64,000 bases of DNA from Streptomyces sp. L-9-10 (lineage in GTDB: Bacteria > Actinomycetota > Actinomycetes > Streptomycetales > Streptomycetaceae), in the NCBI RefSeq assembly GCF_004151105.1, contig NZ_PHRF01000028.1, positions 1 to 64,000 on the forward strand. The letters run 5' to 3'. Below, piece after piece: positions 1 to 64,000 of the stretch. A program made the translations under genes and the position numbers. Every line of letters begins with the position of its first letter. Positions within the stretch are counted from its first letter, which is position 1. The notes under the pieces are model-generated. The model did no database searches and was not told the DNA's origin. It saw only the letters and a list, made by a program, of their open reading frames with translations.

Positions 1-171
1 GACCGCCGCCCATCTCTTCCTGACCGAGCAGCGGTCCTGCCCAAAAGTCCCTGCCAGGGCCTGACTCTCCACCAGGCCCTGGCACTCCTCCAACACCTGT
101 TAGCCACCTGGACCGGCACCTGCCCCACCTGTCGGCAACCCACCCCATGGCAGCCCTACGACACCACCTAA
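1..171 (+). other. Partial unidentified reading frame (tail only)
   Basis: The frame beginning at base 1 stays open to TAA at 169-171 and would end in a CPTCRQP segment, a single CxxC pair. A second plus frame, ending at TGA 62-64, also reads like protein (AAHLFLTEQRSCPK). The two frames together could be one coding sequence broken by a frameshift near base 45. The tail ends about 10 bases before the mobile element at 186, so a degraded transposase is conceivable, but no family could be recognised. The upstream part lies outside the window. Confidence 0.25.
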
Positions 172-185
172 CAAAGCCCTACTAG

Positions 186-400
186 GGTCTTTCGTTTGGA
201 TCAGGCCGGATCAGGGAGCGGGGTCTGGTGGAGGGGGTCCCTCCCGTGCCGTTCAGGCTACGGGGGAGGATCGCGAGGCGGAGGAGGGAGCCATGGCGGA
301 GCCCTGGTGACCGGCGACAACGCGGCGAGGCGCGGCCCGCCGCGGCAGCGGCTGATGTCACCGCGGGCACGCGAGCCCGGCATGATCCAAACGAGAGGCC
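186..400. mobile_element. MITE-like element with inverted ends and CTAG target duplication
   Basis: The left end GGTCTTTCGTTTGGATCA (186-203) and the right end TGATCCAAACGAGAGGCC (383-400) are inverted repeats matching at 16 of 18 positions. Both are flanked by CTAG (182-185 and 401-404), which fits a 4-bp target duplication of the type made by IS5-family elements. The ~215-bp interior has no transposase, so it would have to be moved in trans. The right CTAG supplies the TAG stop codon of the minus-strand sigma gene that begins there. The IS5 link is inferred from target size only. Confidence 0.7.
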
Positions 401-1300
401 CTAGGCGTCCCGCACCCACGGCCCCAGCTTCTCCGGGTTGCGGACCGCCCAGATCCGGGTGACGCGGCCGTCGGCGACATCGAACGCGGCCACGGTCATG
501 ACGGCGCCGGCACGCTCGGCCACCAGGCCCGGCACACCGTTGACCGAACGCTCCAGGAGTTCGAGCCCCGGAGCCTTGTCGGCGATGGCGACCATGTACT
601 GGGCGATGCGCGTACCGCCCTCGATCGGGTGCAGGACGGTACCGACCAGGCCGCCGCCGTCGGCGGTCATCACGGCGGCAGGGTCGAGAAGCTCGACGAG
701 GGCCGCGATGTCCCTGGTCTCCCACGCCTCTTTGACCTGTCGCACCACGTCGGCCTGCCCGGTCGCTGTCACCGGAGCCCGCTCGACGCGCACCCGCCGC
801 CGGGCGGAGGCCGCGAGCTGCTTGCAGGCCGCGGGGGTCCGGCCGAGGACGCCGGCGATCTCGGCGAAGGGGTACCGGAACACGTCGTGCAGGACGAACG
901 CCACCCGCTCGGCGGGTGTCATCGACTCCAGGACGACGAGGAAGGCCATGGTCACCGATTCGTCCAGGATCAGCTGGTCGGCGGGGTCGGTGCCAGGTCC
1001 GTGGTGCCACTCGGTGTGGTCGGGCAGCGGATCGGGCAACCACGCGCCGACATAGCGTTCACGCCGGGCCCGCGCCGAGCCGAGCACGTCCAGGCAGACG
1101 CGGCCGGTCACCGTCGTCAGCCAGGCGCCGGGGGACACGATCTCGTCCCGCCGGCTTCGTGGCAGCGCGTACCAGCGCGCGTAGGCCTCCTGTACGGCGT
1201 CCTCCGACTCGGCCAGTGAACCGAGCAACCGGTAGGCGACATTGATCAGTTGGCGCCGCTCGCCGGCCAGCGCGTCGGTGCTCGTCCCAGCCGTCCCCAT
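401..1300 (-). CDS. ECF41-type RNA polymerase sigma factor with SnoaL-like C-terminal domain
   Basis: A 299-residue ECF sigma factor. Region 2 lies at about 15-80 and region 4 at about 115-170. A C-terminal SnoaL-like domain from about 180 replaces the usual separate anti-sigma factor. ECF41 hallmarks are visible: WLPDP (87-91) between the sigma regions, DGGG (214-217) in the extension, and NPEKL (288-292) near the end. In this family the extension modulates sigma activity from within the same chain. ECF41 genes usually sit beside a COE-type enzyme gene (carboxymuconolactone decarboxylase, oxidoreductase or epimerase). Here the divergent neighbour is a small membrane protein instead. The stop codon TAG is formed by the CTAG target of the adjacent mobile element, so the original C-terminus may have been a little longer. 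Confidence 0.9.
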   Translation of the reverse strand: MGTAGTSTDALAGERRQLINVAYRLLGSLAESEDAVQEAYARWYALPRSRRDEIVSPGAWLTTVTGRVCLDVLGSARARRERYVGAWLPDPLPDHTEWHHGPGTDPADQLILDESVTMAFLVVLESMTPAERVAFVLHDVFRYPFAEIAGVLGRTPAACKQLAASARRRVRVERAPVTATGQADVVRQVKEAWETRDIAALVELLDPAAVMTADGGGLVGTVLHPIEGGTRIAQYMVAIADKAPGLELLERSVNGVPGLVAERAGAVMTVAAFDVADGRVTRIWAVRNPEKLGPWVRDA

Positions 1301-1401
1301 GCTCCCGACCGCCTCCTCGCCTTACCTTTCGCGGGCCCGCGTCGTCGGGCTGTTGAAACCCTACCGATCTACTGCCCCCGGGCGGAAAAGGGGACCGTGG
1401 C

Positions 1402-1764
1402 ATGGCAACTCAGGCGACGGCACAGCGCCGCTTGTCGTTTCTGCAGATCGCGATCACCCTGCAGACCTTGACCATCTTCCTTCAGGCGGTCTCCGCCGGA
1501 CTGCTGCTGACCTCGTCCTACGGAGAGACGCTGCACAGTGTCGGAGCCCGTGTGATGTACGGGGCGTCGATGCTGTACGTGCTCGCGGCGGTGCTGGCGT
1601 GGAAGCCGGGCGGCGGCTCGCCCCGGCCCGTCTGGCACGCGTCCGGCTTCCTTGTCCTCGCCTCGGTCCAGGTCGTGCTCGGCATCGCGGACGTACCGTC
1701 GGTTCATCTCCCCCTGGGCGTCCTGATGTTCGGACTGAGCGTGCTGGCGCTGGCGCGGCGCTGA
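1402..1764 (+). CDS. Small integral membrane protein, unknown function
   Basis: A 120-residue protein with about four hydrophobic segments (near 15-37, 48-66, 78-98 and 102-118) and a short basic N-terminus. It is transcribed divergently from the ECF41 sigma gene across about 100 bp, so co-regulation by that sigma factor is plausible but not shown. I saw no enzymatic motif and recognise no family. The start ATG was chosen because the frame is closed just upstream and the hydrophobic segments follow directly. Confidence 0.6.
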   Translation: MATQATAQRRLSFLQIAITLQTLTIFLQAVSAGLLLTSSYGETLHSVGARVMYGASMLYVLAAVLAWKPGGGSPRPVWHASGFLVLASVQVVLGIADVPSVHLPLGVLMFGLSVLALARR

Positions 1765-2469
1765 AGTCCTTTGCGGCCCGACGACAACGCCGCGGAAGTA
1801 GCGAGTTGTGACCACGGAATAGCCTTTTGGCCATGCCTTGCCGGATGGCGCAAAAAGAAATCGGGAATGTTCGGCCACCGCTGATCAGTTTGCCCCGGGT
1901 CCGGCCAGGTCGGCCGGGGCCGGGGCGTACCCGCACGTCGTGGCCGCCACGAGTCCGGGCCTCGGCGTCCGCGATCGAGGCCAAACGCCCAGATCCCTTG
2001 AGCAGTTGCGGGGAAACCTCCAGGGCGTTCCCCCACCGGCGACATCGAGGCGCGGTGTCGATTCCCTGGGGGCTGCCCGCGCGAGTGAGGCGGGCCGTGG
2101 GCCTGCCCACGGCCCGGATCGTTCTGTGAGGGCGGCGCTTTCACTTCTGGTCACTCCACTTGGACAAACGGGCCAGTGCATGGTTTCCGGCTGTTGACGT
2201 GACCTCACAGGGATGGTTTTACTCCCTGGCACGCCGTCAAGGACGGGGCGGCCCACGCGTCGCGGAGCTCCACGACGAGACGCAATAGTGTTCCTACTCG
2301 CATCGCCCGGGGCTTGCGCCCTGCCCTTTTCGCATCCTGACGGGGTGACCTGTTGCCCCACCAACATCCCGGTCGAACCACCGTCCCCTGGAACGCTCCC
2401 ATGGAAAGGAGGGAACTTTCGGATCCGCCGGGGACACGCCTCATGAATTCCCTCTCGAAGGAGTTTCCG
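1765..2469. other. Long intergenic region, no gene recognised
   Basis: About 700 bp between the membrane protein and the secreted protein. No frame here has convincing coding character. It contains a strong hairpin at 2091-2116 (separate entry). The last ~250 bp should hold the promoter of the secreted-protein gene, but no good -35/-10 pair could be assigned. Confidence 0.5.
2091..2116. terminator. Perfect 12-bp hairpin, possible terminator
   Basis: CGGGCCGTGGGC (2091-2102) and GCCCACGGCCCG (2105-2116) are perfectly complementary around two central bases. It lies about 330 bp after the nearest upstream stop and has no T-tract. Factor-independent hairpins without a U-tail are common in Streptomyces, but the distance makes the role uncertain. 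Confidence 0.45.
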
Positions 2470-3429
2470 TTGAGACGCCTGTTTCGCTACGCGCTCGGCG
2501 CGGCCCCACTCGCACTGCTCATCCCTTTCGGCGCGACGGCCAGCCCGGTCAGCGCCGGCTCGCCGGTCACCCAGTCCACCTCGATCGTCTTCGACCCCGG
2601 CCCCAAGAACCGGTGTTTCGGTGTCGTGGAGGAATTTCCGGACCTGCCCGCCGGGCCGCAGAGCACGTACTACGACACCTCCGGCTGTCGCGCCGTGGAC
2701 AATGAACTGCGTGCCGACGATTCCTGTTTCGGACGCTTTCCCTACACCGATTCGAACAACAGGAAAGCCTGTCCCGCGTGGGACTTCGTGACCGTGAACT
2801 GGAAGAGTGACCAGCGCACGAAGTACCCCGGCTACGACGGTCAGGTTTCGGGGAATTCCGGAACCCCGCTGAAGCTGGGGCTGGAGAACAACGCGCAGCA
2901 GGTGGGCGATTGCCTCCTCCGTGAGGTGGCGTTCTCCTACCACTATCCGTCGAGTTCGCTGCGCCGCCCGGCCCCGGGCCAGCACTACAACTTCGCGGAC
3001 GGACGGCTCAAGGTCTCCTACGACGCCTACGCCAAGCAGAGCGGCACCTTCGCCTGCGGGGAGAAGCGCGCCATCCTCACGACGGATCTCATCTACACGG
3101 ACGGCGACAGGAAGAATGTCATCTCCGTTGTCCACTTCAACCCCGGCAAATTCATGCAGCCGAACGCGGACGGCGTCTTCTGGAACAACGGCTGCCAGAA
3201 CAACACATGCCGCGTCACGGTGCAAGGGCAGGAGATCGCGGCCGGAACCACCAGCCGGGTCTCGGTCGACTTCACCGCACTCGCCGAGAAGTACCGTGCG
3301 TACCTGGGCGGCTCCGCCGTTCCGGCGGAATCCAAGGTGATAGCTGTCCAGATGGTCAACAGCACCACGGGAGCCGACCTGCGGACCGAGGTGTCCAACG
3401 CTTCGGTCACACTCGAACCTCCTGCGTGA
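2470..3429 (+). CDS. Secreted protein of unknown function
   Basis: A 319-residue protein with a clear Sec signal peptide (MRRLFRY, then a hydrophobic stretch, cleavage near TASPVSA). The mature part has many cysteines (for example CFGVV, DTSGCR, DSCFGRF, KACPAW, GDCLL, NGCQNN), suggesting an extracellular disulfide-bonded fold rich in beta strand. The TTG at 2470 was preferred because GAAGGAG (2457-2463) precedes it at ideal spacing and a typical signal peptide follows. An in-frame ATG at 2443 has no ribosome-binding site. No catalytic motif or named family was recognised. A strong hairpin follows at 3469. Confidence 0.7.
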   Translation: MRRLFRYALGAAPLALLIPFGATASPVSAGSPVTQSTSIVFDPGPKNRCFGVVEEFPDLPAGPQSTYYDTSGCRAVDNELRADDSCFGRFPYTDSNNRKACPAWDFVTVNWKSDQRTKYPGYDGQVSGNSGTPLKLGLENNAQQVGDCLLREVAFSYHYPSSSLRRPAPGQHYNFADGRLKVSYDAYAKQSGTFACGEKRAILTTDLIYTDGDRKNVISVVHFNPGKFMQPNADGVFWNNGCQNNTCRVTVQGQEIAAGTTSRVSVDFTALAEKYRAYLGGSAVPAESKVIAVQMVNSTTGADLRTEVSNASVTLEPPA

Positions 3430-3468
3430 CGATCCGGCGACGGATCCGACAGGTCCGCCGCAGCCAGG

Positions 3469-3498
3469 CCCCCACCCCGTCCCGACACGGGGTGGGGG
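3469..3498. terminator. Bidirectional hairpin terminator
   Basis: CCCCCACCCCGT (3469-3480) pairs perfectly with ACGGGGTGGGGG (3487-3498) around a 6-nt loop. It lies between the convergent ends of the secreted protein (3429) and the ligase gene (3580), so it can end transcripts from both sides. Confidence 0.8.
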
Positions 3499-3579
3499 AC
3501 TCTGGAGATCTTGGAATGTCCCGTTCCGTCGTGACGACCTGCGTGTTCCCGCGCTGTCGCGTTGGGTTGGCCCGACCTT

Positions 3580-5286
3580 TCAGCCCGCGACGTTCTCCTG
3601 GGCAAGCTTGGTCTCGATGTCCTCCCGCAGGGACTTCTTCGAAACCTTGCCCACGTTGGACAGTGGCAGGCCGACCCTTACCTCGACACGTTCCGGCAGC
3701 TTGTACTTGGCCAGGCCCTGCGCCAACAGGAACTCGCCCAGCGACCCCACGGTCGGCGGCTCTCCGCCGGGGACGAGGACGAGGTAGGCGCATCCGCGCT
3801 CTCCCAGGACCGTGTCCGGCATGGCCACCAGGGCGGCCTGGGAAATGGCGGGGTGACGCATGATCAGTTCCTCGACCTCGTCGGCATGGATCTTCTCCAC
3901 CCCGCGGTTGATCACGTCCTTGATGCGGCCGTCGATCGAGTAGCAGGTCAGGCCGTCGATGACGTGCCGCCTGGCGAGGTCGCCCGTGCGGTAGAAACCG
4001 TCCGCGGTGAACGCCTGGGCGTTGTGCCGTTCCGCGCGGTAGTAGCCGCGGATCGTGTAGGGGCCGCGGACGCACAGTTCGCCGATCTCGCCGGGTGGCA
4101 CCTCCGTGTCCTGGCCGGGCCGCAGGATACGGATCTCGTCGTCGGGGGAGAGCGGCTCGCCCACCGTGTGGTGCCGCACTCGTTCACCGGCGTGCGCGGG
4201 CGTGACGAGGAACATCCCTTCGGCCATGCCGAACTTCTGCCGCACCGTGATGCCCAGCTCGTCCCGCAGGCGCTCGGCCACTTCCTCGGCCAGCTTCTGT
4301 CCGCCGACGATGAAGTCCTTGATGGAGGACAGGTCGGTCTTCCGTCCGCGTGGATCGTCGAGCAGCCGGATCGCCAGGGCGGGCGGCACCAGGGGGATCA
4401 CGTCCGGGCGGGTTGCCTCGATCAGGTCGAGCAGCGCGCCCACGTCCGCCGAGGGGGCCAGGGCCAGCGTGGCGCCGCTGAGCAGCGCGGGCTGGAGGGC
4501 CAGGGCGACTCCCGCGTTGTGCATGATCGGGAGCGGATACAGAACCACGGTTCCCTCGCCCCAGCCCAGTGTCCGGGCCCAGACGCGGGCGTTGTAGGCG
4601 TATTCCTCGTGCAGCCGGGGCGCGATCTTGGGCAGGCCGGTGGTGCCTCCGGAGAGCTGGAAGACGGCGATCCGGCGAGGGTCGCAGCGGTGGTACGGCA
4701 GGGCCTCGAAGCCGGCAGTGGCCCCGGACGCGAGCAGTTCCTCGTACGCCACGAAGCCGGATGTCCGGCCGCGGGCCACGACGACGTCCTCGATGACGCC
4801 ACTGGCGACGAGCGCACGCGCGTTCTCGGGCAGCTGCCCGCGCCCGAAGTCGGCCTGCAGAACGAGGCCACGGGCGCCGATGTGCCGGGCCAGCACACTG
4901 ATCTCCCGGACGCCGTGCTGTGGCAGGGTGCACACCGGCCGCACCCCTGCCAGCAGGCAGCCCAGATAGGACACAACGGTCTCGGCGACGTTGCCCATCT
5001 GGAACATCACGGCGTCCCCGGGCCGCAGGCTCGTCGACTTCAGCAGCCCGGCGGCGAACCGCTGGGCTTCGTCGAAGAGTTCCTGGTAGCTCCGACTTCC
5101 CTCGGGAGTGATCAACGCCGTACGTCCGGCATGAGCGGACGCGGCGGACATCAGTTCCGCCGGCAGGGACCGGCCGGACCAGAGACCGGCCGCCCGGTAA
5201 CGGGCCTCGACCTCTGCCGGGTACGGAACGAGTCCGGGCTCGTCGACTTCGCCGCCGGGGAACGTGCGCGCCGTTGTTTTCGCCAT
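3580..5286 (-). CDS. Aryl-acid adenylating ligase (2,3-dihydroxybenzoate-AMP/acyl-CoA ligase family)
   Basis: A 568-residue ANL-superfamily enzyme that activates a carboxylic acid as its adenylate, normally followed by thioester formation. Adenylation motifs are intact: LSGGTTGLPK (A3), FGMAEG (A5), YRTGDLAR (A7), GRIKDVINRG (A8), and the catalytic lysine in NVGKVSKKSL near the C-terminus. The LYPLPIMHN segment corresponds to the His-Asn site that contacts the aryl acid in EntE/DhbE-type ligases, so an aromatic acid is the likely substrate. No carrier-protein or siderophore gene is nearby, so a catabolic aryl-CoA ligase is likelier than siderophore synthesis. ATG 5286 was chosen. A GGAGGAAG sits 19 nt upstream, and a TTG at 5297 (four codons earlier) is an alternative. 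A putative operator lies at 5340-5355. Confidence 0.85.
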   Translation of the reverse strand: MAKTTARTFPGGEVDEPGLVPYPAEVEARYRAAGLWSGRSLPAELMSAASAHAGRTALITPEGSRSYQELFDEAQRFAAGLLKSTSLRPGDAVMFQMGNVAETVVSYLGCLLAGVRPVCTLPQHGVREISVLARHIGARGLVLQADFGRGQLPENARALVASGVIEDVVVARGRTSGFVAYEELLASGATAGFEALPYHRCDPRRIAVFQLSGGTTGLPKIAPRLHEEYAYNARVWARTLGWGEGTVVLYPLPIMHNAGVALALQPALLSGATLALAPSADVGALLDLIEATRPDVIPLVPPALAIRLLDDPRGRKTDLSSIKDFIVGGQKLAEEVAERLRDELGITVRQKFGMAEGMFLVTPAHAGERVRHHTVGEPLSPDDEIRILRPGQDTEVPPGEIGELCVRGPYTIRGYYRAERHNAQAFTADGFYRTGDLARRHVIDGLTCYSIDGRIKDVINRGVEKIHADEVEELIMRHPAISQAALVAMPDTVLGERGCAYLVLVPGGEPPTVGSLGEFLLAQGLAKYKLPERVEVRVGLPLSNVGKVSKKSLREDIETKLAQENVAG

Positions 5287-5339
5287 GCTTCGCAATCTAA
5301 CGACACTTCCTCCGAAGTTCCACCCCGGGTGTCGAAGTT

Positions 5340-5355
5340 TTGACGGCGGCGTCAC
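5340..5355. promoter_or_regulatory. Putative TetR operator, copy 1
   Basis: TTGACG-GCGG-CGTCAC is one of three 16-bp palindromes of form TYGACG-N4-YGTCRM in this catabolic locus. Read on the minus strand it is preceded by ACATG and followed by AAAACTT, much like the copy at 8006. It lies 53 bp upstream of the ligase start and in the shared region with the divergent dehydrogenase gene. The two TetR paralogues at 7105 and 11133 are the obvious candidate binders (inference). Confidence 0.55.
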
Positions 5356-5409
5356 ATGTGGACTGGTGCGCCTCCTTGGAAGGATGACGCGAGGCGACTC
5401 GACTTGGTC

Positions 5410-5459
5410 GTCGATATTTCGACATCGAGGTTGACCGAGGTTGTGTGCCGGGTTCATTG
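5410..5459 (+). promoter_or_regulatory. Putative promoter of the aldehyde dehydrogenase gene with adjacent dyad
   Basis: A dyad GTCGA-TATT-TCGAC (5410-5423) lies directly upstream of TTGACC (5431-5436), a good -35. TCATTG (5454-5459) is a weak -10 at 17-bp spacing. The dyad uses the same TCGAC half-site as the locus palindromes with different spacing, so it may be an additional regulator site. Confidence 0.4.
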
Positions 5460-5534
5460 TGGGAGGCGAGTCGTCTCGGCGGGCATTGATGGGATGTCGT
5501 GCTCCCGAGGCGTATGACCAGCGAGGAGACGTTC

Positions 5535-7004
5535 ATGTCCAGCACTCTCTTCGCGCCCTCCGGCGCGTGGAACGGCAAGATCTACAGCAATGGGTGGAAG
5601 GAGCCGGGGCTCGGGACCGAGCCGGTGACCGAGAAGGCCACGGGCGCAGTCCTGGGCCACACCGGGCTTGCCTCGGTGGACGATGTCGCGGCCGCCGCGG
5701 CCGCTGCCAGGGAGGCGCAGGCGGCCTGGGCCCAGGTGCCCGCCCCTGAGCGCGGAGACGTCCTGCGGAGGTTCTCGGAACTCCTCCTGGAGCACGCCGA
5801 CGAGATCGCCGAGCAGCTTATGCGCGAGACCGGTGCCATCCGCCTCAAAGGGGAGTGGGAGGCGCGCATGACCGCCCGCGAGATCCTTGAGGCCGCCGCA
5901 CTCGGCAGTCAGCCGCAGGGCATCCTGGCGGCCAGTGCGGAACCGGGACGCCGCAGTGTCGCCCGCCGGATTCCGATCGGTGTCGTCGGCGTCATCACGC
6001 CATGGAACTCGCCCCTTCTGCTGGCTGCCCGCGCCGTGGGCCCCGCGCTGGTGATGGGGAACGCCGTTCTTCTCAAGCCCGACGTCCAGTCGCCGGTGTC
6101 CGGTGGTGTCGTCTTCGCGCGGCTACTGGAGGAGGCGGGACTTCCCCCGGGGCTGCTGCATGTCCTGCCCGGCGCGATCGAGACCGGCCAGGCCCTGGTC
6201 AAGGACCCGGCGGTGGACATGGTGAGCTTCACGGGTTCGACCCGCGCGGGCCGGGAGATCGGCTCCGTGGCGGGCGGCCTGCTCAAGCGGGTGTCCCTGG
6301 AGCTCGGGGGCAACAATCCCTACGTCGTGCTGGATGACGCCGATGTCGAAGCGGCGGCCGGCGCCGGGGCCTGGGGCTCCTTCTTCCACCAGGGGCAGAT
6401 CTGCCTCACCGCCGGACGTCACCTCGTGCATGAACGGGTCGCGGATGCCTACACCGAGGCGCTGGTCGGAAAGGCCAAGGCGTTGGTGGTCGGTGACCCG
6501 ATGACCGAGGGTGTGACGGTGGGGCCGATCGTCAACGAGCGTCAGGCGGCGCGCGTCGAGCGGATTGTCGGCGACTCTCTTTCCCGGGGAGCGCGAGCTC
6601 TTGTGGGCGGCTCCCGTGACGGGCTCTTCTTCGAACCGACCGTACTGACCGATGTCGCACCGGGCATGCCGGCCTTCGACGAGGAGATCTTCGGCCCGGT
6701 CGCGGCCATCACCACGTTCAGCACCGACGCGGAGGCCGTCGCCCTGGCCAATCGGACAAGCTACGGACTGGTGGCGGCGGTCGTCTCGGCGGACCAGGCC
6801 CGTGCTCAGCGGATCGCGGACCAGCTGCGTTCCGGGGTCGTCCACATCAATGACCAGACCGTGCTTCACGAGGTGTACGGGCCGATCGGTGGCATCGGCG
6901 CGTCCGGCAACGGCTTCAACCACAGCACGCACACCAACGCCGACCAGTTCTCCGAATGGCAGTGGGTCACCAGCCGCGCCGAGATCCCCGCGTACCCGTT
7001 CTGA
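5535..7004 (+). CDS. NAD(P)-dependent aldehyde dehydrogenase, benzaldehyde dehydrogenase type
   Basis: A 489-residue ALDH-superfamily enzyme oxidising an aldehyde to its acid. Visible active-site elements are PWN with Asn158, the general base Glu256 in LELGG, and the nucleophile Cys290 in GQICLTAG, with FTGST in the cofactor-binding half (232-236). The overall pattern, including LELGGNNP, resembles aromatic aldehyde dehydrogenases such as XylC. ATG 5535 was chosen over upstream ATGs because GAGGAG lies at 5524-5529 with suitable spacing. It is divergent from the aryl-acid ligase. An aldehyde-to-acid-to-thioester sequence across the two genes is a natural reading (inference). Confidence 0.88.
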   Translation: MSSTLFAPSGAWNGKIYSNGWKEPGLGTEPVTEKATGAVLGHTGLASVDDVAAAAAAAREAQAAWAQVPAPERGDVLRRFSELLLEHADEIAEQLMRETGAIRLKGEWEARMTAREILEAAALGSQPQGILAASAEPGRRSVARRIPIGVVGVITPWNSPLLLAARAVGPALVMGNAVLLKPDVQSPVSGGVVFARLLEEAGLPPGLLHVLPGAIETGQALVKDPAVDMVSFTGSTRAGREIGSVAGGLLKRVSLELGGNNPYVVLDDADVEAAAGAGAWGSFFHQGQICLTAGRHLVHERVADAYTEALVGKAKALVVGDPMTEGVTVGPIVNERQAARVERIVGDSLSRGARALVGGSRDGLFFEPTVLTDVAPGMPAFDEEIFGPVAAITTFSTDAEAVALANRTSYGLVAAVVSADQARAQRIADQLRSGVVHINDQTVLHEVYGPIGGIGASGNGFNHSTHTNADQFSEWQWVTSRAEIPAYPF

Positions 7005-7067
7005 AAGCACCGCCCCGGGGCCTCGCGGCGGCGCCCGCCGTCCTGATTCGTCGCGAGCGTAAATTTA

Positions 7068-7097
7068 TCGACATGTCAGCCTGGTTTCGACTAGGAT
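7068..7097 (+). promoter_or_regulatory. Leaderless promoter of the first TetR gene
   Basis: TCGACA (7068-7073) and TAGGAT (7092-7097) form a near-consensus -35/-10 pair with 18-bp spacing. The ATG at 7105 begins 7 nt after the -10 hexamer, where transcription should start, so the mRNA is probably leaderless. The -35 overlaps an 8-bp palindrome, GACATGTC, which could be an autoregulatory site. Confidence 0.55.
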
Positions 7098-7104
7098 CAG
7101 AGGC

Positions 7105-7872
7105 ATGGCCGGTACATCACGGGAACGGGATACGGGCCCTGTCGCGGCGGCCGAGGAGCCGGCCGCGAAGGGTGCGGAAGCCTCGCGCCGCAGTACGGCC
7201 CGGCGGACGCTGGTCACCCGTGACCTGCTGGAGAAGGCGACGCTCCTCTTCGCGGAGAAGGGGTACGAGGCGACCACTCTCCAGGATGTCGCCGCCGCCG
7301 TCGGCGTCTCGCGTACCGCCCTTTATCACTACGTGACCAGCAAAGAAGATCTGCTCGCGATGCTGGTCGAGCAGATGAGCCTCGGGCTGGCCGAGGCTCT
7401 GGCGGTGCTGCGGGCTCGTACGGACCTGACCGCCGAGGGGAAGCTGCGTGAGCTGACCGACATGCTCGTGCGGCAGCGGGCGGAATCCCCGCACCAGTTC
7501 CGGGTCCACGACCAGACCGAGTCGGTGCTGCCGGATCCGCTGCGTTCTCGGCACCGCCAAGCGCGACGCGATGTGCTGGCCGCGCTCTCCGGTGTGATCG
7601 AAGAAGGCATCGAGGGAGGGGAGTTCAGGCCCCTCGATCCCAGGGTCGCGGCGTTCAGCGTCCTGGGGATGTGCAACTGGGTGGCCTGGTGGTACCACCC
7701 CGGCCCGGACTACGACATCGATTCCATGGCCCGTCAGATCAGTCAGTCCGCCGTCGACATGGTCGCCGACGTCGACGCGCCGCGAGGGCGGGCGGATTCC
7801 GCGCGCTCCGCCCTGGCCGCGGCGCGGTCGAGCCTCGACGCGCTGGAGCGCCTGCTTCCCTCGGAGAGCTGA
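7105..7872 (+). CDS. TetR/AcrR-family transcriptional regulator (paralogue 1)
   Basis: A 255-residue TetR-type repressor. The N-terminal helix-turn-helix spans about residues 38-84 (DLLEKATLLF to SRTALYHYV). It is preceded by a ~35-residue alanine- and charge-rich tail. The ligand-binding half contains CNWVAWWYHPGPDYD, which recurs almost unchanged in the second TetR of this locus (11133-11846), so the two arose by duplication. Its position between the dehydrogenase and the maleate isomerase suggests local control, with an aromatic acid or its CoA thioester as a possible inducer (inference). Confidence 0.88.
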   Translation: MAGTSRERDTGPVAAAEEPAAKGAEASRRSTARRTLVTRDLLEKATLLFAEKGYEATTLQDVAAAVGVSRTALYHYVTSKEDLLAMLVEQMSLGLAEALAVLRARTDLTAEGKLRELTDMLVRQRAESPHQFRVHDQTESVLPDPLRSRHRQARRDVLAALSGVIEEGIEGGEFRPLDPRVAAFSVLGMCNWVAWWYHPGPDYDIDSMARQISQSAVDMVADVDAPRGRADSARSALAAARSSLDALERLLPSES

Positions 7873-7997
7873 CCTCTCTTCCCGCCTCGACTCGGTCCCT
7901 CCGCCATGCCTCGTCTCTCGACGTGAGTGGGTGCCGTGCGGCGGCGCTCACCCCCGCATGCCCGTCCTGCCGGGCCGCCGGTGTGGGCGGTCGGCTC

Positions 7998-8026
7998 TTG
8001 ACATGTTGACGTCGGCGTCGAAAAAT
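7998..8026 (+). promoter_or_regulatory. Promoter and putative TetR operator (copy 2) of the isomerase operon
   Basis: TTGACA (7998-8003) is a consensus -35. The perfect palindrome TTGACG-TCGG-CGTCGA (8006-8021) lies immediately downstream, between it and the A-rich stretch at 8021-8026 where a weak -10 would fall. This is the most symmetrical of the three TYGACG-N4-YGTCRM sites. Occupancy would block RNA polymerase. Confidence 0.6.
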
Positions 8027-8057
8027 AGTCATCAGAGTCAACTGGAGGGAATGTCCC

Positions 8058-8813
8058 ATGCCTGCACCGATCCGGATCGGACTCGTCGTACCCAGCTCGA
8101 ACGTGACGGTCGAGACCGAGATGCCGCGACTGCTCGGCCGGCACCCCGAGGCGAACTTCTCGTTCCATGCCAGCCGCATGCGCATGCACACGGTGTCGCC
8201 CGAGCAACTGCGGGCGATGAACGCTCAGCGCGAACGGTGCGTCCTGGAACTGGGCGACGCGGGGGTCGACGCCGTCCTCTACGCCTGTCTGGTGGCGCTG
8301 GCGGTCGGTGGACCGGGCGAGCACCTGCGCGTCGAGTCGGCGGTCAGCGAGCAACTCTCCACCGGCGGGGCGAACGCCGCGGTGCTGTCCAGCGCCGGCG
8401 CGCTGTCGGAAGGGCTGAGCGCCCTGAAAGCACGCAGGATCGCCCTGATCACCCCGTACACACTTCCGTTGGCGCGTCAGGTCGTCGCCTACGTGGAAGC
8501 GGAGGGGTTCGACGTCGCCGACTGGCGGGCCCTCGAAGTCGAGGACAACGAACAGGTCGGCCGCATCCCGGGTGAGCAGGTGATGAGTGCCGCACGGGAC
8601 CTGGACCTGGACGGGGTCGACGCGCTGATCATCTCGGCCTGCGTGCAGATGCCCTCACTCGACCTCGTCCAGGCCGCGGAGGACGAGTTCGGCATTCCGG
8701 TCGTCTCGGCGGCGACGGCGGGCGCGTACACCCTGCTGCGAAAGCTCGGACTGACCGTCGACATCCCGGGTGCCGGGAGCCTGCTCCGGATGGATTCCCT
8801 CGTCGCCGGATGA
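8058..8813 (+). CDS. maiA: Maleate cis-trans isomerase (Asp/Glu racemase superfamily)
   Basis: A 251-residue enzyme of the maleate isomerase/arylmalonate decarboxylase family, converting maleate to fumarate. The residues described for Nocardia farcinica maleate isomerase (Asn14, Cys76, Tyr133, Asn163, Cys194) all have counterparts here with an offset of one: N15 in VPSSN, C77 in LYACL, Y134 in ITPYT, N164 in EDNEQ and C195 in ISACV. The two cysteines are the catalytic pair. GGAGGG at 8043-8048 sets the ATG. It begins a four-gene operon with a dioxygenase-like VOC protein, a small unknown protein and an alpha/beta hydrolase. This suggests ring cleavage yielding maleate, with fumarate sent to the TCA cycle (inference). 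Confidence 0.88.
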   Translation: MPAPIRIGLVVPSSNVTVETEMPRLLGRHPEANFSFHASRMRMHTVSPEQLRAMNAQRERCVLELGDAGVDAVLYACLVALAVGGPGEHLRVESAVSEQLSTGGANAAVLSSAGALSEGLSALKARRIALITPYTLPLARQVVAYVEAEGFDVADWRALEVEDNEQVGRIPGEQVMSAARDLDLDGVDALIISACVQMPSLDLVQAAEDEFGIPVVSAATAGAYTLLRKLGLTVDIPGAGSLLRMDSLVAG

Positions 8814-8876
8814 CCGGCTCCCACCCACCGATCCGCTGCGACAACGAGTTCGAGTTCGAGTACGAGGAGATCCGAC

Positions 8877-9533
8877 ATGAATCAGCCAGAACACCGGGTC
8901 AAGGGCGTCGACCACGCCGCCTTCCCCACGTTCGACCCCGTGGGCACCGTGCGCTTCTACCGTGATGTGCTGAAGTTCCCGGTCGTCCACTCGATCTGCG
9001 CCGCGGGCTGGGGTCCGGAGCGGCACCCGGACTTCATCCACTTCTTTTTCGACATCGGCAACGACGACCGCATCGCCTTCTTCTACTACTTCGGATTCGA
9101 GCCCCCCGCCGGAGCCGGTGACGCGGGCGATGTCTACGCGAAGTTCGCCGATGACGTGCCCCAGTTCTTCATCAACTCCCGCCATCTGGCCATCCATGTC
9201 GACAACGAGCGGGACCTGCTCGAATACCGCCGCCGTCTCGACGCGTCCCAGTGGCCGGTCGAGATGCAGGTCATGCACGAGACGATCGAGTCGATCTACA
9301 CCCACGACCCGAATGGCTACATGGTCGAGATCACCCGCGCGCTGCGGCCGGTCACGCCACAGGAAGACCTCGACGCCGCCCTCACCGTCGACGCTCTGGT
9401 CGACGTGGCCTCGGGGCCGGAGCCCAGCATGGACAAGCTGCTCACCCGCAAGGCGGAGCTCATCGTCGAGCGGGCCGCGCAATGGGAGGAAGACCGTGTC
9501 GGCGGCCTCGCGGAGGAGCTGACCCGGGGATGA
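8877..9533 (+). CDS. VOC-superfamily protein, probable extradiol-type dioxygenase
   Basis: A 218-residue vicinal-oxygen-chelate protein. The expected metal triad is visible: His13 (VDHAAF), His107 (LAIHVDN) and Glu151 (MVEITR). NGYMVEITR is the usual last strand of the fold. Residues ~160-218 form a helical tail beyond the core. In this setting ring-cleaving or C-C bond oxygenation is most likely, but lyases and isomerases share the fold, so the reaction is not fixed. It begins 63 bp after the isomerase gene. The stop TGA overlaps the next start as ATGA. Confidence 0.75.
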   Translation: MNQPEHRVKGVDHAAFPTFDPVGTVRFYRDVLKFPVVHSICAAGWGPERHPDFIHFFFDIGNDDRIAFFYYFGFEPPAGAGDAGDVYAKFADDVPQFFINSRHLAIHVDNERDLLEYRRRLDASQWPVEMQVMHETIESIYTHDPNGYMVEITRALRPVTPQEDLDAALTVDALVDVASGPEPSMDKLLTRKAELIVERAAQWEEDRVGGLAEELTRG

Positions 9534-9775
9534 GCACCTTCTTCGTCCTGGACGTCCCGGAGAACACCACGATTCCCGAGGTCGCCGCGCAGGACCCCGC
9601 TGTGGAGGTGGACAGGATCGGACCGTACTTCCGGATCACCTCCCCCAGGACCATCGTCGTGGACCGCCGGGCCACCGGATGCCGGCACGCTGTCTGGTAC
9701 AGCGCGGTGGCCGGGCTCGTGGCCTCCCGGATCACTCAGCAGGACAAGAACGCACTGCGCGTGGAGGCACGATGA
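9530..9775 (+). CDS. Small protein of unknown function in the catabolic operon
   Basis: An 81-residue protein (MSTFFVLDVPE...) with no signal peptide, membrane segment or recognised motif. Its start overlaps the VOC stop by ATGA and its own stop overlaps the hydrolase start the same way. Such tight coupling implies stoichiometric production with these enzymes. The sequence GPYFRITSPRTIVVDRRATGCRHAVWYSAVAG suggests an alpha/beta domain. A subunit or specificity partner of a neighbour is possible, but this is a guess. Confidence 0.7.
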   Translation: MSTFFVLDVPENTTIPEVAAQDPAVEVDRIGPYFRITSPRTIVVDRRATGCRHAVWYSAVAGLVASRITQQDKNALRVEAR

Positions 9776-11013
9776 GTTCCTCGGAGCGGCTGGGAGCCGG
9801 CCGGTACGTCACCGCCCGCGCGGTCCCCGGCACGACAGTCTCCTCGCTGCACGAACTGACCACCGCGGACGGTGCGACGGTGACGGGGGTGCTGCGCAGC
9901 ACCCCCGGCGCCCGCACGGTCGTCTGTCTGATGCATCCCCGTCAGGACTTCACCCACCACGTCCTGGTGCCCGAACTGCTCGCCAGGGGAGCGGCGGTGT
10001 GGACGCAGGGAACGCGCTCGGTCAACAACGACCTCAACCTGCTTCACGAGCAGGCTGTACTGGACATGGCCGCGGGCCTGGCGTTCCTTCGGGGCGTCGG
10101 CTTCGATCACGTGGTCACGCTCGGACACTCGGGCGGCGGCACACTCGCCGCGCTCTACCACGCGCAGGCCGGACTGCCCCCCGAGCAGCGGATTTCCCGC
10201 ACACCCGCCGGTCGCCCCGTCGATCTGGCCGGCGCCGATCTGCCGGTCGCGGACGCGGCCGTCTTCATGGCGCCCCATCCGGGACAGGGCGCGCTGTTGC
10301 AGCGCCTGATCGATCCCTCGGTCACGGATGAGACCGACCCCATGTCCGTCGACCCCGCTCTCGACCCGTACAGCGTGGCCAACGGCTTCGCCCCCGCACC
10401 TCAAAGCTCTGCCTACTCGCCCGAGTTCGTCGAGCGCTACCGGGCGGCCCAGCGAGCCCGTATCGGGCGCATCGACACCCGCGCCCGGGAGCTGGCCGAC
10501 GAAGCGGCGGTCGCACGCAGGCGCTTCAAGCGGAGCGGTGACGCCGCCGACCGGCGACGGGCGCTGGCCCCGAGGATCATCACGGTCTACCGCACCGACG
10601 CCGATCTCCGTGGCGTCGACCAGTCACTGGACGCCAACGAACGCCCCTATGGGTCACTCTTCGGCAGCCGCCCCGACCTCATCAACTACGGACTCGTGGG
10701 ATTCGGGCGACTGTCCACACCGGAAGCCTGGCTGTCCACCTGGTCCGCCGTGTCGACCAACGCGGACTTCCTCCGCTGCGCACCCGGCGTCACCGCGCCC
10801 ACGCTGCTTGTCGAACTCACCGGGGACCAGGCGTCCTTCCCGCAGGACACCTCGGCCATGCTGAGCAGCCTCGGCTCGGCGGACGTGACGCACCGCAGCG
10901 TACGCGGACTGCACTTCGGCGGTCCCATCGCACCCGGCGAGCCGACCGGCAGCGGTCTCGCGGCCGAGGTGATCGGCGCGTGGCTGGCGGAGCGGTTTCC
11001 TCTCGCGGTCTGA
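9772..11013 (+). CDS. Alpha/beta hydrolase
   Basis: A 413-residue alpha/beta-hydrolase. The nucleophile elbow is GHSGGG with Ser120, and the oxyanion region is probably LMHPRQD (53-59). A histidine in VRGLHFGGP near the C-terminus is the likely catalytic His, and Asp in LTGDQ near 363 could be the acid. The middle (about 190-290) is a large cap-like insertion rich in Arg and Ala. It is translationally coupled to the preceding 81-residue gene. It may hydrolyse the ring-cleavage product made by the VOC enzyme (inference). ATG 9772 was chosen for the ATGA overlap; the frame extends upstream without a better start. Confidence 0.8.
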   Translation: MSSSERLGAGRYVTARAVPGTTVSSLHELTTADGATVTGVLRSTPGARTVVCLMHPRQDFTHHVLVPELLARGAAVWTQGTRSVNNDLNLLHEQAVLDMAAGLAFLRGVGFDHVVTLGHSGGGTLAALYHAQAGLPPEQRISRTPAGRPVDLAGADLPVADAAVFMAPHPGQGALLQRLIDPSVTDETDPMSVDPALDPYSVANGFAPAPQSSAYSPEFVERYRAAQRARIGRIDTRARELADEAAVARRRFKRSGDAADRRRALAPRIITVYRTDADLRGVDQSLDANERPYGSLFGSRPDLINYGLVGFGRLSTPEAWLSTWSAVSTNADFLRCAPGVTAPTLLVELTGDQASFPQDTSAMLSSLGSADVTHRSVRGLHFGGPIAPGEPTGSGLAAEVIGAWLAERFPLAV

Positions 11014-11015
11014 AC

Positions 11016-11051
11016 GAAGGTCCGCCCCGCGGAGAAGGTCCGCCCCGCGGA
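11016..11051. repeat. Perfect 18-bp tandem duplication
   Basis: GAAGGTCCGCCCCGCGGA occurs twice without a gap (11016-11033, 11034-11051), starting two bases after the hydrolase stop codon. Each copy can form a small TCCGC/GCGGA hairpin, so the pair could act as a weak terminator or stability element. Confidence 0.7.
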
Positions 11052-11119
11052 CACAGGGACCGCCGTCGCGCACGTCATGGCCGGCGACGGTCCTGGACGC
11101 CTCGGATGACCTTCTCGCC

Positions 11120-11132
11120 TACGATCTCAGGC
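11120..11132 (+). promoter_or_regulatory. -10 element and leaderless start of the second TetR gene
   Basis: TACGAT (11120-11125) is followed by exactly 7 nt and then the ATG at 11133, the same geometry as the first TetR gene. No clear -35 was found. The short extension GGC before ATG is not a ribosome-binding site. Confidence 0.45.
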
Positions 11133-11846
11133 ATGGCCAAAGCAAAGACCCCCGAAAGCGGGCGGCGGAGTACCGCGCGCCGCTCACTTGTCACGCGTGA
11201 TGTCCTGGAGAAGGCAACCCAACTGTTCGCGGAACAGGGATACGAGTCGACCACCCTCCAGGACATCGCGGAGGCGGTGGGAGTCTCTCGGACCGCGCTC
11301 TACCACTACGTCTCCAGCAAGGAACAGTTGCTGGAGATGCTGGTGGAGCAGATCGGCTTCGCGCTCGCCGAAGCGGTTGTCGGCCTGCACGCCCGTACCG
11401 ACCTCTCCCACGAGGGAAAGCTACGGGAGTTCACGGACCTGGTCGTACGTCAGCGGGCCGCCTCTCCCAGCCAGTTCCGGGTGCTCGACCAGTCCGAGTC
11501 GATGCTTCCGGAGCCCTGGCAGGTACGTCACCGCGAGGCGCGACGCCAAGTGCTGGCGGAGCTGTCCGGAATGATCGAAGACGGCATCGACGCGGGGGAG
11601 TTCAAACCGCTGGACCCCCGAGTGGCCGCCTTCAGTGTGCTGGGTATGTGCAACTGGGTGGCCTGGTGGTACCACCCCGGTCCCGACTATGACGTGGACG
11701 CGGTGGCCCGGCAGATCACCCAGTCCGCCATCGACATGCTTGTCGTCGAAGATGCCCGCGGGCCTGCCGACTCGGTCCGCTCGGCGCTCATGATGGCGCG
11801 ATCGAGTCTCGACTCCCTTGAACGGCTGTTGCCCAGCGGGGCGTGA
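11133..11846 (+). CDS. TetR/AcrR-family transcriptional regulator (paralogue 2)
   Basis: A 237-residue TetR regulator closely similar to the one at 7105 along its whole length. RRSTARR-LVTRD, SRTALYHYV and the CNWVAWWYHPGPDYD block are shared, but the long N-terminal tail of paralogue 1 is absent. The helix-turn-helix lies at about 20-66. It ends the plus-strand operon region and converges on the SDR gene. The two paralogues could recognise the same palindrome and differ in ligand, or form heterodimers (inference). ATG 11133 is supported by the -10 located 7 nt upstream; an earlier ATG at 11106 lacks support. Confidence 0.87.
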   Translation: MAKAKTPESGRRSTARRSLVTRDVLEKATQLFAEQGYESTTLQDIAEAVGVSRTALYHYVSSKEQLLEMLVEQIGFALAEAVVGLHARTDLSHEGKLREFTDLVVRQRAASPSQFRVLDQSESMLPEPWQVRHREARRQVLAELSGMIEDGIDAGEFKPLDPRVAAFSVLGMCNWVAWWYHPGPDYDVDAVARQITQSAIDMLVVEDARGPADSVRSALMMARSSLDSLERLLPSGA

Positions 11847-11940
11847 CATCCGGGCCCGGCCTTCGTGAGGTCTTCGGCCGACGGCGCGTCCCGTCCCGCT
11901 GGAGGCGGCGCACCGCCGTCATCTCCTCGGCAGCATGTGG

Positions 11941-12744
11941 TCACCAGGTGGAATCGCCGCGCAGCACCACATCGGCGCCCCCGTCGAGGAAGATGGTCTG
12001 CCCCGTCATGTGGCCGTTCTTCTCACTCGTGAGCCAGGCCAGCAGTTCGGCAGCCGCCACGGGCTCGTAGGGGCCGCCCAGCGGCATCGGGCTGCCCGCC
12101 TCGATGCGCCGCTTGGTCTCCTGGTCCTCGAAGAGCCGCTTGAGGAGTTCGGTGCGGACCAGGCCGGGAGCGACCGCGTTGAGCGGAATGCCCGCGCCGG
12201 CCCATTCCGGGTGGACGGCGCGCCGGCGGATCCACCGCGACAGGGCCCGCTTGGTCGTCGCGTACACCTGACCCGCGACGGCGGCACGGGACAGCGCCTC
12301 CTCTTCCGTTCCGTCCAGCATGATGTCCAGGAGCCGCTGGTCGAACGGGTGGACCGAGGTGATCGAGGAGACGGCGACGACGCGTGGAGCGGGCGATGCG
12401 AGCAGGAGCGGACGCAGGCCCTCCATGGTCGCGATCGCACCGTAGTAGTTGATCGCGACGGTGGCCGGTCCCGCGATGTCGACGCCCGCCACGGCCAGAA
12501 TCGCGTCGATCCCGCCGCCACTGAGCTCTGTCACCCGATCGACCAGGGCGGTACGGCCCTCGGGCGTCGAGAGGTCGGCGATCACATCGGCGTCGCGGAG
12601 ATCGACCCCGATGACGCGGTGCCCCTGGGACTCCAGAAGCTGCTTGGTCGCCAGACCGATGCCGGAGGCGGAACCGGTGACGACATGGATCCGCGGCGCG
12701 TCCGAGGCGGCGCCGCTCGCGCTGAGAGCATCACTGTTCGTCAT
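11941..12744 (-). CDS. SDR-family NAD(P)-dependent oxidoreductase
   Basis: A 267-residue classical short-chain dehydrogenase. The cofactor motif TGSASGIG is at 23-30, the catalytic tyrosine and lysine are in YATTK (Tyr161, Lys165), and serine is in VSSITS. The stretch VDLRDADVIADLSTPEGR resembles bacterial 3-alpha-hydroxysteroid dehydrogenase-type SDRs, so an alicyclic alcohol is a plausible substrate (low certainty). It has its own promoter with the third copy of the locus palindrome, tying it to the same regulon. ATG 12744 fits that promoter exactly; the frame continues upstream through it and can be ignored. Confidence 0.85.
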   Translation of the reverse strand: MTNSDALSASGAASDAPRIHVVTGSASGIGLATKQLLESQGHRVIGVDLRDADVIADLSTPEGRTALVDRVTELSGGGIDAILAVAGVDIAGPATVAINYYGAIATMEGLRPLLLASPAPRVVAVSSITSVHPFDQRLLDIMLDGTEEEALSRAAVAGQVYATTKRALSRWIRRRAVHPEWAGAGIPLNAVAPGLVRTELLKRLFEDQETKRRIEAGSPMPLGGPYEPVAAAELLAWLTSEKNGHMTGQTIFLDGGADVVLRGDSTW

Positions 12745-12751
12745 GAATGTA

Positions 12752-12780
12752 AAAGTATCGACGTGGGTGTCGACAGTCAA
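12752..12780 (-). promoter_or_regulatory. Leaderless SDR promoter with operator filling the spacer
   Basis: On the minus strand, TTGACT (12780-12775) and TACTTT (12757-12752) are separated by 17 bp. Sixteen of those bases are the palindrome TCGACG-TGGG-TGTCGA (12758-12773). The ATG begins 7 nt after the -10, so the transcript is probably leaderless. This is a textbook steric-repression arrangement and the strongest evidence that the palindrome is an operator. Confidence 0.75.
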
Positions 12781-12930
12781 GCGGAAGGGGCGCGCACGCC
12801 GACCCGGGGCGAGCGCGACCCGGCCCGGTCTCACCACGCGTACGGGACCGGACGCGCACCGTTACGGCAATGAGCCGTCCGGCGCCGGGGAGCCGGTCTC
12901 GGCGCCGAGCCGCGCCCGCGGCCCGTCGCC

Positions 12931-13986
12931 CTACGGGGTGTGTGAGGGCCTCGTGGTCCCCGGAGGGACGCTGGTGTCCCTGATGACCAACTCCATCGGG
13001 ATAAGGAGTGGTTCGCTGTCGGGTTCCGAGGTCATGAACAGCTCCAGGCGCTCGGCGGCCTGCCTGCCGAGCTGGTCCCGGGGGCCCGACACCGTGGTGA
13101 GGAGGCGGCCCGAGGACGGCATGCGGTCGAGCGACAGGTTGTCGCACCCGATGACGGACATGTCGTCGGGCACCCTGACGCCCCGTTCTTCGAATCCGGC
13201 CATGGCGCCGAGAGCCACGAGGTCGTTGTACGCGACGATCGCCGTGATGCCCGCGTCCGGCAGCGAGGCGATGGCCTCGTACCCATGGCGGGTGGTGGAG
13301 CCGCAGGGGACGACGGTGATGTCGAGGCCGAAGGCCGCTGCCGCGGCGAAGGCCCGTACGCGCTCCGCGTTGGCCCAGGAGGCTTCGGGGCCGCTGAGGT
13401 ATGCCACCCGGCGGTGCCCGAGCTGGGCGAGGTGCCCGCAGACCAGTGTCATGCCGCCGTAGAAGTCGACCGAGACCGAGGGCGTGCTGAGGCCGGGAAC
13501 CATCCGGTTGACCATGACCATCGGAGAGCCCTGGAGGGTCAGGTCCACCAGCGAGGCACGGTCCATCCGGGTCGAACACAGCAGCACCCCGTCGCAGCAC
13601 CGCATCAGGTCCTGCGCGTACTCGTATTCGCTCGCCGCGTTCTCGTCGGACTCCATGATCATGACGCGGCGTCCGTGTGTACGGGCCACGCTGGAGACCG
13701 CCTTGAGGATGTCGGGGAAGTATGGGTTCGCCAGATCCGGGACCAGGACCCCGATCGCGCCCGCCTCGCCGCGGGCCAGTCCCTGGGCGGCCGCGTTGGG
13801 CCGGTAGCCGAGGTCCGCGACGGCGTCGTGCACCCTCTGAACCAGCGAAGGGTCCACCTTGGCAGTGCCGTTGAGCACCCGGGACACCGTGGAGGTCGAG
13901 ACGCCGGCCGCCGCGCCCACTTCACGGATGGTCACCCGGGACCGCCCTGTCTCGCTGCCTGATCTGCCGATCCGCGACCTGCTCAA
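12931..13986 (-). CDS. LacI-family transcriptional regulator 1
   Basis: A 351-residue LacI/GalR regulator. The helix-turn-helix and hinge are at about 18-67 (VTIREVGAAAGVSTSTVSRVL). The periplasmic-binding-protein-like sensor domain follows (IGVLVPDLANPYFPDI onward). TTG 13986 was chosen because GGAGG lies 6 nt upstream. It faces the same way as the isomerase gene and probably controls the adjacent transporter and uronate locus through the boxes at 14942 and 15058. A weaker core, AAACGATT (14096-14103), precedes the gene and could give autoregulation. The inducer is presumably a sugar acid or oligosaccharide (inference). Confidence 0.9.
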   Translation of the reverse strand: MSRSRIGRSGSETGRSRVTIREVGAAAGVSTSTVSRVLNGTAKVDPSLVQRVHDAVADLGYRPNAAAQGLARGEAGAIGVLVPDLANPYFPDILKAVSSVARTHGRRVMIMESDENAASEYEYAQDLMRCCDGVLLCSTRMDRASLVDLTLQGSPMVMVNRMVPGLSTPSVSVDFYGGMTLVCGHLAQLGHRRVAYLSGPEASWANAERVRAFAAAAAFGLDITVVPCGSTTRHGYEAIASLPDAGITAIVAYNDLVALGAMAGFEERGVRVPDDMSVIGCDNLSLDRMPSSGRLLTTVSGPRDQLGRQAAERLELFMTSEPDSEPLLIPMELVIRDTSVPPGTTRPSHTP

Positions 13987-14102
13987 CGAGCGCCTCCGAA
14001 AGTCCGGGAGAAAACAAGAACCTCAAGCGGAACACATCTGGGGTGAGCCCCCGGCCGGTTGCCGCGGAGGCCGTGGGCGTACCCCTGACAGGGTAAAACG
14101 AT

Positions 14103-14909
14103 TCACTGCGCCTCGTTTTCCCTCCGCGCGTCCGCGACGAGGTCCCGCAGATGGTTCACGTCACGCTGAAGCACGCGCTCCAGCGATCCGAACGGGTAGT
14201 GGACGTGGAGAGAGAGCGGACCCCGGTAGCCGCGCCGGAGCAGTAGCGGGAGGATCTTCGGCCAGTTGACGACGCCACCGTCGGCGAGTGGCTGCCAGTC
14301 GCACTCCCAGCCCCGCGCGCCCCGCCGCCACACCGCGTTCTTGACGCCGACGCAGCCGATGCGTTCGATGCCCAGCATGTCGAGGCCGAGCCGCACGTCC
14401 TCGCTTCCCTCCTTGGCCTGGTTGCCGGGATCGGCGTAGACGAGGACATCGCCGTGTCCTTCGAGGAGCCGCAGAGCGTGTGCCGCTGAGATGTGCAGGG
14501 TGCCGTGGTGCAGTTGGAGCGCGGGCCGCACACCGTGAGCGGCGGCGAGGGCCACGAGGCCGGCCAGCCGCCGGCGGGCGTCGTCCAGGTATGTCGCGTA
14601 GTCCCCGTGCTCGGGGTAGCGGTAGAAACCGATACGCACCAGAGGGACCCCCGCTTCGGCGCAGCTCGCGATGATCCGCTCCGCCTCCGGCCCGGCGGCC
14701 GTGAGATCGGTGGTGACGATGTCGAGCCCGAGCCCCGCGCGCTCCAGGGTGCGTGCCGCGGCGACGATGTCCTCCGGGGTGCTGGGCGTCACCGCCTGCC
14801 CCGCGCGGACGAGAAGGTCGGTGCCGTCCACGCTCAGGGAGGCGAGCCGGTCGGCGACCCGGTCGACGCTGGTGGATCCGAACGGTTTTGTCAGGACGAT
14901 CAAGCGCAC
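14103..14909 (-). CDS. Sugar phosphate isomerase/epimerase-like TIM-barrel protein
   Basis: A 268-residue protein of the xylose-isomerase-like (AP endonuclease 2) fold. Enzymes of this fold usually bind a divalent metal through Glu, Asp, His and Glu at the ends of strands. Here the equivalent strands read LQLHHG, YADPGN, VGVKN and LSLHVHY. Asp appears kept, while the first Glu, the His and the last Glu appear replaced. The metal site may therefore be altered or lost. GTG 14909 has GGAGGG 8 nt upstream. The gene is divergent from the transporter operon across a region with two LacI boxes, so it should be co-induced with it. Confidence 0.75.
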   Translation of the reverse strand: MRLIVLTKPFGSTSVDRVADRLASLSVDGTDLLVRAGQAVTPSTPEDIVAAARTLERAGLGLDIVTTDLTAAGPEAERIIASCAEAGVPLVRIGFYRYPEHGDYATYLDDARRRLAGLVALAAAHGVRPALQLHHGTLHISAAHALRLLEGHGDVLVYADPGNQAKEGSEDVRLGLDMLGIERIGCVGVKNAVWRRGARGWECDWQPLADGGVVNWPKILPLLLRRGYRGPLSLHVHYPFGSLERVLQRDVNHLRDLVADARRENEAQ

Positions 14910-14941
14910 AGCGGCGGCCCTCCGGTCTCGATCCTGGTGTG

Positions 14942-14955
14942 TGAAAGCGTTTCCT
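14942..14955. promoter_or_regulatory. LacI-type operator 1
   Basis: TGAAAGCGTTTCCT matches the LacI-family consensus TGNAANCGNTTNCA at 13 of 14 positions. It lies 33 bp upstream of the isomerase-like gene and in the divergent control region with the transporter operon. Confidence 0.65.
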
Positions 14956-15048
14956 CAGAACCTATCAGTCATGTCCTTCGTGTACTCGATCTGGAACAAA
15001 GTGCAGCTCAGAGGTGATGCGGAGGAGCTTCCTCCAAGGTGGACAAAG

Positions 15049-15078
15049 TTGATCTTGTGAAAACGCTTGCTCGGATCT
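15049..15078 (+). promoter_or_regulatory. Transporter-operon promoter with LacI-type operator 2
   Basis: TTGATC (15049-15054) is a plausible -35, and a weak -10 (GGATCT, 15073-15078) follows at 18 bp. The box TGAAAACGCTTGCT (15058-15071), 13 of 14 matches to the LacI-family consensus, fills the spacer. Together with the box at 14942 it gives two half-helically spaced sites suited to repression of both divergent units. Confidence 0.6.
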
Positions 15079-15188
15079 TCTGCCGCCCCTAGCCTCATCC
15101 GCACCTCGGGCCCTGGGTTTCAGCCGGGGCCGATCGGTCGGCAGAGGTCTGTGCGTGCCTTCGCCGCAACGCCAGCAGGAGGACTCCG

Positions 15189-16634
15189 ATGCTCAAGAGA
15201 CGACGTTCGCGGACAGCGGCCGCGCTGATGACGGTGATGGCGCTGGGCCTGTCCGGCTGCGGGACAAGCGGGGACGGCCCCGCGGGGGACACCCTCACCA
15301 TCTGGGACTTCTCCGTGGAGCAGACCGGCTTCCATGACAAGGTCGTCGCCCAGTACGTCAAGGAGCACCCCGGAACCAAGGTCGAGTGGCGGTCGATCTC
15401 GCAGGACGAATACCAGCAGACCCTTCCTCTGGCCTTCCAGAGTCACCAAGGGCCGGACATCTTCTACTGGAGTTCCGGTGGCCCGTCGAACATGGCCCAG
15501 TTGCTCGACCAGAAATGGATCCGGCCGCTGACCTCGGACGGCAAGGTTTCCAAGGACTTCACCAGCCGCTGGCCGGAGGGCTCTTTCGTCGAGGGGATCA
15601 ACACCTACCAGGGCAAGACCTATGGTTTCCCCTTCTCCGAGAACCTCTACTGGGGTCCCGGATACATGTTCCTGCACAAGAAGGTCTTCAAGGACGCCGG
15701 GCTCGACACGGCGAAGCCGCCGAAGACCTGGTCGGAACTGAAGGACGTCTGTGCCCGGATCGAGGACAAGACCGACGCCTACTGCATCGCGTCCCCCAGC
15801 AAGGAACAGGAGCTTCAGCGTGTGTGGTTCGCGCTCGCCTCGGGAGTGTCGACCGACCTGTTCTTCAATTTCCACGAGGGCAAGTTCTCGCTGGACGACC
15901 CGCAGGCCCTGAAGACTTTCTCGTACATCCAGGAGCTTCAGAAGGCCGGCTACCTGGCCCCCGGGCTGAACGACAAGAACTTCTCCCGGCAGCAGTTCGC
16001 CGTCGGGCAGGCCGGGATCTACCTGGACGGCACCTGGGTACCCAGTGTCTGGAACAGCCAGGGGTTCACGGGGGACAAGTACACCGTCGCGGCCCATCCC
16101 GTACCCGACGGCGGGGCGACCGGCGCCCTGGCCCGCCAGCACGACGGCAACAAGTACTGGGTGAGCTCGCAGACGAAGAAGGCGGAAGCCGCCTCGGAAT
16201 TCCTGCAGTGGATGACCGAACCCGACGGTTACTTCGCGAAGGAGTACCTCAAGACCGGCTTCGGAACGCTCGCGTTCGCCGATTCGGCCAAGCAAGTCAC
16301 CGACCCCGCCGTGAAGCAGATCATGAAGATCGCGGATCAGCCGGGCTACCGCGTGAACGTGCCCGTTCCTGTCCAGAAGTGCCCCGACCTCGTCAAGTCG
16401 ACGGCCTATCTGGACGCCATCTCCAAGCGGCCCAACTGGGAGTACGAGGCGATGGTCGAGGCACTCACGAGCGGAAAGCCGCTGGCCCCGGAGGCGAAGA
16501 AACTGGTCGCGGAGCGTCAGAAGACCCTGGAGGACGGGCTCAAGAAGGAAGCGGCGTCGGGTCTGAAGGTTTCGATCGACTGCTACACCTTCCCCGACTG
16601 GAAGTACACCGAGGACTACGCGCCGAAGCAGTAG
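15189..16634 (+). CDS. ABC transporter sugar/oligosaccharide-binding lipoprotein
   Basis: A 481-residue family 1 extracellular solute-binding protein. A basic N-terminus and hydrophobic helix end in the lipobox LSGC with Cys24, so it is membrane-anchored outside the cell. The mature part (LTIWDFSVEQTGFHDKVVAQY onward) is typical of carbohydrate binders. AGGAGG lies just before the ATG. It opens an operon with two permeases and sugar-acid enzymes. The linked PL7 lyase suggests the ligand is an unsaturated alginate oligosaccharide or another uronate oligomer (inference). Confidence 0.88.
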   Translation: MLKRRRSRTAAALMTVMALGLSGCGTSGDGPAGDTLTIWDFSVEQTGFHDKVVAQYVKEHPGTKVEWRSISQDEYQQTLPLAFQSHQGPDIFYWSSGGPSNMAQLLDQKWIRPLTSDGKVSKDFTSRWPEGSFVEGINTYQGKTYGFPFSENLYWGPGYMFLHKKVFKDAGLDTAKPPKTWSELKDVCARIEDKTDAYCIASPSKEQELQRVWFALASGVSTDLFFNFHEGKFSLDDPQALKTFSYIQELQKAGYLAPGLNDKNFSRQQFAVGQAGIYLDGTWVPSVWNSQGFTGDKYTVAAHPVPDGGATGALARQHDGNKYWVSSQTKKAEAASEFLQWMTEPDGYFAKEYLKTGFGTLAFADSAKQVTDPAVKQIMKIADQPGYRVNVPVPVQKCPDLVKSTAYLDAISKRPNWEYEAMVEALTSGKPLAPEAKKLVAERQKTLEDGLKKEAASGLKVSIDCYTFPDWKYTEDYAPKQ

Positions 16635-16703
16635 TGGCCGCGAGTTCAACCCGACCGGTCCACCCCGCACCGCCCGTACTTCCCCGCAAGACGAGGACCT
16701 TTC

Positions 16704-17717
16704 ATGACAGCCGTTCAGATTCCCCCGCCGGCCGCACCCCCTTCAGCGGAGTCCGCTTCACGGAAGGACGCGTCGAGGGAACCGCCGCCCAGCCATGAGG
16801 CACCACGCGAGCGGGCCAAAGGATGGGACCGCCTGTGGGTGGCCCTCTTCATGGCGCCCTTTCTTCTCCTGTACATCGGGTTCACGATGTGGCCACTCGT
16901 CGCGACGGTCTACTACTCGTTCTTCGACTGGTCGGGCAGCGGGCCGATAGACAACTTCGTCGGCACCGGGAACTACGGATCCATCCTCGGCGACGGCCTC
17001 TTCTGGCTCGCCGTGGCCAACACCCTGATCTTCGCCGTCCTGACCACGGCGATCAAACTCCCGCTCTCTCTCGTCGTCGCCGTCCTCTTCACACGGAAAT
17101 GGCTACGGGGCAAGAGGGTCTTCCGCACCGTGTTCTTCGCGCCGCTGATCATCCCCGTGGCCATGGCGGGTCTCGTCTTCACGTACCTGCTCAATCCGTC
17201 GAACGGCGCACTCAACGCGATTCTGCGTGATCTGGGAATCATCGACCAGTCGGTCGACTTCTTCGCCTCGCGGTGGAGTTCCCTGCTGGCTCTCGTGCTC
17301 ATCTCGGTATGGCAGGTGTTCGGCCAGTACGTCATCTACTGGATGGCCGCCATCCAGAACGTCCCCGACGAGCTGTACGAGGCGGCCGAAATCGACGGCG
17401 CGAGTGAATGGAAGAAGCTCACCCGCATCACGCTGCCGATCATCAAGCCGGTGGCGGTCATCATCCTTCTGCTCGGTCTGGTCAACGCCATGCATGTGTT
17501 CGGGCTGGTCGTCACCCTCACCGGCGGCGGTCCCGGCACCAGCAGCTATGTCGTCTCGTACTTCATCTACGAAGAGGCGTTCGGAAGTCTTCCTTTCTCC
17601 TACGGATACGCTTCGGCCGCGGCGCTGCTCTTCTCGGTCATCGCCTTCATCATTGTCATGAGCCAGGGCTTTTTCGTGCGCCGGGCGCAGAAGCTCCGGA
17701 AGGAGTACGGCGTCTGA
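16704..17717 (+). CDS. Sugar ABC transporter permease (MalF type)
   Basis: A 337-residue binding-protein-dependent permease with six predicted transmembrane helices. It has a ~45-residue Pro/Ser-rich cytoplasmic N-terminus. The ATPase-docking EAA loop is visible as EAAEIDGAS followed by LPIIKP. It pairs with the next permease (stop and start overlap as TGATG). No ATPase gene occurs in the operon, so the shared MsiK-type ATPase of Streptomyces would be expected to power it. Confidence 0.88.
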   Translation: MTAVQIPPPAAPPSAESASRKDASREPPPSHEAPRERAKGWDRLWVALFMAPFLLLYIGFTMWPLVATVYYSFFDWSGSGPIDNFVGTGNYGSILGDGLFWLAVANTLIFAVLTTAIKLPLSLVVAVLFTRKWLRGKRVFRTVFFAPLIIPVAMAGLVFTYLLNPSNGALNAILRDLGIIDQSVDFFASRWSSLLALVLISVWQVFGQYVIYWMAAIQNVPDELYEAAEIDGASEWKKLTRITLPIIKPVAVIILLLGLVNAMHVFGLVVTLTGGGPGTSSYVVSYFIYEEAFGSLPFSYGYASAAALLFSVIAFIIVMSQGFFVRRAQKLRKEYGV

Positions 17718-18571
17718 TGAGCACAACGAGAGAGCGTTTCCGAATGCGCCGGGCGACCCGGGCCAATCTCATCACGCTGCCCCTGCTCGTGGTGGTCTCC
17801 CTCATCTGGATCTACCCCTTCCTCTGGACCGTCTCGGGGGCGTTCAAGACCCAGACAGGACTCTTCACCGGGGGCGCGGGGCTCATTCCCGACCAGTTGA
17901 ACTTCGAAAACTTCCGACGCGCCTGGGTGAACGCCGGGTTCTCGCGATTCTTCTTCAACACCGTGCTGTACACGGTGATATCAACCGCCATCGAACTGGT
18001 GAAATCGGCGCTGTGCGGTTACATCCTCGCGCGCTACGATTTCCCCGGCCGTAAACTGCTCCACCGGACCATCGTCGCGACCCTGTTCATCCCGGTCGCC
18101 TCGATCATCATTCCCCAGTTCGTGCTGGTCGACCAACTGGGCCTGCTCAATACGCGGGCCGGTGTCATTCTCGCGATGTCGGGAGCGGCGGGCGCGCTGT
18201 ACGTACTCCTCTTCATCGGGTTCTTCTCCAGTGTGCCTCCCGCCCTCTTCGACGCGGCCAAGCTCGACGGCGCGGGCTTCCTGCGCACCTTCCGCCTCGT
18301 CCTCCCGCTCGCGAAACCGGTGATAGCGGTGGTGGTCATCTTCCAGTTCGTCAGCAACTGGAACGAGTTCAACATCCCCCTGGTCTTCACCCTGGGCCAG
18401 CCGGAACTACAGAACCTCGCCGTCGGAATGCTCTCGTTCAAGGGCGAACACGCCGTGGACTGGACCGGGTTCGCCGCCGGGATGACGATCTCGTTCGTCC
18501 CCATGCTCCTCGTCTTCCTCTTCTTCCAGAGCTACTTCGTGCGTGGCCTGGCCGGCGCGACCAAGGAGTGA
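17717..18571 (+). CDS. Sugar ABC transporter permease (MalG type)
   Basis: A 284-residue second permease with six predicted helices and an EAA-like loop DAAKLDGAG followed by LPLAKP. The start ATG shares an A with the preceding TGA stop, indicating coupled translation and a 1:1 permease dimer. The operon continues directly into the unknown 399-residue protein. Confidence 0.88.
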   Translation: MSTTRERFRMRRATRANLITLPLLVVVSLIWIYPFLWTVSGAFKTQTGLFTGGAGLIPDQLNFENFRRAWVNAGFSRFFFNTVLYTVISTAIELVKSALCGYILARYDFPGRKLLHRTIVATLFIPVASIIIPQFVLVDQLGLLNTRAGVILAMSGAAGALYVLLFIGFFSSVPPALFDAAKLDGAGFLRTFRLVLPLAKPVIAVVVIFQFVSNWNEFNIPLVFTLGQPELQNLAVGMLSFKGEHAVDWTGFAAGMTISFVPMLLVFLFFQSYFVRGLAGATKE

Positions 18572-18576
18572 CACGC

Positions 18577-19776
18577 GTGATTCGAGCGACTCTTCCCGCC
18601 GACCGGTCCACGGGTCCGGCCCGGGGCCGCGACGGGACGTTCGCCTACACCTGGGACATCGTCGGCGATCCGGCGGCGGCACACCGGATCGCCGACCTGG
18701 GGCTGGGCACGGTGACCCTCCAGGCCGGCTACCACGCGGTACGGGCGATATCCCCCCGGCACCCGCGCCACAGGATCGTGCACGCGGCGCACGCCGCCGC
18801 GTACTTCCCGCTCACCCCCGAGATCTGGAAGGGACAGACACTCACACCGCTGCCCCCCACCTGGGGAGTGGACGTGCCGGACCGTTTCGGAACCGCGGCG
18901 GCCGCCCTGAGCGCTGCCGGTCTCCGTGTCGAGGCCTGGCTGGTCCTCACCCACTCGTCGGTCCTCGGCGCCCGCGCCCCCCACCTCACGGTCCGCAACG
19001 CCTTCGGCGAGCACTACTCGTACGCTCTCTGTCCGGCCCACCCGGAAGTGCGCGCCTACGCCCTCAACCTCGTCCGGGAGGTCTGTGGCCGGTACGACGT
19101 GCCCAGCCTGATGCTGGAGGCCTGCGGCTGGCTCGGATTCGAGCACGGCAGCCATCACGAGAAGACCCACGGCGTGGACCTCTCGCCCGGCTGCCGCGAT
19201 CTGCTCTCGGTCTGCCTGTGCACGGCCTGCGCCGCGGCGCTCGCCGGCGAAGGCGTGGACCCGGACGCCCTGGCGCACGACATCCGCACCGCCGTGGACG
19301 GCGAACTGGCGCACGGCCGCCCGGCCCCCGCCGCACTCACCGAGACCCTCGGGGAGGACCGCGCACAGGGGCTGTTCCGTCACAGACACGCGGTCATAGC
19401 CGAACTGACCAGCGCCGTCGCCTCCGTGGCACCGGACCGTGAACTGCTGCTGATGGCCGACGACGACCCTCAGGCGACCGGCCCCGACAGCGGACTGGAC
19501 GTCACCGTGTTCGGTGGACCCGCCGATGCCTTCGTCCTGAAGTGCTGGGGCGACGAGGACAGCGCGGTCGCCAGAGTCGAACAGGCCGTACGGCGCACGG
19601 CCGTTCCGGTGATCGCCAACGTCTCCGTACTCGAAGACCCGCCGGACACGATCGCGCGGCGCGTCGCCCGGCTCGGCGCCGCGGGCGCCCAGCAGATCCG
19701 CTATTACCACGCGGGACTTGCCTCGGCCTCCCGGCTCGCCGCACTGCGCACCTCCGTACAAGGAGAACAGCGATGA
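18577..19776 (+). CDS. Unknown protein in the uronate locus, probable TIM-barrel fold
   Basis: A 399-residue cytoplasmic protein (no signal peptide). Repeating strand-like segments (TVTLQAGYH, RVEAWLVLTHSS, SLMLEACGW, VTVFGGPADAFVLKC, VPVIANVSVLED, QQIRYYHAG) suggest a TIM barrel of glycoside-hydrolase type. A Cys-rich patch (CRDLLSVCLCTACAAAL) follows residue 205. GLGTVTLQAGYHA with later MLEACGW and HGSHHE might supply catalytic acids, but none can be named. GTG 18577 was chosen because AAGGAG lies 8 nt upstream; GTG 18568 overlaps the previous stop but leaves no room for a ribosome-binding site. Its position between transporter and dehydrogenases implies processing of the imported sugar. 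Confidence 0.6.
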   Translation: MIRATLPADRSTGPARGRDGTFAYTWDIVGDPAAAHRIADLGLGTVTLQAGYHAVRAISPRHPRHRIVHAAHAAAYFPLTPEIWKGQTLTPLPPTWGVDVPDRFGTAAAALSAAGLRVEAWLVLTHSSVLGARAPHLTVRNAFGEHYSYALCPAHPEVRAYALNLVREVCGRYDVPSLMLEACGWLGFEHGSHHEKTHGVDLSPGCRDLLSVCLCTACAAALAGEGVDPDALAHDIRTAVDGELAHGRPAPAALTETLGEDRAQGLFRHRHAVIAELTSAVASVAPDRELLLMADDDPQATGPDSGLDVTVFGGPADAFVLKCWGDEDSAVARVEQAVRRTAVPVIANVSVLEDPPDTIARRVARLGAAGAQQIRYYHAGLASASRLAALRTSVQGEQR

Positions 19777-20762
19777 CACTCACCGGCATCTACGCCATGA
19801 ACCCGGCCCTCTTCGAGGACGTCTACGGTCCCGGGGAACGCGCCGCCATCGAACAGCATGTCCATATCCGGCATCCGCTGTGCCCCGGCGACGCCCTCAC
19901 CCCGGAGCACCTCGCCGAAGTGGACGTCCTGATCACCGGCTGGGGCGCCCCCCGGCTGAACGCCGCACTGCTCGCGGCCGCGCCCGGACTCGGCCTCGTG
20001 CTGTACGGCGCCGGTTCCACACGCGGCCTGGTCACCCCCGACTCCTGGGCCCATGGCGTCAGGGTCACCTCCGCGGGACCGGTCATCGCCGAGACCGTCG
20101 CCGAGTTCACGCTCGCGCAGATCCTGTACGCGCTCAAACACGGATGGCGCTACGCCCTCGGCTCCCTGCGCAACCGGGCACCGGTACCCAGGCAGCCCGA
20201 ACTCGGCACCGGCGGCTCGACCGTGGGCCTGGTCTCGCTCGGCGCCGCGGGCCGCGCGACGGCGCGTCTGCTCTCCCGCCACGACGTACACGTCCAGGCG
20301 TACGACCCCTACGCGAGCCCGGACATGGCCGCTGAGCTCGGAGTCCGGCTGATCCCACTGGACGAACTCTTCGCCACCAGCGACGTGGTGAGCCTGCACA
20401 CCCCCTTGCTTCCGGACACCGAGGGCATGGTCGGCGCCCGGTTCCTCGAATCCATGAAATCCGACGCCACTCTGATCAACACCGCCCGGGGCGGGCTGAT
20501 CGACGAGCCCGCACTCATCGAGGTGGCCCGCCGGAGGCCGGACCTGTTCTTCGCACTCGACGTCACCGATCCGGAACCACCTCCGGCCGGTTCGCCCCTC
20601 TTCTCCTTGGACAACCTCGTGATCACACCCCATCTCGCCGGAAACCTCGGACCGGAGCGGCGCCGACTCGGTCGCGCCATGGCCGGTGAACTGGAGCGTT
20701 ATGTGACCGGGCGCCCGCTTCGCCATGAAGTGACGGCCGACGGAACACGGTACGCGGCATGA
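19773..20762 (+). CDS. D-isomer-specific 2-hydroxyacid dehydrogenase 1
   Basis: A 329-residue NAD(P)-dependent dehydrogenase. The nucleotide fold includes VGLVSLGAAGR (151-161). The catalytic Arg239 (NTARGGLID), Glu268 (DPEPP) and His287 (ITPHLAG) match the family triad. It interconverts a 2-keto acid and a D-2-hydroxyacid, here perhaps a sugar acid such as a 2-keto-3-deoxy or tetronate-type compound (inference). ATGA overlaps occur at both ends, so the hypothetical protein and both dehydrogenases are translated together. Confidence 0.87.
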   Translation: MTLTGIYAMNPALFEDVYGPGERAAIEQHVHIRHPLCPGDALTPEHLAEVDVLITGWGAPRLNAALLAAAPGLGLVLYGAGSTRGLVTPDSWAHGVRVTSAGPVIAETVAEFTLAQILYALKHGWRYALGSLRNRAPVPRQPELGTGGSTVGLVSLGAAGRATARLLSRHDVHVQAYDPYASPDMAAELGVRLIPLDELFATSDVVSLHTPLLPDTEGMVGARFLESMKSDATLINTARGGLIDEPALIEVARRRPDLFFALDVTDPEPPPAGSPLFSLDNLVITPHLAGNLGPERRRLGRAMAGELERYVTGRPLRHEVTADGTRYAA

Positions 20763-21736
20763 CCGGGGACCGTCACCTGCTGGTGATGCTGCCGCCCCAC
20801 GACCAGCGCACGGCCCCATGGCCGGCCCGGCTGGAGAGCGCCGTACCCGCGATCAGGGTCGTACGGCCCGAGACACGAGAGGAGACGATCGAGGCGCTGG
20901 GCCGGGCCGACGCGGCGTACGGCGCGCTTCCGGCGGAACTCCTGCCGTACGCGGGCCGGCTGCGCTGGCTGCAGTCCCCCCAGGCCGGACCGCCGCCCGG
21001 CTTCTACTATCCGGAACTCGTCCGGCACCCCGTCCGCGTCACCAACATGCGTGACACCTATACCGACCATGTCGCGGCCCACACCATGGCGCTCGTCCTC
21101 GCCCTGGCCAGGGGCCTGCCGCGCTACACACGGGACCAACTCGCGCCGCTGTGGGCCCCCGACTGGTCGCCGGACGCGGTGATCCCTCTCCCTGAGGTCC
21201 GTGCCCTGATCGTCGGAACGGGAGCGGTGGGCGCCGAAGTCGGCCGGCTGCTCGCCGCGTTCGGTACCGAGGTCGAGGGTATCGACGCCCGGCAGACCGT
21301 GGCCCCGCCCGGGTTCACCCGCCTCCACCGTCCGGAGCGGCTGGAGGCCCGCCTCCCCGAAGCCGACCTCGTCATCGTCACCCTTCCGCACACACCGCAC
21401 ACGGAAGGGCTGATCAACGCCGAGCGGCTGGCGCTGATGAAGCCGACCGCCTGTCTGGTCAACGTCGGCCGCGGCCAGACGGTCCGGCTCGACGCACTGA
21501 CCGAGGCACTCGACAAGGGGCGGCTCCGGGCCGCCGCCCTCGACGTCTTCGAAACCGAACCACTCCCGGCGCAGCATCCCCTCTGGCGCCGCCCCGATGT
21601 CCTGATCACCCCTCATGTCGCCGGTGCCGGCCCGCACGCCGACGAGCGCCGCCTCGCCGTCCTCCTCGACAACGCCAAGAGATTCACAGAGGGAAAACCG
21701 CTGATCAACGAGGTCGAGAAGGCCAATTGGTACTGA
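20759..21736 (+). CDS. D-isomer-specific 2-hydroxyacid dehydrogenase 2
   Basis: A 325-residue second member of the family, clearly divergent from its neighbour. The cofactor motif is GTGAVG (153-158), and the catalytic residues are Arg238 (NVGRGQ), Glu267 (FETEPL) and His286 (ITPHVAG). Two different D-2-hydroxyacid dehydrogenases side by side suggest either two steps of one route, for example oxidation then reduction at C2, or a hetero-oligomer. It starts with an ATGA overlap and ends 13 bp before the enolase-family gene. Confidence 0.87.
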   Translation: MTGDRHLLVMLPPHDQRTAPWPARLESAVPAIRVVRPETREETIEALGRADAAYGALPAELLPYAGRLRWLQSPQAGPPPGFYYPELVRHPVRVTNMRDTYTDHVAAHTMALVLALARGLPRYTRDQLAPLWAPDWSPDAVIPLPEVRALIVGTGAVGAEVGRLLAAFGTEVEGIDARQTVAPPGFTRLHRPERLEARLPEADLVIVTLPHTPHTEGLINAERLALMKPTACLVNVGRGQTVRLDALTEALDKGRLRAAALDVFETEPLPAQHPLWRRPDVLITPHVAGAGPHADERRLAVLLDNAKRFTEGKPLINEVEKANWY

Positions 21737-21749
21737 GGAGACCCGGACC

Positions 21750-22898
21750 ATGACGCACCACACCTACGGATCGCCCACCATCGAACGCGTCGAGACCTTC
21801 ACCGTCGCCCTGCCCACCCTGCGCGACTTCACCGTCGCCGGCGGTCCCGTCACCCGCGGCGGCCGGCCCGCCATCCGCGTCCTGGTCAAGGTCACGGCCT
21901 CGGACGGCAGTACGGGCTGGGGCGAGGCCACACCGATCCCCTCGTGGACGTACGAGACCACCGAGTCGATCGTCTCCACCATCGACCACTATCTGGCGCC
22001 CGCGGCGACCGGACGGGCGCTCTGGGATCTCGACGGACTCGTCAGGACCTTCGACCGGACCATCAGCCGGGGCTTCTCGATCGGGATGCCCCTGGCCCGT
22101 TCCGCCGTCGACGTCGCCTGCCACGACGCCCTCGCCCGGTCACGGGGCCTGTCCCTGGGCGAACTATGGGGCCGCCGCCGCAGCGACACCGTCGAACTCG
22201 CCTGGATAGTGACGGGCACCGACGCGGCGACGGCTCGGGACTCCGTCGCCGAAGGCCGGGCGAACGGCTACCGCCACTTCAAGGTCAAGACCGGTGTCGC
22301 CGCCGGGGCCGATGACCTCGCCGTCGTCACCGCCGTCCGCGAAGCCGCCCCGGACGGCATCCTCTGGGTGGACGCGAACCAGTCCTGCACCGCGGACTCC
22401 GCGCTGCGCATGGCACGGGCGCTGGAGCCCCTCGGCGTCACCGCGTTCGAACAGCCGCTCCCCGCCAACGACATCGACGGTCTGCGCAGACTGCGCGACC
22501 TGAGTCCGGTGCCGGTGGCGGTCGACGAAAGCCTGCGGCACCCCAGCGATCTCGCCACCTTCGTACGCCTCGGTGCCGTCGGAACCGCCGTCGCCAAGGT
22601 CCAGCGCTGCGGCGGCCTCACCCTGGCCCTGCGCCAGTGCCAGCTCGCGGAGGACTGCGGAGTGGAGATCATGGGATCGGGCCTGACCGAGTCCGACATC
22701 GGACTCGCGGCCTCACTCCACCTCTTCGCCGCGTTCGGCGTCACCACGCCCGTCGACCTCAACGGCCGCCAGTTCCTCACGAGCCCCTATGCCACCGACC
22801 CGGTCATCCGCGTCACCGCGGGAACCGCCGAGGTGCCCGCGGGACCGGGCCTCGGTATCGGCGTCAACGAGGAGGTGATACGCGAACTTTCCGCCTGA
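21750..22898 (+). CDS. Enolase-superfamily enzyme, muconate-lactonizing/mandelate racemase-like
   Basis: A 382-residue enolase-superfamily protein. Metal ligands are visible as Asp208 (WVDANQ), Glu234 (FEQPLP) and Asp259 or Glu260 (AVDES). The acid/base pair is Lys178-x-Lys180 (HFKVKTG) and Lys283 (AKVQRCGG). Two opposed lysines mark the MLE subgroup rather than the His-Asp mandelate racemase or mannonate dehydratase types. Cycloisomerisation, epimerisation or beta-elimination of an acid sugar is therefore expected; galactarolactone-cycloisomerase-like chemistry would suit a uronate pathway (inference). Residues GSGLTESDIGLAAS near 309-322 are typical of the last barrel strands. Confidence 0.83.
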   Translation: MTHHTYGSPTIERVETFTVALPTLRDFTVAGGPVTRGGRPAIRVLVKVTASDGSTGWGEATPIPSWTYETTESIVSTIDHYLAPAATGRALWDLDGLVRTFDRTISRGFSIGMPLARSAVDVACHDALARSRGLSLGELWGRRRSDTVELAWIVTGTDAATARDSVAEGRANGYRHFKVKTGVAAGADDLAVVTAVREAAPDGILWVDANQSCTADSALRMARALEPLGVTAFEQPLPANDIDGLRRLRDLSPVPVAVDESLRHPSDLATFVRLGAVGTAVAKVQRCGGLTLALRQCQLAEDCGVEIMGSGLTESDIGLAASLHLFAAFGVTTPVDLNGRQFLTSPYATDPVIRVTAGTAEVPAGPGLGIGVNEEVIRELSA

Positions 22899-22929
22899 AA
22901 CACAAAATCCCCAAAATCAGGAGCCGTTC

Positions 22930-23754
22930 ATGTACCAGTTCACGTCCCCCACTCCGCGTCGCAAGCTGTACTGCGGCCTTGCCGCCCTCGCCACCTGCGC
23001 CACGCTGGTCGCCGGCAGCCCCGCGGCCTTCGGCCGGCCGGCCCAGTCGTCGACGGCGGGGGCGACCCCGGCCGCCTGCCCCTCGCCGTCCTCGGTGCTC
23101 GGGCTCACCAGCAACTGGAAGATCCAGCTGCCGGTGGACGACCCCAACGCCTCGGGTACCCAGCCCCTGGAGATCAAGCAGCCGACGCTCGCCTCGTACA
23201 CCATCAACCCCTGGTTCACCCCGACCTCCGACTGCAAGGGCGTCACGTTCCGCGCCGCGGTCAACGGGGCGACCACGACCAACACCTCCTACCCCCGCTC
23301 GGAACTGCGGGAGATGACGAACAACGGTGCGTCGCTGGCCAGTTGGTCCTCGTCCTCCGGCACGCACACGCTCATCGTCGACCAGGCCATCAACCGTCTG
23401 CCCGCGACGAAGAGCCATGTCGTCGCGGGACAGATCCACGACGGCAACGACCGCTCGGTCTTCCGGCTGGAAGGCACCAGCCTGTACGTCACCAAGGACA
23501 ACGACACCCACTACAAGCTGGTGACGAGCAACTACAAGCTCGGCACCCAGTTCGAGGCGAAGTTTGTCGTGAGCGGCGGCAAGATCAAGGCGTACTACAA
23601 CGGGGTCCTCCAGACCACCATCACCTCGGCCTTCACCACCGGGTACTTCAAGGCAGGCGTCTACACCCAGGCCAACTGCGGCAACTCCTCGCCGTGCAGC
23701 ACTGACAACTACGGCGAGACCACGATCTACAACGTCAGCGTCAAGCACAGCTAG
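22930..23754 (+). CDS. Secreted alginate lyase, polysaccharide lyase family 7
   Basis: A 274-residue PL7 alginate lyase. It depolymerises alginate by beta-elimination, leaving 4,5-unsaturated uronates. The three family signatures are intact: RSELR (123-127), QIH (168-170) and YFKAGVY (239-245), supplying the catalytic Arg, Gln, His and Tyr residues. QIH at this place is usually linked to action on guluronate-containing blocks. An N-terminal signal peptide (residues 1 to about 36) directs secretion. It is the last gene of the operon, followed by a strong terminator, and tells what polymer the operon serves. Confidence 0.92.
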   Translation: MYQFTSPTPRRKLYCGLAALATCATLVAGSPAAFGRPAQSSTAGATPAACPSPSSVLGLTSNWKIQLPVDDPNASGTQPLEIKQPTLASYTINPWFTPTSDCKGVTFRAAVNGATTTNTSYPRSELREMTNNGASLASWSSSSGTHTLIVDQAINRLPATKSHVVAGQIHDGNDRSVFRLEGTSLYVTKDNDTHYKLVTSNYKLGTQFEAKFVVSGGKIKAYYNGVLQTTITSAFTTGYFKAGVYTQANCGNSSPCSTDNYGETTIYNVSVKHS

Positions 23755-23794
23755 GGCGTGCTGCTGACGTAGCGCGGTCCGCCCACAGGGCGGG

Positions 23795-23835
23795 GCCCGC
23801 GCCCGCGGTGGTGACACGCCGCCGCGGGCGCGGGC
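23795..23835. terminator. Strong bidirectional hairpin terminator
   Basis: GCCCGCGCCCGCGG (23795-23808) pairs perfectly over 14 bp with CCGCGGGCGCGGGC (23822-23835), loop 13 nt. It separates the convergent alginate lyase and UvrA-like genes. Confidence 0.85.
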
Positions 23836-23859
23836 GTTCGCATGGAGCGAAGGCGCCGG

Positions 23860-26265
<2,406 letters not shown>

Positions 26266-26602
26266 CGTCTCTCCATCTGTCGGGCGGGGTCGCCTTCGCG
26301 GTCTCCGTCGGCGTCGCCGCCTCGGTCCCCGGCACAGCTCGGCCCCGGGCACGTGGGCGATACGGAACAGTGGTACGTGGCCGACGCGGCCGGGGCGATG
26401 CCGGTATGCGCGTCGAGCCGGTCACCCCGCTCCCGCGGCAGCGCGCCGATCTCGGGGACGTCGGCTTCGCCCGCGGTTCTCAGAAGCGCCTCGCCGTCCC
26501 GGTCGAGGGGTCACGGTACCAGGGGCGGCGCACCGTCCTCCGTGGCTCCGGCCACCCGGACGACCTGTCGTGCGCGGGCTCCTTGTGTCCATGACGGTCA
26601 CA
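26266..26602. other. Intergenic region between AraC-type and UvrA-like genes
   Basis: About 340 bp with no convincing coding frame on either strand. Genes for AraC regulators of this short type are often next to a VOC/glyoxalase-like gene, but no remnant of one could be recognised here. The promoter of the UvrA-like gene should lie in the left half. Confidence 0.4.
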
Positions 26603-27094
26603 CTATGTGTGGCCCGGTGCCGGTGCTTCTCGATTCCTGATCGGTCTGGTCACCTGCTTCGCCACGCAGGACGGCATCCCCGCCGTCGCGCTCGCCGCCC
26701 GGTGCCGGTAGACGCTGGGCGGCATGCCGACCAGTTCGGTGAAGCGTGTGCTGAAGGTGCCCAGCGACGCGCAGCCGACCGCGAAGCACACCTCGGTGAC
26801 ACTGAGGTCGCCACGACGCAGCAGTGCCATAGCCCGCTCGATACGACGTGTCATGAGGTAGCCGTACGGCGACTCGCCGTAGGCGGCCTTGAACTCGCGG
26901 CTGAGGTGCCCGGCCGACATGTGCTCGCCACGGGCGAGCGCCTCGACGTCCAGTGGCTGCGCGTACTCCCGGTCGATCCGGTCGCGGACGCGACGCAACC
27001 GCGCGAGGTCGCGCAGGCGCTGCGCCGGGGTGGGTCTGCTGGTCACATGCGCGATGGTACGTCGTACGTGTGACAGTCCCCCGAAGCGTTCCAC
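26603..27094 (-). CDS. AraC-family transcriptional regulator (DNA-binding domain type)
   Basis: A 163-residue protein that is almost only the AraC DNA-binding domain. Two helix-turn-helix units span about 36-130 (LDVEALARGEHMSAGHLSREFKAAYGESPYGYL and DLSVTEVCFAVGCASLGTFSTRFTELVGMPPSVYR). No sensor domain is present, so control is by expression or partner protein. The GTG at 27094 is the longest start; a GTG at 27046 (VTSRPTPAQ) would match shorter relatives, and neither has a clear ribosome-binding site. It runs in the same direction as the UvrA-like gene, 340 bp upstream of it. Confidence 0.8.
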   Translation of the reverse strand: MERFGGLSHVRRTIAHVTSRPTPAQRLRDLARLRRVRDRIDREYAQPLDVEALARGEHMSAGHLSREFKAAYGESPYGYLMTRRIERAMALLRRGDLSVTEVCFAVGCASLGTFSTRFTELVGMPPSVYRHRAASATAGMPSCVAKQVTRPIRNREAPAPGHT

Positions 27095-27162
27095 CGGCGA
27101 ACCGTTCCCACCGGCCCACCGGCCGGTGACCGTCGGTGGGCGCTCGATCGGCCGGCGGGTGT

Positions 27163-28458
27163 TCAGACCGCGTGCTGCGCGGCCGGCCTCAGTTCCCAGA
27201 GATCGCCGCCCGGCGGGGCCTGCAGCTTCGGCAGAGCCGCCTTCGCCGCCCGGTCACCCGCGTCAGCGGCCGCGTGGACCATGTCGCTCGCCGCGTAGCG
27301 GTAGAACTCGAGCTCCGGGTGCGGCCAGGTGGCCTCGCCGGTCGCGGTGGGCAGCAGATAGCCGATCGCGTCGGACAGGCTCTGGCCCTGTGGTCCTTGA
27401 TGGGACCAGAGGTTCACGCCGACCTGCTTGCCGATGGCGGCGAGCCGGCAGAAGGCGGCCAGGTTGTAGTTCGAGTAGTGCCAGCTCCGAGTGCGTGCCA
27501 GTTCCCGGGGCTGGCCGCCGTCCGCGGTGATCTGGGAGTCGATCAGCCTGGCACCCTGGTCGCGGACCGTCTCGCGTGCGAGTTCCCTGTCCCCGGTGGC
27601 GACCGCGAGGCCGGCGATCTGCATGGCCGCGTACGTACCGTGGTTGTTCGTGGCGGCGGACTCCTTCTTGCCGAATTCGGAGTTCACCAGCCAGTCCAGA
27701 TACTCCTCGTTCCAGACCCGCATGCCCGCGCGGTCACTCTTCGTCCAGCCGGGTGCTCCGATGTCGAGGATCGCCATGGCGTCGAGGTTGCCCGTGTAGT
27801 ACTGCGCGAAATCGATGATGCCGATGGAACGGCCGTCGTTCTTGCACGGGATGCCCTGCGCGTAGTTCAGATGCGGGTTCATCCGGGTCGCGGGGTCGAC
27901 GAACCAGGTGCGCAGAATCCTGGAGGCGTGCTCGGCGTACTCCCTCTTCCCCGTGTAGTACCAGGCCAGAGCAAGAAGGGGGACGGATTTCAGGACGTTT
28001 CCGGCGTCGACGCGGTCGGTACCGATCTCGGCCTCGGGATTTCGCTGCCCATCGCGTTCCTCGTAGGGGCAGCCCCTGGGGTTCTCCGGGGTCTTCGGTT
28101 GTGTCGCCCAGAAGTACGGGGCCTGACTGAGGTAGTCGTGTATGTCGCCGCTGGCCGCCGGGTCGGGCTTGTCGGTGACGGTCCACGGTCCCTTCCCCAG
28201 CCATGCGTCGGCCTGCGTGGTCAGTGACGTGACTTCGTCGCGGAGCGCCGGGTCGCCGAGCGCCAGGCGGGTGCGGGCCTGCAGGAGTCGCTTGCCGTCC
28301 ATGACAGGGGTCTTGGGGACCGAGAAGAGCCCATGTGCGGAGTGAGGGTTTCCCCGGGGAGCCGAGGCAGAGGACGGCGCGGTCGGTACGAGTACGGCGG
28401 CAGCCGCGGCAACGGCGGCGATCAGGGCTCCCAGCCGCTGCCGGAGTCTTCTTCTCAC
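27163..28458 (-). CDS. Secreted alginate lyase-family protein (PF05426 type, PL5/PL38-like)
   Basis: A 431-residue secreted protein with a signal peptide (1 to about 33). The alpha/alpha-barrel lyase pattern is visible: YFWATQPKTPENPRGCPY (115-132), NNHGTY (271-276) and RTRSWHYSNYN (322-332). The Asn, His, Arg and Tyr in these blocks are the usual catalytic residues in alginate-lyase-fold enzymes. It likely degrades alginate or related uronans (mannuronate or glucuronan), complementing the PL7 enzyme. GTG 28458 has GGAGGA upstream. A consensus promoter and LacI-type boxes precede it, so the neighbouring LacI regulator should control it. Confidence 0.82.
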   Translation of the reverse strand: MRRRLRQRLGALIAAVAAAAAVLVPTAPSSASAPRGNPHSAHGLFSVPKTPVMDGKRLLQARTRLALGDPALRDEVTSLTTQADAWLGKGPWTVTDKPDPAASGDIHDYLSQAPYFWATQPKTPENPRGCPYEERDGQRNPEAEIGTDRVDAGNVLKSVPLLALAWYYTGKREYAEHASRILRTWFVDPATRMNPHLNYAQGIPCKNDGRSIGIIDFAQYYTGNLDAMAILDIGAPGWTKSDRAGMRVWNEEYLDWLVNSEFGKKESAATNNHGTYAAMQIAGLAVATGDRELARETVRDQGARLIDSQITADGGQPRELARTRSWHYSNYNLAAFCRLAAIGKQVGVNLWSHQGPQGQSLSDAIGYLLPTATGEATWPHPELEFYRYAASDMVHAAADAGDRAAKAALPKLQAPPGGDLWELRPAAQHAV

Positions 28459-28477
28459 GGAACGTCCTCCACTCGTA

Positions 28478-28533
28478 TGTAAGCGATTTCATGGAGCCGA
28501 CTGGAGATTAGGTGCAGCTAGTAGCGGAGTCAA
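28478..28533 (-). promoter_or_regulatory. Consensus promoter and perfect LacI-type operator of the lyase gene
   Basis: On the minus strand TTGACT (28533-28528), a 17-bp spacer and TAATCT (28510-28505) form a near-ideal promoter. TGTAAGCGATTTCA (28478-28491), an exact match to TGNAANCGNTTNCA, lies just after the expected transcription start, where a bound repressor would act as a roadblock. Confidence 0.75.
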
Positions 28534-28566
28534 GGAGTCGCGCGACGTGAAGGATGGCCATTCCTG

Positions 28567-28580
28567 TGCAAGCGCTTTAG
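28567..28580. promoter_or_regulatory. Second LacI-type box, upstream of LacI regulator 2
   Basis: TGCAAGCGCTTTAG matches the LacI-family consensus at 12 of 14 positions with a perfect AAGCGCTT core. It lies 76 bp after the box at 28478-28491 and nearer to the regulator gene, suggesting autoregulation or looping. Confidence 0.55.
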
Positions 28581-28698
28581 TCATGAGCGTGCGGTCGAGA
28601 AGCGAGTACGGGGCGGCCGCGCGCTGATCATGACGCACCATGGTGTGCGACAGGGGGCGGCGGCCGGACGGCGGCCCACCCGCGCACGAGGAGGGGCA

Positions 28699-29736
28699 TT
28701 GGGAGAGCGCGTCACGATTCAGGAGGTCGCGCAGCGTGCGCAGGTGTCGGCCGCGACTGTTTCCCGGGTGCTGTCAGGCAGTCATCCGACGTCCGCCGGC
28801 GCGCGTGCCCGCGTACTGAGGGCGGTCAAGGACCTCGACTATGTGGTCAACGCTCATGCGCGGGCCCTGGCCGGTACCGGGCGCAAGACCGTCGCCGTAC
28901 TGACCCGTAATGTCACCAGCCCCTTCTTCTCGCAGGTGGCGCAGGGCGTGGAGTACGAGGCCACCGCCCGCGGCAGGTTGTGCATGGTCTGCACGACCGG
29001 CGGTGACAACGCACGCGAGCACGAGATGGTCCAGATGCTGCGCGAACAGGGGGCCGAGATGGTGGTCCTGGTCGGCGGCGCGGTGGAGAACGACGAGTAC
29101 CGCGAGCGGATGGCCCGCTATGCCCAGGCTCTCGCGGCCGTCGGCTCCCGCCTGGTGCTCTGCGGGCGGCCGGCCCCTCCTCCCGGCGTACCCGCGCTGG
29201 TCGTCGAGTACGACAACGAGGCCGGCGCCTATGGCATCACCAGCCATCTCCTGACAGCGGGGCACCGGCGCATCGTCTTCCTCGGGCAGTTGCCGGGCAA
29301 CTCCACATCGGAGGACCGGATCACCGGATACCGCCGAGCCCTCTTCGACTTCGGGCTGCCTCCCGAAGCCGGCCGCGTGGTCGGCACCGGCTTCAACAAG
29401 CGGCAGGGGTACGAGAGCATGAACACGCTCCTCGAATCGGGAGAGCTGGACTTCACGGCCGTGTTCGCGGGGGACGACGAGGTCGCCGCGGGAGCCATGA
29501 AGGCGCTGCGCAAGCATGGTCTGACGGTGCCCGACGACATCTCGCTGATCGGCTACAACGACGACCCGGTCGCCGACGATCTGACCCCCGGGCTGACCAC
29601 GGTCCATATTCCCGCCGAGGAAATGGGACGCACGGCGGTACGGCTCGCCCTGCGCGACGATCCCGGATCCGAACAGGAGCGGCACCTGCTGGGGACCCAC
29701 ATCGTGGTCCGCGAGAGCGTCGGCCGTCCCGCCTGA
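28699..29736 (+). CDS. LacI-family transcriptional regulator 2
   Basis: A 345-residue LacI/GalR regulator with helix-turn-helix VTIQEVAQRAQVSAATVSRVL (about 5-25) and a sensor domain starting at KTVAVLTRNVTSPFFSQV. TTG 28699 was chosen because GAGGAGGGG directly precedes it and the helix-turn-helix then begins at residue 5, as in the family. An upstream ATG at 28630 would add a 23-residue Arg-rich extension. Divergent from the alginate-lyase-like gene, it most likely represses that gene through the two boxes between them. Confidence 0.88.
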   Translation: MGERVTIQEVAQRAQVSAATVSRVLSGSHPTSAGARARVLRAVKDLDYVVNAHARALAGTGRKTVAVLTRNVTSPFFSQVAQGVEYEATARGRLCMVCTTGGDNAREHEMVQMLREQGAEMVVLVGGAVENDEYRERMARYAQALAAVGSRLVLCGRPAPPPGVPALVVEYDNEAGAYGITSHLLTAGHRRIVFLGQLPGNSTSEDRITGYRRALFDFGLPPEAGRVVGTGFNKRQGYESMNTLLESGELDFTAVFAGDDEVAAGAMKALRKHGLTVPDDISLIGYNDDPVADDLTPGLTTVHIPAEEMGRTAVRLALRDDPGSEQERHLLGTHIVVRESVGRPA

Positions 29737-30173
29737 CGCCCCGAGAGCTGTCCGGTCGCCACCTGGACCCGAGGGGTGCCCCACCGCGGTTCCGGTGCCT
29801 CGCCGACTTCGTCGTTCGCCACGGAGGCGAACGGCCGGTCCTCGCCGCGCCGCTCGGAGGTCTTCCCGACGCCGGCCCCGTGGGTAATGGAGCGTCATGT
29901 GCGGGAAGACCGCACGGCCAGTCAACGGCCGCCGCCGCGTGGGGCGTTCACCAGCGGTGCCGAGTGTCTGGCACACGATTTGACATGGATGTTCCTCAAC
30001 CCCCCTCCCCGCATTGCGCACGCTCCCGCATCGCACACGCTCCGCCCGGCTTCATGATCACGATCTCGCATCGCTTCGGGCCGGAGATCTCTTCGGTGAC
30101 AGAACCGCATGTTCAATGCGCTTAACGTGCAGGATGTGATCATTCTGTGAATATCGAAAAGTGTGGAGCGACA
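29737..30173. other. Intergenic region upstream of the RHS gene
   Basis: About 440 bp between LacI regulator 2 and the RHS gene. No frame has coding character. The last ~120 bp are less GC-rich than the surroundings (TGATCACGATCTC, ATGTGATCATTCT), as expected for a promoter or foreign DNA boundary, but no confident -35/-10 pair was found. Confidence 0.4.
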
Positions 30174-33100
30174 GTGACGCGTGGATGGGGGAGGCGGAAG
30201 AGACCGCTCCTCTGGGGGGACCTTTCAGCACGGGGGAGGACCAGACGGATCGCCGTCGGTCTGGTAACCGTCCTGGCTGCCCAGACAGCTCTTGTGTCGC
30301 TCGGATCGGGTACGGCATTCGCCGCGGGTACCGCCGTGACGGCAGGTCGGCCCGTCGGTGCGACGGCGGCGCCGGCGAATACGACGAAGGCCTCGTCGGC
30401 CGACTCGGTCGCCGCGGCCCTGGTCATGGCCAGGCTGCAGAACCGCAGGATCGAGGTGATCCCGGAGCGGACGGAGACCACCACGACCTACGCCCTGCCC
30501 AGTGGCGAACTTGAGACGTCGCTGTACGCGGGTCCGGTCCGGGCGAAGGTGGAGGGCACGTGGCGCGACATCGACACCTCGCTCTCCGACGTCGGCCCCT
30601 CCCTGGAGCCGAAGGTCGCGGCCGCCGATGTGACGGTGTCGGACGGCGGCGACAAGGTGTTGGCGTCAGTGGCCCGCGGTGACCATTCCTTCAGCATGGG
30701 CTGGCAGGACACGCTTCCCGCCCCCGAGGTGAAGGGCGACACCGCGGCGTACGACGTGGGCGACGGCCAGACGCTCACCGTGACGGCCCTCTCGCAGGGT
30801 TTCTCGCAGAACGTGGTCCTGGACGAGGCCCCGTCCGGCCCTGTCGAGTACCGAATACCCGTCAAGCTGGGCGGACTGAGGCTCACCGAGACCGACTCCG
30901 GACGCCTGCTGCTCAAGGACACCGACGGCAAGCTGGTCGCCGAGGCTCCGGCGCCGATGATGTGGGACTCCTCCACGAACCCCGCCTCGGGCGAGTCGAG
31001 GCATCTGGCGCAGGTGGACACAGAGATCGAGACCGCCGCCGACGGCTCCCAGAGCCTCGTGCTGACCCCGGATGCCGACTACTTCGACCAGGACCTCAGC
31101 TACCCGGTCGTCGTGGACCCGACCTCGACTCTCGCGGCGAGCACGGACACCTGGGTGGCCACCAACTACCCCGACTCGCAGGTCTCGTCGACCGAGCTGA
31201 AGTCGGGCACCTACGACGCGGGCGCCACCAAGGCGCGTTCGTACGTGAAGTTCGATGTGACCGCGTTCAAGGGCAAGCACATCACCGACACCAACCTGGC
31301 GCTGTACTCGTATTACTCCTCGACCTGCGCAACCACCGGAGCGGGTACGCAGGTACGACGGGTGACCTCCACCTGGGCGTCCTCCGACCTCACCTGGGCC
31401 GTCCAGCCGGCCACCACGGCCGATGGCGCGGTCACCAGCAAGGCGGCGCTGGGCTACAACACCAACTGCCCGCCCGGCAACGTCAACTTCGACATTGACG
31501 CGATCGTGCAGGCATGGGCCGCCGGCTCTCCCAACCACGGTCTCCGAATCGCCGGAGCGGACGAGTCCGACTCGTATACGTGGCGGCGGTTCCGCTCGGC
31601 CAACTACGTCTCCGGTGACGGCTCCACCGAGCCGCACCTCACAGTGACGTACAACTCGTACCCGGCCGCCCCGACTGGTACGTCCGTCTCGCCGTCCGCG
31701 CTGAACAGCTACAACGGCAAGCGCTACGTCACGTCTCTCACCCCGGTCCTCGCCGCCGCCGTGACGGACCCGGACGGGTCGAAGACCAAGGCGCAGTTCG
31801 AGGTCACGCCGGACCCCGCCTACGCGGACACCACCTATACCCATACGGGCACGTCGCCCGAGGTGGCCTCCGGCTCGACGGCGAAGCTCACCATCCCGGC
31901 GACCGCACCCTTCCCGGTCGGTGCTCACCTGCGCTACCGGGCCCGCGCCCACGACGGTGTCGACTACGGTGCGTGGACCGGCTACAGCACCTTCGTCCTG
32001 AACACGGGCAAACCTGCCGCGCCGAACGTCTCCTGCGACACCTACGAGGAGAACGGCTGGACGGCCAAAGCCGATTCTGGCGTCAGCTGCACTCTGGACA
32101 CCGACTCCACCGACGGCGCCGGTTACTGGTGGGGCTTGGACGACCCGGCCGTCCCGCACAAGCAGCTGGACACCACCGACGGCACCGGCGGCGACGCGGC
32201 CGACATCACCATCGACCCGGCAGACGGCTGGCACACGCTGTACTCCAGGACCGTCGACTCCGGAGGCAACCTCTCGACCGCGGTCACCGCGTACGCGTTC
32301 GGTGTGGGCGAGGACGGAGCGGCCGTCATCTCTCCCGCCGACGGGACGGAGACCGCACGCCGGGTCACTCTCGCAGCCAAGGGACTTTCCTCGTACACGG
32401 GCGTGACCTGGCAGTACCGTCGCGGCGAGGAGGACGTCTGGCACACCGTCCCGGCGGCCGACGTCACCGCCTCGGGGAGCGAGGTCACCGCCTGGCCGGT
32501 GAAGGTCACCGGCGGCAACGCCGCCGAACTGGTGTGGAACGTGGTGTCCACCCTCGCGGAGGACGGAGTCATCGAACTGCGGGCCGCCTTCACCAACGGC
32601 ACCACCACCGGTCACTCGCAAACCACCGAGGTCACCCTCGACAGGGACGCGGGCACCGCACCGACGGGATCGGTCGGCATCGGTGAAGTCAACCTGCTCA
32701 CCGGTGACTTCTCCCTGACGGAGCCGGACGCCTCGGCGTTCTCCGTCCAGGTGCAGCGCACTTTCTCCTCGCGGACCAACGGCACGGACACCGAGGGCCA
32801 GGCCGAGATCTTCGGCCCCGGCTGGGCCTCGTCCGTCAGCGGGGAGGAGAGCAGCGAGTTCACCCAGCTCCGCAGGACCTCGGACACCTCGGTGGAGATC
32901 CTGGACGCCGACGGTGCGGCCATCGCCTTCACCGCGGCCTCGAAGGGCGGCTGGGCTGCCCAGACCGGATATGAGTCGCTCACGCTCACGGGGTCGCTCA
33001 CCGGCACGTCGTTCACGCTGAAGGACAGCCAGGCCAACGTCGCGGTCTTTACCAAGGCCGCAGGCACCACCACGTGGCCGCTGGCGTCCAGCGCGTCCGC

Positions 33101-36100
33101 AGTGGACGACACGCAACTCACGTTCGTCTCCGAGACGACCACGAGCGGCACTCAGAAGCTCGTCCGCCCGAAGTACGTGATCTCACCGACCGAGGGCGTC
33201 ACTGCCGCGCAGTGCCAGGCCGATCCCGCGCAGCGGGGTTGCCGTGTCGTGGAGTTCGTCTACGCCACCACGACCACCGCCACCACCGGGGCACTGGGCG
33301 ACCAGCAGAATCGGGTGCAGTCCGTCCGCCTGTGGGCCACCGAGCCCGGAGCGGACAAGGCCACGCCGGAGATCATCTCCCGCTACGCCTACGACAGCAC
33401 CGGCCGGCTGCGCGAGGTGTGGGACCCGAGGATCGGCGCCGCGCTGAAGACCTCCTACACCTATGACGCCGACGGCAGGATCGCCACCCTCACCGAGGGC
33501 GGCGCATTGCCGTGGACCTTCACCTACGGCAAGGCCGGATCCGCTCTCACGGCGGGCACGGGCATGCTGCTCAAGGCGTCCCGCCCGGGTCTCGCCGAGG
33601 GAACAGCCACCACCAAGGCCGGCACGGCCGCGACCACGGTGGTCTACGACGTCCCGCTGTCCGGATCCAAGGCGCCCTACCAGATGAACAAGGCCACGGT
33701 CGCCACCTGGGCCCAGGACGAGGCGCCCACCGATGCCACCGCGGTCTTCCCGCCCGGCTCGGACCCGGCCTCCAGCACAGGCGTCGACCTGGGCGCGAGC
33801 GCCTACGGCACGGCCACCGTCACCTACATCAACGCCAACGGAGACGAGACCAATACCGCGGCGCCCGGCGGCTCGATCACCACGACCGAGTACGACGCCC
33901 ACGGCAACACGGTCACCGAACTGACCGCGGGCAACCGCGCCGTCGCCCTCCGGGCCGACGACGCCAAGGCCACGTCACTCGGCCTGTCCGATCTGACCAG
34001 CGCCGAGCGGGCCGAACGGCTCTCCTCGACAACGGTGTACTCGGCCGACGGACAGCGGACGCTGGACGAATACGGTCCGCTCCATCTGGTCACCCTGGGC
34101 AGGGAACTGACCGGCGCGACATCCGACGCCACGATTCCGGCGGGCTCCGTCGTCCCGGCCCGGTCCCACAACAGCTACGTCTACGACGAGAACCGTCCCA
34201 GTGACGCCAAGGTGTCGGGCCAGGTGACCACCACCGCCTCCGGCGCCACCGTCGAGGGTTACCCGAAGGACGCGGACATCCAGACCGCCTCCGTCAGCTA
34301 CGACTGGTCCACCGGACAAGTCCTGTCCGGCAAGGAGGGAGCAACCGGAACCAGCCCCACCGCGCCTGTCGCCCGTACGACGTACGACGCCAAGGGCCGG
34401 GTGGCGAGCACCCGGACGGCCAAGTCCAACGGCTCGGACGCGGGCACGCTGGTCTACACGTACTACACCGCGGGCGGCGCCGGCACCTGTGCCGGCCGCC
34501 CGGAGTGGGCGGGCATGCTCTGCCGCACCGCTCCCGCAGCCTCCGTCACCGGGGGCGGGAACAACCCGTCCGAGCTGATCACCACCGGCTTCACCTACGG
34601 TCGGGCCGGGCAGCTCGCGACCAGGACCGAGACGGCCAACGGCAGCACCCGTGTCACCACCGTCGTCACGGACGACGCGGGCCGCACCGTCAAGACCTCG
34701 GTCACGGGCGGCGCCGGCGAGGCAGTCGCGGACACCACGTACACCTACGACCCGGCCACCGGGCAGCCGGCCACCCGGTCCGCGGGCGGCCAGACCATCC
34801 GCTACGGATACGACGCCCTCGGACGTCCCGTCTCGTACGACGACGGGGCCGGCAACACGACGACCACCGCGTACGACGTCCTCGACCGGCCGGTACGGGT
34901 CACCGACTCCGCTCCGTCCGCCACCACCTATACCTATGACGGGGCCGGCCAGATCAAGACCGTCAACGACTCGGTCGCGGGCACCTTCGAGGCCGTCTAC
35001 GACGCCGACGGCCGGATCGTCACCGAGACGCTGCCCGGCGGCTACACCCTCACGGTCACGACCGACACCGCCGGTATCCAGACCGGAAGGGAGTACACGG
35101 ACGGTACGGGCAACACCGTCCTCTCGGACGTGGCGGGCACCACGGCCCTGGGCGAGCAGTTCCAGCACACCCAGACCGACGGCGCCACCACCGAGACCGC
35201 CTTCACCTATGACGTCACCGGGCGGCTGGCCACGGCGACCGATACCACGGCCGGCGGCTGCACCAGCCGCGCCTACGCCTTCGACGCGAACAGCAACCGC
35301 ACCGGCCTGACGACGACGTCGGACGACTGCGACAGCACCACCGCCGACACCACCAGCACGACGGTCTCCTCCGGCTACGACAGCGGTGACCGGCTGATCG
35401 GCACGGGCATCGCATACGACGCCTTCGGGCGCACCACCACCCGCGGTGAAAGCACCCTGACGTACCACGTCAACGACCTCGTACGCAGCGAGACCGTCGG
35501 CTCGCAGCGCACCGTCTGGTCGCTGGACGCCGCAGGCCGGCTCGCCCGGTCGGCCGAGGAGACCAAGGACGGGAGCGGAACCTGGATCTCCTCCGGGAGC
35601 GTCGTCAGCCACTTCGGCGGCGAGGAGGACACCCCCTCCTGGACCAAGTCGTCCGGAGGCGGCATCACCCGGTCCGTCGCCGGTCCGGACGGCCAGCTGG
35701 CCGCCGCGACCTCGGGCACCGGTGACACCGTCCTGCAACTCACGAACCTGCACGGGGACATCTCGATCCAACTCCCGCTGAACCAGGCGGTTCCGCTCAC
35801 CGTGCAGCGGTACGACGAATACGGCAAACCGCTCAACGGGACCTCCGCGACCACTTACGGATGGCTCGGCGCCTACCAGCGGGACAGTGGTACTCCGAGT
35901 GGCATCACCCTCATGGGGGTCCGCCTCTACGACCCGAGCGACGGGCGTTTCCTCTCCGTCGACCCGGTTCAGGGAGGCAACGACAACAGCTACGAGTACT
36001 GCCGTGGCAACCCCGTCTCCTGCCTGGACCTGAGCGGTGCGTACTCGTACGGGGCTTCGTACGGCCTCGGTCTCTTCGCCAGCTCCGCCAAGACGGTCTT

Positions 36101-36455
36101 CAAGTGGATCCGCACACACTTCTGGGTCTTCCCGTTGACCGGCTGCGGTGCCACGCTCAGTCTCGGCGAGCGCTGCAACTTGGCCTACGGCAAGGGGCCG
36201 GTCAAGGTTACCCACCTGGGCAAGACCTACTGGCAGTTCAAGTCGCTGAAGGGACACGTCGAAGGCAAGGACAAGAAGATCAAGTTCTGGCTCGGCAAGA
36301 AGTACGGTTTCCTCCAGCTCAACGTCAAGGCGTGGGGACCGAACAACACCTGGTGCAACAAGAAGAAGCCGTGTGCCAAGGCGAACAATGTCTTCGCCAA
36401 GCTGATGTGGGGCCTTTTCGCCTCCAACATCAGTTGGTACGCACCGCGTTGGTAA
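30174..36455 (+). CDS. Secreted RHS-repeat protein with DNRLRE domain and unique C-terminal tip (polymorphic toxin candidate)
   Basis: About 2,090 residues. A basic N-terminus and signal sequence (VLAAQTALVSLGSGTAFAAG) come first. A DNRLRE-type module follows (STDTWVATNYPDSQVSSTELKSGTY). A long RHS/YD-repeat shell comes next (YTYDADGRI, YGYDALGRPVSYDDGAGN, YTYDGAGQIKTV, YDAFGRTTTRGE). The RHS-associated core is YDEYGKPLN to LMGVRLYDPSDGRFLSVDPV, ending at CLDLSG. The shell normally encloses the C-terminal effector and releases it by autoproteolysis. GTG 30174 with GGAG 5 nt upstream was chosen; a GTG at 30147 adds nine residues. A small membrane-protein gene follows 9 bp after the stop, matching toxin and immunity order. 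Confidence 0.88.
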   Translation: MTRGWGRRKRPLLWGDLSARGRTRRIAVGLVTVLAAQTALVSLGSGTAFAAGTAVTAGRPVGATAAPANTTKASSADSVAAALVMARLQNRRIEVIPERTETTTTYALPSGELETSLYAGPVRAKVEGTWRDIDTSLSDVGPSLEPKVAAADVTVSDGGDKVLASVARGDHSFSMGWQDTLPAPEVKGDTAAYDVGDGQTLTVTALSQGFSQNVVLDEAPSGPVEYRIPVKLGGLRLTETDSGRLLLKDTDGKLVAEAPAPMMWDSSTNPASGESRHLAQVDTEIETAADGSQSLVLTPDADYFDQDLSYPVVVDPTSTLAASTDTWVATNYPDSQVSSTELKSGTYDAGATKARSYVKFDVTAFKGKHITDTNLALYSYYSSTCATTGAGTQVRRVTSTWASSDLTWAVQPATTADGAVTSKAALGYNTNCPPGNVNFDIDAIVQAWAAGSPNHGLRIAGADESDSYTWRRFRSANYVSGDGSTEPHLTVTYNSYPAAPTGTSVSPSALNSYNGKRYVTSLTPVLAAAVTDPDGSKTKAQFEVTPDPAYADTTYTHTGTSPEVASGSTAKLTIPATAPFPVGAHLRYRARAHDGVDYGAWTGYSTFVLNTGKPAAPNVSCDTYEENGWTAKADSGVSCTLDTDSTDGAGYWWGLDDPAVPHKQLDTTDGTGGDAADITIDPADGWHTLYSRTVDSGGNLSTAVTAYAFGVGEDGAAVISPADGTETARRVTLAAKGLSSYTGVTWQYRRGEEDVWHTVPAADVTASGSEVTAWPVKVTGGNAAELVWNVVSTLAEDGVIELRAAFTNGTTTGHSQTTEVTLDRDAGTAPTGSVGIGEVNLLTGDFSLTEPDASAFSVQVQRTFSSRTNGTDTEGQAEIFGPGWASSVSGEESSEFTQLRRTSDTSVEILDADGAAIAFTAASKGGWAAQTGYESLTLTGSLTGTSFTLKDSQANVAVFTKAAGTTTWPLASSASAVDDTQLTFVSETTTSGTQKLVRPKYVISPTEGVTAAQCQADPAQRGCRVVEFVYATTTTATTGALGDQQNRVQSVRLWATEPGADKATPEIISRYAYDSTGRLREVWDPRIGAALKTSYTYDADGRIATLTEGGALPWTFTYGKAGSALTAGTGMLLKASRPGLAEGTATTKAGTAATTVVYDVPLSGSKAPYQMNKATVATWAQDEAPTDATAVFPPGSDPASSTGVDLGASAYGTATVTYINANGDETNTAAPGGSITTTEYDAHGNTVTELTAGNRAVALRADDAKATSLGLSDLTSAERAERLSSTTVYSADGQRTLDEYGPLHLVTLGRELTGATSDATIPAGSVVPARSHNSYVYDENRPSDAKVSGQVTTTASGATVEGYPKDADIQTASVSYDWSTGQVLSGKEGATGTSPTAPVARTTYDAKGRVASTRTAKSNGSDAGTLVYTYYTAGGAGTCAGRPEWAGMLCRTAPAASVTGGGNNPSELITTGFTYGRAGQLATRTETANGSTRVTTVVTDDAGRTVKTSVTGGAGEAVADTTYTYDPATGQPATRSAGGQTIRYGYDALGRPVSYDDGAGNTTTTAYDVLDRPVRVTDSAPSATTYTYDGAGQIKTVNDSVAGTFEAVYDADGRIVTETLPGGYTLTVTTDTAGIQTGREYTDGTGNTVLSDVAGTTALGEQFQHTQTDGATTETAFTYDVTGRLATATDTTAGGCTSRAYAFDANSNRTGLTTTSDDCDSTTADTTSTTVSSGYDSGDRLIGTGIAYDAFGRTTTRGESTLTYHVNDLVRSETVGSQRTVWSLDAAGRLARSAEETKDGSGTWISSGSVVSHFGGEEDTPSWTKSSGGGITRSVAGPDGQLAAATSGTGDTVLQLTNLHGDISIQLPLNQAVPLTVQRYDEYGKPLNGTSATTYGWLGAYQRDSGTPSGITLMGVRLYDPSDGRFLSVDPVQGGNDNSYEYCRGNPVSCLDLSGAYSYGASYGLGLFASSAKTVFKWIRTHFWVFPLTGCGATLSLGERCNLAYGKGPVKVTHLGKTYWQFKSLKGHVEGKDKKIKFWLGKKYGFLQLNVKAWGPNNTWCNKKKPCAKANNVFAKLMWGLFASNISWYAPRW
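36040..36455 (+). other. C-terminal tip domain of the RHS protein (possible toxin)
   Basis: The last ~138 residues follow the RHS core junction and differ in composition: rich in Lys, Trp, Phe and Gly. It starts with a hydrophobic/amphipathic stretch (YGLGLFASSAKTVFKWIRTHFWVFPL) and has two cysteine pairs. A beta-rich block follows (HVEGKDKKIKFWLGKKYGF, LQLNVKAWGP). No nuclease, deaminase, ADP-ribosyltransferase or protease motif could be named. The cysteines suggest it is stable outside the cell. Confidence 0.55.
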
Positions 36456-36464
36456 GGGGTTGAC

Positions 36465-36818
36465 ATGCAAGCGAATACAACAGGTCTGCTGGACCGCACC
36501 GCCGGTGCGGTGGCAGCGATCTGCCTGGCGTTCCTGCCGGGACTCCTCGCGGCGCTGCCGCTCGGGTTCAACGGTGCACAGCACACGCTGAGCGCCCTGG
36601 GCCGGGCCGAGATGCCCGAAGGCGCCACGGCGTCGCTCGGCTGGGGCCTCGCGATGCTGGGGGTGGCTGCGCTGCCCTTCGTCGCGGCGCCGGTGGTCCT
36701 GATGGTCGGGCGGGCCAAGCGCCTGCCCGGCCTCAGGACCGCAAGGATTTGTGCCGGGGTCGTGCTCGGCTGCGGTCTGTTCGCCTGCGCGATGGCGACG
36801 GTGTCCGCCGGCGTCTGA
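36465..36818 (+). CDS. Small membrane protein, candidate immunity protein for the RHS tip
   Basis: A 117-residue protein with three predicted membrane helices (about 12-37, 58-84 and 93-115). AAGGGG immediately after the RHS stop serves as its ribosome-binding site, and the ATG is only 9 bp downstream, so both are one transcript. Immunity genes of polymorphic toxins occupy this position. A membrane immunity protein would fit a toxin acting at the membrane. No similarity to a named immunity family was recognised, so the role rests on position. A terminator follows. Confidence 0.65.
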   Translation: MQANTTGLLDRTAGAVAAICLAFLPGLLAALPLGFNGAQHTLSALGRAEMPEGATASLGWGLAMLGVAALPFVAAPVVLMVGRAKRLPGLRTARICAGVVLGCGLFACAMATVSAGV

Positions 36819-36838
36819 TGTGCCGACTGGTTTGACCG

Positions 36839-36871
36839 CCGAGGGCCGGGGACTTCTTTCCCGGCCCTCGG
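36839..36871. terminator. Hairpin terminator after the RHS/immunity pair
   Basis: CCGAGGGCCGGG (36839-36850) pairs perfectly with CCCGGCCCTCGG (36860-36871), 9-nt loop GACTTCTTT. It closes the two-gene RHS unit before the next gene. Confidence 0.85.
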
Positions 36872-36938
36872 TCGCATTGTGCGGCCGGCACGGGGCTATC
36901 AGGACACTCCCATGCGGCAGCGGGGCATGATGGGGTGC

Positions 36939-37436
36939 ATGCGTGATCTGACCTATTCCGACGTGGGCATGACGGCGAAGAGCGGACCGACACCCCCGGG
37001 CTTCCACGTGCTGCGGCTCCGTACGTCACTGGGGCTCGGCACGTACGACCGTGCCGCCGAGGCGCTCTTCGGGTGGGGGATGCACCGGGCCACTCCCTTG
37101 ATCCGTGTTTCGAACGACACCCCGCACGCCGCGCCCGGCGTACGGGTGCTGTTGCGGGCAGGACCGCTCAGGGCACCGTGCCAGGTCGTGTGGACCGTCG
37201 ACGAGAAGCATCGGACCGGGTTCGCCTACGGGACGCTCGCCGGACACCCCGAGTGCGGTGAAGAAGCCTTCGTTCTGGAACGCCTGCCGGACAACTCCAC
37301 CGACTTCGTCATCGTCGCCATCAGCCGACCCTCGGCCTGGTACACGAAGGCGCTGGGCCCCGGCGGACGCTTGCTTCAGCAGGCCGTGGCGCGCCGATAC
37401 GCCCAAAGCCTGCGGCGGCTGGCCCGGACGACGTGA
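36939..37436 (+). CDS. DUF1990-family protein
   Basis: A 165-residue protein of the DUF1990 (YndJ C-terminal-like) family, recognised from LTYSDVGMT near the start, LGLGTYDRAAEALFGWGMHRA, TGFAYGTLAGHPECGEEAF and the basic C-terminus. The family has no established function. ATG 36939 was chosen because LTYSDVG normally begins within a few residues of the start. ATGs at 36912 and 36927 are possible. It is a single-gene unit, convergent with the SpoIIE-like gene. Confidence 0.78.
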   Translation: MRDLTYSDVGMTAKSGPTPPGFHVLRLRTSLGLGTYDRAAEALFGWGMHRATPLIRVSNDTPHAAPGVRVLLRAGPLRAPCQVVWTVDEKHRTGFAYGTLAGHPECGEEAFVLERLPDNSTDFVIVAISRPSAWYTKALGPGGRLLQQAVARRYAQSLRRLARTT

Positions 37437-37506
37437 GACAGGCCCCAGGGCCCCAGGGCATCGGGTGCGCCGAGAGCCAGGGGCGTCGCGTCACCAGGCG
37501 TGGCCG

Positions 37507-39162
37507 TCATGCCGGGAGTGGCTGCTCGGTCCAGATGATCTTGCCGGATGCGGTGTAGCGCGTCCCCTGGTGCTGGGTGAGCCGGCTGACGATCGACAGT
37601 CCGCGGCCGCCCTCGTCGGTCGTTTTCGGCTGACGCCTGTGCGGGCCCGAGCCGCTGGTGTCGGAGACCTCGCAGATCAGTGTGCGGTCGTCCCGGATCA
37701 GGCGGAGTCCTATCGGGCCGTCGGAGTAGCGGATGGCGTTCGTGACGAGTTCGCTGATCACCAGGGTCGTGCTGTCCGTGAGGTCGTCGAGTGCCCAGGC
37801 CGCCAGCTGCCGGCCGGCCCAGTCGCGGGCGGTCGCGACGGCGGTGGGATCCGGTGGCAGGGTCCGGGTGGCGACATCCTTGGCCTCCAGCGCCCGTGTG
37901 CGGGTCAGCAGGAGGGTCGGTTCGCGGTCAGGTGGCAGATCACGCAGCATGTGGTCGCGGAGCCGTGAGACGTCGGGTCCGGACGAGGCCAGGGCCTCGT
38001 GGAACCGTTCCATGGTCGGGTCGGCAGTGGTGTGCGGTGTGGGGGAGCAGCCGCCGTTCAGGAGCAGGGTGCTTCCCGGGGGTGCCTCGAACTCGGTGTT
38101 CTCGAAGGGCTGGTCGCCGACGCCCAAGGGCGAATGGGGGGCGAGGCGGGGAGCGCTGACGTCGCCGTTCGGGTGGGCGATCATCAGCGTCGGGCCGCCC
38201 GCACGGGCCGAGACACAGCGTTCCGTGGCGGGGTCGTAGATCACGTAGAGGCAACTGGTGCCGGTCTGTTCCGCCTCGCGGGGCCCCCGGCACGGAGCCG
38301 GGCGCTGACGTTCCAGACGGATCACCGTGTCGTCCAGACGCGTGAGCAGTTCGTCGGGCCGCAGGTCGAGCGCCGAGAGCGTGGTGATCACCGCCCGCAG
38401 CCGGGTCATGCCGATCGCGGCATCAACCCCCTTCCCCTCCGCGGCCCCCACCACCAGGGCCACCCGCGCGCTCGACAGCGGGAGGACGTCGAACCACTGC
38501 CCGGTGGCGGCCTCCGCCGGGACATGGCCGTGCGCCGCTTCGAGCGCGCTGAGGGGCGGCAGCCGCTCGGGCAGCTGCGAACGCCGCAGAAGCCGTGCGA
38601 GAGCCTCCTCCTCGATCTGGCGGCGGACAGTGTTCAGGCACCGGGCCGCGCGGTCCGCGAGCGCGGCGGCTTCCCTGAAGTCGTTCTCGTCGAACGGGCT
38701 CGATTCGTCGCGCCGGTACAGAACGAACAGACCGAGGACCACGTCCCGGATGGTCAGCGGCAGCACGATGAGGGAGTGTGCCCGCGCCTCACGGAGGACA
38801 CGGGCGCGCCGGGGGTCGCGGACGAGCCACCGGCTGTCGTGGTTCAGATGGCGGATCAGGCGGGGGCGCAGATCGGAAAGGCTCTGTCCGTACGGCGTCG
38901 CGGGCCTGACCAGGCTCACTTCACCGACCTCGTACGCACCGCGGGCCGCTTCTCCCCGCGTGCTCACGAAAGCCGCACGTCGCAGCCTCTTGCTTCCGTC
39001 CACCGGTCCGGGTGGTGGCACGTCGCCGCGCAGCAGGACTTCGAGGACGTCGACGGAGGAGGCGTCGGCCAGCTCCGGAACCGCGGCGCCGGCGAGTTCC
39101 CCGGCGACCTGGAAGAGCCTCCGGCTGTGGAGTGGGTCGGTGTGAGACGTCATGGTGTTCAT
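37507..39162 (-). CDS. GAF/SpoIIE-like/HATPase regulator with degenerate phosphatase site
   Basis: A 551-residue protein: GAF-like sensor (about 30-180), SpoIIE-type PP2C domain (about 205-425) and a C-terminal HATPase_c anti-sigma kinase-like domain (about 430-551). The PP2C metal motifs are broken. Canonical GGDWYD reads TGQWFD (220-225), GDVxGHG reads GAAEGKG (239-245), and TDG near the end reads NGG (369-371). Phosphatase activity is therefore unlikely. The HATPase motifs are intact (ELVTNAIRYS and DEGGRGLSIV), so it may still bind ATP and a sigma or anti-sigma partner. The intact counterpart is the gene at 57586. ATG 39162 or the ATG three codons later is the start. Confidence 0.85.
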   Translation of the reverse strand: MNTMTSHTDPLHSRRLFQVAGELAGAAVPELADASSVDVLEVLLRGDVPPPGPVDGSKRLRRAAFVSTRGEAARGAYEVGEVSLVRPATPYGQSLSDLRPRLIRHLNHDSRWLVRDPRRARVLREARAHSLIVLPLTIRDVVLGLFVLYRRDESSPFDENDFREAAALADRAARCLNTVRRQIEEEALARLLRRSQLPERLPPLSALEAAHGHVPAEAATGQWFDVLPLSSARVALVVGAAEGKGVDAAIGMTRLRAVITTLSALDLRPDELLTRLDDTVIRLERQRPAPCRGPREAEQTGTSCLYVIYDPATERCVSARAGGPTLMIAHPNGDVSAPRLAPHSPLGVGDQPFENTEFEAPPGSTLLLNGGCSPTPHTTADPTMERFHEALASSGPDVSRLRDHMLRDLPPDREPTLLLTRTRALEAKDVATRTLPPDPTAVATARDWAGRQLAAWALDDLTDSTTLVISELVTNAIRYSDGPIGLRLIRDDRTLICEVSDTSGSGPHRRQPKTTDEGGRGLSIVSRLTQHQGTRYTASGKIIWTEQPLPA

Positions 39163-39366
39163 CCTGTGAGGGAGACGCTGGTCTGCTCTCCTTCCGAGCC
39201 TGCTGCCCGGGGGCCTCCGCGGCGTCGGCACTGATCCGCAGGCGGCCCTTCGCGTTACACACCGCCGGATGCGGGCTGTCCCGCCCGGCCCGCGGGATCA
39301 CCGCGACACTGTTGCGGGTTCCCCGCCGCCCTGGCCGTCGCGCTCTCGCGGACGAGGTTCGAGACT

Positions 39367-39372
39367 TACGGT
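39367..39372 (+). promoter_or_regulatory. -10 element giving a near-leaderless response-regulator transcript
   Basis: TACGGT ends 6 nt before the ATG at 39379, and no ribosome-binding site precedes the start. This matches other promoter-to-start spacings in the window. No clear -35 was found. Confidence 0.35.
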
Positions 39373-39378
39373 GGTGCT

Positions 39379-40080
39379 ATGAGTGCTATGGACGGTAGTG
39401 CCATGGAGGCCAACCGCCTCATCGGCGGGGAACCGGCGTCACACCTGACCGTGGTGCTCGCCGACGACCATCTGGTCGTACGCGCGGGCATGCGGCTGCT
39501 GCTGTCCCAGGACCCGGCGTTCGACATCGTCGCGGAGAGTTCCACTCTTCCCGACACCTTTCTGGCCGTGGAGCGCCACCACCCGTCGGTGCTGGTCCTG
39601 GATCTGACGCTGGCGGGACAATCGAGCCTGCGCTCGATCCCGGAGCTGCTGGCGGCGTCGCCCCGTACCCGGATCCTCGTCCTCACCATGCAGGAAGATC
39701 CCGCGTTCGCCCGCGAGGCGTTGCGGATCGGTGCGGTCGGCTACCTGCTGAAGGAGGCGGCAGCGGAGGAGCTCCTGGGGGCCGCTCGCCAGGTCGCCGC
39801 GGGGGCCACCTACGTTCAGCCCTCGCTGGGCGCCCGCCTTGCCGTCACCGCCCCCGGCACGACGGGGCCGGGGGCGGGGGCGGACGACTCTCTGACGGCG
39901 CGCGAGGTGGAGGTGCTGTCCCTGCTCGCCCGGGGCCACACCAATCAGGAGATCGCGGAACAGACGCATGTATCCGTTCGGACGGTGGAAACGCACCGGG
40001 CCAGGATCCGGGAGAAGCTCGGGGCCGGGACCAAGGCGGACCTGGTCACGGCGGCACGAGAGCGCGGGCTGCTGGCATGA
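39379..40080 (+). CDS. LuxR-family (NarL-type) response regulator
   Basis: A 233-residue response regulator. The receiver domain spans about 23-140, with acidic pocket ADD (28-30), phospho-acceptor Asp75 (LVLDLTL) and Lys in YLLKE. A glycine/alanine linker leads to the C-terminal LuxR helix-turn-helix (LTAREVEVLSLLARGHTNQEIAEQTHVSVRTVETH). Its stop overlaps the kinase start as ATGA, so it forms a two-component system with the next gene. Targets are unknown. Confidence 0.92.
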   Translation: MSAMDGSAMEANRLIGGEPASHLTVVLADDHLVVRAGMRLLLSQDPAFDIVAESSTLPDTFLAVERHHPSVLVLDLTLAGQSSLRSIPELLAASPRTRILVLTMQEDPAFAREALRIGAVGYLLKEAAAEELLGAARQVAAGATYVQPSLGARLAVTAPGTTGPGAGADDSLTAREVEVLSLLARGHTNQEIAEQTHVSVRTVETHRARIREKLGAGTKADLVTAARERGLLA

Positions 40081-41153
40081 CCCACCTGTCGCGAGCACGT
40101 GCCGGCGCCGTCGTGGAGACGGTGGGCACGCTCCTGCTCGTGGCCACACTGGCTCTGGAGATCGTGCACCACTCCCTGCACGCCGAAGCCGTGCTCTGCT
40201 TCGCCGCCGGAGCCCTCTTCCTGGCGGCCGCCGCGCTGAGTCCCGAAGCCCGGCGGTCGTGGCTGGCGATCATCAGCGGGATCTCGCTCGTGATCGCCGT
40301 GGCGCTGCTCGTCCGTATCGTCGAGGCGCCGCTGCTCAACGGTCTGCACCTCGTGCCCCTCACGCTGATCGCCTGTGCCGTCGCGATCGGACATCGTTCC
40401 GCTCTGCGCAGCGGCACCCTCCAACGGGAGTGGACCCGGGCCCGTCGTGACGGCGAGGAACGAGAGCGACGGCACTGGGCCCGCGAGCTGCACGACGACA
40501 CGCTCCAGGAACTGGGCGCCGTCCAGATCGTGCTGGCCGGGGCGACCGCCAGCAGCCGCCCGGACGTCATGAAGGACGCCATCGATCAGGCGCGGCGTCT
40601 GATCGGCAACCAGATCACCTCGCTCCGGCGTCTGATCGCGGAGCTGCGCCCGGCGGCGCTCGATCAGCTCGGACTGCGCCCGGCCCTGGAGGCCCTGTGC
40701 CGGAGCACCTCGGAGAACTTCGGTATCGACGCCGAACTGCGCGTGGGCGCGGACTGGGACCGGTTCGGCGCGGAGCTGCCTCCCGAGGCACAGGTCCATG
40801 TCTACCGGATCGTGCAACAGGCGGTGAACAACGCGGTGAAGCACGCCCGGCCGACACGGATCCTCGTCGAACTCGACAGCGACGACCACGGCCTCTTCAC
40901 GAAGGTCACGGACGACGGCCGCGGGATGACGCCCGAGCCCGCCCCGTCGGCCATGCGCACTCCGCCTCGCGCGACCGCTTCGGGAGGCATGGGCATCGCC
41001 GCCATGCGGGAGCGCGCTCACTTGCTCGACGCGCACCTCACGGTGGACTCGGCGCCCCGGGAAGGCACGCGCGTCACCCTGCGGATGCCGCGCCGTGTCA
41101 GGGGCGGCAGAGGGCACCGTCCGTTCAGGGACGGCAGACGGCACCGTCCGTAG
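40077..41153 (+). CDS. Sensor histidine kinase (HisKA_3 type)
   Basis: A 358-residue membrane kinase. Four hydrophobic segments occupy residues ~12-105 with little outside the membrane. The dimerisation domain has the phospho-acceptor His139 in ARELHDDTLQELG, and the HATPase_c domain includes IVQQAVNNAVKHA (N box) and DDGRGM (G1). The lack of an extracellular sensor domain suggests it senses a membrane or redox-type signal. The C-terminal ~15 residues are Arg/His-rich. Translationally coupled to the response regulator. Confidence 0.9.
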   Translation: MTHLSRARAGAVVETVGTLLLVATLALEIVHHSLHAEAVLCFAAGALFLAAAALSPEARRSWLAIISGISLVIAVALLVRIVEAPLLNGLHLVPLTLIACAVAIGHRSALRSGTLQREWTRARRDGEERERRHWARELHDDTLQELGAVQIVLAGATASSRPDVMKDAIDQARRLIGNQITSLRRLIAELRPAALDQLGLRPALEALCRSTSENFGIDAELRVGADWDRFGAELPPEAQVHVYRIVQQAVNNAVKHARPTRILVELDSDDHGLFTKVTDDGRGMTPEPAPSAMRTPPRATASGGMGIAAMRERAHLLDAHLTVDSAPREGTRVTLRMPRRVRGGRGHRPFRDGRRHRP

Positions 41154-41310
41154 ACGACGGTCGTGGACGACGCGGCCCCGGGCAGCGCGTCGGGCAGCGC
41201 GTCGGGCGTGCTCCCGGCGAACCGGAAGCGCTGGGCCGCCCCGGAGGCCCGCGACCGGTCCGGCGCACCGCGCCCGACGGGCGGGCACCGCGCTGAGGCA
41301 AGATGGGGCC

Positions 41311-41649
41311 ATGAGCATCGTCAAGATCAATGTCCTGCAGGTTCCGGCGGAACAGCGTGAGGTGCTGGAGAAGCGCTTCGCGTCCCGCGCGGGGTCGGTG
41401 GAGAACTCCGACGGATTCGAGTGGTTCGAGCTGCTGCGCCCGGTCGAGGGCACCGACCAGTACCTCGTCTACACCCGCTGGCGCAGCGAGGCCGACTTCC
41501 AGGCATGGATGGAAGGCCCGATGAAGGCGGCCCACCAGCGTGGCGGCGCGGACGGCGCCCCTCAGCAGAAGCCGGCCGCTTCCGGCTCCACCCTGTGGTC
41601 CTTCGAGGTGGTCCAGCAAGCCGCCCCCAAGGCGGCTGACGGTCAGTGA
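41311..41649 (+). CDS. Antibiotic biosynthesis monooxygenase (ABM)-domain protein
   Basis: A 112-residue dimeric alpha/beta-barrel protein of the ABM fold. It begins with VKINVLQVPAEQREVLEKRF and includes FEWFELLRPVEGTDQYLVYTRWRSEADFQAWMEGP. The pattern resembles small heme-degrading or quinol monooxygenase-type ABM proteins, but the heme-coordinating residue cannot be assigned with confidence. Residues after ~80 form a flexible Gln/Ala-rich stretch. ATG 41311 is set by the conserved N-terminus. It converges tightly (17 bp) with the GMC operon. Confidence 0.8.
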   Translation: MSIVKINVLQVPAEQREVLEKRFASRAGSVENSDGFEWFELLRPVEGTDQYLVYTRWRSEADFQAWMEGPMKAAHQRGGADGAPQQKPAASGSTLWSFEVVQQAAPKAADGQ

Positions 41650-41666
41650 CCCGCCCGCGTCACACG

Positions 41667-42521
41667 TCAGCCGGCGCGTGGGACGTAATAGGGCCGGTTG
41701 TGCGCCGCGACCGGGGGTGACTGGTAGGTCCACGCCCCGGCGGCCGGGGCGTCCCCGATGAGCGTGGCCAGGTCGGCGCCGACGGGTGAGGACGCGTCAT
41801 GGACGGTGAGCCTCACCCGGTCGGCCTCGCCGGTCAACCCCCGGTATTCGTAGGGCTGGTAGACGTTCAAGGGGCCGGCGAGCGGCCGGCCGTCCGGGTC
41901 GGTGCCGTAGCCGGTGATCGGGGTGTTGTTGACGGGGATACGCGGGAGCCCGGTCAGGTCGGCCGAGAAGGAGAACAGGGTCGGCTCCAGGCGGTCGATG
42001 TCCGTGCCGGAGGGCGCGTGCGCCGCCTGCTTGCACGCAACGGTCCAGGTGTCGCCCGCGGGGCCGTTCAGGGAGGGCATGGTCGCCTCGAACCACGCCG
42101 GATACTTCGGTTCCCCGAAGAGCCTCGTTCCGGCTTCGATGGCCAGCGGGTTGTCGCACAGCACATGCAGCCGGGCGATACCGAGCAGCTTGGTCTGGTC
42201 GAAGCCGTGCGCGAACTGCTCGTACGACAGCCGGGCCAGGCGCCCGGCGCTCGCGGTGGGGTGGGCGATGACGCTGTACTCGATCTCCTGGATGATGGCT
42301 CCGCCGTTCGGGTACTGGGCGAAGTACAGCTGGTAGTTGAGCGTCACACAGGCCCGGCCGTCGAACTCGGCGGCGCTCAGATCGGGATGGTGCTCGGCCA
42401 GCGCCTTGCGCACCGGCGCGGGATCGACCAGGTAGTCGAGGCCGACGTTGTGCAGGGCTCCGTAATGGAACGGCAGTTGGTACGGGGCGGCGACGGGCGG
42501 CAGGGTGAGGTCGTCGGTCAC
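41667..42521 (-). CDS. Acetoacetate decarboxylase-like protein, last gene of GMC operon
   Basis: A 284-residue cytoplasmic protein. Segments NYQLYFAQYPNGG, EIEYSVIAHP, HVLCDNPLAIEAGTRLFGEPKYPAWFE and RIPVNNTPITGYG suggest the beta-barrel fold of acetoacetate decarboxylase-like proteins. GEPKYP occupies the place of the usual G-x-P-K-xx segment. The assignment is tentative. GTG 42521 overlaps the stop of the GMC gene (GTGA), so it is coupled to it and probably handles the oxidised product or forms part of the complex (inference). Confidence 0.55.
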   Translation of the reverse strand: MTDDLTLPPVAAPYQLPFHYGALHNVGLDYLVDPAPVRKALAEHHPDLSAAEFDGRACVTLNYQLYFAQYPNGGAIIQEIEYSVIAHPTASAGRLARLSYEQFAHGFDQTKLLGIARLHVLCDNPLAIEAGTRLFGEPKYPAWFEATMPSLNGPAGDTWTVACKQAAHAPSGTDIDRLEPTLFSFSADLTGLPRIPVNNTPITGYGTDPDGRPLAGPLNVYQPYEYRGLTGEADRVRLTVHDASSPVGADLATLIGDAPAAGAWTYQSPPVAAHNRPYYVPRAG

Positions 42522-44386
42522 GGGGCGTGGGTCTCCTCGGGGGTGGCCGGGCCCGGGACGTGTCCGGGGGCCGGCGGGCGGATCGTGACGCGCTGTTCCG
42601 ACAGGTCGCGGTCGATCTGTTCGGCGCTGCGCAGAGTGATCGCGGCCATGGTGAGCGTCGGGTTGGAGGTGCCGAGGGAGGGCATCGAGCCGCAGCCCAC
42701 CGCGTACAGGTTGGGGTGGTCCCAGCAGCGCTGCCACGAGTCGACGACGGAGTCGGCGGGGTGGTCACCCATGATGTGCGTGCCCGCGCCGTGGCCCGCG
42801 CCGCGGTAGGCGTAGGGCCGGCCGCCGTACTCGAACCATCCGGGCTGGGACGGCCCCGGCTCGTACCGGCTGTGGTCCCGCGCCCCCAGCAGCGCGAAGA
42901 TCTGCTCGGACACGGACTTGGCCGCGACGATGCCCTGCTTCACATGGTCGGACAGGTCATAGGTCAGGACCGGGCGCGGGTTGCCCAGCAGGTCGCGATG
43001 GACGGCATCGAGCGAGACGCGGTTGGCGGGATCGGCGCTCTGCTCCATCTCGAACTGCAGGACGAACTGCCGCCCGATCCGGTCCCCGGCCGCCTGCCGC
43101 AGCGCCGGGCCGAACAGCGCCCCGCCCCCGCCGGGCTCCTTCTGGTCCGTGGGGCGCAGCAGGGCGGCGACCTCATGGCCGGGCGGGCCGACCGCCCAGT
43201 TCCAGCCCCAGTTGCCGATCTCGATACGGAAAGGGGCGCGCGCCGCGCGCGCCGGGCCGAAGCGGAATCCCTCCAGTCCGGAGGTCGAGCCGGGTCCCCG
43301 GTAGGGGCCGATCGGCTGGGGCATGAGGCCCCAGGTGAGCAGGACGGGGTGGTCCATCAGATTCCGGCCCACCTGGTCACTGGAGTTGGCCAGGCCGGAG
43401 GCGAGCAGGAGCCGGGCGTTCTCGATCGCGTGGGCGGCCAGGACGACCGTGTGCGCGTGGACCGTCCGCCGGCTGACGGAAGCGGGGCGGGCGGGGTCGT
43501 CGTAGCGCTGGTACTCGACGCCCGTGATCCGGCCCGAGGCGTCGGCCAGGAGCCGTCCTACGACCGCGCGGGTGCGCAGGGTGACGCTCGGGCCCCAGCG
43601 TTCCTGGGTGCGTCGCGGGGTGTATTTCGCCCCGGTGGGGCAGATGGGGATGCAACTGGCGCTGCCCTCGCACACGGGACCGTGCTCCTCGGTGGCCGCG
43701 CTGTTGCGCGCCTGGGGCGTCCCGACGACCCGCAGTGCGGTGGGACGCGGATGCGAGGGTTCCACGATCTCGTGCCCGTCGAGCCTTTCGGCCAGCAGCC
43801 GGTCCAGATAGCTCGCGGGGAGCGGCCGGTGCGGGAAGGCGTAGCCGTCCGCGAGCGGCAGACCGACGTGGTCCCGCTGCTCCGCCGGATCGGCGGCGAC
43901 CCCCAGCTCGCGTTCCGCGGCGCGGTAGTACGGCTCCAACTCCGCGTACCCGATCGGCCAGTTACGGCCGTATCCGAAGTCGGCGGTACGGAAGTCCTCG
44001 GGATGCATGCGCGGGGCCAGACCCGTCCAGGCCGTGCCCGTACCGCCGTTGACCCGCAGATAGCCGCTCGCGTACGGCAACGGGCCGTTCTGGACGAGGT
44101 ATCCGCCGGCCCGGTAGCCACCGCCGGGGCGGCCCGCGAGGTCCAGCATGTCGGGTGACGGCACCAAGGCGTTGTCCGCGATCGCCGCGCTGGGCACCTT
44201 CACCGGCGCGGCCCGGAACCGTTCCACATCCGCCGCCCGTCCGCCCTCGGGTCCGGAGTCACCATCGCCCACACCCGATTCCAGGACCAGGACACGCCGG
44301 CCGCGGTCCCCCAGCCGCCGCGCCACCAGCGACCCCGCGATACCGGCTCCGACCACGATCACATCGAAACGCTCCCCGGCGGTCAA
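42518..44386 (-). CDS. GMC-family FAD oxidoreductase (sugar/alcohol dehydrogenase large subunit type)
   Basis: A 622-residue flavoprotein. The FAD-binding motif VVGAGIAGS lies at about 11-19. The cysteine cluster CEGSASCIPICPTGAKY (about 237-253) matches the iron-sulfur-associated segment of the three-subunit sugar dehydrogenases (gluconate, sorbitol, fructose and glucose dehydrogenases). C-terminal GHGAGTHIMG and GTSNPTLT carry the catalytic His and Asn. TTG 44386 overlaps the upstream small-subunit stop (TTGA). There is no Tat signal on either subunit and no cytochrome gene, so the complex is probably cytoplasmic and its electron acceptor is unknown. Confidence 0.86.
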   Translation of the reverse strand: MTAGERFDVIVVGAGIAGSLVARRLGDRGRRVLVLESGVGDGDSGPEGGRAADVERFRAAPVKVPSAAIADNALVPSPDMLDLAGRPGGGYRAGGYLVQNGPLPYASGYLRVNGGTGTAWTGLAPRMHPEDFRTADFGYGRNWPIGYAELEPYYRAAERELGVAADPAEQRDHVGLPLADGYAFPHRPLPASYLDRLLAERLDGHEIVEPSHPRPTALRVVGTPQARNSAATEEHGPVCEGSASCIPICPTGAKYTPRRTQERWGPSVTLRTRAVVGRLLADASGRITGVEYQRYDDPARPASVSRRTVHAHTVVLAAHAIENARLLLASGLANSSDQVGRNLMDHPVLLTWGLMPQPIGPYRGPGSTSGLEGFRFGPARAARAPFRIEIGNWGWNWAVGPPGHEVAALLRPTDQKEPGGGGALFGPALRQAAGDRIGRQFVLQFEMEQSADPANRVSLDAVHRDLLGNPRPVLTYDLSDHVKQGIVAAKSVSEQIFALLGARDHSRYEPGPSQPGWFEYGGRPYAYRGAGHGAGTHIMGDHPADSVVDSWQRCWDHPNLYAVGCGSMPSLGTSNPTLTMAAITLRSAEQIDRDLSEQRVTIRPPAPGHVPGPATPEETHAP

Positions 44387-44826
44387 CGCTCCCCGCCTCC
44401 CGTCACACCGGCGGGACGCTCGGCCCAGGTGCCGTAGCCCGGTCGCCAGGTGCCGGGGGCGTGGCCACCGAAGCTGCTCCACACCAGCCCGCGGGCATAG
44501 GCGTGCGCCGGGAGCGGGGAGGGTGCGGTCCGGCCGTCGTCCTCCCACTCTCCCGGCCACGTCCCCAGATACCAGAGGTGGCACAGGGCTCGGGCCAGCT
44601 CGCCCAGTTCCTCGTCTTTGTCCGCCACCGTCCGCGGGTCCGTCACGGCTCGCGTGCCGGCCTCCGTGTCGACCAGCGCGTCCACCAGCCGTGCGTAGAG
44701 CGCCGGTTCGGCCCGCCGGGCCACGAACGTCCGGTAGATCTCGGTCATTCCGGTCGCCGTCAGCTCGGCGGCGTCGAACCCCGTCAGCACGGCCGAGAGC
44801 GTGACGAACCGCTCGGTCTGCGTCAT
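44383..44826 (-). CDS. Small subunit of GMC dehydrogenase (gluconate 2-dehydrogenase subunit 3/sorbitol dehydrogenase-like)
   Basis: A 147-residue helical protein (FVTLSAVLTGFDAAELTATGMTEIYRTFVARR ... LARALCHLWYLGTWPG). Length, composition and position directly before a GMC flavoprotein match small subunits of gluconate/sorbitol dehydrogenases, which chaperone or dock the large subunit. The usual Tat leader is missing. ATG 44826 was chosen over an upstream ATG at 44853 because the conserved part starts there. First gene of the three-gene operon. Confidence 0.7.
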   Translation of the reverse strand: MTQTERFVTLSAVLTGFDAAELTATGMTEIYRTFVARRAEPALYARLVDALVDTEAGTRAVTDPRTVADKDEELGELARALCHLWYLGTWPGEWEDDGRTAPSPLPAHAYARGLVWSSFGGHAPGTWRPGYGTWAERPAGVTGGGER

Positions 44827-45006
44827 GGACAAAAGTCCCCCTCGTCGAGCCACTCACCGGAGACCGGACACATCAGCCGGGATCCCTACCTCGATGGGAA
44901 CCCGTTCATGCCTCGAAAACTCGCCGAGTGTGAGCACGGTCGAACGTAAAGTGACCGAAAGGGAGTGTGTGGCGCCAGGGAGTAACGGATAGGTGACGCC
45001 GGGGAG

Positions 45007-45825
45007 TTACGACCGACGGCCGGGTTTGCCGCGCCGGCCGCCCTTGGAGCCGCCCTGGGCACCGCCCTTGGAGCCGCCGGAACCGCTCCGCGGGCTCTTG
45101 CCGGCCGACTTCCGAGTGGAGTTACCGGCCGACTTGCCGGTCGGCTGACCGGCCGCCTGCTTCCGCCGCGCGCCCCCCGTGTCGGGGCGTTCGCGCTTCG
45201 GCTGCGGCGGGGTCGGGCGGCCCCGTGAGCTGTTGACGGTCCGCCCGCGGACGATACCGATGAAGTCCTCCACCAGATCGGTGGTTTCGTCCTCCGGCCA
45301 GGACAGAGCGACACGCGACTCGGGGGCGTCCAGGACCGGCCGGTACGTGAGGTCCCTGCGGTGATGCAGCCGGGCGAGCGACTGCGGGACGACGAGCAGT
45401 CCGATCCCTGCCGCCACCAGTTCGACGGCGTCCGCCGTCGTGTCGGGGCGCGCGTTCGCGGGCCGTCCCGGCCGGGTCTCCCAGTCGAGGGTGTCGTCAA
45501 GCGGATGCAGCACGATCTCGTCGGCCAGATCCTCGGCGGACACCTCGTCGACCGCCGCCACCAGGTGGTCCTTCGGGACCACGACCACCGTCGTCTCGGT
45601 ATAGAGGGGAATCGCGCTGAGATCCGTCCGGTCGATCGGCAGCCGTACGAAACCGGCGTCGGCCCCGCCGTCCCGCAGGAGACCGGGCGCCTCGGCGGCG
45701 GACACCGCGACGAGGGCCAGCGGGATGCCGGGCAGCCGCTCGTTCCAGATCCGCACCCACTTGGTGGGCGTCACGCCCGGGACGTACGCGAGCCGGAACG
45801 AAGGGGGTACTTCCGAGCCTGTCAC
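45007..45825 (-). CDS. LysR substrate-binding-domain protein without helix-turn-helix, Lys/Gly-rich tail
   Basis: A 272-residue protein. Residues 8 to about 195 match the LysR effector-binding domain (FRLAYVPGVTP, GADAGFVRLP, TTVVVVPKDH, GIGLLVVPQSLA). The N-terminal helix-turn-helix of LysR proteins is absent and there is no room for it upstream, as the divergent gene starts 59 bp away. The last ~75 residues are a basic Lys/Arg/Gly/Ser tail with repeats (KSAGNSTRKSAGKS, GGSKGGAQGGSKGG), resembling histone-like tails that could give non-specific DNA or RNA binding. Divergent partner of the DUF5997 gene. Confidence 0.82.
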   Translation of the reverse strand: MTGSEVPPSFRLAYVPGVTPTKWVRIWNERLPGIPLALVAVSAAEAPGLLRDGGADAGFVRLPIDRTDLSAIPLYTETTVVVVPKDHLVAAVDEVSAEDLADEIVLHPLDDTLDWETRPGRPANARPDTTADAVELVAAGIGLLVVPQSLARLHHRRDLTYRPVLDAPESRVALSWPEDETTDLVEDFIGIVRGRTVNSSRGRPTPPQPKRERPDTGGARRKQAAGQPTGKSAGNSTRKSAGKSPRSGSGGSKGGAQGGSKGGRRGKPGRRS

Positions 45826-45831
45826 GCCACC

Positions 45832-45876
45832 AGGCTACCGGCCGTGGTCGGAGGGATCGCACACGCTCGCTACTCT
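45832..45876. promoter_or_regulatory. Back-to-back -10 elements of a divergent leaderless pair
   Basis: TAGCCT on the minus strand (45837-45832) ends 6 nt before the GTG of the LysR-like gene. TACTCT on the plus strand (45871-45876) ends 7 nt before the ATG of the DUF5997 gene. Both genes lack ribosome-binding sites, so both mRNAs are probably leaderless and their promoters overlap within 60 bp. Confidence 0.5.
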
Positions 45877-45883
45877 TGACACC

Positions 45884-46288
45884 ATGACGTCGCACCAGAC
45901 CACCCAGACAATGAAGCCCGCGACCGCGGCGAAGAAGCTGGGTGTGTACCTCGAAGCCACCCCCGCCGAGTTCCAGGAGGGTGTCGTCTCGCGCACCGAG
46001 CTGAACGCGCTGCAGGCCGACCCGCCCGAGTGGCTGCTGGAGCTGCGACGCAACGGTCCGCACCCTCGTCCGGTGGTGGCGGCGAAGCTGGGCGTCTCCA
46101 TCTCGGGTCTCGCGCGCGGCGGAGTCACGGAAGCCCTCACCACGGAACAGATCGAGGCGTTGAAGGGCGACAGCCCGGAGTGGCTGCGCCAGGAGCGCGC
46201 CACCCAGGCCGAGGTGCGGAAGGAAGCCGTACGCATCAAGGAGAAGAACGCGGAGCGACGCGAGCAGCCCCGCCCTCCCCGTTCCTGA
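45884..46288 (+). CDS. DUF5997-family protein
   Basis: A 134-residue protein (KPATAAKKLGVYLEATPAEFQEGVVSRTELNALQADPPEWLLELRRNGPHPRPVVAAKLGVSISGLARGGV) recognised as the actinobacterial DUF5997 family. The AAKLGVSISGLARGG part looks like a helix-turn-helix, so DNA binding is possible. The C-terminus is charged. It pairs divergently with the LysR-like protein that lacks a helix-turn-helix, and the two may work together (inference). Its 3' end overlaps the convergent Gfo/Idh/MocA gene by 53 bp. Confidence 0.78.
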   Translation: MTSHQTTQTMKPATAAKKLGVYLEATPAEFQEGVVSRTELNALQADPPEWLLELRRNGPHPRPVVAAKLGVSISGLARGGVTEALTTEQIEALKGDSPEWLRQERATQAEVRKEAVRIKEKNAERREQPRPPRS

Positions 46289-47582
46289 CCCTCGCCGTCG
46301 TCGGGACGTCGTCGCGGTCGTCGAGTTCGACCACCGTGCCGGTCACCCGGGCCTGTTCCGCAGCCCACACCACGCGGTGGGTGGCGAGGCTCTCGGCGGC
46401 GTCGGAGAGCAGCAGGGACGCGTCGCCGGCGGCGACGGCGGTGAGGAACGCGTCGGTCAGCGCCTCGTCCCCGCCACCGTGGCCGTCCTCCGGTGAAGGC
46501 CCCGGGCTCCCCGCCGTCGCACGCGTGGATGTGTCGATCGTCTCCTCGGAGCCGTCACGGAAATCGACCAGCCGCAGTGTGTTCCCGTCGCCGTCGATGA
46601 AGCCGTGGGTGCCCAGCAGCCGGGTGCGGCGCTGTTCCATGGGGGTGAAGGCACTCATGGTGAACGAACAGGTGGCGCCGGAGTCGAACTCCATACCGAC
46701 CACCTGGTGGTCGACCACGTCGTTGTCGCACGCGTACACACAGCGGCCGTACGGCCCGGTGCGCAGCGCGTCCAGTACGCCCGTCTCGGTGTGGTCGTCG
46801 GTCACCGCCGACAGCGGCCAGAATTCCTGGTCCGGATCGCCCAGACAGCCCAGGTAGAGCCGCTTGGCCGAGTACGGGCAGTCCTTCTCCAGCGGGCAGT
46901 CCAGGCAGCGGCCGGCCGCGCCGGCCGGGGCGCCCTCGGGCCGGAAGTGCGTCAGGCCGCCGAAGGAGCTGACCCTCCGGGGCGTACGTCCGAAGAGGTG
47001 GACCAGCCAGTCGATGTCGTGGCAGGACTTGGTGAGCAGCATGGGGGCGGAGGTGTCCTGGCGGCGCCAGTTGCCCCGTACGAACGAATGGGCGTGGTGC
47101 CACCAGCCGACGGGCTCCAGGTGCTGGACGCTGACCAGGCCGCCGATGCGGCCACTGTCCAGCAGTCGCTTGAGGAGCCGGGTGTACGGCGTGTAGCGCA
47201 GCACATGGCAGACGGCCAGCAGGATGTCGTTGCGCCGTGCCGCGTCCGCGATCGCCGCGGCCTCGTCCTCACTGGTCGCCATCGGCTTCTCCAGGAGAAT
47301 GTGGTAACCGAGATCGGCCAGGGCCACCGCCGGTTCGGTGTGCAGCCGGTCCTGGGTCGCGATGACACAGGCGTCGGCGAGCTTGCCCGCCGCCGCGACA
47401 TCGCTCCAGTCCGCGTACACCCGCTCCGGAGGCACCCCGAACTCCTCCGCCGCACGCGCACGGCGCCGCGGGTCCGGCTCGGCCACCGCGACCACCCGTC
47501 CCGCTCCCGTGGCCAGGGCGCGCCGGGCGTATGTCATGCCGCGGAGTCCTGCTCCGACGAGGACCATCGTCACCTGGGACAT
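46236..47582 (-). CDS. Gfo/Idh/MocA-family NAD(P)-dependent oxidoreductase
   Basis: A 448-residue protein with Rossmann motif GAGLRG (10-15), catalytic-type Lys99 in EKPMAT and KSCHDID (185-191, His188) in the substrate domain. A four-cysteine insertion (Cys226, 229, 235, 246; CLDCPLEKDC) suggests a zinc or iron-sulfur site. GH109 alpha-N-acetylgalactosaminidases share this fold and use the same NAD-based chemistry as GH4, so glycosidase or epimerase activity on galactosamine sugars is possible (inference). It is the last gene of the GH114-GH4 operon, with its start overlapping the aldolase 3' end by 13 bp. The last ~53 bp are antisense to the DUF5997 gene. Confidence 0.85.
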   Translation of the reverse strand: MSQVTMVLVGAGLRGMTYARRALATGAGRVVAVAEPDPRRRARAAEEFGVPPERVYADWSDVAAAGKLADACVIATQDRLHTEPAVALADLGYHILLEKPMATSEDEAAAIADAARRNDILLAVCHVLRYTPYTRLLKRLLDSGRIGGLVSVQHLEPVGWWHHAHSFVRGNWRRQDTSAPMLLTKSCHDIDWLVHLFGRTPRRVSSFGGLTHFRPEGAPAGAAGRCLDCPLEKDCPYSAKRLYLGCLGDPDQEFWPLSAVTDDHTETGVLDALRTGPYGRCVYACDNDVVDHQVVGMEFDSGATCSFTMSAFTPMEQRRTRLLGTHGFIDGDGNTLRLVDFRDGSEETIDTSTRATAGSPGPSPEDGHGGGDEALTDAFLTAVAAGDASLLLSDAAESLATHRVVWAAEQARVTGTVVELDDRDDVPTTARVRNGEGGAARVAPRSSP

Positions 47583-48442
47583 GAAGCCTCCTTCCTGGAA
47601 TCGCCGAGTCCGTCCCGCTCCTGTCCGACCAGCCGCAGCAGGCGGGCGACCTCGTCCGCCACAGCCTCCCGCGCGGGACGCAGATAGGCACGGGGATCGA
47701 CGGTCGCCGGCCGCGCGGACAGCCGGTCGCGCACCGACGCGGTGAAGAGGGTGTTGAGATGCGTGGCGATATTGATCTTGCGCATGCCCGCCCGTACCGC
47801 GGCGGCGAGGTGGCTGTCGTCCACCCCCGACGAACCGTGCAGCACCAGCGGGACGGGCACCGCCGTGCGCAGGTCGCGGATGAGATCCAGATCGAGCCGC
47901 GCGGTACGCCGGGTCATCTGGTGGGACGACCCGACCGCGACGGCGAGCGCGTCGACACCGGTGTCGAGGACGAACCGGGCCGCCTCACCGGGGTCGGTGC
48001 GTACCCCGGGGGTGTGGGCACCGTCCTTGCCCCCGATCGCGCCGAGTTCCGCCTCGACCCACACCCCGTACGTGTGGCACCAGTCGCTCATCTCGCGGGT
48101 GCGGGCGACGTTCTCCGCCCAGGGCAGATGGGCGCCGTCGTACATCACGGAGGTGAAGCCGCGCCGTACCGCCTCCTCGATCAGCTCGGGCCGGGTGGCG
48201 TGGTCCAGGTGCAGCGCGACGGGTACGGATACGGCGGCGATGGCCTCGTGCGCGGCGGCGGTGAGCGGCCCGAGGGCGCCCCGGTACGCGACGGCGTTCT
48301 CGCTGATCTGGACGATGACGGCCTCGTTCGCCTGCTCGGCGCCCGCGAGGACGGCCTCGAGCTGTTCGAGGAGGACGACATTGAACGCGCCGACGCCGTG
48401 GGTCGCTGCGCCGAGGATGTCGCCGGTGGGGACGAGTGGCAT
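47570..48442 (-). CDS. Class II fructose/tagatose-bisphosphate aldolase
   Basis: A 290-residue class II (zinc) ketose-bisphosphate aldolase. The LHLDHA motif (77-82) gives His78, Asp80 and His81, with Asp102 (YDGAH), Glu132, His174 (GSSHQM) and His202 (LHGSSG) matching the zinc and phosphate site. KINIAT is the usual phosphate loop. GatY/KbaY-type enzymes cleave tagatose 1,6-bisphosphate to dihydroxyacetone phosphate and glyceraldehyde 3-phosphate. The SIS and PfkB neighbours make tagatose bisphosphate the likeliest substrate. ATG 48442 has AGGAAGCGG upstream. Confidence 0.87.
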   Translation of the reverse strand: MPLVPTGDILGAATHGVGAFNVVLLEQLEAVLAGAEQANEAVIVQISENAVAYRGALGPLTAAAHEAIAAVSVPVALHLDHATRPELIEEAVRRGFTSVMYDGAHLPWAENVARTREMSDWCHTYGVWVEAELGAIGGKDGAHTPGVRTDPGEAARFVLDTGVDALAVAVGSSHQMTRRTARLDLDLIRDLRTAVPVPLVLHGSSGVDDSHLAAAVRAGMRKINIATHLNTLFTASVRDRLSARPATVDPRAYLRPAREAVADEVARLLRLVGQERDGLGDSRKEASCPR

Positions 48443-48541
48443 GTTCCGCTTCCTGTGATGGACAGGTGGGTGAGGGGCAGGTGGGGGCATGGCGGAGGGG
48501 GGGCGGACGGCGGACGGGAGTGCCCGCCCGCCTCGCCGGTG

Positions 48542-49435
48542 TCAGCCGGTCGGCTCCAGGACGACCGAGCGCGTCAGATGAGCCGGCTGGTCGGGGTCAC
48601 GGCCGGCCGCCGTGGCCAGCTCGACCGCCAGACGCTGTACGACGACGAGTTCGGCCAGCGGGTCGAGCCGGGGGTGACGCAGATGGGCGCCCGTGGCACT
48701 GATCTGCTCGGCGAGCGGCCCGGGGAGTGACGAGAGTCCCCACACCGCGCGGCCCGGCGCGGCCACGGCGATGGGGCCGTGCCGGTACTCCATGACGGAG
48801 TACGACTCGGTCCACCAGGCCGCCGCTTCGCGCACCTTGAGCGCCGCCTCCGCGGCGATACCGACGCTCCAGCCCGCGCCGAGGAAGGAGATCTGCCCGG
48901 CCCCGAGCAGTTCGGGCTCGATCTCGGTGGTGAGGGCCGTTTCGGCATCGGCGAGCGCCCGGACGGTGCTGTGGCCCACGTGGGCACGGAGCAGCATGAG
49001 TTGTGTGGTGGGAAAGCGGGTCTGGACGACGGACCGCTCGTCCGCGTAGTCGAGGCAGATCACGTGATGGGCGGCGGCCGCCGCGGGGGAGTCGCCGACG
49101 GCGGTGACGACGGTGGTGCGCACGCTGGGCGCGAACCGGTCGAGCGCGGCGAGGACTTCGGTGGTCGTACCGGAACGGGTCAGGGCCAGCACCCGGTCGT
49201 AGGCGCGGTGCGGCCTCACCTCCGAGGCGGGGTACGCGTCCGTGAGCCCGAGCCCGGCCTCCTCCCGGAGATGCGCGTACGCCTGCGCCATGAACAGCGA
49301 GGTTCCGCAGCCGATGACCGCCACGCGCTCGCCCGGTGCGGGCAGGGCCGCGGCGTGGTCGGGAAGTTCCTTGAGGACGCGCTCCCAGCAGGCCGGCTGG
49401 GAAGCGATCTCTTGGCTGGTGTGGTGCTGGGACAT
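48542..49435 (-). CDS. SIS-domain sugar isomerase/deaminase (AgaS-like)
   Basis: A 297-residue protein with two SIS domains. The first has GCGTS (42-46) and TRSGTT (86-91). The second contains GAGWSVGIAAEAALK and ESYSVMEYRHGP, the block typical of amino-sugar phosphate isomerases. The family includes AgaS, which converts galactosamine 6-phosphate to tagatose 6-phosphate plus ammonia, and GlmS/FrlB-type proteins. With GH114, GH4 and the class II aldolase around it, the AgaS-type reaction is the best fit (inference). It lacks the glutaminase domain of GlmS. Confidence 0.85.
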   Translation of the reverse strand: MSQHHTSQEIASQPACWERVLKELPDHAAALPAPGERVAVIGCGTSLFMAQAYAHLREEAGLGLTDAYPASEVRPHRAYDRVLALTRSGTTTEVLAALDRFAPSVRTTVVTAVGDSPAAAAAHHVICLDYADERSVVQTRFPTTQLMLLRAHVGHSTVRALADAETALTTEIEPELLGAGQISFLGAGWSVGIAAEAALKVREAAAWWTESYSVMEYRHGPIAVAAPGRAVWGLSSLPGPLAEQISATGAHLRHPRLDPLAELVVVQRLAVELATAAGRDPDQPAHLTRSVVLEPTG

Positions 49436-49502
49436 GGTTCTCCGACGAGGTGTGAGAGTGCGGTGCGCGGGTGGGCGCCGGGGGAGGGGGAGCGAGGTGT
49501 GT

Positions 49503-50831
49503 TCAGTGGCCGAGCGTTGTGCGCAGCGACGGCTGGAGCAGATCCGCGTGCGCGCGCACCATGTCGTCGCACAGGTCCCAGATGCGTTCGACGGGCAGGG
49601 CGGCCGCGGTGGCCGGGTCGGCCATGGCCGCCTGCCGGATGGAGCGGGGGTCGTCCTCCAGAGCGGCCCGGACGACCAGTTCGTTCATGCTCAGATAGCC
49701 CCGGTTGAGCGCGGCGCACTGGGCGGGCAGCGAGCCGATACGGGTGGGCTGCACGCCCAGGGCGTCCACCAGGCAGGGGACTTCGACGGTACCGGTCGAC
49801 GGAAGATTGTCGATCAGCCCATGGTTGGGGACATTGCCGTAGACCGTGCGGGGCGTGCCGGTGGTGATGCTGTGGATGATCTGCGGGGCGTACTCCATGG
49901 TGCCCTCGACGGTCAGCGGGGCCCCACTGGCCAGCGCGTCACGGGTCCGCTCGTACTCGGCGATGTTCTCGTCGACGATGCCGAGGTAGGCGCCGACGGG
50001 CAGGCGCAGCCGCTCGATCTCGCTGTCGTGGTGCAGATACCAGGGGACGTATTCGGAGGAGTGCTCGCTGGTCTCGGTGGGGTAGTAGCCGAGGCGCCGG
50101 TACATGTCGACGCGTACCCGGCGCCGTAGCTCGGGGTTCTCCGCGACGAGGGCGTCGAGCCGCGGGTAGAGGTCGTTCCCCTGGTGTTCGAGACGCAGCA
50201 CCCATGCCTGGTGGTTGACTCCGGCGGCCCGGTAGGTGACCTCCTCGTGCGGGACGCCCAGGAGGTCCGAGAGGTCGCGGATGGTCCAGTACACCGAGTG
50301 GCACAGACCGACGACGCGGGTCAGCCCGGTGGCGCGGGTGAGGTACTGGACGTTCATCGCCATGGGGTTGGTGTAGTTGAGCAGCCAGGCGTCGGGGCAG
50401 ACCTCGGCGATGTCCTCGCCGAGCGACTTGAGCAGCGGGAAGGTGCGCAGCGCGCGGAAGATCCCGCCCACGCCGAGGGTGTCCGCGATGGTCTGGCGCA
50501 CCCCGTACGCGGCGGGAATCCCGAAGTCGGTACGGGTCGACTCGCGCATACCGACCTGGACGATGTTGATGACGAAGTCGGCGCCTTCCAGGGCCGCGCG
50601 CCGCTCGGCGTGGGCGGTGATCCGTGGCGTGGTGCCGCTCGGCTCCGTCAGCCGGTCCGCGATGTGGCGGGCGGCTCCGTGGGCCGTGGCGAGCCGTTCG
50701 GCGTCGATGTCGTGCAGGGCGATATGGGCGCCCTTGAGCTCGGGGAACGCGAAGAGGTCCGCCAGGAGGCCCTGGGTGAACACGACGCTTCCCGCGCCGA
50801 TGAATGCGATCTTCGGGGTGGTGAGGGTCAT
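49503..50831 (-). CDS. Glycoside hydrolase family 4, alpha-galactosidase-like
   Basis: A 442-residue GH4 enzyme. These hydrolases work by an NAD+ and divalent-metal redox mechanism. The N-terminal nucleotide fold reads KIAFIGAGSVVF. NYTNP (152-156), CHSV (177-180) and GVNHQAW (204-210) supply the metal-binding Cys and His. The CHSV form is the one found in non-phosphorylated alpha-galactosidase (MelA) types rather than 6-phospho-glucosidases. Cleavage of intracellular alpha-galactosaminides or galactosides is therefore likely. Start ATG 50831 overlaps the PfkB stop (ATGA). There is no signal peptide, so it acts on imported oligosaccharides. Confidence 0.88.
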   Translation of the reverse strand: MTLTTPKIAFIGAGSVVFTQGLLADLFAFPELKGAHIALHDIDAERLATAHGAARHIADRLTEPSGTTPRITAHAERRAALEGADFVINIVQVGMRESTRTDFGIPAAYGVRQTIADTLGVGGIFRALRTFPLLKSLGEDIAEVCPDAWLLNYTNPMAMNVQYLTRATGLTRVVGLCHSVYWTIRDLSDLLGVPHEEVTYRAAGVNHQAWVLRLEHQGNDLYPRLDALVAENPELRRRVRVDMYRRLGYYPTETSEHSSEYVPWYLHHDSEIERLRLPVGAYLGIVDENIAEYERTRDALASGAPLTVEGTMEYAPQIIHSITTGTPRTVYGNVPNHGLIDNLPSTGTVEVPCLVDALGVQPTRIGSLPAQCAALNRGYLSMNELVVRAALEDDPRSIRQAAMADPATAAALPVERIWDLCDDMVRAHADLLQPSLRTTLGH

Positions 50832-51835
50832 CAGAGGTTCTTTCCGTTGCGGGCGAGGGCCGTTCCGGCCTCGTCCCAGGTGGGCTGGGCGGCGGTGCCG
50901 CCGTGTGCCCGGGTGGACAGAGCGCCGCAGGCGGCGGCGAACGCGAGTGCCTCGGCGGTGGGCAGGCCGCGCAGGAACGCGGCGATGAAGCCGGCGTCGA
51001 AACTGTCCCCCGCGCCCACGGTGTCCAGCGGGCGGGCGGGGATTCCGGAGGTGCGCAGCAGGGTGCGGCCGTCGTGTACGAGGGCGCCGTCGGCCCCGTT
51101 CTTGAGCACCACCCGCGGCCCGCGCGCCGCGAGTGCGCCGGCCGCCGCCTCCGGGGAGCCGGTGGCGGCGGGCGAGCCGGTCGCGTCCGGGGCGGCGGCC
51201 GCGTCCGGAGCGGTGGCCGCCGCGAGAGCCAGCGCCTCCTGCGCGTTGGGCAGCAGGAAGTCGGTGACCGCGAGTGTCGCGTCGATACGGCCGGGGGCCC
51301 ATGTGCCGGAGGGGTCGTCATTGGTGTCGAGCGACGTGGTGACACCGTGCGCCCGTGCCGTGGCCAGCAGTTCGGGCAGCGCTTCGGCGAGTTTCGGCAG
51401 CAGGAAGTAGGAGGCGGCGTGCACATGCCGGCTGCTGGTGAGCAGCGCCTCGGGGATGTCGTCGGGACCGGTGGCGGAGAGGGTGCCGGGAGAGGTGAGG
51501 ATCGTACGGTCGCCGTCCCCGCGTGTCACGACCACGGTGAGCGGCGTCGGCAGGACGGGATCGACGCGCAGCGCGTCGGTGTTCACGCCCCGGGCGTCCA
51601 GCGCCGTACGGATGAAACGCCCCGCCTCGTCGTTTCCGACGCGCCCGGCGAAGGCGACCTTCAGCCCGAGCCGGGCGGCTCCGCACGCCATGATCGCGGC
51701 GGAGCCGCCGAGCGTGAGCAGGCCGGTGTCGACGAGTTGTTCGCGCTGTCCGAAGGCGAGCGGCGCGTCGAGCGGTCCCAGAACGATGTCGGGGTTGGCG
51801 TCCCCGATGACCAGCAGGTCGAAGGTGTGCGGCAT
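50831..51835 (-). CDS. PfkB-family sugar kinase
   Basis: A 334-residue ribokinase/PfkB-type kinase. The substrate-binding Gly-Gly (TLGGSAAIMACGAARLG, about 41-57) and the C-terminal DTVGAGDSFDAGF with catalytic Asp (about 270) are intact. An Ala/Pro/Ser/Thr-rich insertion (DAAAAPDATGSPAATGSP, about 208-233) separates them and looks like a flexible linker. In this operon it could phosphorylate tagatose 6-phosphate or the free amino sugar. Only one kinase is present, so another phosphorylation must come from elsewhere. ATG 51835 is preceded by a C/A-rich leader. Confidence 0.86.
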   Translation of the reverse strand: MPHTFDLLVIGDANPDIVLGPLDAPLAFGQREQLVDTGLLTLGGSAAIMACGAARLGLKVAFAGRVGNDEAGRFIRTALDARGVNTDALRVDPVLPTPLTVVVTRGDGDRTILTSPGTLSATGPDDIPEALLTSSRHVHAASYFLLPKLAEALPELLATARAHGVTTSLDTNDDPSGTWAPGRIDATLAVTDFLLPNAQEALALAAATAPDAAAAPDATGSPAATGSPEAAAGALAARGPRVVLKNGADGALVHDGRTLLRTSGIPARPLDTVGAGDSFDAGFIAAFLRGLPTAEALAFAAACGALSTRAHGGTAAQPTWDEAGTALARNGKNL

Positions 51836-51869
51836 GCGGCTTCCCGTGTTCGCGGTCCTGGCTGCCCAG

Positions 51870-51935
51870 GTGTGGTGTGGGTGGTGGTGTGGTGGTCTGT
51901 GGTGTGTGGTGTGTGGTGTGTGGTGTGTTCGTGGG
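51870..51935. repeat. GT-rich low-complexity tract (TGTGGTG iterations)
   Basis: Short iterations of GTGGTGTG/TGTGGTG fill the gap between the permease stop and the PfkB start. On the coding (minus) strand the mRNA here is C/A-rich and unstructured. A similar tract (about 55325-55400) precedes the binding-protein gene of the same operon. Slippage-type origin is likely; a role in translation initiation is possible. Confidence 0.6.
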
Positions 51936-51942
51936 GCGGGAC

Positions 51943-52869
51943 TCAGCCCTTGAGACCGCTGGACGTGATGGACTGGATGAAGGATCTCTGCGCGAAGAGG
52001 AAGGCGAGCAGCACCGGGAGCACGGTGATCACATTGCCCGCCATGACCGCGGACCACTGGGTGTGATGCTGCCCCTGGAAGGTCGTCAAGCCGAGCTGGA
52101 GCGTGTACTGGGTGTCGTGGTTGATGGCGATCAACGGCCAGGTCAGGTCGTTCCAGGTGGTCAGGAAGGTCAGGACCGCCACGGTGCTCAGGGCCGGTCG
52201 TGACAGCGGCAGCACGATACGGAACAGCACCCGTAGCCGTGAACAGCCGTCGATCCAGGCCGCCTCCTCCAGTTCCCTGGGCAGGGAGAGGAAGAACTGG
52301 CGCAGGAGGAACACGGCGAACGGTGTGACCAGCGACGGGACGATCAACGCGCCCAGGGTGTCGATGAGTCCGAGACGCTTCATGACCAGGAACGTGGGGA
52401 TCATCGTCAGCTGGAACGGGATCGCCATCGTGGCCAGCATCAGGCCCAGCAGGACACGGGAGCCGGCGAACCGCATCCGGGCGAACGCGTAGCCGCCGAG
52501 GGATCCGAGCAGCAGGTTGGACGCCACCGCGACCACCGACACGATCAGTGAGTTGGCGAACCAGCGCGGGAACATCGCGTTGCCGAGCACATACCGGTAG
52601 CCGCCCAGGTCGATCCCCGCCGGCCACAGGGCCGGCGGGAAACGATTGATCTCCGCGTTGCTCATCACGGAGCTGAGCAGCAGCCAGATCAACGGAATCG
52701 CGAAGATCAGGGTGAGAGGAGCGAGCAGCAGATGCCAGGGGCTGAACGGCAGCCACCGACGGCCTCGCGGAGGTCCGGCGGCCGGCCGGCCGGAAACGGG
52801 AGACGAGGCGGAAACGGAGCGAGAGGGGGCGGAGGGGGAGGCGGAAGCGGAAGCGGATGTGGCCGTCAT
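51943..52869 (-). CDS. Sugar ABC transporter permease (MalG type)
   Basis: A 308-residue permease with six predicted helices and a Ser/Ala-rich cytoplasmic N-terminus of about 45 residues. The EAA loop reads EEAAWIDGCS followed by LPLSRP. Its ATG overlaps the stop of the upstream permease (ATGA). It forms the import channel with that partner and the binding protein. No ATPase gene is present, so a shared MsiK-type ATPase is expected. Confidence 0.88.
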   Translation of the reverse strand: MTATSASASASPSAPSRSVSASSPVSGRPAAGPPRGRRWLPFSPWHLLLAPLTLIFAIPLIWLLLSSVMSNAEINRFPPALWPAGIDLGGYRYVLGNAMFPRWFANSLIVSVVAVASNLLLGSLGGYAFARMRFAGSRVLLGLMLATMAIPFQLTMIPTFLVMKRLGLIDTLGALIVPSLVTPFAVFLLRQFFLSLPRELEEAAWIDGCSRLRVLFRIVLPLSRPALSTVAVLTFLTTWNDLTWPLIAINHDTQYTLQLGLTTFQGQHHTQWSAVMAGNVITVLPVLLAFLFAQRSFIQSITSSGLKG

Positions 52870-53924
52870 CGTGCGGCTCCTTCGAGGCGGTGGTTCTCGC
52901 GTCGGCTCCGTACGGCCCGGGTCACCCGAGGGACAGCGGCGATCAGGAGCAGCGCGAGCGCCAGCGCGTAGGCGGCCGCCGCGCCGTAACCGGCGGTGAA
53001 GTTCTTGAACGCCTGCTCCCAGATGAAGTAGACGATCACGGTGGTGGAGCCGAGCGGTCCGCCCTTCGTCGTCACGTACACCAGGTCGAAGACCTGAAGC
53101 GCGTTGATGGTCTGCCACAGCAGGAGGAACACGATGACCGGTGTGAGCGCGGGAAGGATGACATGCCGCAGCAGGTGCCATCGTCCGGCGCCGTCCAGCC
53201 GCGCCGCCTCGATGAGGGACGGCGACACGTCCTGCAGCGCGGCGAGAGTGACCACCACGCAGAAGCCGGTGCCGCTCCACAGCGAGATCGCCACCAGAAT
53301 GAACAGGGACTGTCCGGGATCGGAGAGGAAGCCCTGGGAGGAGATGCCGAGCTTGTGCAGCACGGAGTTGGCCGCGCCGAACTCCGGATCGAGGATGAAG
53401 GAGAACAACACCCCCTGCGCCGTCGCCGAGATGACGAACGGCACGAACATCAGTGTGCGGTACACGCCCACCAGCCGGATCCGCTGATTCAGTACGAGGG
53501 CGAGCAGCAGCCCCAGACCGATGCTCAGCGGCACGTACAGCGTCGTGTACAGCAGTGTGTTGCGCACCGCCTGGCTGAAGTGCGGGTCCTGCACCAGCGC
53601 GTGGTAGTTGCCGAGGCCGACCCAGCGGCTGGGGGTGACCAGGTCGTCGGCCTGGAAGGACAGCAGCAGCGACCAGGCCACGGGGATGACGCTCAGACCG
53701 AGGATGATCAGGACCGAGGGAGAGACGAACGCCCAGGCGGTCGCGGTCTCACCGCGCAGCCACCGGCGTAGGGCGCCCGGTCGTGGTCGCTGTCCAGTGG
53801 CGCCCGACGCCGCGTCGCGGACGCCGTTGTCGCGGGTCGTGTGGTCGCTGGTCGTGTTGTCGTTGTGTTCGTTGTGCTCGTGGCCGTGGTCCGGAAGCGT
53901 GAGCGGAGTGGGCAGGCGCGGCAT
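52866..53924 (-). CDS. Sugar ABC transporter permease (MalF type) with His-rich N-terminus
   Basis: A 352-residue permease with six predicted helices starting near residue 62 and an EAA loop EAARLDGAG followed by LPALTP. The N-terminal ~35 residues are unusual: DHGHEHNEHND then alternating Thr/Asp/His, encoded by a GT-rich tract like those between the operon's genes. This looks like repeat expansion that became coding, or a start chosen too far upstream. The gene begins 10 bp after the binding-protein stop. Confidence 0.87.
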   Translation of the reverse strand: MPRLPTPLTLPDHGHEHNEHNDNTTSDHTTRDNGVRDAASGATGQRPRPGALRRWLRGETATAWAFVSPSVLIILGLSVIPVAWSLLLSFQADDLVTPSRWVGLGNYHALVQDPHFSQAVRNTLLYTTLYVPLSIGLGLLLALVLNQRIRLVGVYRTLMFVPFVISATAQGVLFSFILDPEFGAANSVLHKLGISSQGFLSDPGQSLFILVAISLWSGTGFCVVVTLAALQDVSPSLIEAARLDGAGRWHLLRHVILPALTPVIVFLLLWQTINALQVFDLVYVTTKGGPLGSTTVIVYFIWEQAFKNFTAGYGAAAAYALALALLLIAAVPRVTRAVRSRRENHRLEGAAR

Positions 53925-53934
53925 CGTATTCCTC

Positions 53935-55275
53935 TCAACGCGGGATGAGCAGAGCGGCGTTGGCCTCGTCCGCGCACGCGCGCAGGGCCTTGACGGGGGT
54001 ACTCCTGCCGAGGAGTACGGCGGCGATGGCCTGTCCGAGCGCCTGTGAGATCTGCGGATAGGCCGGGTGCACGGGACGTACGCGCGCCGTATCCAGCGCG
54101 CGGGTGAACACCGGCAGCCCGTCGGTCCTGGCCTCTTGCGCCTGCCAGGCGGGCAGGGCCTCGGTACGCCGGCTCAGCGGCAGGCTGCCGGCCATGACGT
54201 CCCAGCGCACATCCTGCGCGGGCTGCGCCAGCCAGGTGACGAAGGTACGTGCCGCCCGTACGCGCGCCGGACCGTTGTCGAACACGGTCCAGGTGTCGGG
54301 GCCCGATATGGTCATCGGCTTGCCGCTGTAGCTGGGCAGTGGCACCACGTGATAGTCGATCTTCGCCTGTTCGATGTCGGGCAGCTGCCACGGTCCGGTG
54401 ACGGCCATGCCCATCCGGCCGGAGAGAAAGACCTGGTACATCTGCTCGCTGCCCGGCTTGGGGTCGACGTAGACGCTCTTGTCCTTCGCGAGCGCCGCCA
54501 CCGTCTCCAGGGCCTGTACGCCGACGTCCGCGAACCCGATCCGCTGCCCGTCCTCGCTGACGACCTCGCCTCCCAGGTCCCACACCATCGGCCACAGCCG
54601 CCAGACCGTGTCCTCGTCGCCCACGCCGGGCCAGCCGGTGCCGAACGTGCCACGCCCCGCGTCGGTCAGCTTCTTTGCCGTCGCCACGAACTCCGCCCAG
54701 GTCCAGCCCGGTTCGGGAAGGGGCAGGCCGGCGTCGCCGAAGAGCTTCTTGTTGCAGACCACGGCGAGTGAGTCGATCAGCGCGGGGGCCGCCCGTACCC
54801 GTCCGTTGAGGGTGACGGCCTCGCGGGCGGGGGCCCAGAAGTCCTTCCAGGGGAGCGGGCCGGAACGGACCGTGTCGGTCAGATCCACCACGGACGGGCT
54901 GCGCGCGACACTGGCCAGGTCGGAGCCGAAGACATAGGCGACGTCGGGGAAGGAGCCCGACGCGAGCGCCGCGGTGATCTTCTGCAGCATCGCGTCGGCC
55001 AGCACGCCCCCACCGGAATCGACCCGGATGCCGGGGTGGGTGCGGTTGAATTCCGCGACCAGTTTCTCGATCGCCTGGCGGCCGGTGTCCGTCTGGCCGT
55101 GCCACAGTTCGACCGTGACCCGTCCGTCGGCTCCCACGCCGTCGCTCGTGTCCGTACCGCATCCGGGCAGGGCCGCGGTGGCGGCGGCACCGAGCGCCAG
55201 ACCGGTGCCCCGCCGCAGGACCGTGCGGCGCGAGAGCCCGGCGGGAGCGCCGGGAAGGCGGTGTGCTGCGGCCAT
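53935..55275 (-). CDS. ABC transporter sugar-binding lipoprotein (Tat-type leader)
   Basis: A 446-residue family 1 solute-binding protein. The leader contains a twin-arginine motif SRRTVLRRG (15-23), a hydrophobic stretch and the lipobox LPGC (Cys39), so it may be exported folded and lipid-anchored. The mature part starts VTVELWHGQTDTGRQAIEKL, typical of oligosaccharide binders. First transporter gene of the operon, 230 bp downstream of the secreted GH114 gene. Likely ligand: galactosamine-containing oligosaccharides released by that enzyme (inference). ATG 55275 gives a normal leader; the frame remains open further upstream through a Thr/His-rich repeat. Confidence 0.87.
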   Translation of the reverse strand: MAAAHRLPGAPAGLSRRTVLRRGTGLALGAAATAALPGCGTDTSDGVGADGRVTVELWHGQTDTGRQAIEKLVAEFNRTHPGIRVDSGGGVLADAMLQKITAALASGSFPDVAYVFGSDLASVARSPSVVDLTDTVRSGPLPWKDFWAPAREAVTLNGRVRAAPALIDSLAVVCNKKLFGDAGLPLPEPGWTWAEFVATAKKLTDAGRGTFGTGWPGVGDEDTVWRLWPMVWDLGGEVVSEDGQRIGFADVGVQALETVAALAKDKSVYVDPKPGSEQMYQVFLSGRMGMAVTGPWQLPDIEQAKIDYHVVPLPSYSGKPMTISGPDTWTVFDNGPARVRAARTFVTWLAQPAQDVRWDVMAGSLPLSRRTEALPAWQAQEARTDGLPVFTRALDTARVRPVHPAYPQISQALGQAIAAVLLGRSTPVKALRACADEANAALLIPR

Positions 55276-55505
55276 GCGAGCCCCCAGGGGAACGCGGCAC
55301 GGGACGTCACGCGGAAGCGTCCCGGCACGGTGGGTGGTGTGCTGTGAAGTGGTGTGCAGTGAGGTGGTGCGGTGAGTGGTGAGGGTGGTGCGAACAGTGT
55401 GCGCCGCGTGGGGGGGCGGGGAGCGGCGGCTTGGTGCACCCCACCTGAGACCGGGACGCACCAAGCCGTTCAGGACCGCTCGGCGGGCTGATCGGAGGGG
55501 CGGGT

Positions 55506-56324
55506 TCAGCAGGTCTTTCGGACGTACGCGCTGTCGCCGGGGGCGGTGACGTCGACGTCGCGCAGAACGACGCTCAGCCGGTCACCGAAGCCCGCGCAGG
55601 TTTCCTTGAAGTATTTCTCCTTGTACTCGATCACGATGACGTTGTCGCCGAATCCCTCGGTGTAGTCACCGCACTCGTCCCACTCACCGCACTCCTCCGC
55701 GATGGCGAAGTCAAGACCCGTCTCCGCGTGAGCGGTGGAGAAGTTCGCGGTGTTCTTCTGGGCGATGGCCAGGCCCTTGTCGTGCGCGTGCTGGGAGAGC
55801 AGCTTGATGAACGCCTTGGCGTTGGCCTCGCTGATCAGATCGAACCGGTCGAAGGTGTCGAGGTTGTCGGGTTCGACGGCGTTGAAGCCCTTGCTCGCGC
55901 AGGTGTCGATCCAGGAGTTCACCTTCGCGGCGATCCGCTGGCGCTTCGCGTCGGTACGGATATCCAGAACGGCCTCACCCCAGCCGTCGTCGTACACGAT
56001 GTCGCCGTTCGCGTCCCGCAGCAGCAGGTCGCCCCACTCGCTCTCGGCTCCCGGCTGGGCCTGGAAGGCGTTGACGTAGCAGATGTTGTACAGGCCCGCC
56101 GCCGGTGCGGCGGTGTAGTCACGGCTGACGACCTTCACACCGGCCGGTGGTGTGTAGGACCGGCCGATCTGGTAGTCGAAGTCGGCGTGTACCGGAGGGA
56201 GGGTCACGGCCCGGGGCGCCGCGCTCGCGGTGGAGGAGGCGAGCAGCGGGGTGATCACCGCCGTCGCCACGGCCGCCGCGGCGACGGCGCGACGACACGA
56301 CCGGACACGGTTGCTCAACAGCAT
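55506..56324 (-). CDS. Secreted GH114 endo-alpha-1,4-polygalactosaminidase-family protein
   Basis: A 272-residue secreted protein with signal peptide (1 to about 36). The GH114/TM1410-like TIM barrel is visible: HADFDYQIG (47-54), ICYVNAFQ (81-88), FNAVEPDNLD (147-156) with the acidic residues of the active site, AIAQKN (187-191) and a C-terminal VIVIEYKEKYF. Characterised members cleave alpha-1,4-linked galactosamine stretches in fungal galactosaminogalactan and the related Pel polysaccharide. GGAG lies 6 nt before the ATG. It heads the sugar operon, divergent from the DeoR regulator, and defines the probable polymer substrate of the locus. Confidence 0.87.
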   Translation of the reverse strand: MLLSNRVRSCRRAVAAAAVATAVITPLLASSTASAAPRAVTLPPVHADFDYQIGRSYTPPAGVKVVSRDYTAAPAAGLYNICYVNAFQAQPGAESEWGDLLLRDANGDIVYDDGWGEAVLDIRTDAKRQRIAAKVNSWIDTCASKGFNAVEPDNLDTFDRFDLISEANAKAFIKLLSQHAHDKGLAIAQKNTANFSTAHAETGLDFAIAEECGEWDECGDYTEGFGDNVIVIEYKEKYFKETCAGFGDRLSVVLRDVDVTAPGDSAYVRKTC

Positions 56325-56478
56325 CTTGAGCTCCAGAAGATGGGGGGTACGTCCCCGCCTCGGACTCCGCGATCTCCGCGGGTGTCCTGGCGACTCAGTC
56401 CGGGCTGGCGGTGCGTGGACCGCGTTACCGGCTGGGCGTACCTCTGGCGCCGGGTGCTCAACTCTGGCGTTGCATGGA

Positions 56479-56533
56479 GTAAAGCGAGCAACTTTCGGCA
56501 TGTCAACAGATCGAAGCTGCGCACTTTGCGCAC
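56479..56533. promoter_or_regulatory. Repeated CTTT-type elements between GH114 and DeoR genes
   Basis: In the 289-bp divergent gap three short related elements occur: AGTAAAGCG (56479-56487, CTTT on the minus strand), ACTTTCGGC (56491-56499) and GCACTTTGCGC (56521-56531). DeoR-family regulators of the AgaR type bind arrays of TTTC-like repeats, so these are candidate sites. The match is short and unproven. Confidence 0.35.
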
Positions 56534-56613
56534 ATGGGCAGTGGGTTCGACAGCAGCCGAGCCCCGGCTCATCCTCCGAGCTGGGCATTCCCGTGCGGGG
56601 CTATGCTCACCTC

Positions 56614-57372
56614 ATGCTGAAAGCTGAGCGTCATGCGCGGATACTTGAGCATGTCTCCGCGCGAGGCGGCTCCGATGTCCATGAGCTCTCCCGTCTGCTG
56701 AACGTGTCGGCAGCCACGGTCCGGCGCGATCTCCAGCATCTGAGCCGGCTCAATCTGCTGCGCCGTACGCACGGCGGAGCGGTGGTCGGCGGCGTCGCGG
56801 CCGAGCTTCCGGTCCAGCACCGCACGGAGCGCCGCCGGGCCGAGAAGCAGGCCATCGCGCGGGCCGCGGCCGAGCTGGTGCCGGCGGGAGCGGTCGTCGG
56901 TCTGACCGGTGGGACGACCGTCATCGAGATCGCGCGGGTGCTCGCCGCGCGCGGACCCGTCACCATCGTGACCAACGCGGTCAACATCGCCGCGGAACTG
57001 GTCCCGCACAGGGACGTCACACTGGTCGTCGTCGGCGGTTACGCCCGTACCGCGAGCTATGAACTCGTCGGCCCCATCGCCGAGAAGACACTGGCCGACC
57101 ATCACACCGACATGACGTTCCTGGGGGTGGACGGGATCAGCGCGGACCACGGCTGTACGACCCACGACCAGCTCGAAGCGGCGACGGACCGCGCCTTCGC
57201 CGACAACAGCGGCAGGACCGTCGTCGTGGCGGACCATTCGAAGATCGGGAAGGTCACCTTCGCGAAGATCTGCCCCCTGACGGACATCGACCACCTCGTC
57301 ACCGACAAGGCGGCTCCGGCCGACCCCCTCGCACGCATCGCCGACGCGGGCGTCGCGGTGACGGCGGTCTGA
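56614..57372 (+). CDS. DeoR-family transcriptional regulator (AgaR-like context)
   Basis: A 252-residue DeoR/GlpR regulator. The helix-turn-helix is at about 4-55 (ERHARILEHVSARGGSDVHELSRLLNVSAATVRRDL ending RRTHGGAV). The sugar-phosphate-sensing domain follows (GLTGGTTVIEIAR, VTNAVNIAAEL, VVVGG, FLGVDGIS, VVVADHSKIGKV). It is divergent from the GH114 gene and so placed to control the whole minus-strand operon. The inducer would be a phosphorylated intermediate such as galactosamine 6-phosphate or a tagatose phosphate (inference). ATG 56614 begins 6 nt after a TATGCT -10 (56602-56607), so the transcript may be leaderless. Confidence 0.9.
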   Translation: MLKAERHARILEHVSARGGSDVHELSRLLNVSAATVRRDLQHLSRLNLLRRTHGGAVVGGVAAELPVQHRTERRRAEKQAIARAAAELVPAGAVVGLTGGTTVIEIARVLAARGPVTIVTNAVNIAAELVPHRDVTLVVVGGYARTASYELVGPIAEKTLADHHTDMTFLGVDGISADHGCTTHDQLEAATDRAFADNSGRTVVVADHSKIGKVTFAKICPLTDIDHLVTDKAAPADPLARIADAGVAVTAV

Positions 57373-57388
57373 CCTCCGACTCCGCCAC

Positions 57389-57466
57389 CCGGCCTCACCG
57401 GCACCGGCACCCCGGTGTTCCGTGCGACACGGCGACACGGTGAGGCCGGTGACACGGTGAGGCCGG
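57389..57466 (+). terminator. Hairpin with duplicated right arm after the DeoR gene
   Basis: CCGGCCTCACCG (57389-57400) is complementary to CGGTGAGGCCGG at two places (57438-57449 and 57455-57466). The second arm arises from a 17-bp tandem repeat (57434-57450 and 57451-57467, one mismatch). The result is a mutually exclusive double hairpin, probably a terminator. Confidence 0.6.
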
Positions 57467-57585
57467 AGCGATACCCGGCGTGTGCGCGGCTCGGTGTGCC
57501 CGCGGCCCGCCGATTCCGCCCATATCCGAAGATCGCGCGTCCCTGCGCATTGCGTGACGCGGTGCGATTATGGGGTGCGTAGGGG

Positions 57586-60072
57586 ATGGTGAGGTGGATG
57601 TCATCGGCGCGCAGGCAGTCGAGCCCGAGGCCCGGCGCTCCCCCGCCCGCGCGTTCGGAGGTTCCTTTGGACGCATCCAATGACGCGACCGCGGTGGTGG
57701 ACGCGGCGGGCAACGTCGTGGCCTGGACCAGGGGGGCGGAGGAGATCCTCGGCTACCCGTCGGCAGAGGTGGTGGGCCGGACCGCCGCCCTGCTGCTGAC
57801 CGATCCGGGCGATCGCGTACGTGCGGTGGCGGTCGCCGAACACTGCCGCGCGGGGGCCGGGTGGAGCGGCGTCGTTCCGGTGCGGCACCGCGACGGCCGG
57901 CGCGTCGAACTGAACCTGCGTGTCTCCACCTCGTTCCGGATCGGTGGCGATGAGTGCTTTCTGCTCTCGGCATGGGAGCAGAGGACCCAATGGGCGATGG
58001 GCCAGTCCGTGCTGGACGGGTTCCTGACCCGGTCACCCGTCGGCATGGCCGTCATGGACATGGACCTGCGCTACAGCTGGATCAACGACACCCTGGAACG
58101 TTTCGGCGGTGTGCCACGTGAGCAGCGCCTGGGCCGCCGGCTGAGCGAGCTGCTCCCCGGCCTCCAGGCCGACATCCTCGAAGACCTGATGCGCAAGGTG
58201 CTGCAGACCGGCGTGCCGGTCACCGACTACGAGTACCTGGGCTGGAGCTGGGCGGATCCGCACCGGCAGCACGCCTACTCGACCTCGTTCTTTCCCCTGG
58301 TCGACGTCGACGGAGGCGTCACCGGCGTCTGCTACATCGTTCTCGATGTGACCGACCGGTGGAACGCCCGCGAACTGCTGGCCATGGTCAATGACGCCGG
58401 AGCCGTGGTCGGCAGCACCCTGGACGTGACACGGACGGCGCAGGAGCTGGCCGATTTCGCCGTACCCCGCTTCGCCGACTTCGTCACCGTCGACCTGCTG
58501 GAACCGATTCTCAGCGAGGAGGGACACGGGACCTGGCTGACCGACGCGGGACCGGCGGTCACGCGGGTGACGATGCGCAGGGCGGGCCTGAGCTCCGTAC
58601 GGGAAGGATGCCCGGAGGCCGTCGCCCGGATCGGTGACCGGGTGGACTCCCTCCCCCCACCGCACGGCCCCGACCTCCTGGTCAACGGCGAGCCTGTCCT
58701 CATTCAGGTCCTCGACGCCAGCACTCCCCAGTGGGTGACACGGCAGCCCGCCAGGGCCGCGAGCATCCGCGAGTACGGGATGCACTCGCTCATCTCCGTG
58801 CCGATGCGGGCGCGGGACACCGTGCTGGGCGTCACCACGTTCTTCCGCTCGCTGAACCCGGTGTCCTTCAAGGCGGACGATGTCCTGCTGGCCCGGGAAG
58901 TCGTCGCCCGCGCGGCGGTGTGTGTGGACAACGCGCGCCGCTACACCCGCGAACACAACGCGACCGTGACACTCCAGCGCAGTCTGCTGCCGCACACACT
59001 GGCCGGCGGAGCCGCCGTGGACGTGGCCTCCGTCTATCTGCCGGCCGGCGCGGGGGACGGTGTGGGCGGGGACTGGTTCGATGTGATTCCGCTGTCCGGC
59101 GCCCGTGTGGGCCTGGTCGTCGGCGATGTGGTAGGGCACGGCATCAGCGCCGCCGCCACCATGGGACGCCTGCGCACCGCGGTGCAGACACTCGCCGACA
59201 TGGATGTGCCCCCGGACGAGCTGCTGGCCCATCTCGACGATCTGGTGCTGCGCCTCAGCGACGAGGAGCCGCTCAACGACTCGCCGGACCCGTTCCGTAC
59301 GACCGTGGTCGGCGCCACCTGTCTCTACGCCGTCTACGACCCGGTCACCCGGCGTTGCACACTGGCGAGGGCCGGCCATCCGCCGCCCGTCGTCGTCTCT
59401 CCGGAAGGCCATGTCAGATTCCTGGAGCTGCCGGCCGGACCGCCGCTGGGGCTGGGCGGACTGCCCTTCGAGTCCACCGAGATCGAGCTCGCCGAGGGCA
59501 GTCTGCTCGGTCTCTACACCGACGGTCTCATCGAGGCCGCCGACCAGGACATCGACCTCGGCATGTCCCGCCTCGCACACGCCCTGGCGCAGCCCGGTCT
59601 CTCCCTCACGGCGCTGTGCACCGCCGCGGTGGAGCGGCTGACCGCCGCGGCGCAGCCCGACGACGTGGCGCTGCTGCTGGCGCGTACCCGTGCCATGAGC
59701 GCCGACCATGTCGTCTCCTGGAACGTGGCGTCCGACCCCGCCGCCGTCGCCGGCATCCGCAATCTGGCAACCCGCCAGCTGGAGGAATGGGGCCTGGACG
59801 AGCTGGTCATGACGACCGAACTCATCGTCAGCGAGCTGGTCACCAACGCGGTCCGGTACGGCACAGGACCGATCCGGCTCCGGCTGATGCGCCAGTCCCG
59901 TCTGATCGTCGAGGTCGCCGACGCCAACAGCACCTCCCCCCGGCTGCGGCACGCCCGCACCACCGACGAGGGCGGTCGCGGGCTCTTCCTCGTCGCGCAG
60001 CTCGCCCACCGCTGGGGCACCCGGCACACACCGGAAGGCAAGATCATCTGGGCGGAACAAGAACTGATGTGA
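57586..60072 (+). CDS. PAS-PAS-GAF-SpoIIE phosphatase-HATPase regulator
   Basis: An 828-residue multi-domain regulator: two PAS-type sensors (about 25-135 and 140-260), a GAF domain (about 285-445), a PP2C/SpoIIE phosphatase (about 460-690) and a C-terminal HATPase_c domain (about 700-828). The phosphatase metal motifs are intact: GGDWFD (about 494-499), GDVVGHG (about 513) and YTDG (about 644), unlike the homologue at 37507. ELVTNAVRYG and DEGGRGLFLV complete the kinase-like domain. Such proteins act in partner-switching control of sigma factors. ATG 57586 is the longest start; ATG 57598 is close behind. It stands alone, downstream of the DeoR terminator. Confidence 0.9.
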   Translation: MVRWMSSARRQSSPRPGAPPPARSEVPLDASNDATAVVDAAGNVVAWTRGAEEILGYPSAEVVGRTAALLLTDPGDRVRAVAVAEHCRAGAGWSGVVPVRHRDGRRVELNLRVSTSFRIGGDECFLLSAWEQRTQWAMGQSVLDGFLTRSPVGMAVMDMDLRYSWINDTLERFGGVPREQRLGRRLSELLPGLQADILEDLMRKVLQTGVPVTDYEYLGWSWADPHRQHAYSTSFFPLVDVDGGVTGVCYIVLDVTDRWNARELLAMVNDAGAVVGSTLDVTRTAQELADFAVPRFADFVTVDLLEPILSEEGHGTWLTDAGPAVTRVTMRRAGLSSVREGCPEAVARIGDRVDSLPPPHGPDLLVNGEPVLIQVLDASTPQWVTRQPARAASIREYGMHSLISVPMRARDTVLGVTTFFRSLNPVSFKADDVLLAREVVARAAVCVDNARRYTREHNATVTLQRSLLPHTLAGGAAVDVASVYLPAGAGDGVGGDWFDVIPLSGARVGLVVGDVVGHGISAAATMGRLRTAVQTLADMDVPPDELLAHLDDLVLRLSDEEPLNDSPDPFRTTVVGATCLYAVYDPVTRRCTLARAGHPPPVVVSPEGHVRFLELPAGPPLGLGGLPFESTEIELAEGSLLGLYTDGLIEAADQDIDLGMSRLAHALAQPGLSLTALCTAAVERLTAAAQPDDVALLLARTRAMSADHVVSWNVASDPAAVAGIRNLATRQLEEWGLDELVMTTELIVSELVTNAVRYGTGPIRLRLMRQSRLIVEVADANSTSPRLRHARTTDEGGRGLFLVAQLAHRWGTRHTPEGKIIWAEQELM

Positions 60073-60095
60073 CTCCGCCGGGGCGGCGGCGCGTC

Positions 60096-60341
60096 TCACT
60101 TCCAGTGCCGGACGCTCCAGGTGTACTGGTCGCCGCCCACCCACCGGACCACCTCGGGGTCGTCCAGATCGGAGCCCTTCAGGCCCAGCGCGAAGGCGTA
60201 CTCGAAGACATCCTCGATCGAGAACGCCTTGCCGGCCAGCTCGCCGTGAATCTCCACCAGCCGGAAGGGCGGATCCCCTTCATGGACCGGCAGGACCACG
60301 ACCGGAGCGTACTGGAACCGCGGGCTTTCACTTTCCGTCAT
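60096..60341 (-). CDS. Small conserved-looking protein, unknown function
   Basis: An 81-residue acidic protein (MTESESPRFQYAPVVVLPVHEGDPPFRLVEIHGELAGKAFSIEDVFEYAFALGL...) with no membrane segment or signal. The beta-alpha pattern, with HWK at the C-terminus, indicates a single small domain. The frame runs further upstream without another good start. It lies convergent to the SpoIIE gene and codirectional with the chaperone operon. No family recognised. Confidence 0.6.
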   Translation of the reverse strand: MTESESPRFQYAPVVVLPVHEGDPPFRLVEIHGELAGKAFSIEDVFEYAFALGLKGSDLDDPEVVRWVGGDQYTWSVRHWK

Positions 60342-60444
60342 GAAATCGACCCCTGCCTCGAAGATGCGCGCCGTGCCCGCTCTGACAGGCTCCGGTCCCC
60401 GGGCGCGCACGGCAACCCGGGGGAGCGGTCCCGGCGCGCGGGTG

Positions 60445-60708
60445 TCAGACGAACGATTCGTGCATGTAGCACCAGCGCCAGTCCTCCCCGGGCTCCAGGG
60501 ACGCCACGAGCGGGTGGCCGAGGGAGGCGGCGTGGGCGCGGGCGTGCCGGAGCGGAGAGGAGTCGCAGCACCCGACATGGCCGCAGGTCAGGCAGAGCCT
60601 GAGGTGCTCCCAGGGCGCGCCGAGGCGCAGGCACTCCTCGCAGCCGTCAGGGGTACGGGGGGTGACCGGGCGCGCCATGGACAGGTGCCAGTCGGCGTCC
60701 GTGGTCAC
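60445..60708 (-). CDS. UBP-type zinc finger protein
   Basis: An 87-residue protein consisting of one zf-UBP domain: CEECLRLG (Cys23, Cys26), CLTCGHVGCCD (Cys39, Cys42, His44, Cys47, Cys48) and HARAHAASLGHPL with the His ligands, ending with DWRWCYMHESFV. In eukaryotes this domain binds ubiquitin C-termini; in actinobacteria it is common as a free-standing small protein of unknown role. GTG 60708 was preferred since GGAGG precedes it, but the start lies in degenerate repeats, so upstream GTG/ATG codons (to 60792) and ATG 60678 are also possible. Next to clpB, which may hint at protein quality control (inference). Confidence 0.75.
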   Translation of the reverse strand: MTTDADWHLSMARPVTPRTPDGCEECLRLGAPWEHLRLCLTCGHVGCCDSSPLRHARAHAASLGHPLVASLEPGEDWRWCYMHESFV

Positions 60709-60805
60709 GGCCCTCGCCTCCCCCGTCACGGCCCTGGCCTCCCCGGTCACCGGCCCCACGTTCCCCCGCACGGCCCTCGTCCTCCCGGCCATGGCCCTCA
60801 GCCTC
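60706..60805. repeat. Degenerate ~21-24-bp tandem repeat between zf-UBP and clpB genes
   Basis: Units like GTCACGGCCCTCGCCTCCCC recur four to five times with drift (GTCACGGCCCTGGCCTCCCC, and later units with CACGGCCCTCGTCCTCCC and CATGGCCCTCAGCCTCCC). On the minus strand each repeat carries a GGGGAGG ribosome-binding-like sequence and a GTG or ATG, giving several tandem possible starts for the zf-UBP protein. The array overlaps the last codons of clpB. Confidence 0.65.
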
Positions 60806-63428
60806 CCGGCGCGGACTCGGGCGGGTCCTGGTACGTCACGACCAGCTCGCCGTTCTGGGCGTCCACCTTGATGTGCGACCCGTCCTCCGCCTCACCGCGC
60901 AGCAGCGCGCGTCCGACCAGCGTCTCGACCTCGTGCGAGATATAGCGGCGCAGCGGACGGGCCCCGTACACCGGATCGAAGCCCTGGTGGGCGATGAGTT
61001 CGCGGGCGGGCTCGGTGAGTTCCACCGTGATCCTGCGCTCCGCGAGACGCCGGCGCAGTTCGTCGAACTGGAGGTCGACGATCCGCTCGATCTGGGTCAG
61101 GCCGAGCGGCTTGAAGAGCACGATGTCGTCCACGCGGTTGAGGAACTCCGGCCGGAAATGCGCGCGGAGTTCGGACATCACCTGCGCGCGGGCGTCGGGC
61201 TTGATCTCGCCGTCCGCGCTCGCGTCCAGCAGGTAGGGGGAGCCGATGTTGGAGGTCATGATGACGACGGTGTTGCGGAAGTCGACGGTCCGCCCCTGGG
61301 CATCGGTGATCCGGCCGTCGTCCAGCACCTGGAGCAGGGTGTTGAAGACATCGGCGTGGGCCTTCTCGATCTCGTCGAACAGGACCACCGAGTACGGCTT
61401 GCGGCGGACGGCCTCGGTGAGCTGGCCGCCCTCCTCGTACCCCACGTATCCGGGCGGGGCGCCGACGAGCCGGCTCACGGTGTGCCGCTCCTGGTACTCG
61501 CTCATGTCGAGGCGGACCATGCTCTCCTCGGAGTCGAAGAGCGCGGCCGCGAGGGTCTTCGCCAGCTCGGTCTTGCCCACGCCGGTCGGGCCGAGGAAGA
61601 TGAACGACCCGATCGGGCGGCGCGGGTCACGGATGCCGGACCGGGCCCGGATGATCGCGTCGGCCACCAGCTGTACGGCCTCGTCCTGCCCGATCACCCG
61701 CTCCTGGAGGATCTCGTCCAGCCGCAGCAGCTTCTCGCGCTCGGCCTCCTGGAGCCGGCTCACCGGAACGCCGGTCCACGCGGCGACGATCTCGGCGATC
61801 TCGTCCTCGGTGACCACTTCGCGCAGCAGCCGGGTCTCGCCCTGTTTGGCGCGCAGTTGCTCCTCCTCCGCGGCGAGCCGGCGCTCCAGCTCGGTGAGCC
61901 TTCCGTAGCGCAGCTCGGCGGCGCGGTTGAGGTCATAGGCCCGTTCGGCCTCGTCGGCCTCCTGCCGGACCCGTTCCAGCTCCTGCCGCAGCTCCTGGAC
62001 CTTGCGGATGGCCTGGCGCTCGGACTCCCACTGGGCGCGGCGGGCGTCGGCGTCGGCCCGCAGATCGGTGAGCTCCCTGCGCAGCTCCGCCAGTCTGGTG
62101 ACGCTGGCCGGGTCGGTCTCCTTGGAGAGGGCCGCCTCCTCGATCTCCAGCCGGGTCACCCGCCGCGTCAGTTCGTCCAGTTCGGCGGGCATCGAGTCGA
62201 TCTCGGTACGCATCCGCGCGCAGGCCTCGTCCACCAGGTCGATGGCCTTGTCGGGCAGGAACCGGTCCGAGATGTAGCGGTGGCTGAGTGTCGCCGCGGC
62301 GACCAGCGCCGTGTCCTGGATCCGTACACCGTGGAAGACCTCCAGCCGCTCGCGCAGTCCGCGCAGGATGGAGACGGTGTCCTCCACGCTCGGCTCGTCC
62401 ACCAGCACCTGCTGGAAGCGGCGCTCCAGCGCGGCGTCGGACTCGATGTGCTTGCGGTACTCGTCCAGGGTGGTGGCGCCGATCATGTGCAGCTCACCGC
62501 GGGCGAGCATCGGCTTCAGCATGTTCCCGGCGTCCACCGCCCCTTCGGCGCCGCCCGCGCCGACCACGGTGTGGAGTTCGTCGAGGAAGAGCAGGATCCG
62601 TCCGCCGGCCGCCTTGACCTCGCCGAGCACCGCCTTGAGGCGTTCCTCGAACTCACCGCGGTACTTGGCACCGGCCACCAGCGCGGCCATGTCGAGCGCG
62701 AAGACGGTACGGTCCCGCAGTCCCTCGGGCACATCGCCGCGGACGATCCGCTGGGCGAGGCCCTCCACGATCGCGGTCTTCCCGACCCCCGGGTCGCCGA
62801 TCAGCACCGGGTTGTTCTTGGTCTTGCGGCTGAGGATCTGGGTCACCCGCCGTATCTCGGCGTCCCGGCCGATCACCGGGTCCAGACTGCCGCCACGGGC
62901 CTCGGCGACCAGGTCGCGGCCGTACTTCTCCAGGGCCTCGTACGCGGCCTCCGGGGTCGCGGAGGTGACCCGCTGGTTGCCGCGGACCCGCGTGAGCGCG
63001 GACAGGAACGCCTCCTTGGTGAGCCCGTGGTCCTTCAGCAGGCGCCCCGCGGCGGTGGCGGAGCCCTCGTCGGCCAGCGCCATCATCAGATGCTCGACGG
63101 AGACGTACTCGTCCTTGAGCCGTACGGCCTCCTGCTCGGCGGTGTCCAGCAGCCGTGACAGCCGCTGGGTGACGAACACCTGGCCCGGCGCGGCTCCGGG
63201 GCCGGTCGACCCGGGCCTGCGCGACAGCTCGCTCTCGACGGCGGCGCGCAGCGCGGGCGGATCGACGCCCGCCTGGTCGAGCAGCCGCGGGACGAGCCCG
63301 TCCCGCTGGTCGAGCAGCGCGAGCAGCAGGTGTTCCCCGTCGACCTCGGTCTGCCCGAGGCGTACGGCCGCGCTCTGGGCCTCTTGCAGGGCTTCCTGGG
63401 ACTTCTGGGTGAGGCGGTTCATGTCCAT
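60798..63428 (-). CDS. clpB: ATP-dependent chaperone ClpB
   Basis: An 876-residue Hsp100 disaggregase. It has two N-terminal Clp repeats (about 1-150), a first AAA+ domain (Walker A GDPGVGKT, Walker B FLDELH), a coiled-coil middle domain (about 400-530, rich in [26 protein letters not shown]) and a second AAA+ domain ([17 protein letters not shown]). The middle domain marks ClpB rather than ClpA/ClpC. It resolves protein aggregates together with DnaK/DnaJ. Length is normal for the family. Its start overlaps the CbpM-like gene by 10 bp, and the dnaJ homologue precedes that, forming one chaperone operon. Confidence 0.95.
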
Positions 63429-63799
63429 GGCACGTCGTCACTCCTCGCGCCGGTACGGCGCAGCGCGGCCTCCAACTGGCCGATCCGGTCCAGCAGGTCC
63501 AGTACCAGTCCGATGGAGGCGTAGTTGAGGGGGAGTCCGGCCCGCAGCCGCTGGATACGGGCCAGCGTGCGCGGGGCGGACCGGTCGAACCTGAGCCGGC
63601 CGGCGGGGTCACGGGTGGCGTCCACCAGCCCCAGCGTCACCAGGCGCCGGACCATCTCCGGGTGCATTCCCGAGCCGCGGGCCACGCTCTCCAGGCTGAG
63701 CCCGCGGACGGGCACCAGCTCGTAGACCCGGACGGCCGTCGCGTCCGGCCGTCGCCCGTTCGTCGTGTCCGGCCGTCGCCGCCGTTGCTCGGGCGTCAT
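63419..63799 (-). CDS. CbpM-like chaperone modulator (MerR-type fold)
   Basis: A 126-residue protein. Residues 22-95 ([51 protein letters not shown]) form a MerR-like winged helix-turn-helix. A helix follows ([24 protein letters not shown]) typical of CbpM modulators of DnaJ/CbpA. It is coupled by ATGA to the dnaJ-family gene upstream and overlaps clpB downstream. HspR-type repressors have a related fold, so a repressor role is an alternative. Confidence 0.8.
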
Positions 63800-64000
63800 C
63801 CCTTGCTCCTCGGGTCGAAGTCGGACGCGGCCGCCAGTTCCCCGAACAGCTCGCGTTCACGGTCGGTGGGGTGCGGCGGGACCATCACCCGGACCTCGGC
63901 GTAGAGGTCGCCGTCGGTGCCGCGCGGGTGGGGCATTCCCTCGCCGCGCAGCCGCAGCCGGCGCCCGCTGGAGGAGCCGGGCGGGACAGTGACCTTGGCG
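63796..64000 (-). CDS. DnaJ/CbpA-family co-chaperone, C-terminal part (truncated by window edge)
   Basis: The visible 67 residues ([67 protein letters not shown]) are the last beta-domain and tail of a DnaJ protein. The VPPGSSSGRRLRLRGEGMP and GDLYAEVRVMVP blocks are diagnostic of the peptide-binding C-terminal domains. The start lies beyond the window. The stop overlaps the CbpM-like start as ATGA. Confidence 0.88.
   Translation of the reverse strand, partial: AKVTVPPGSSSGRRLRLRGEGMPHPRGTDGDLYAEVRVMVPPHPTDRERELFGELAAASDFDPRSKG

Follow-up and report, generated by a model that had tools for sequence, protein, structure and literature searches.

The window analysed here is a stretch of 64,000 nucleotides from Streptomyces sp. 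L-9-10 (contig NZ_PHRF01000028.1). ORF translations and Pfam searches recovered all ten genes that an earlier note had placed at positions 46,236–57,372, on the strands claimed: a minus-strand array led by a secreted GH114 protein, and a divergent DeoR-family repressor. The GH114 gene, encoding an endo-α-1,4-galactosaminidase homologue (55,506–56,324, ATG at 56,324; PF03537, 172.4 bits against a gathering cut-off of 27), is followed on the minus strand by genes for a solute-binding lipoprotein with an LPGC lipobox in its translation (53,935–55,275, start inferred; SBP_bac_1, 148 bits), two ABC permeases (52,866–53,924, start uncertain, and 51,943–52,869; both BPD_transp_1) and a PfkB-family kinase (50,831–51,835; 178 bits), proposed from sequence to be a galactosamine kinase. 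Next come a MelA-type GH4 (49,503–50,831; Glyco_hydro_4 N/C, 186/181 bits), proposed to act as α-galactosaminidase/α-galactosidase on imported oligomers, a SIS-domain protein (48,542–49,435; 49 bits), proposed to be a galactosamine-6-phosphate deaminase-isomerase, a class II ketose-bisphosphate aldolase (47,570–48,442; F_bP_aldolase, 279 bits) and an accessory Gfo/Idh/MocA oxidoreductase (46,236–47,582; GFO_IDH_MocA, 67 bits). The GH4 is indeed of the CHSV type, carrying this motif in its translation and scoring 575.1 against a cut-off of 486 with PRK15076. The plus-strand DeoR gene (56,608–57,372, start inferred; DeoRC, 165 bits) encodes a protein that resembles AgaR below the family cut-off (NCBIfam NF040755, 198.5 bits against 260). 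Between GH114 and DeoR, a structured leader RNA, absent from the earlier note and here considered a candidate riboswitch, occupies 56,330–56,447 on the minus strand.

The recognised flanking genes encode a GMC oxidoreductase, a LysR-type substrate domain, DUF5997, a PAS/SpoIIE protein, a ClpB-type AAA protein and a histidine kinase, and Pfam revealed no sugar link among them. Searches of solved structures with the binding protein and with PfkB gave no hint of a substrate. Sulfoquinovose and apiose routes for the PfkB, aldolase and Gfo proteins were considered and set aside.

The GH114 protein is a candidate endo-α-1,4-galactosaminidase, as predicted from its PF03537 match, catalytic pair and modelled fold. 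Its translation has a signal-peptide-like N terminus, and D153 and E210 align with the catalytic D189 and E247 of Ega3, the Asp/Glu pair being kept in 119/119 homologous GH114 domains. The AlphaFold model matched Ega3 best (Z 23.4, rmsd 2.4, 218 residues), followed by FsGH114 (Z 21.1), GH191 (19.9) and the GH166 protein PelA (17.8). Homologues need not have the same activity, since FsGH114 failed to act on Pel, and TmGH191 on galactosaminogalactan (GAG) (PMC12054363). The same paper reports that stable, soluble preparations of bacterial GH114 enzymes were not achieved.

The conserved core of the locus is narrower than first proposed and consists of the secreted GH114, the ABC binding protein, the two permeases, PfkB and the MelA-type GH4. 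Linkage between SIS and GH114 looked weak as the sole anchor, as it extended over about 10 kb or less in only four genus genomes (G000, G021, G084 and G100), and GH4 proved the better one. The GH4 of the cassette occurs in 17 of 121 genus genomes, with a GH114 gene no more than 10 kb away in 11 of the 17. When named loci were sought with GH4 as the only query, 34 of the best 80 of 570 stretches carried GH114 near GH4, and these come from 11 named genera and show several different gene orders; the expectation from GH114 density is about 0.3% per 20 kb, and p-values for the linkage are only indicative because the loci are related. The linked state requires at least eight changes on the starred branches of the GH114 tree. 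The two sets overlap (L224 with G032, L162 with G048, L172 with G312), and each gene label in the loci is the top match of a stop-to-stop frame, so mislabelling of overlapping or split genes can occur. The proposed association of GH114 with GH4, ABC and PfkB genes thus extends beyond the source genome, and GH114 homologues are not unlinked elsewhere; yet only 11 of the 80 genus GH114 matches in the score group of the window sit in such a cassette and 69 lie outside, and none of the six contexts fetched for the 62 higher-scoring matches (274–304 bits) contained one.

The outer part of the array is less constant. SIS accompanies the cassette GH4 in the same four of 17 genus genomes, so the linkage to SIS and aldolase claimed before holds for part of the loci and fails as a constant feature; within the genus, both genes are accessory. 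Among the best 80 of 570 stretches, Gfo matches above 600 bits were confined to L148, L152 and L192. The nearest relative, S. scopuliridis L148 (GH4 98%), had no SIS, aldolase or DeoR in the 10-kb flanks.

Ordinary uptake of α-galactosides such as melibiose or raffinose through MelA, with GH114 as a chance neighbour, would agree with the passing score of GH4 in the α-galactosidase model PRK15076, with the lack of GH114 in the examined DNA of 46 of the 80 GH4 loci (best 80 of 570 stretches), and with its absence from five of the 30 closest, one on a short contig. This explanation is nevertheless very improbable in view of the recurrence of the linkage in several gene orders, the presence of the same leader RNA on unlinked GH114 genes and on the cassette, and AgaS, KbaZ and BadF partners.

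The assignment of the SIS protein to AgaS was not borne out. It scored 38.8 bits with TIGR02815 (cut-off 529.2), a remote likeness, and 71–80 bits with GlmS/GlmD models, above the AgaS score and all below cut-off. Similarly, the aldolase falls short of the KbaY/GatY tagatose-bisphosphate model TIGR01858 (210.2 against 443.6) and passes only the broad ketose-bisphosphate model TIGR00167 (226.7 against 215.6). Partners of GH4 proteins from the same clade included KbaZ/GatZ (638.6 bits, cut-off 568.8), a LacC/1-PFK-type kinase (292 bits, cut-off 216), an AgaS-family protein (446 bits, below the cut-off of 529) and a BadF kinase. The tagatose-pathway setting suggested earlier is therefore upheld by relatives of the cassette GH4, whose proximity to SIS/AgaS, aldolase, KbaZ and LacC-like kinase genes points to galactosamine and tagatose phosphates. 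Within the best 80 of 570 stretches, PfkB occurred in 51 loci and BadF in nine, SIS in 31 and AgaS in ten, and neither pair was ever found together (0/80 each), which fits interchangeable enzymes; 20 loci had neither kinase, 39 had neither SIS nor AgaS, and the BadF/AgaS loci were mostly mycobacterial.

It is improbable, if slightly less so than the α-galactoside explanation, that the substrates of SIS and PfkB are gluco-configured amino sugars of a glucosamine route and that the tagatose assignment is wrong. The higher GlmS/GlmD scores and the occurrence of SIS relatives (E 1e-30 or better) in 112 of 121 genus genomes speak for such a route; the replacement of SIS by AgaS in ten loci and their mutual exclusion, the LacC-like kinase and aldolase beside SIS, and KbaZ adjoining the same GH4 speak for galactosamine. 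The claim of a complete route to triose phosphates lacks support, because ABC import necessitates two phosphorylations and the locus has one kinase; a LacC-like kinase was found on another contig (L039).

Taken together, the locus is probably a foraging module for cationic α-1,4-galactosamine polymers, either galactosaminogalactan or Pel-like, with RNA-level control by the leader RNA, most likely a riboswitch. We infer the substrates, the order of reactions and the role of DeoR as follows. The polymer would be cut outside the cell by the secreted GH114, and the oligomers imported by the binding protein and two permeases with an ATPase in trans, presumably MsiK. GH4 would trim the oligomers to galactosamine, plus galactose where present, PfkB would phosphorylate galactosamine, and SIS would convert galactosamine-6-phosphate to tagatose-6-phosphate and ammonia. 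A general phosphofructokinase, or a LacC-like kinase from another part of the genome, could make tagatose-1,6-bisphosphate, which the class II aldolase would then split. DeoR would repress transcription. A second, RNA-level control would come from the leader RNA, which precedes GH114 here and, in relatives, the binding-protein operon as well.

The earlier note had also read the lack of a deacetylase as fitting a de-N-acetylated polymer. Pfam recognised none in the ten genes or eight flanking ORFs (two of the eight without a Pfam match), and the fit itself is weak: NagA of S. coelicolor is reported to be active on GalNAc-6P (PMC12680351), so an unlinked deacetylase could serve here. Since both GAG and Pel have a mixed composition (PMC12054363), the substrate might be mostly N-acetylated and GalNAc-rich, with GH114 merely opening the chain and an unlinked NagA deacetylating GalNAc-6P. 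The preference of Ega3 for de-acetylated stretches (PMC12054363), together with the absence of a recognised deacetylase from the genes and neighbouring ORFs scanned, makes this unlikely.

The leader RNA consists of P1, P2a/P2b and P3 around a three-way junction and ends at the GH114 Shine-Dalgarno sequence. As required of a riboswitch, it is a 5' leader whose structure is conserved and backed by compensatory changes: 26 pairs are 94.8% paired with 11 altered on both sides, 0/500 shuffles scored as high, and slid controls reached at most 47.5% pairing and eight two-sided changes. Covariance model R1 was built from motif-scan copies in fetched loci, with the copy from the window and 52 of the 101 locus matches retained (49 dropped as duplicates or lacking the core); the genome searches were free of that selection. 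P2b was added by eye following single folds, and alignment A6, fitted to the model structure, is biased to it, A4 being plain MAFFT. No Rfam 15 family reached its gathering score in 40,000–62,000; up to E 5, the leader RNA had a lone match of 12.9 bits over 21 nt, and no Rfam match overlapped the RNA in L097 or L175. Single-RNA MFE z-scores were mixed (4/12 at −2.29 or lower, two positive). The RNA is not coding, since its lengths fall in all residues modulo 3 (23, 15 and 22), its distances to the start codon in all three phases (13, 25 and 22), and a gene-frame stop lies inside 25 of 60 copies.

In the source genome, R1 has a single match (97.5 bits), that before GH114. The RNA is limited to genes of one metabolic theme, another feature demanded of a riboswitch: of the 31 genus matches, 26 precede GH114 and the other five the cassette binding-protein gene, and all 31 strong matches in the named loci are likewise so placed (25 and 6; best 80 of 570 stretches). 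Frame-label counts over 60 copies (46 GH114, eight binding protein, six none) are skewed by labelling, and the better counts are 43 and 10 of 53, and 25 and 6 of 31. Thirteen of 17 cassette genomes carry the RNA against seven of the 104 other genus genomes; four cassette genomes lack it, and the seven have it before GH114 without a cassette. It precedes only 26 of the 80 score-group GH114 matches in the genus. The cassettes of G096 and G109 include the RNA and no GH114, and GH114 genes elsewhere in these genomes also carry it. Of the five genus copies located before the binding-protein gene, four are separated from it by a short frame, with the gene beginning some 270–440 nt further on. The L133 copy seems to be left over from a GH114 gene since deleted, one class-wide copy precedes a GH4 remnant, and in three loci a diverged form precedes the LacC kinase gene. 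A strong match was absent from nine of the 34 GH114-bearing named loci (best 80 of 570 stretches), the loci without one being those of Lentzea, Umezawaea, Actinocrispum, Nonomuraea (L180 and L189), Actinoallomurus and Hamadaea; the S. rimosus-group cassettes L162 and L163 likewise showed none. A class search with stricter filters, in which weak matches are lost, hit eight of 394 genomes, six of the genus; the matches in G404 and G210 (29.7 and 26.9 bits), with no core motif and with all fifteen of the pathway genes searched for missing from the stretch, were taken as chance. An IUPAC core pattern occurred in four of 296 phylum genomes, all of the genus, with none for the reversed control among the genomes listed.

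The leader RNA is best read as a candidate riboswitch responding to a metabolite of the galactosamine pathway, whose ligand and direction of switching we infer. More tentatively, it might be a new class, the first for galactosamine, sensing galactosamine, galactosamine-6-phosphate or tagatose-6-phosphate and coordinating a scattered regulon: the secreted polymer hydrolase, the oligomer importer with an α-galactosaminidase GH4 of new specificity, and tagatose-6-phosphate kinase–aldolase genes in Micromonosporaceae-type actinobacteria. A protein-binding leader or a stability or translation element is a serious competitor, only a little less plausible than this new class. No consistent switching hairpin was found in single-fold and Shine-Dalgarno pairing predictions; in 40 of 57 copies the Shine-Dalgarno sequence was predicted to be mostly paired, with no common partner. 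In 47 of the 54 copies for which a frame was recognised, the RNA stops 2–9 nt short of the start codon, so translation could be the target. Against such an element stand the three-way junction, whose joining residues are nearly invariant across genera, and the single narrow metabolic regulon.

Galactosaminogalactan and Pel are matrix polymers in fungal and bacterial biofilms, and searches of open-access papers listed no bacterial operon for consuming them. The proposed module would supply a set of testable enzymes and predicts a galactosamine-acting GH4. Its leader RNA, a compact and well-conserved candidate riboswitch with few likely ligands, no Rfam match and a position almost only before such genes, may sense the sugar. 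The glmS ribozyme-riboswitch likewise controls amino-sugar genes through an amino-sugar phosphate, as proposed here, but the leader RNA matches neither glmS nor any other Rfam family. The aga/kba galactosamine–N-acetylgalactosamine operons of Enterobacteria and streptococci follow the same logic of repressor, deaminase-isomerase and tagatose-bisphosphate aldolase, and KbaZ and an AgaS-family protein adjoin the same GH4 in Mycolicibacterium-type loci; those operons import by PTS, whereas this locus combines ABC import, GH4 and a sugar kinase, and its SIS is not AgaS. MelA-type α-galactosidase loci share the GH4 subfamily model and a sugar ABC transporter, but the partners here are amino-sugar genes, with no galactokinase or GalT domain recognised in the 28 neighbouring ORFs scanned; to our knowledge, no galactosamine-specific GH4 has been described. 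The GH114 protein has its predicted fold and catalytic Asp/Glu in common with the Ega3, FsGH114, GH191 and GH166 PelA hydrolases. Ega3 and PelA serve polymer biosynthesis (PMC12054363), whereas GH114 here leads an uptake and catabolic gene set, and bacterial GH114 would thereby gain a catabolic role if the locus is a foraging module.

The array at 46236–57372 of the window is in kind a sugar-uptake operon, and the ten genes claimed by the earlier note are all present, on the strands stated and each recognised by Pfam. The minus strand carries, in order, the genes for GH114, a binding protein, permease 1, permease 2, PfkB, GH4, SIS, aldolase and Gfo/Idh/MocA; a DeoR gene is divergent from them and, judged by its position and family, would control the operon. 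Sugar genes were absent among the flanking ORFs with Pfam matches (six of the eight scanned). Two further GH114 genes of the host genome (8.85 Mb, 171 contigs), one on contig 89 and one on contig 171, adjoin ABC sugar transporters of other types. Among the matches listed, the nearest named relative by GH4 was Streptomyces scopuliridis RB72 (98% identity), whose locus (L148) has GH114, the transporter, PfkB, GH4 and Gfo; SIS, aldolase and DeoR were not seen in this stretch, and the difference from the window is a recent gain or loss of these three genes. Matches above 600 bits to the Gfo/Idh/MocA protein (46236–47582) were confined to L148, L152 and L192 among the 80 best GH4 loci, and in L192 the gene comes after LacC and aldolase.

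Comparison of 121 genomes of the genus showed that SIS relatives (E 1e-30 or better) occur in 112 of them, and DeoR (23) or aldolase (18) often adjoined the 27 short SIS loci outside cassettes, so SIS alone says little. GH114 was found in 110 genomes, its matches forming two score groups (62 at 274–304 bits and 80 at 116–194 bits, plus five fragments), with the window protein in the lower one; gene context was viewed for all 80 lower-group matches and for just six of the 62 upper-group ones. GH4 was less widespread, with matches at E 1e-60 or better in 17 of the 121, and 11 of these 17 genomes (G000, G021, G023, G024, G032, G055, G077, G084, G095, G100 and G118) had GH114 in the same cassette, the GH4-anchored set with binding protein, permeases and PfkB.

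Beyond the genus, named genomes were scanned with a GH4 alignment, and the best 80 of at least 570 stretches were taken as loci, all 80 actinobacterial by name. GH114 was present in 34: Streptomyces 14/19, Nonomuraea 3/6, Amycolatopsis, Kribbella and Lentzea 3/3 each, Embleya 2/2, Actinacidiphila, Actinocrispum, Umezawaea, Actinoallomurus and Hamadaea 1/1 each, and one MAG. Given how densely GH114 genes occur, a 20-kb stretch would be expected to hold one in very roughly 0.3% of cases. The position of GH114 varied (ahead of the binding protein, following GH4, on the far strand or beyond DeoR). Besides GH114, the Lentzea and Umezawaea sets comprised SIS, LacC-like kinase, aldolase, GH4 and DeoR, and those of Lentzea had PfkB too. 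A tree of 120 GH114 domains put the linked state at 12 changes, of which starred branches forced at least eight; shuffling gave about 37. The count is rough, as the tree was built quickly, its branches are long and one gene appears in it twice (L099, L143). The linkage is therefore clustered, but it was gained or lost on several occasions. An Amidohydro_2 (PF04909) protein at L226:12270–13376, with homologues in L190, L191, L194, L197, L201, L202, L206, L209, L213 and L222, was present in 11 of the 80 loci, ten of them without GH114, and could be a pathway deacetylase or lactonase.

The part most worth following is a structured leader RNA before GH114 (56330–56447, minus strand), to which DNA comparison led through a similar stretch upstream of GH114 in Streptomyces and Amycolatopsis. 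Copies were collected by a motif scan of the loci and 53 were aligned; they are 100–119 nt long, with the Shine–Dalgarno sequence at the 3′ end. RNAalifold gave helices P1, P2 and P3 around a junction with nearly invariant joining residues, and a further hairpin, P2b, was placed by eye on the basis of single folds. Pairing held in 94.8% of cells of the plain MAFFT alignment and 11 pairs had changed on both sides, with 65 both-side cells versus a shuffled mean of 20.5; none of 500 shuffles equalled any measure, and slid partners gave at most 47.5% pairing and eight pairs. Single-sequence folding energies were unremarkable in most copies. Reading-frame analysis of the copies ruled out a coding sequence. 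No Rfam family reached its gathering score in 40000–62000, and a lax-filter search over the leader RNA returned just one overlapping match (12.9 bits, 21 nt); on this evidence, it is an RNA family outside Rfam.

A covariance model of the leader RNA (R1) matched 31 times in 20 of the 121 genus genomes, comprising 13 of the 17 cassette genomes versus seven of the other 104. The window copy was the sole match in its own genome, the other two GH114 genes having none. Twenty-six matches preceded a GH114 domain by no more than 400 nt, every one of these domains belonging to the lower score group (26/80), and the remaining five lay upstream of the cassette binding-protein gene, four of these followed by a short frame with the gene start about 270–440 nt further. 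G096 and G109 have a cassette without GH114 yet with the leader RNA, which their GH114 genes elsewhere carry too. Of the 80 best GH4 loci, 27 contained matches at E below 1e-9, 31 in all, of which 25 preceded GH114 and six the binding-protein gene; 25 of the 34 GH114-bearing loci had one and nine had none. Diverged Kribbella forms were among the strong matches (60–64 bits). Weak matches (27–29 bits with R1, 30–32 bits with a second model, R2; E about 1e-4) in three mutually related loci (L184, L186 and L192, of 19 LacC-labelled ones) retain the core motif, have a shorter P1 and a shorter P2 and lie directly before a LacC-like kinase, a predicted third target gene type on the same theme. In 78 further loci (1.43 Mb) only three sub-threshold matches were found, one a truncated copy before GH114.

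At L133:14828–14932 (minus), the leader RNA stands at the start of the binding-protein gene, whose opening codons are similar to those of the L141 GH114 gene. It appears that GH114 was deleted here and that leader and first codons now open the binding-protein gene, so some binding-protein copies may descend from a GH114 leader. The binding-protein copies of L173 and L156 nevertheless rank second and third of 63 (106–107 bits), which argues that they are kept. In genome G236, a second copy (L264:9058–9162, minus) precedes a GH4 remnant with a truncated reading frame, apparently a decayed cassette with the leader retained. In 40 of 57 copies most of the Shine–Dalgarno sequence was predicted to be paired, but with no common partner. 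Since galactosamine-type metabolism is all that the targets have in common, the leader is most likely a metabolite riboswitch; a protein-binding leader is a less likely alternative.

For the substrate, same-clade GH4 loci without GH114 hint at the possible sugar. Mycolicibacterium/Mycobacterium loci place GH4 with an AgaS-family protein (446 bits, below the cut-off of 529), KbaZ (638.6 bits, above its own cut-off), a BadF kinase and mostly an aldolase. Seven of them (L203, L208, L210, L212, L214, L218 and L227) join GH4, AgaS family, BadF, an ABC transporter and KbaZ, with an aldolase label in six, and their gene content points to a compact ABC-fed route for galactosamine or GalNAc. Micromonosporaceae-type loci combine GH4 with SIS, PfkB, a LacC/1-PFK-type kinase and aldolase. 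Among the 80 loci PfkB (51) never co-occurred with BadF (9), nor SIS (31) with AgaS (10), an exclusion that perhaps reflects few events because the BadF/AgaS form is mostly mycobacterial. PfkB would then be a galactosamine kinase and the SIS protein a deaminase-isomerase. Because import is by an ABC transporter, the route requires two kinases and the window has one. Elsewhere in this genome, contig 133 carries a SIS-LacC-aldolase set and contig 162 a PfkB-SIS-aldolase set. What the earlier note saw of a galactosamine-polymer operon was right and its direction largely holds, but its "complete route" falls one step short at this locus, where the second kinase is missing. The window GH4 as an alpha-galactosaminidase would, to our knowledge, be a new specificity for the family.

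Among the open-access titles and abstract openings listed, none described the operon or the leader RNA. GH114, GH191 and relatives have been reviewed, with no catabolic operon named in the introduction and sections 3.1–3.4 (PMC12054363). Among known enzymes, the window GH114 resembles Ega3 in two respects: at the sequence level it retains the same nucleophile and acid/base (D153 and E210), and in predicted fold it is closest to Ega3, which its AlphaFold model (mean pLDDT 86.2) matched best (Z 23.4), followed by FsGH114, GH191 and PelA.
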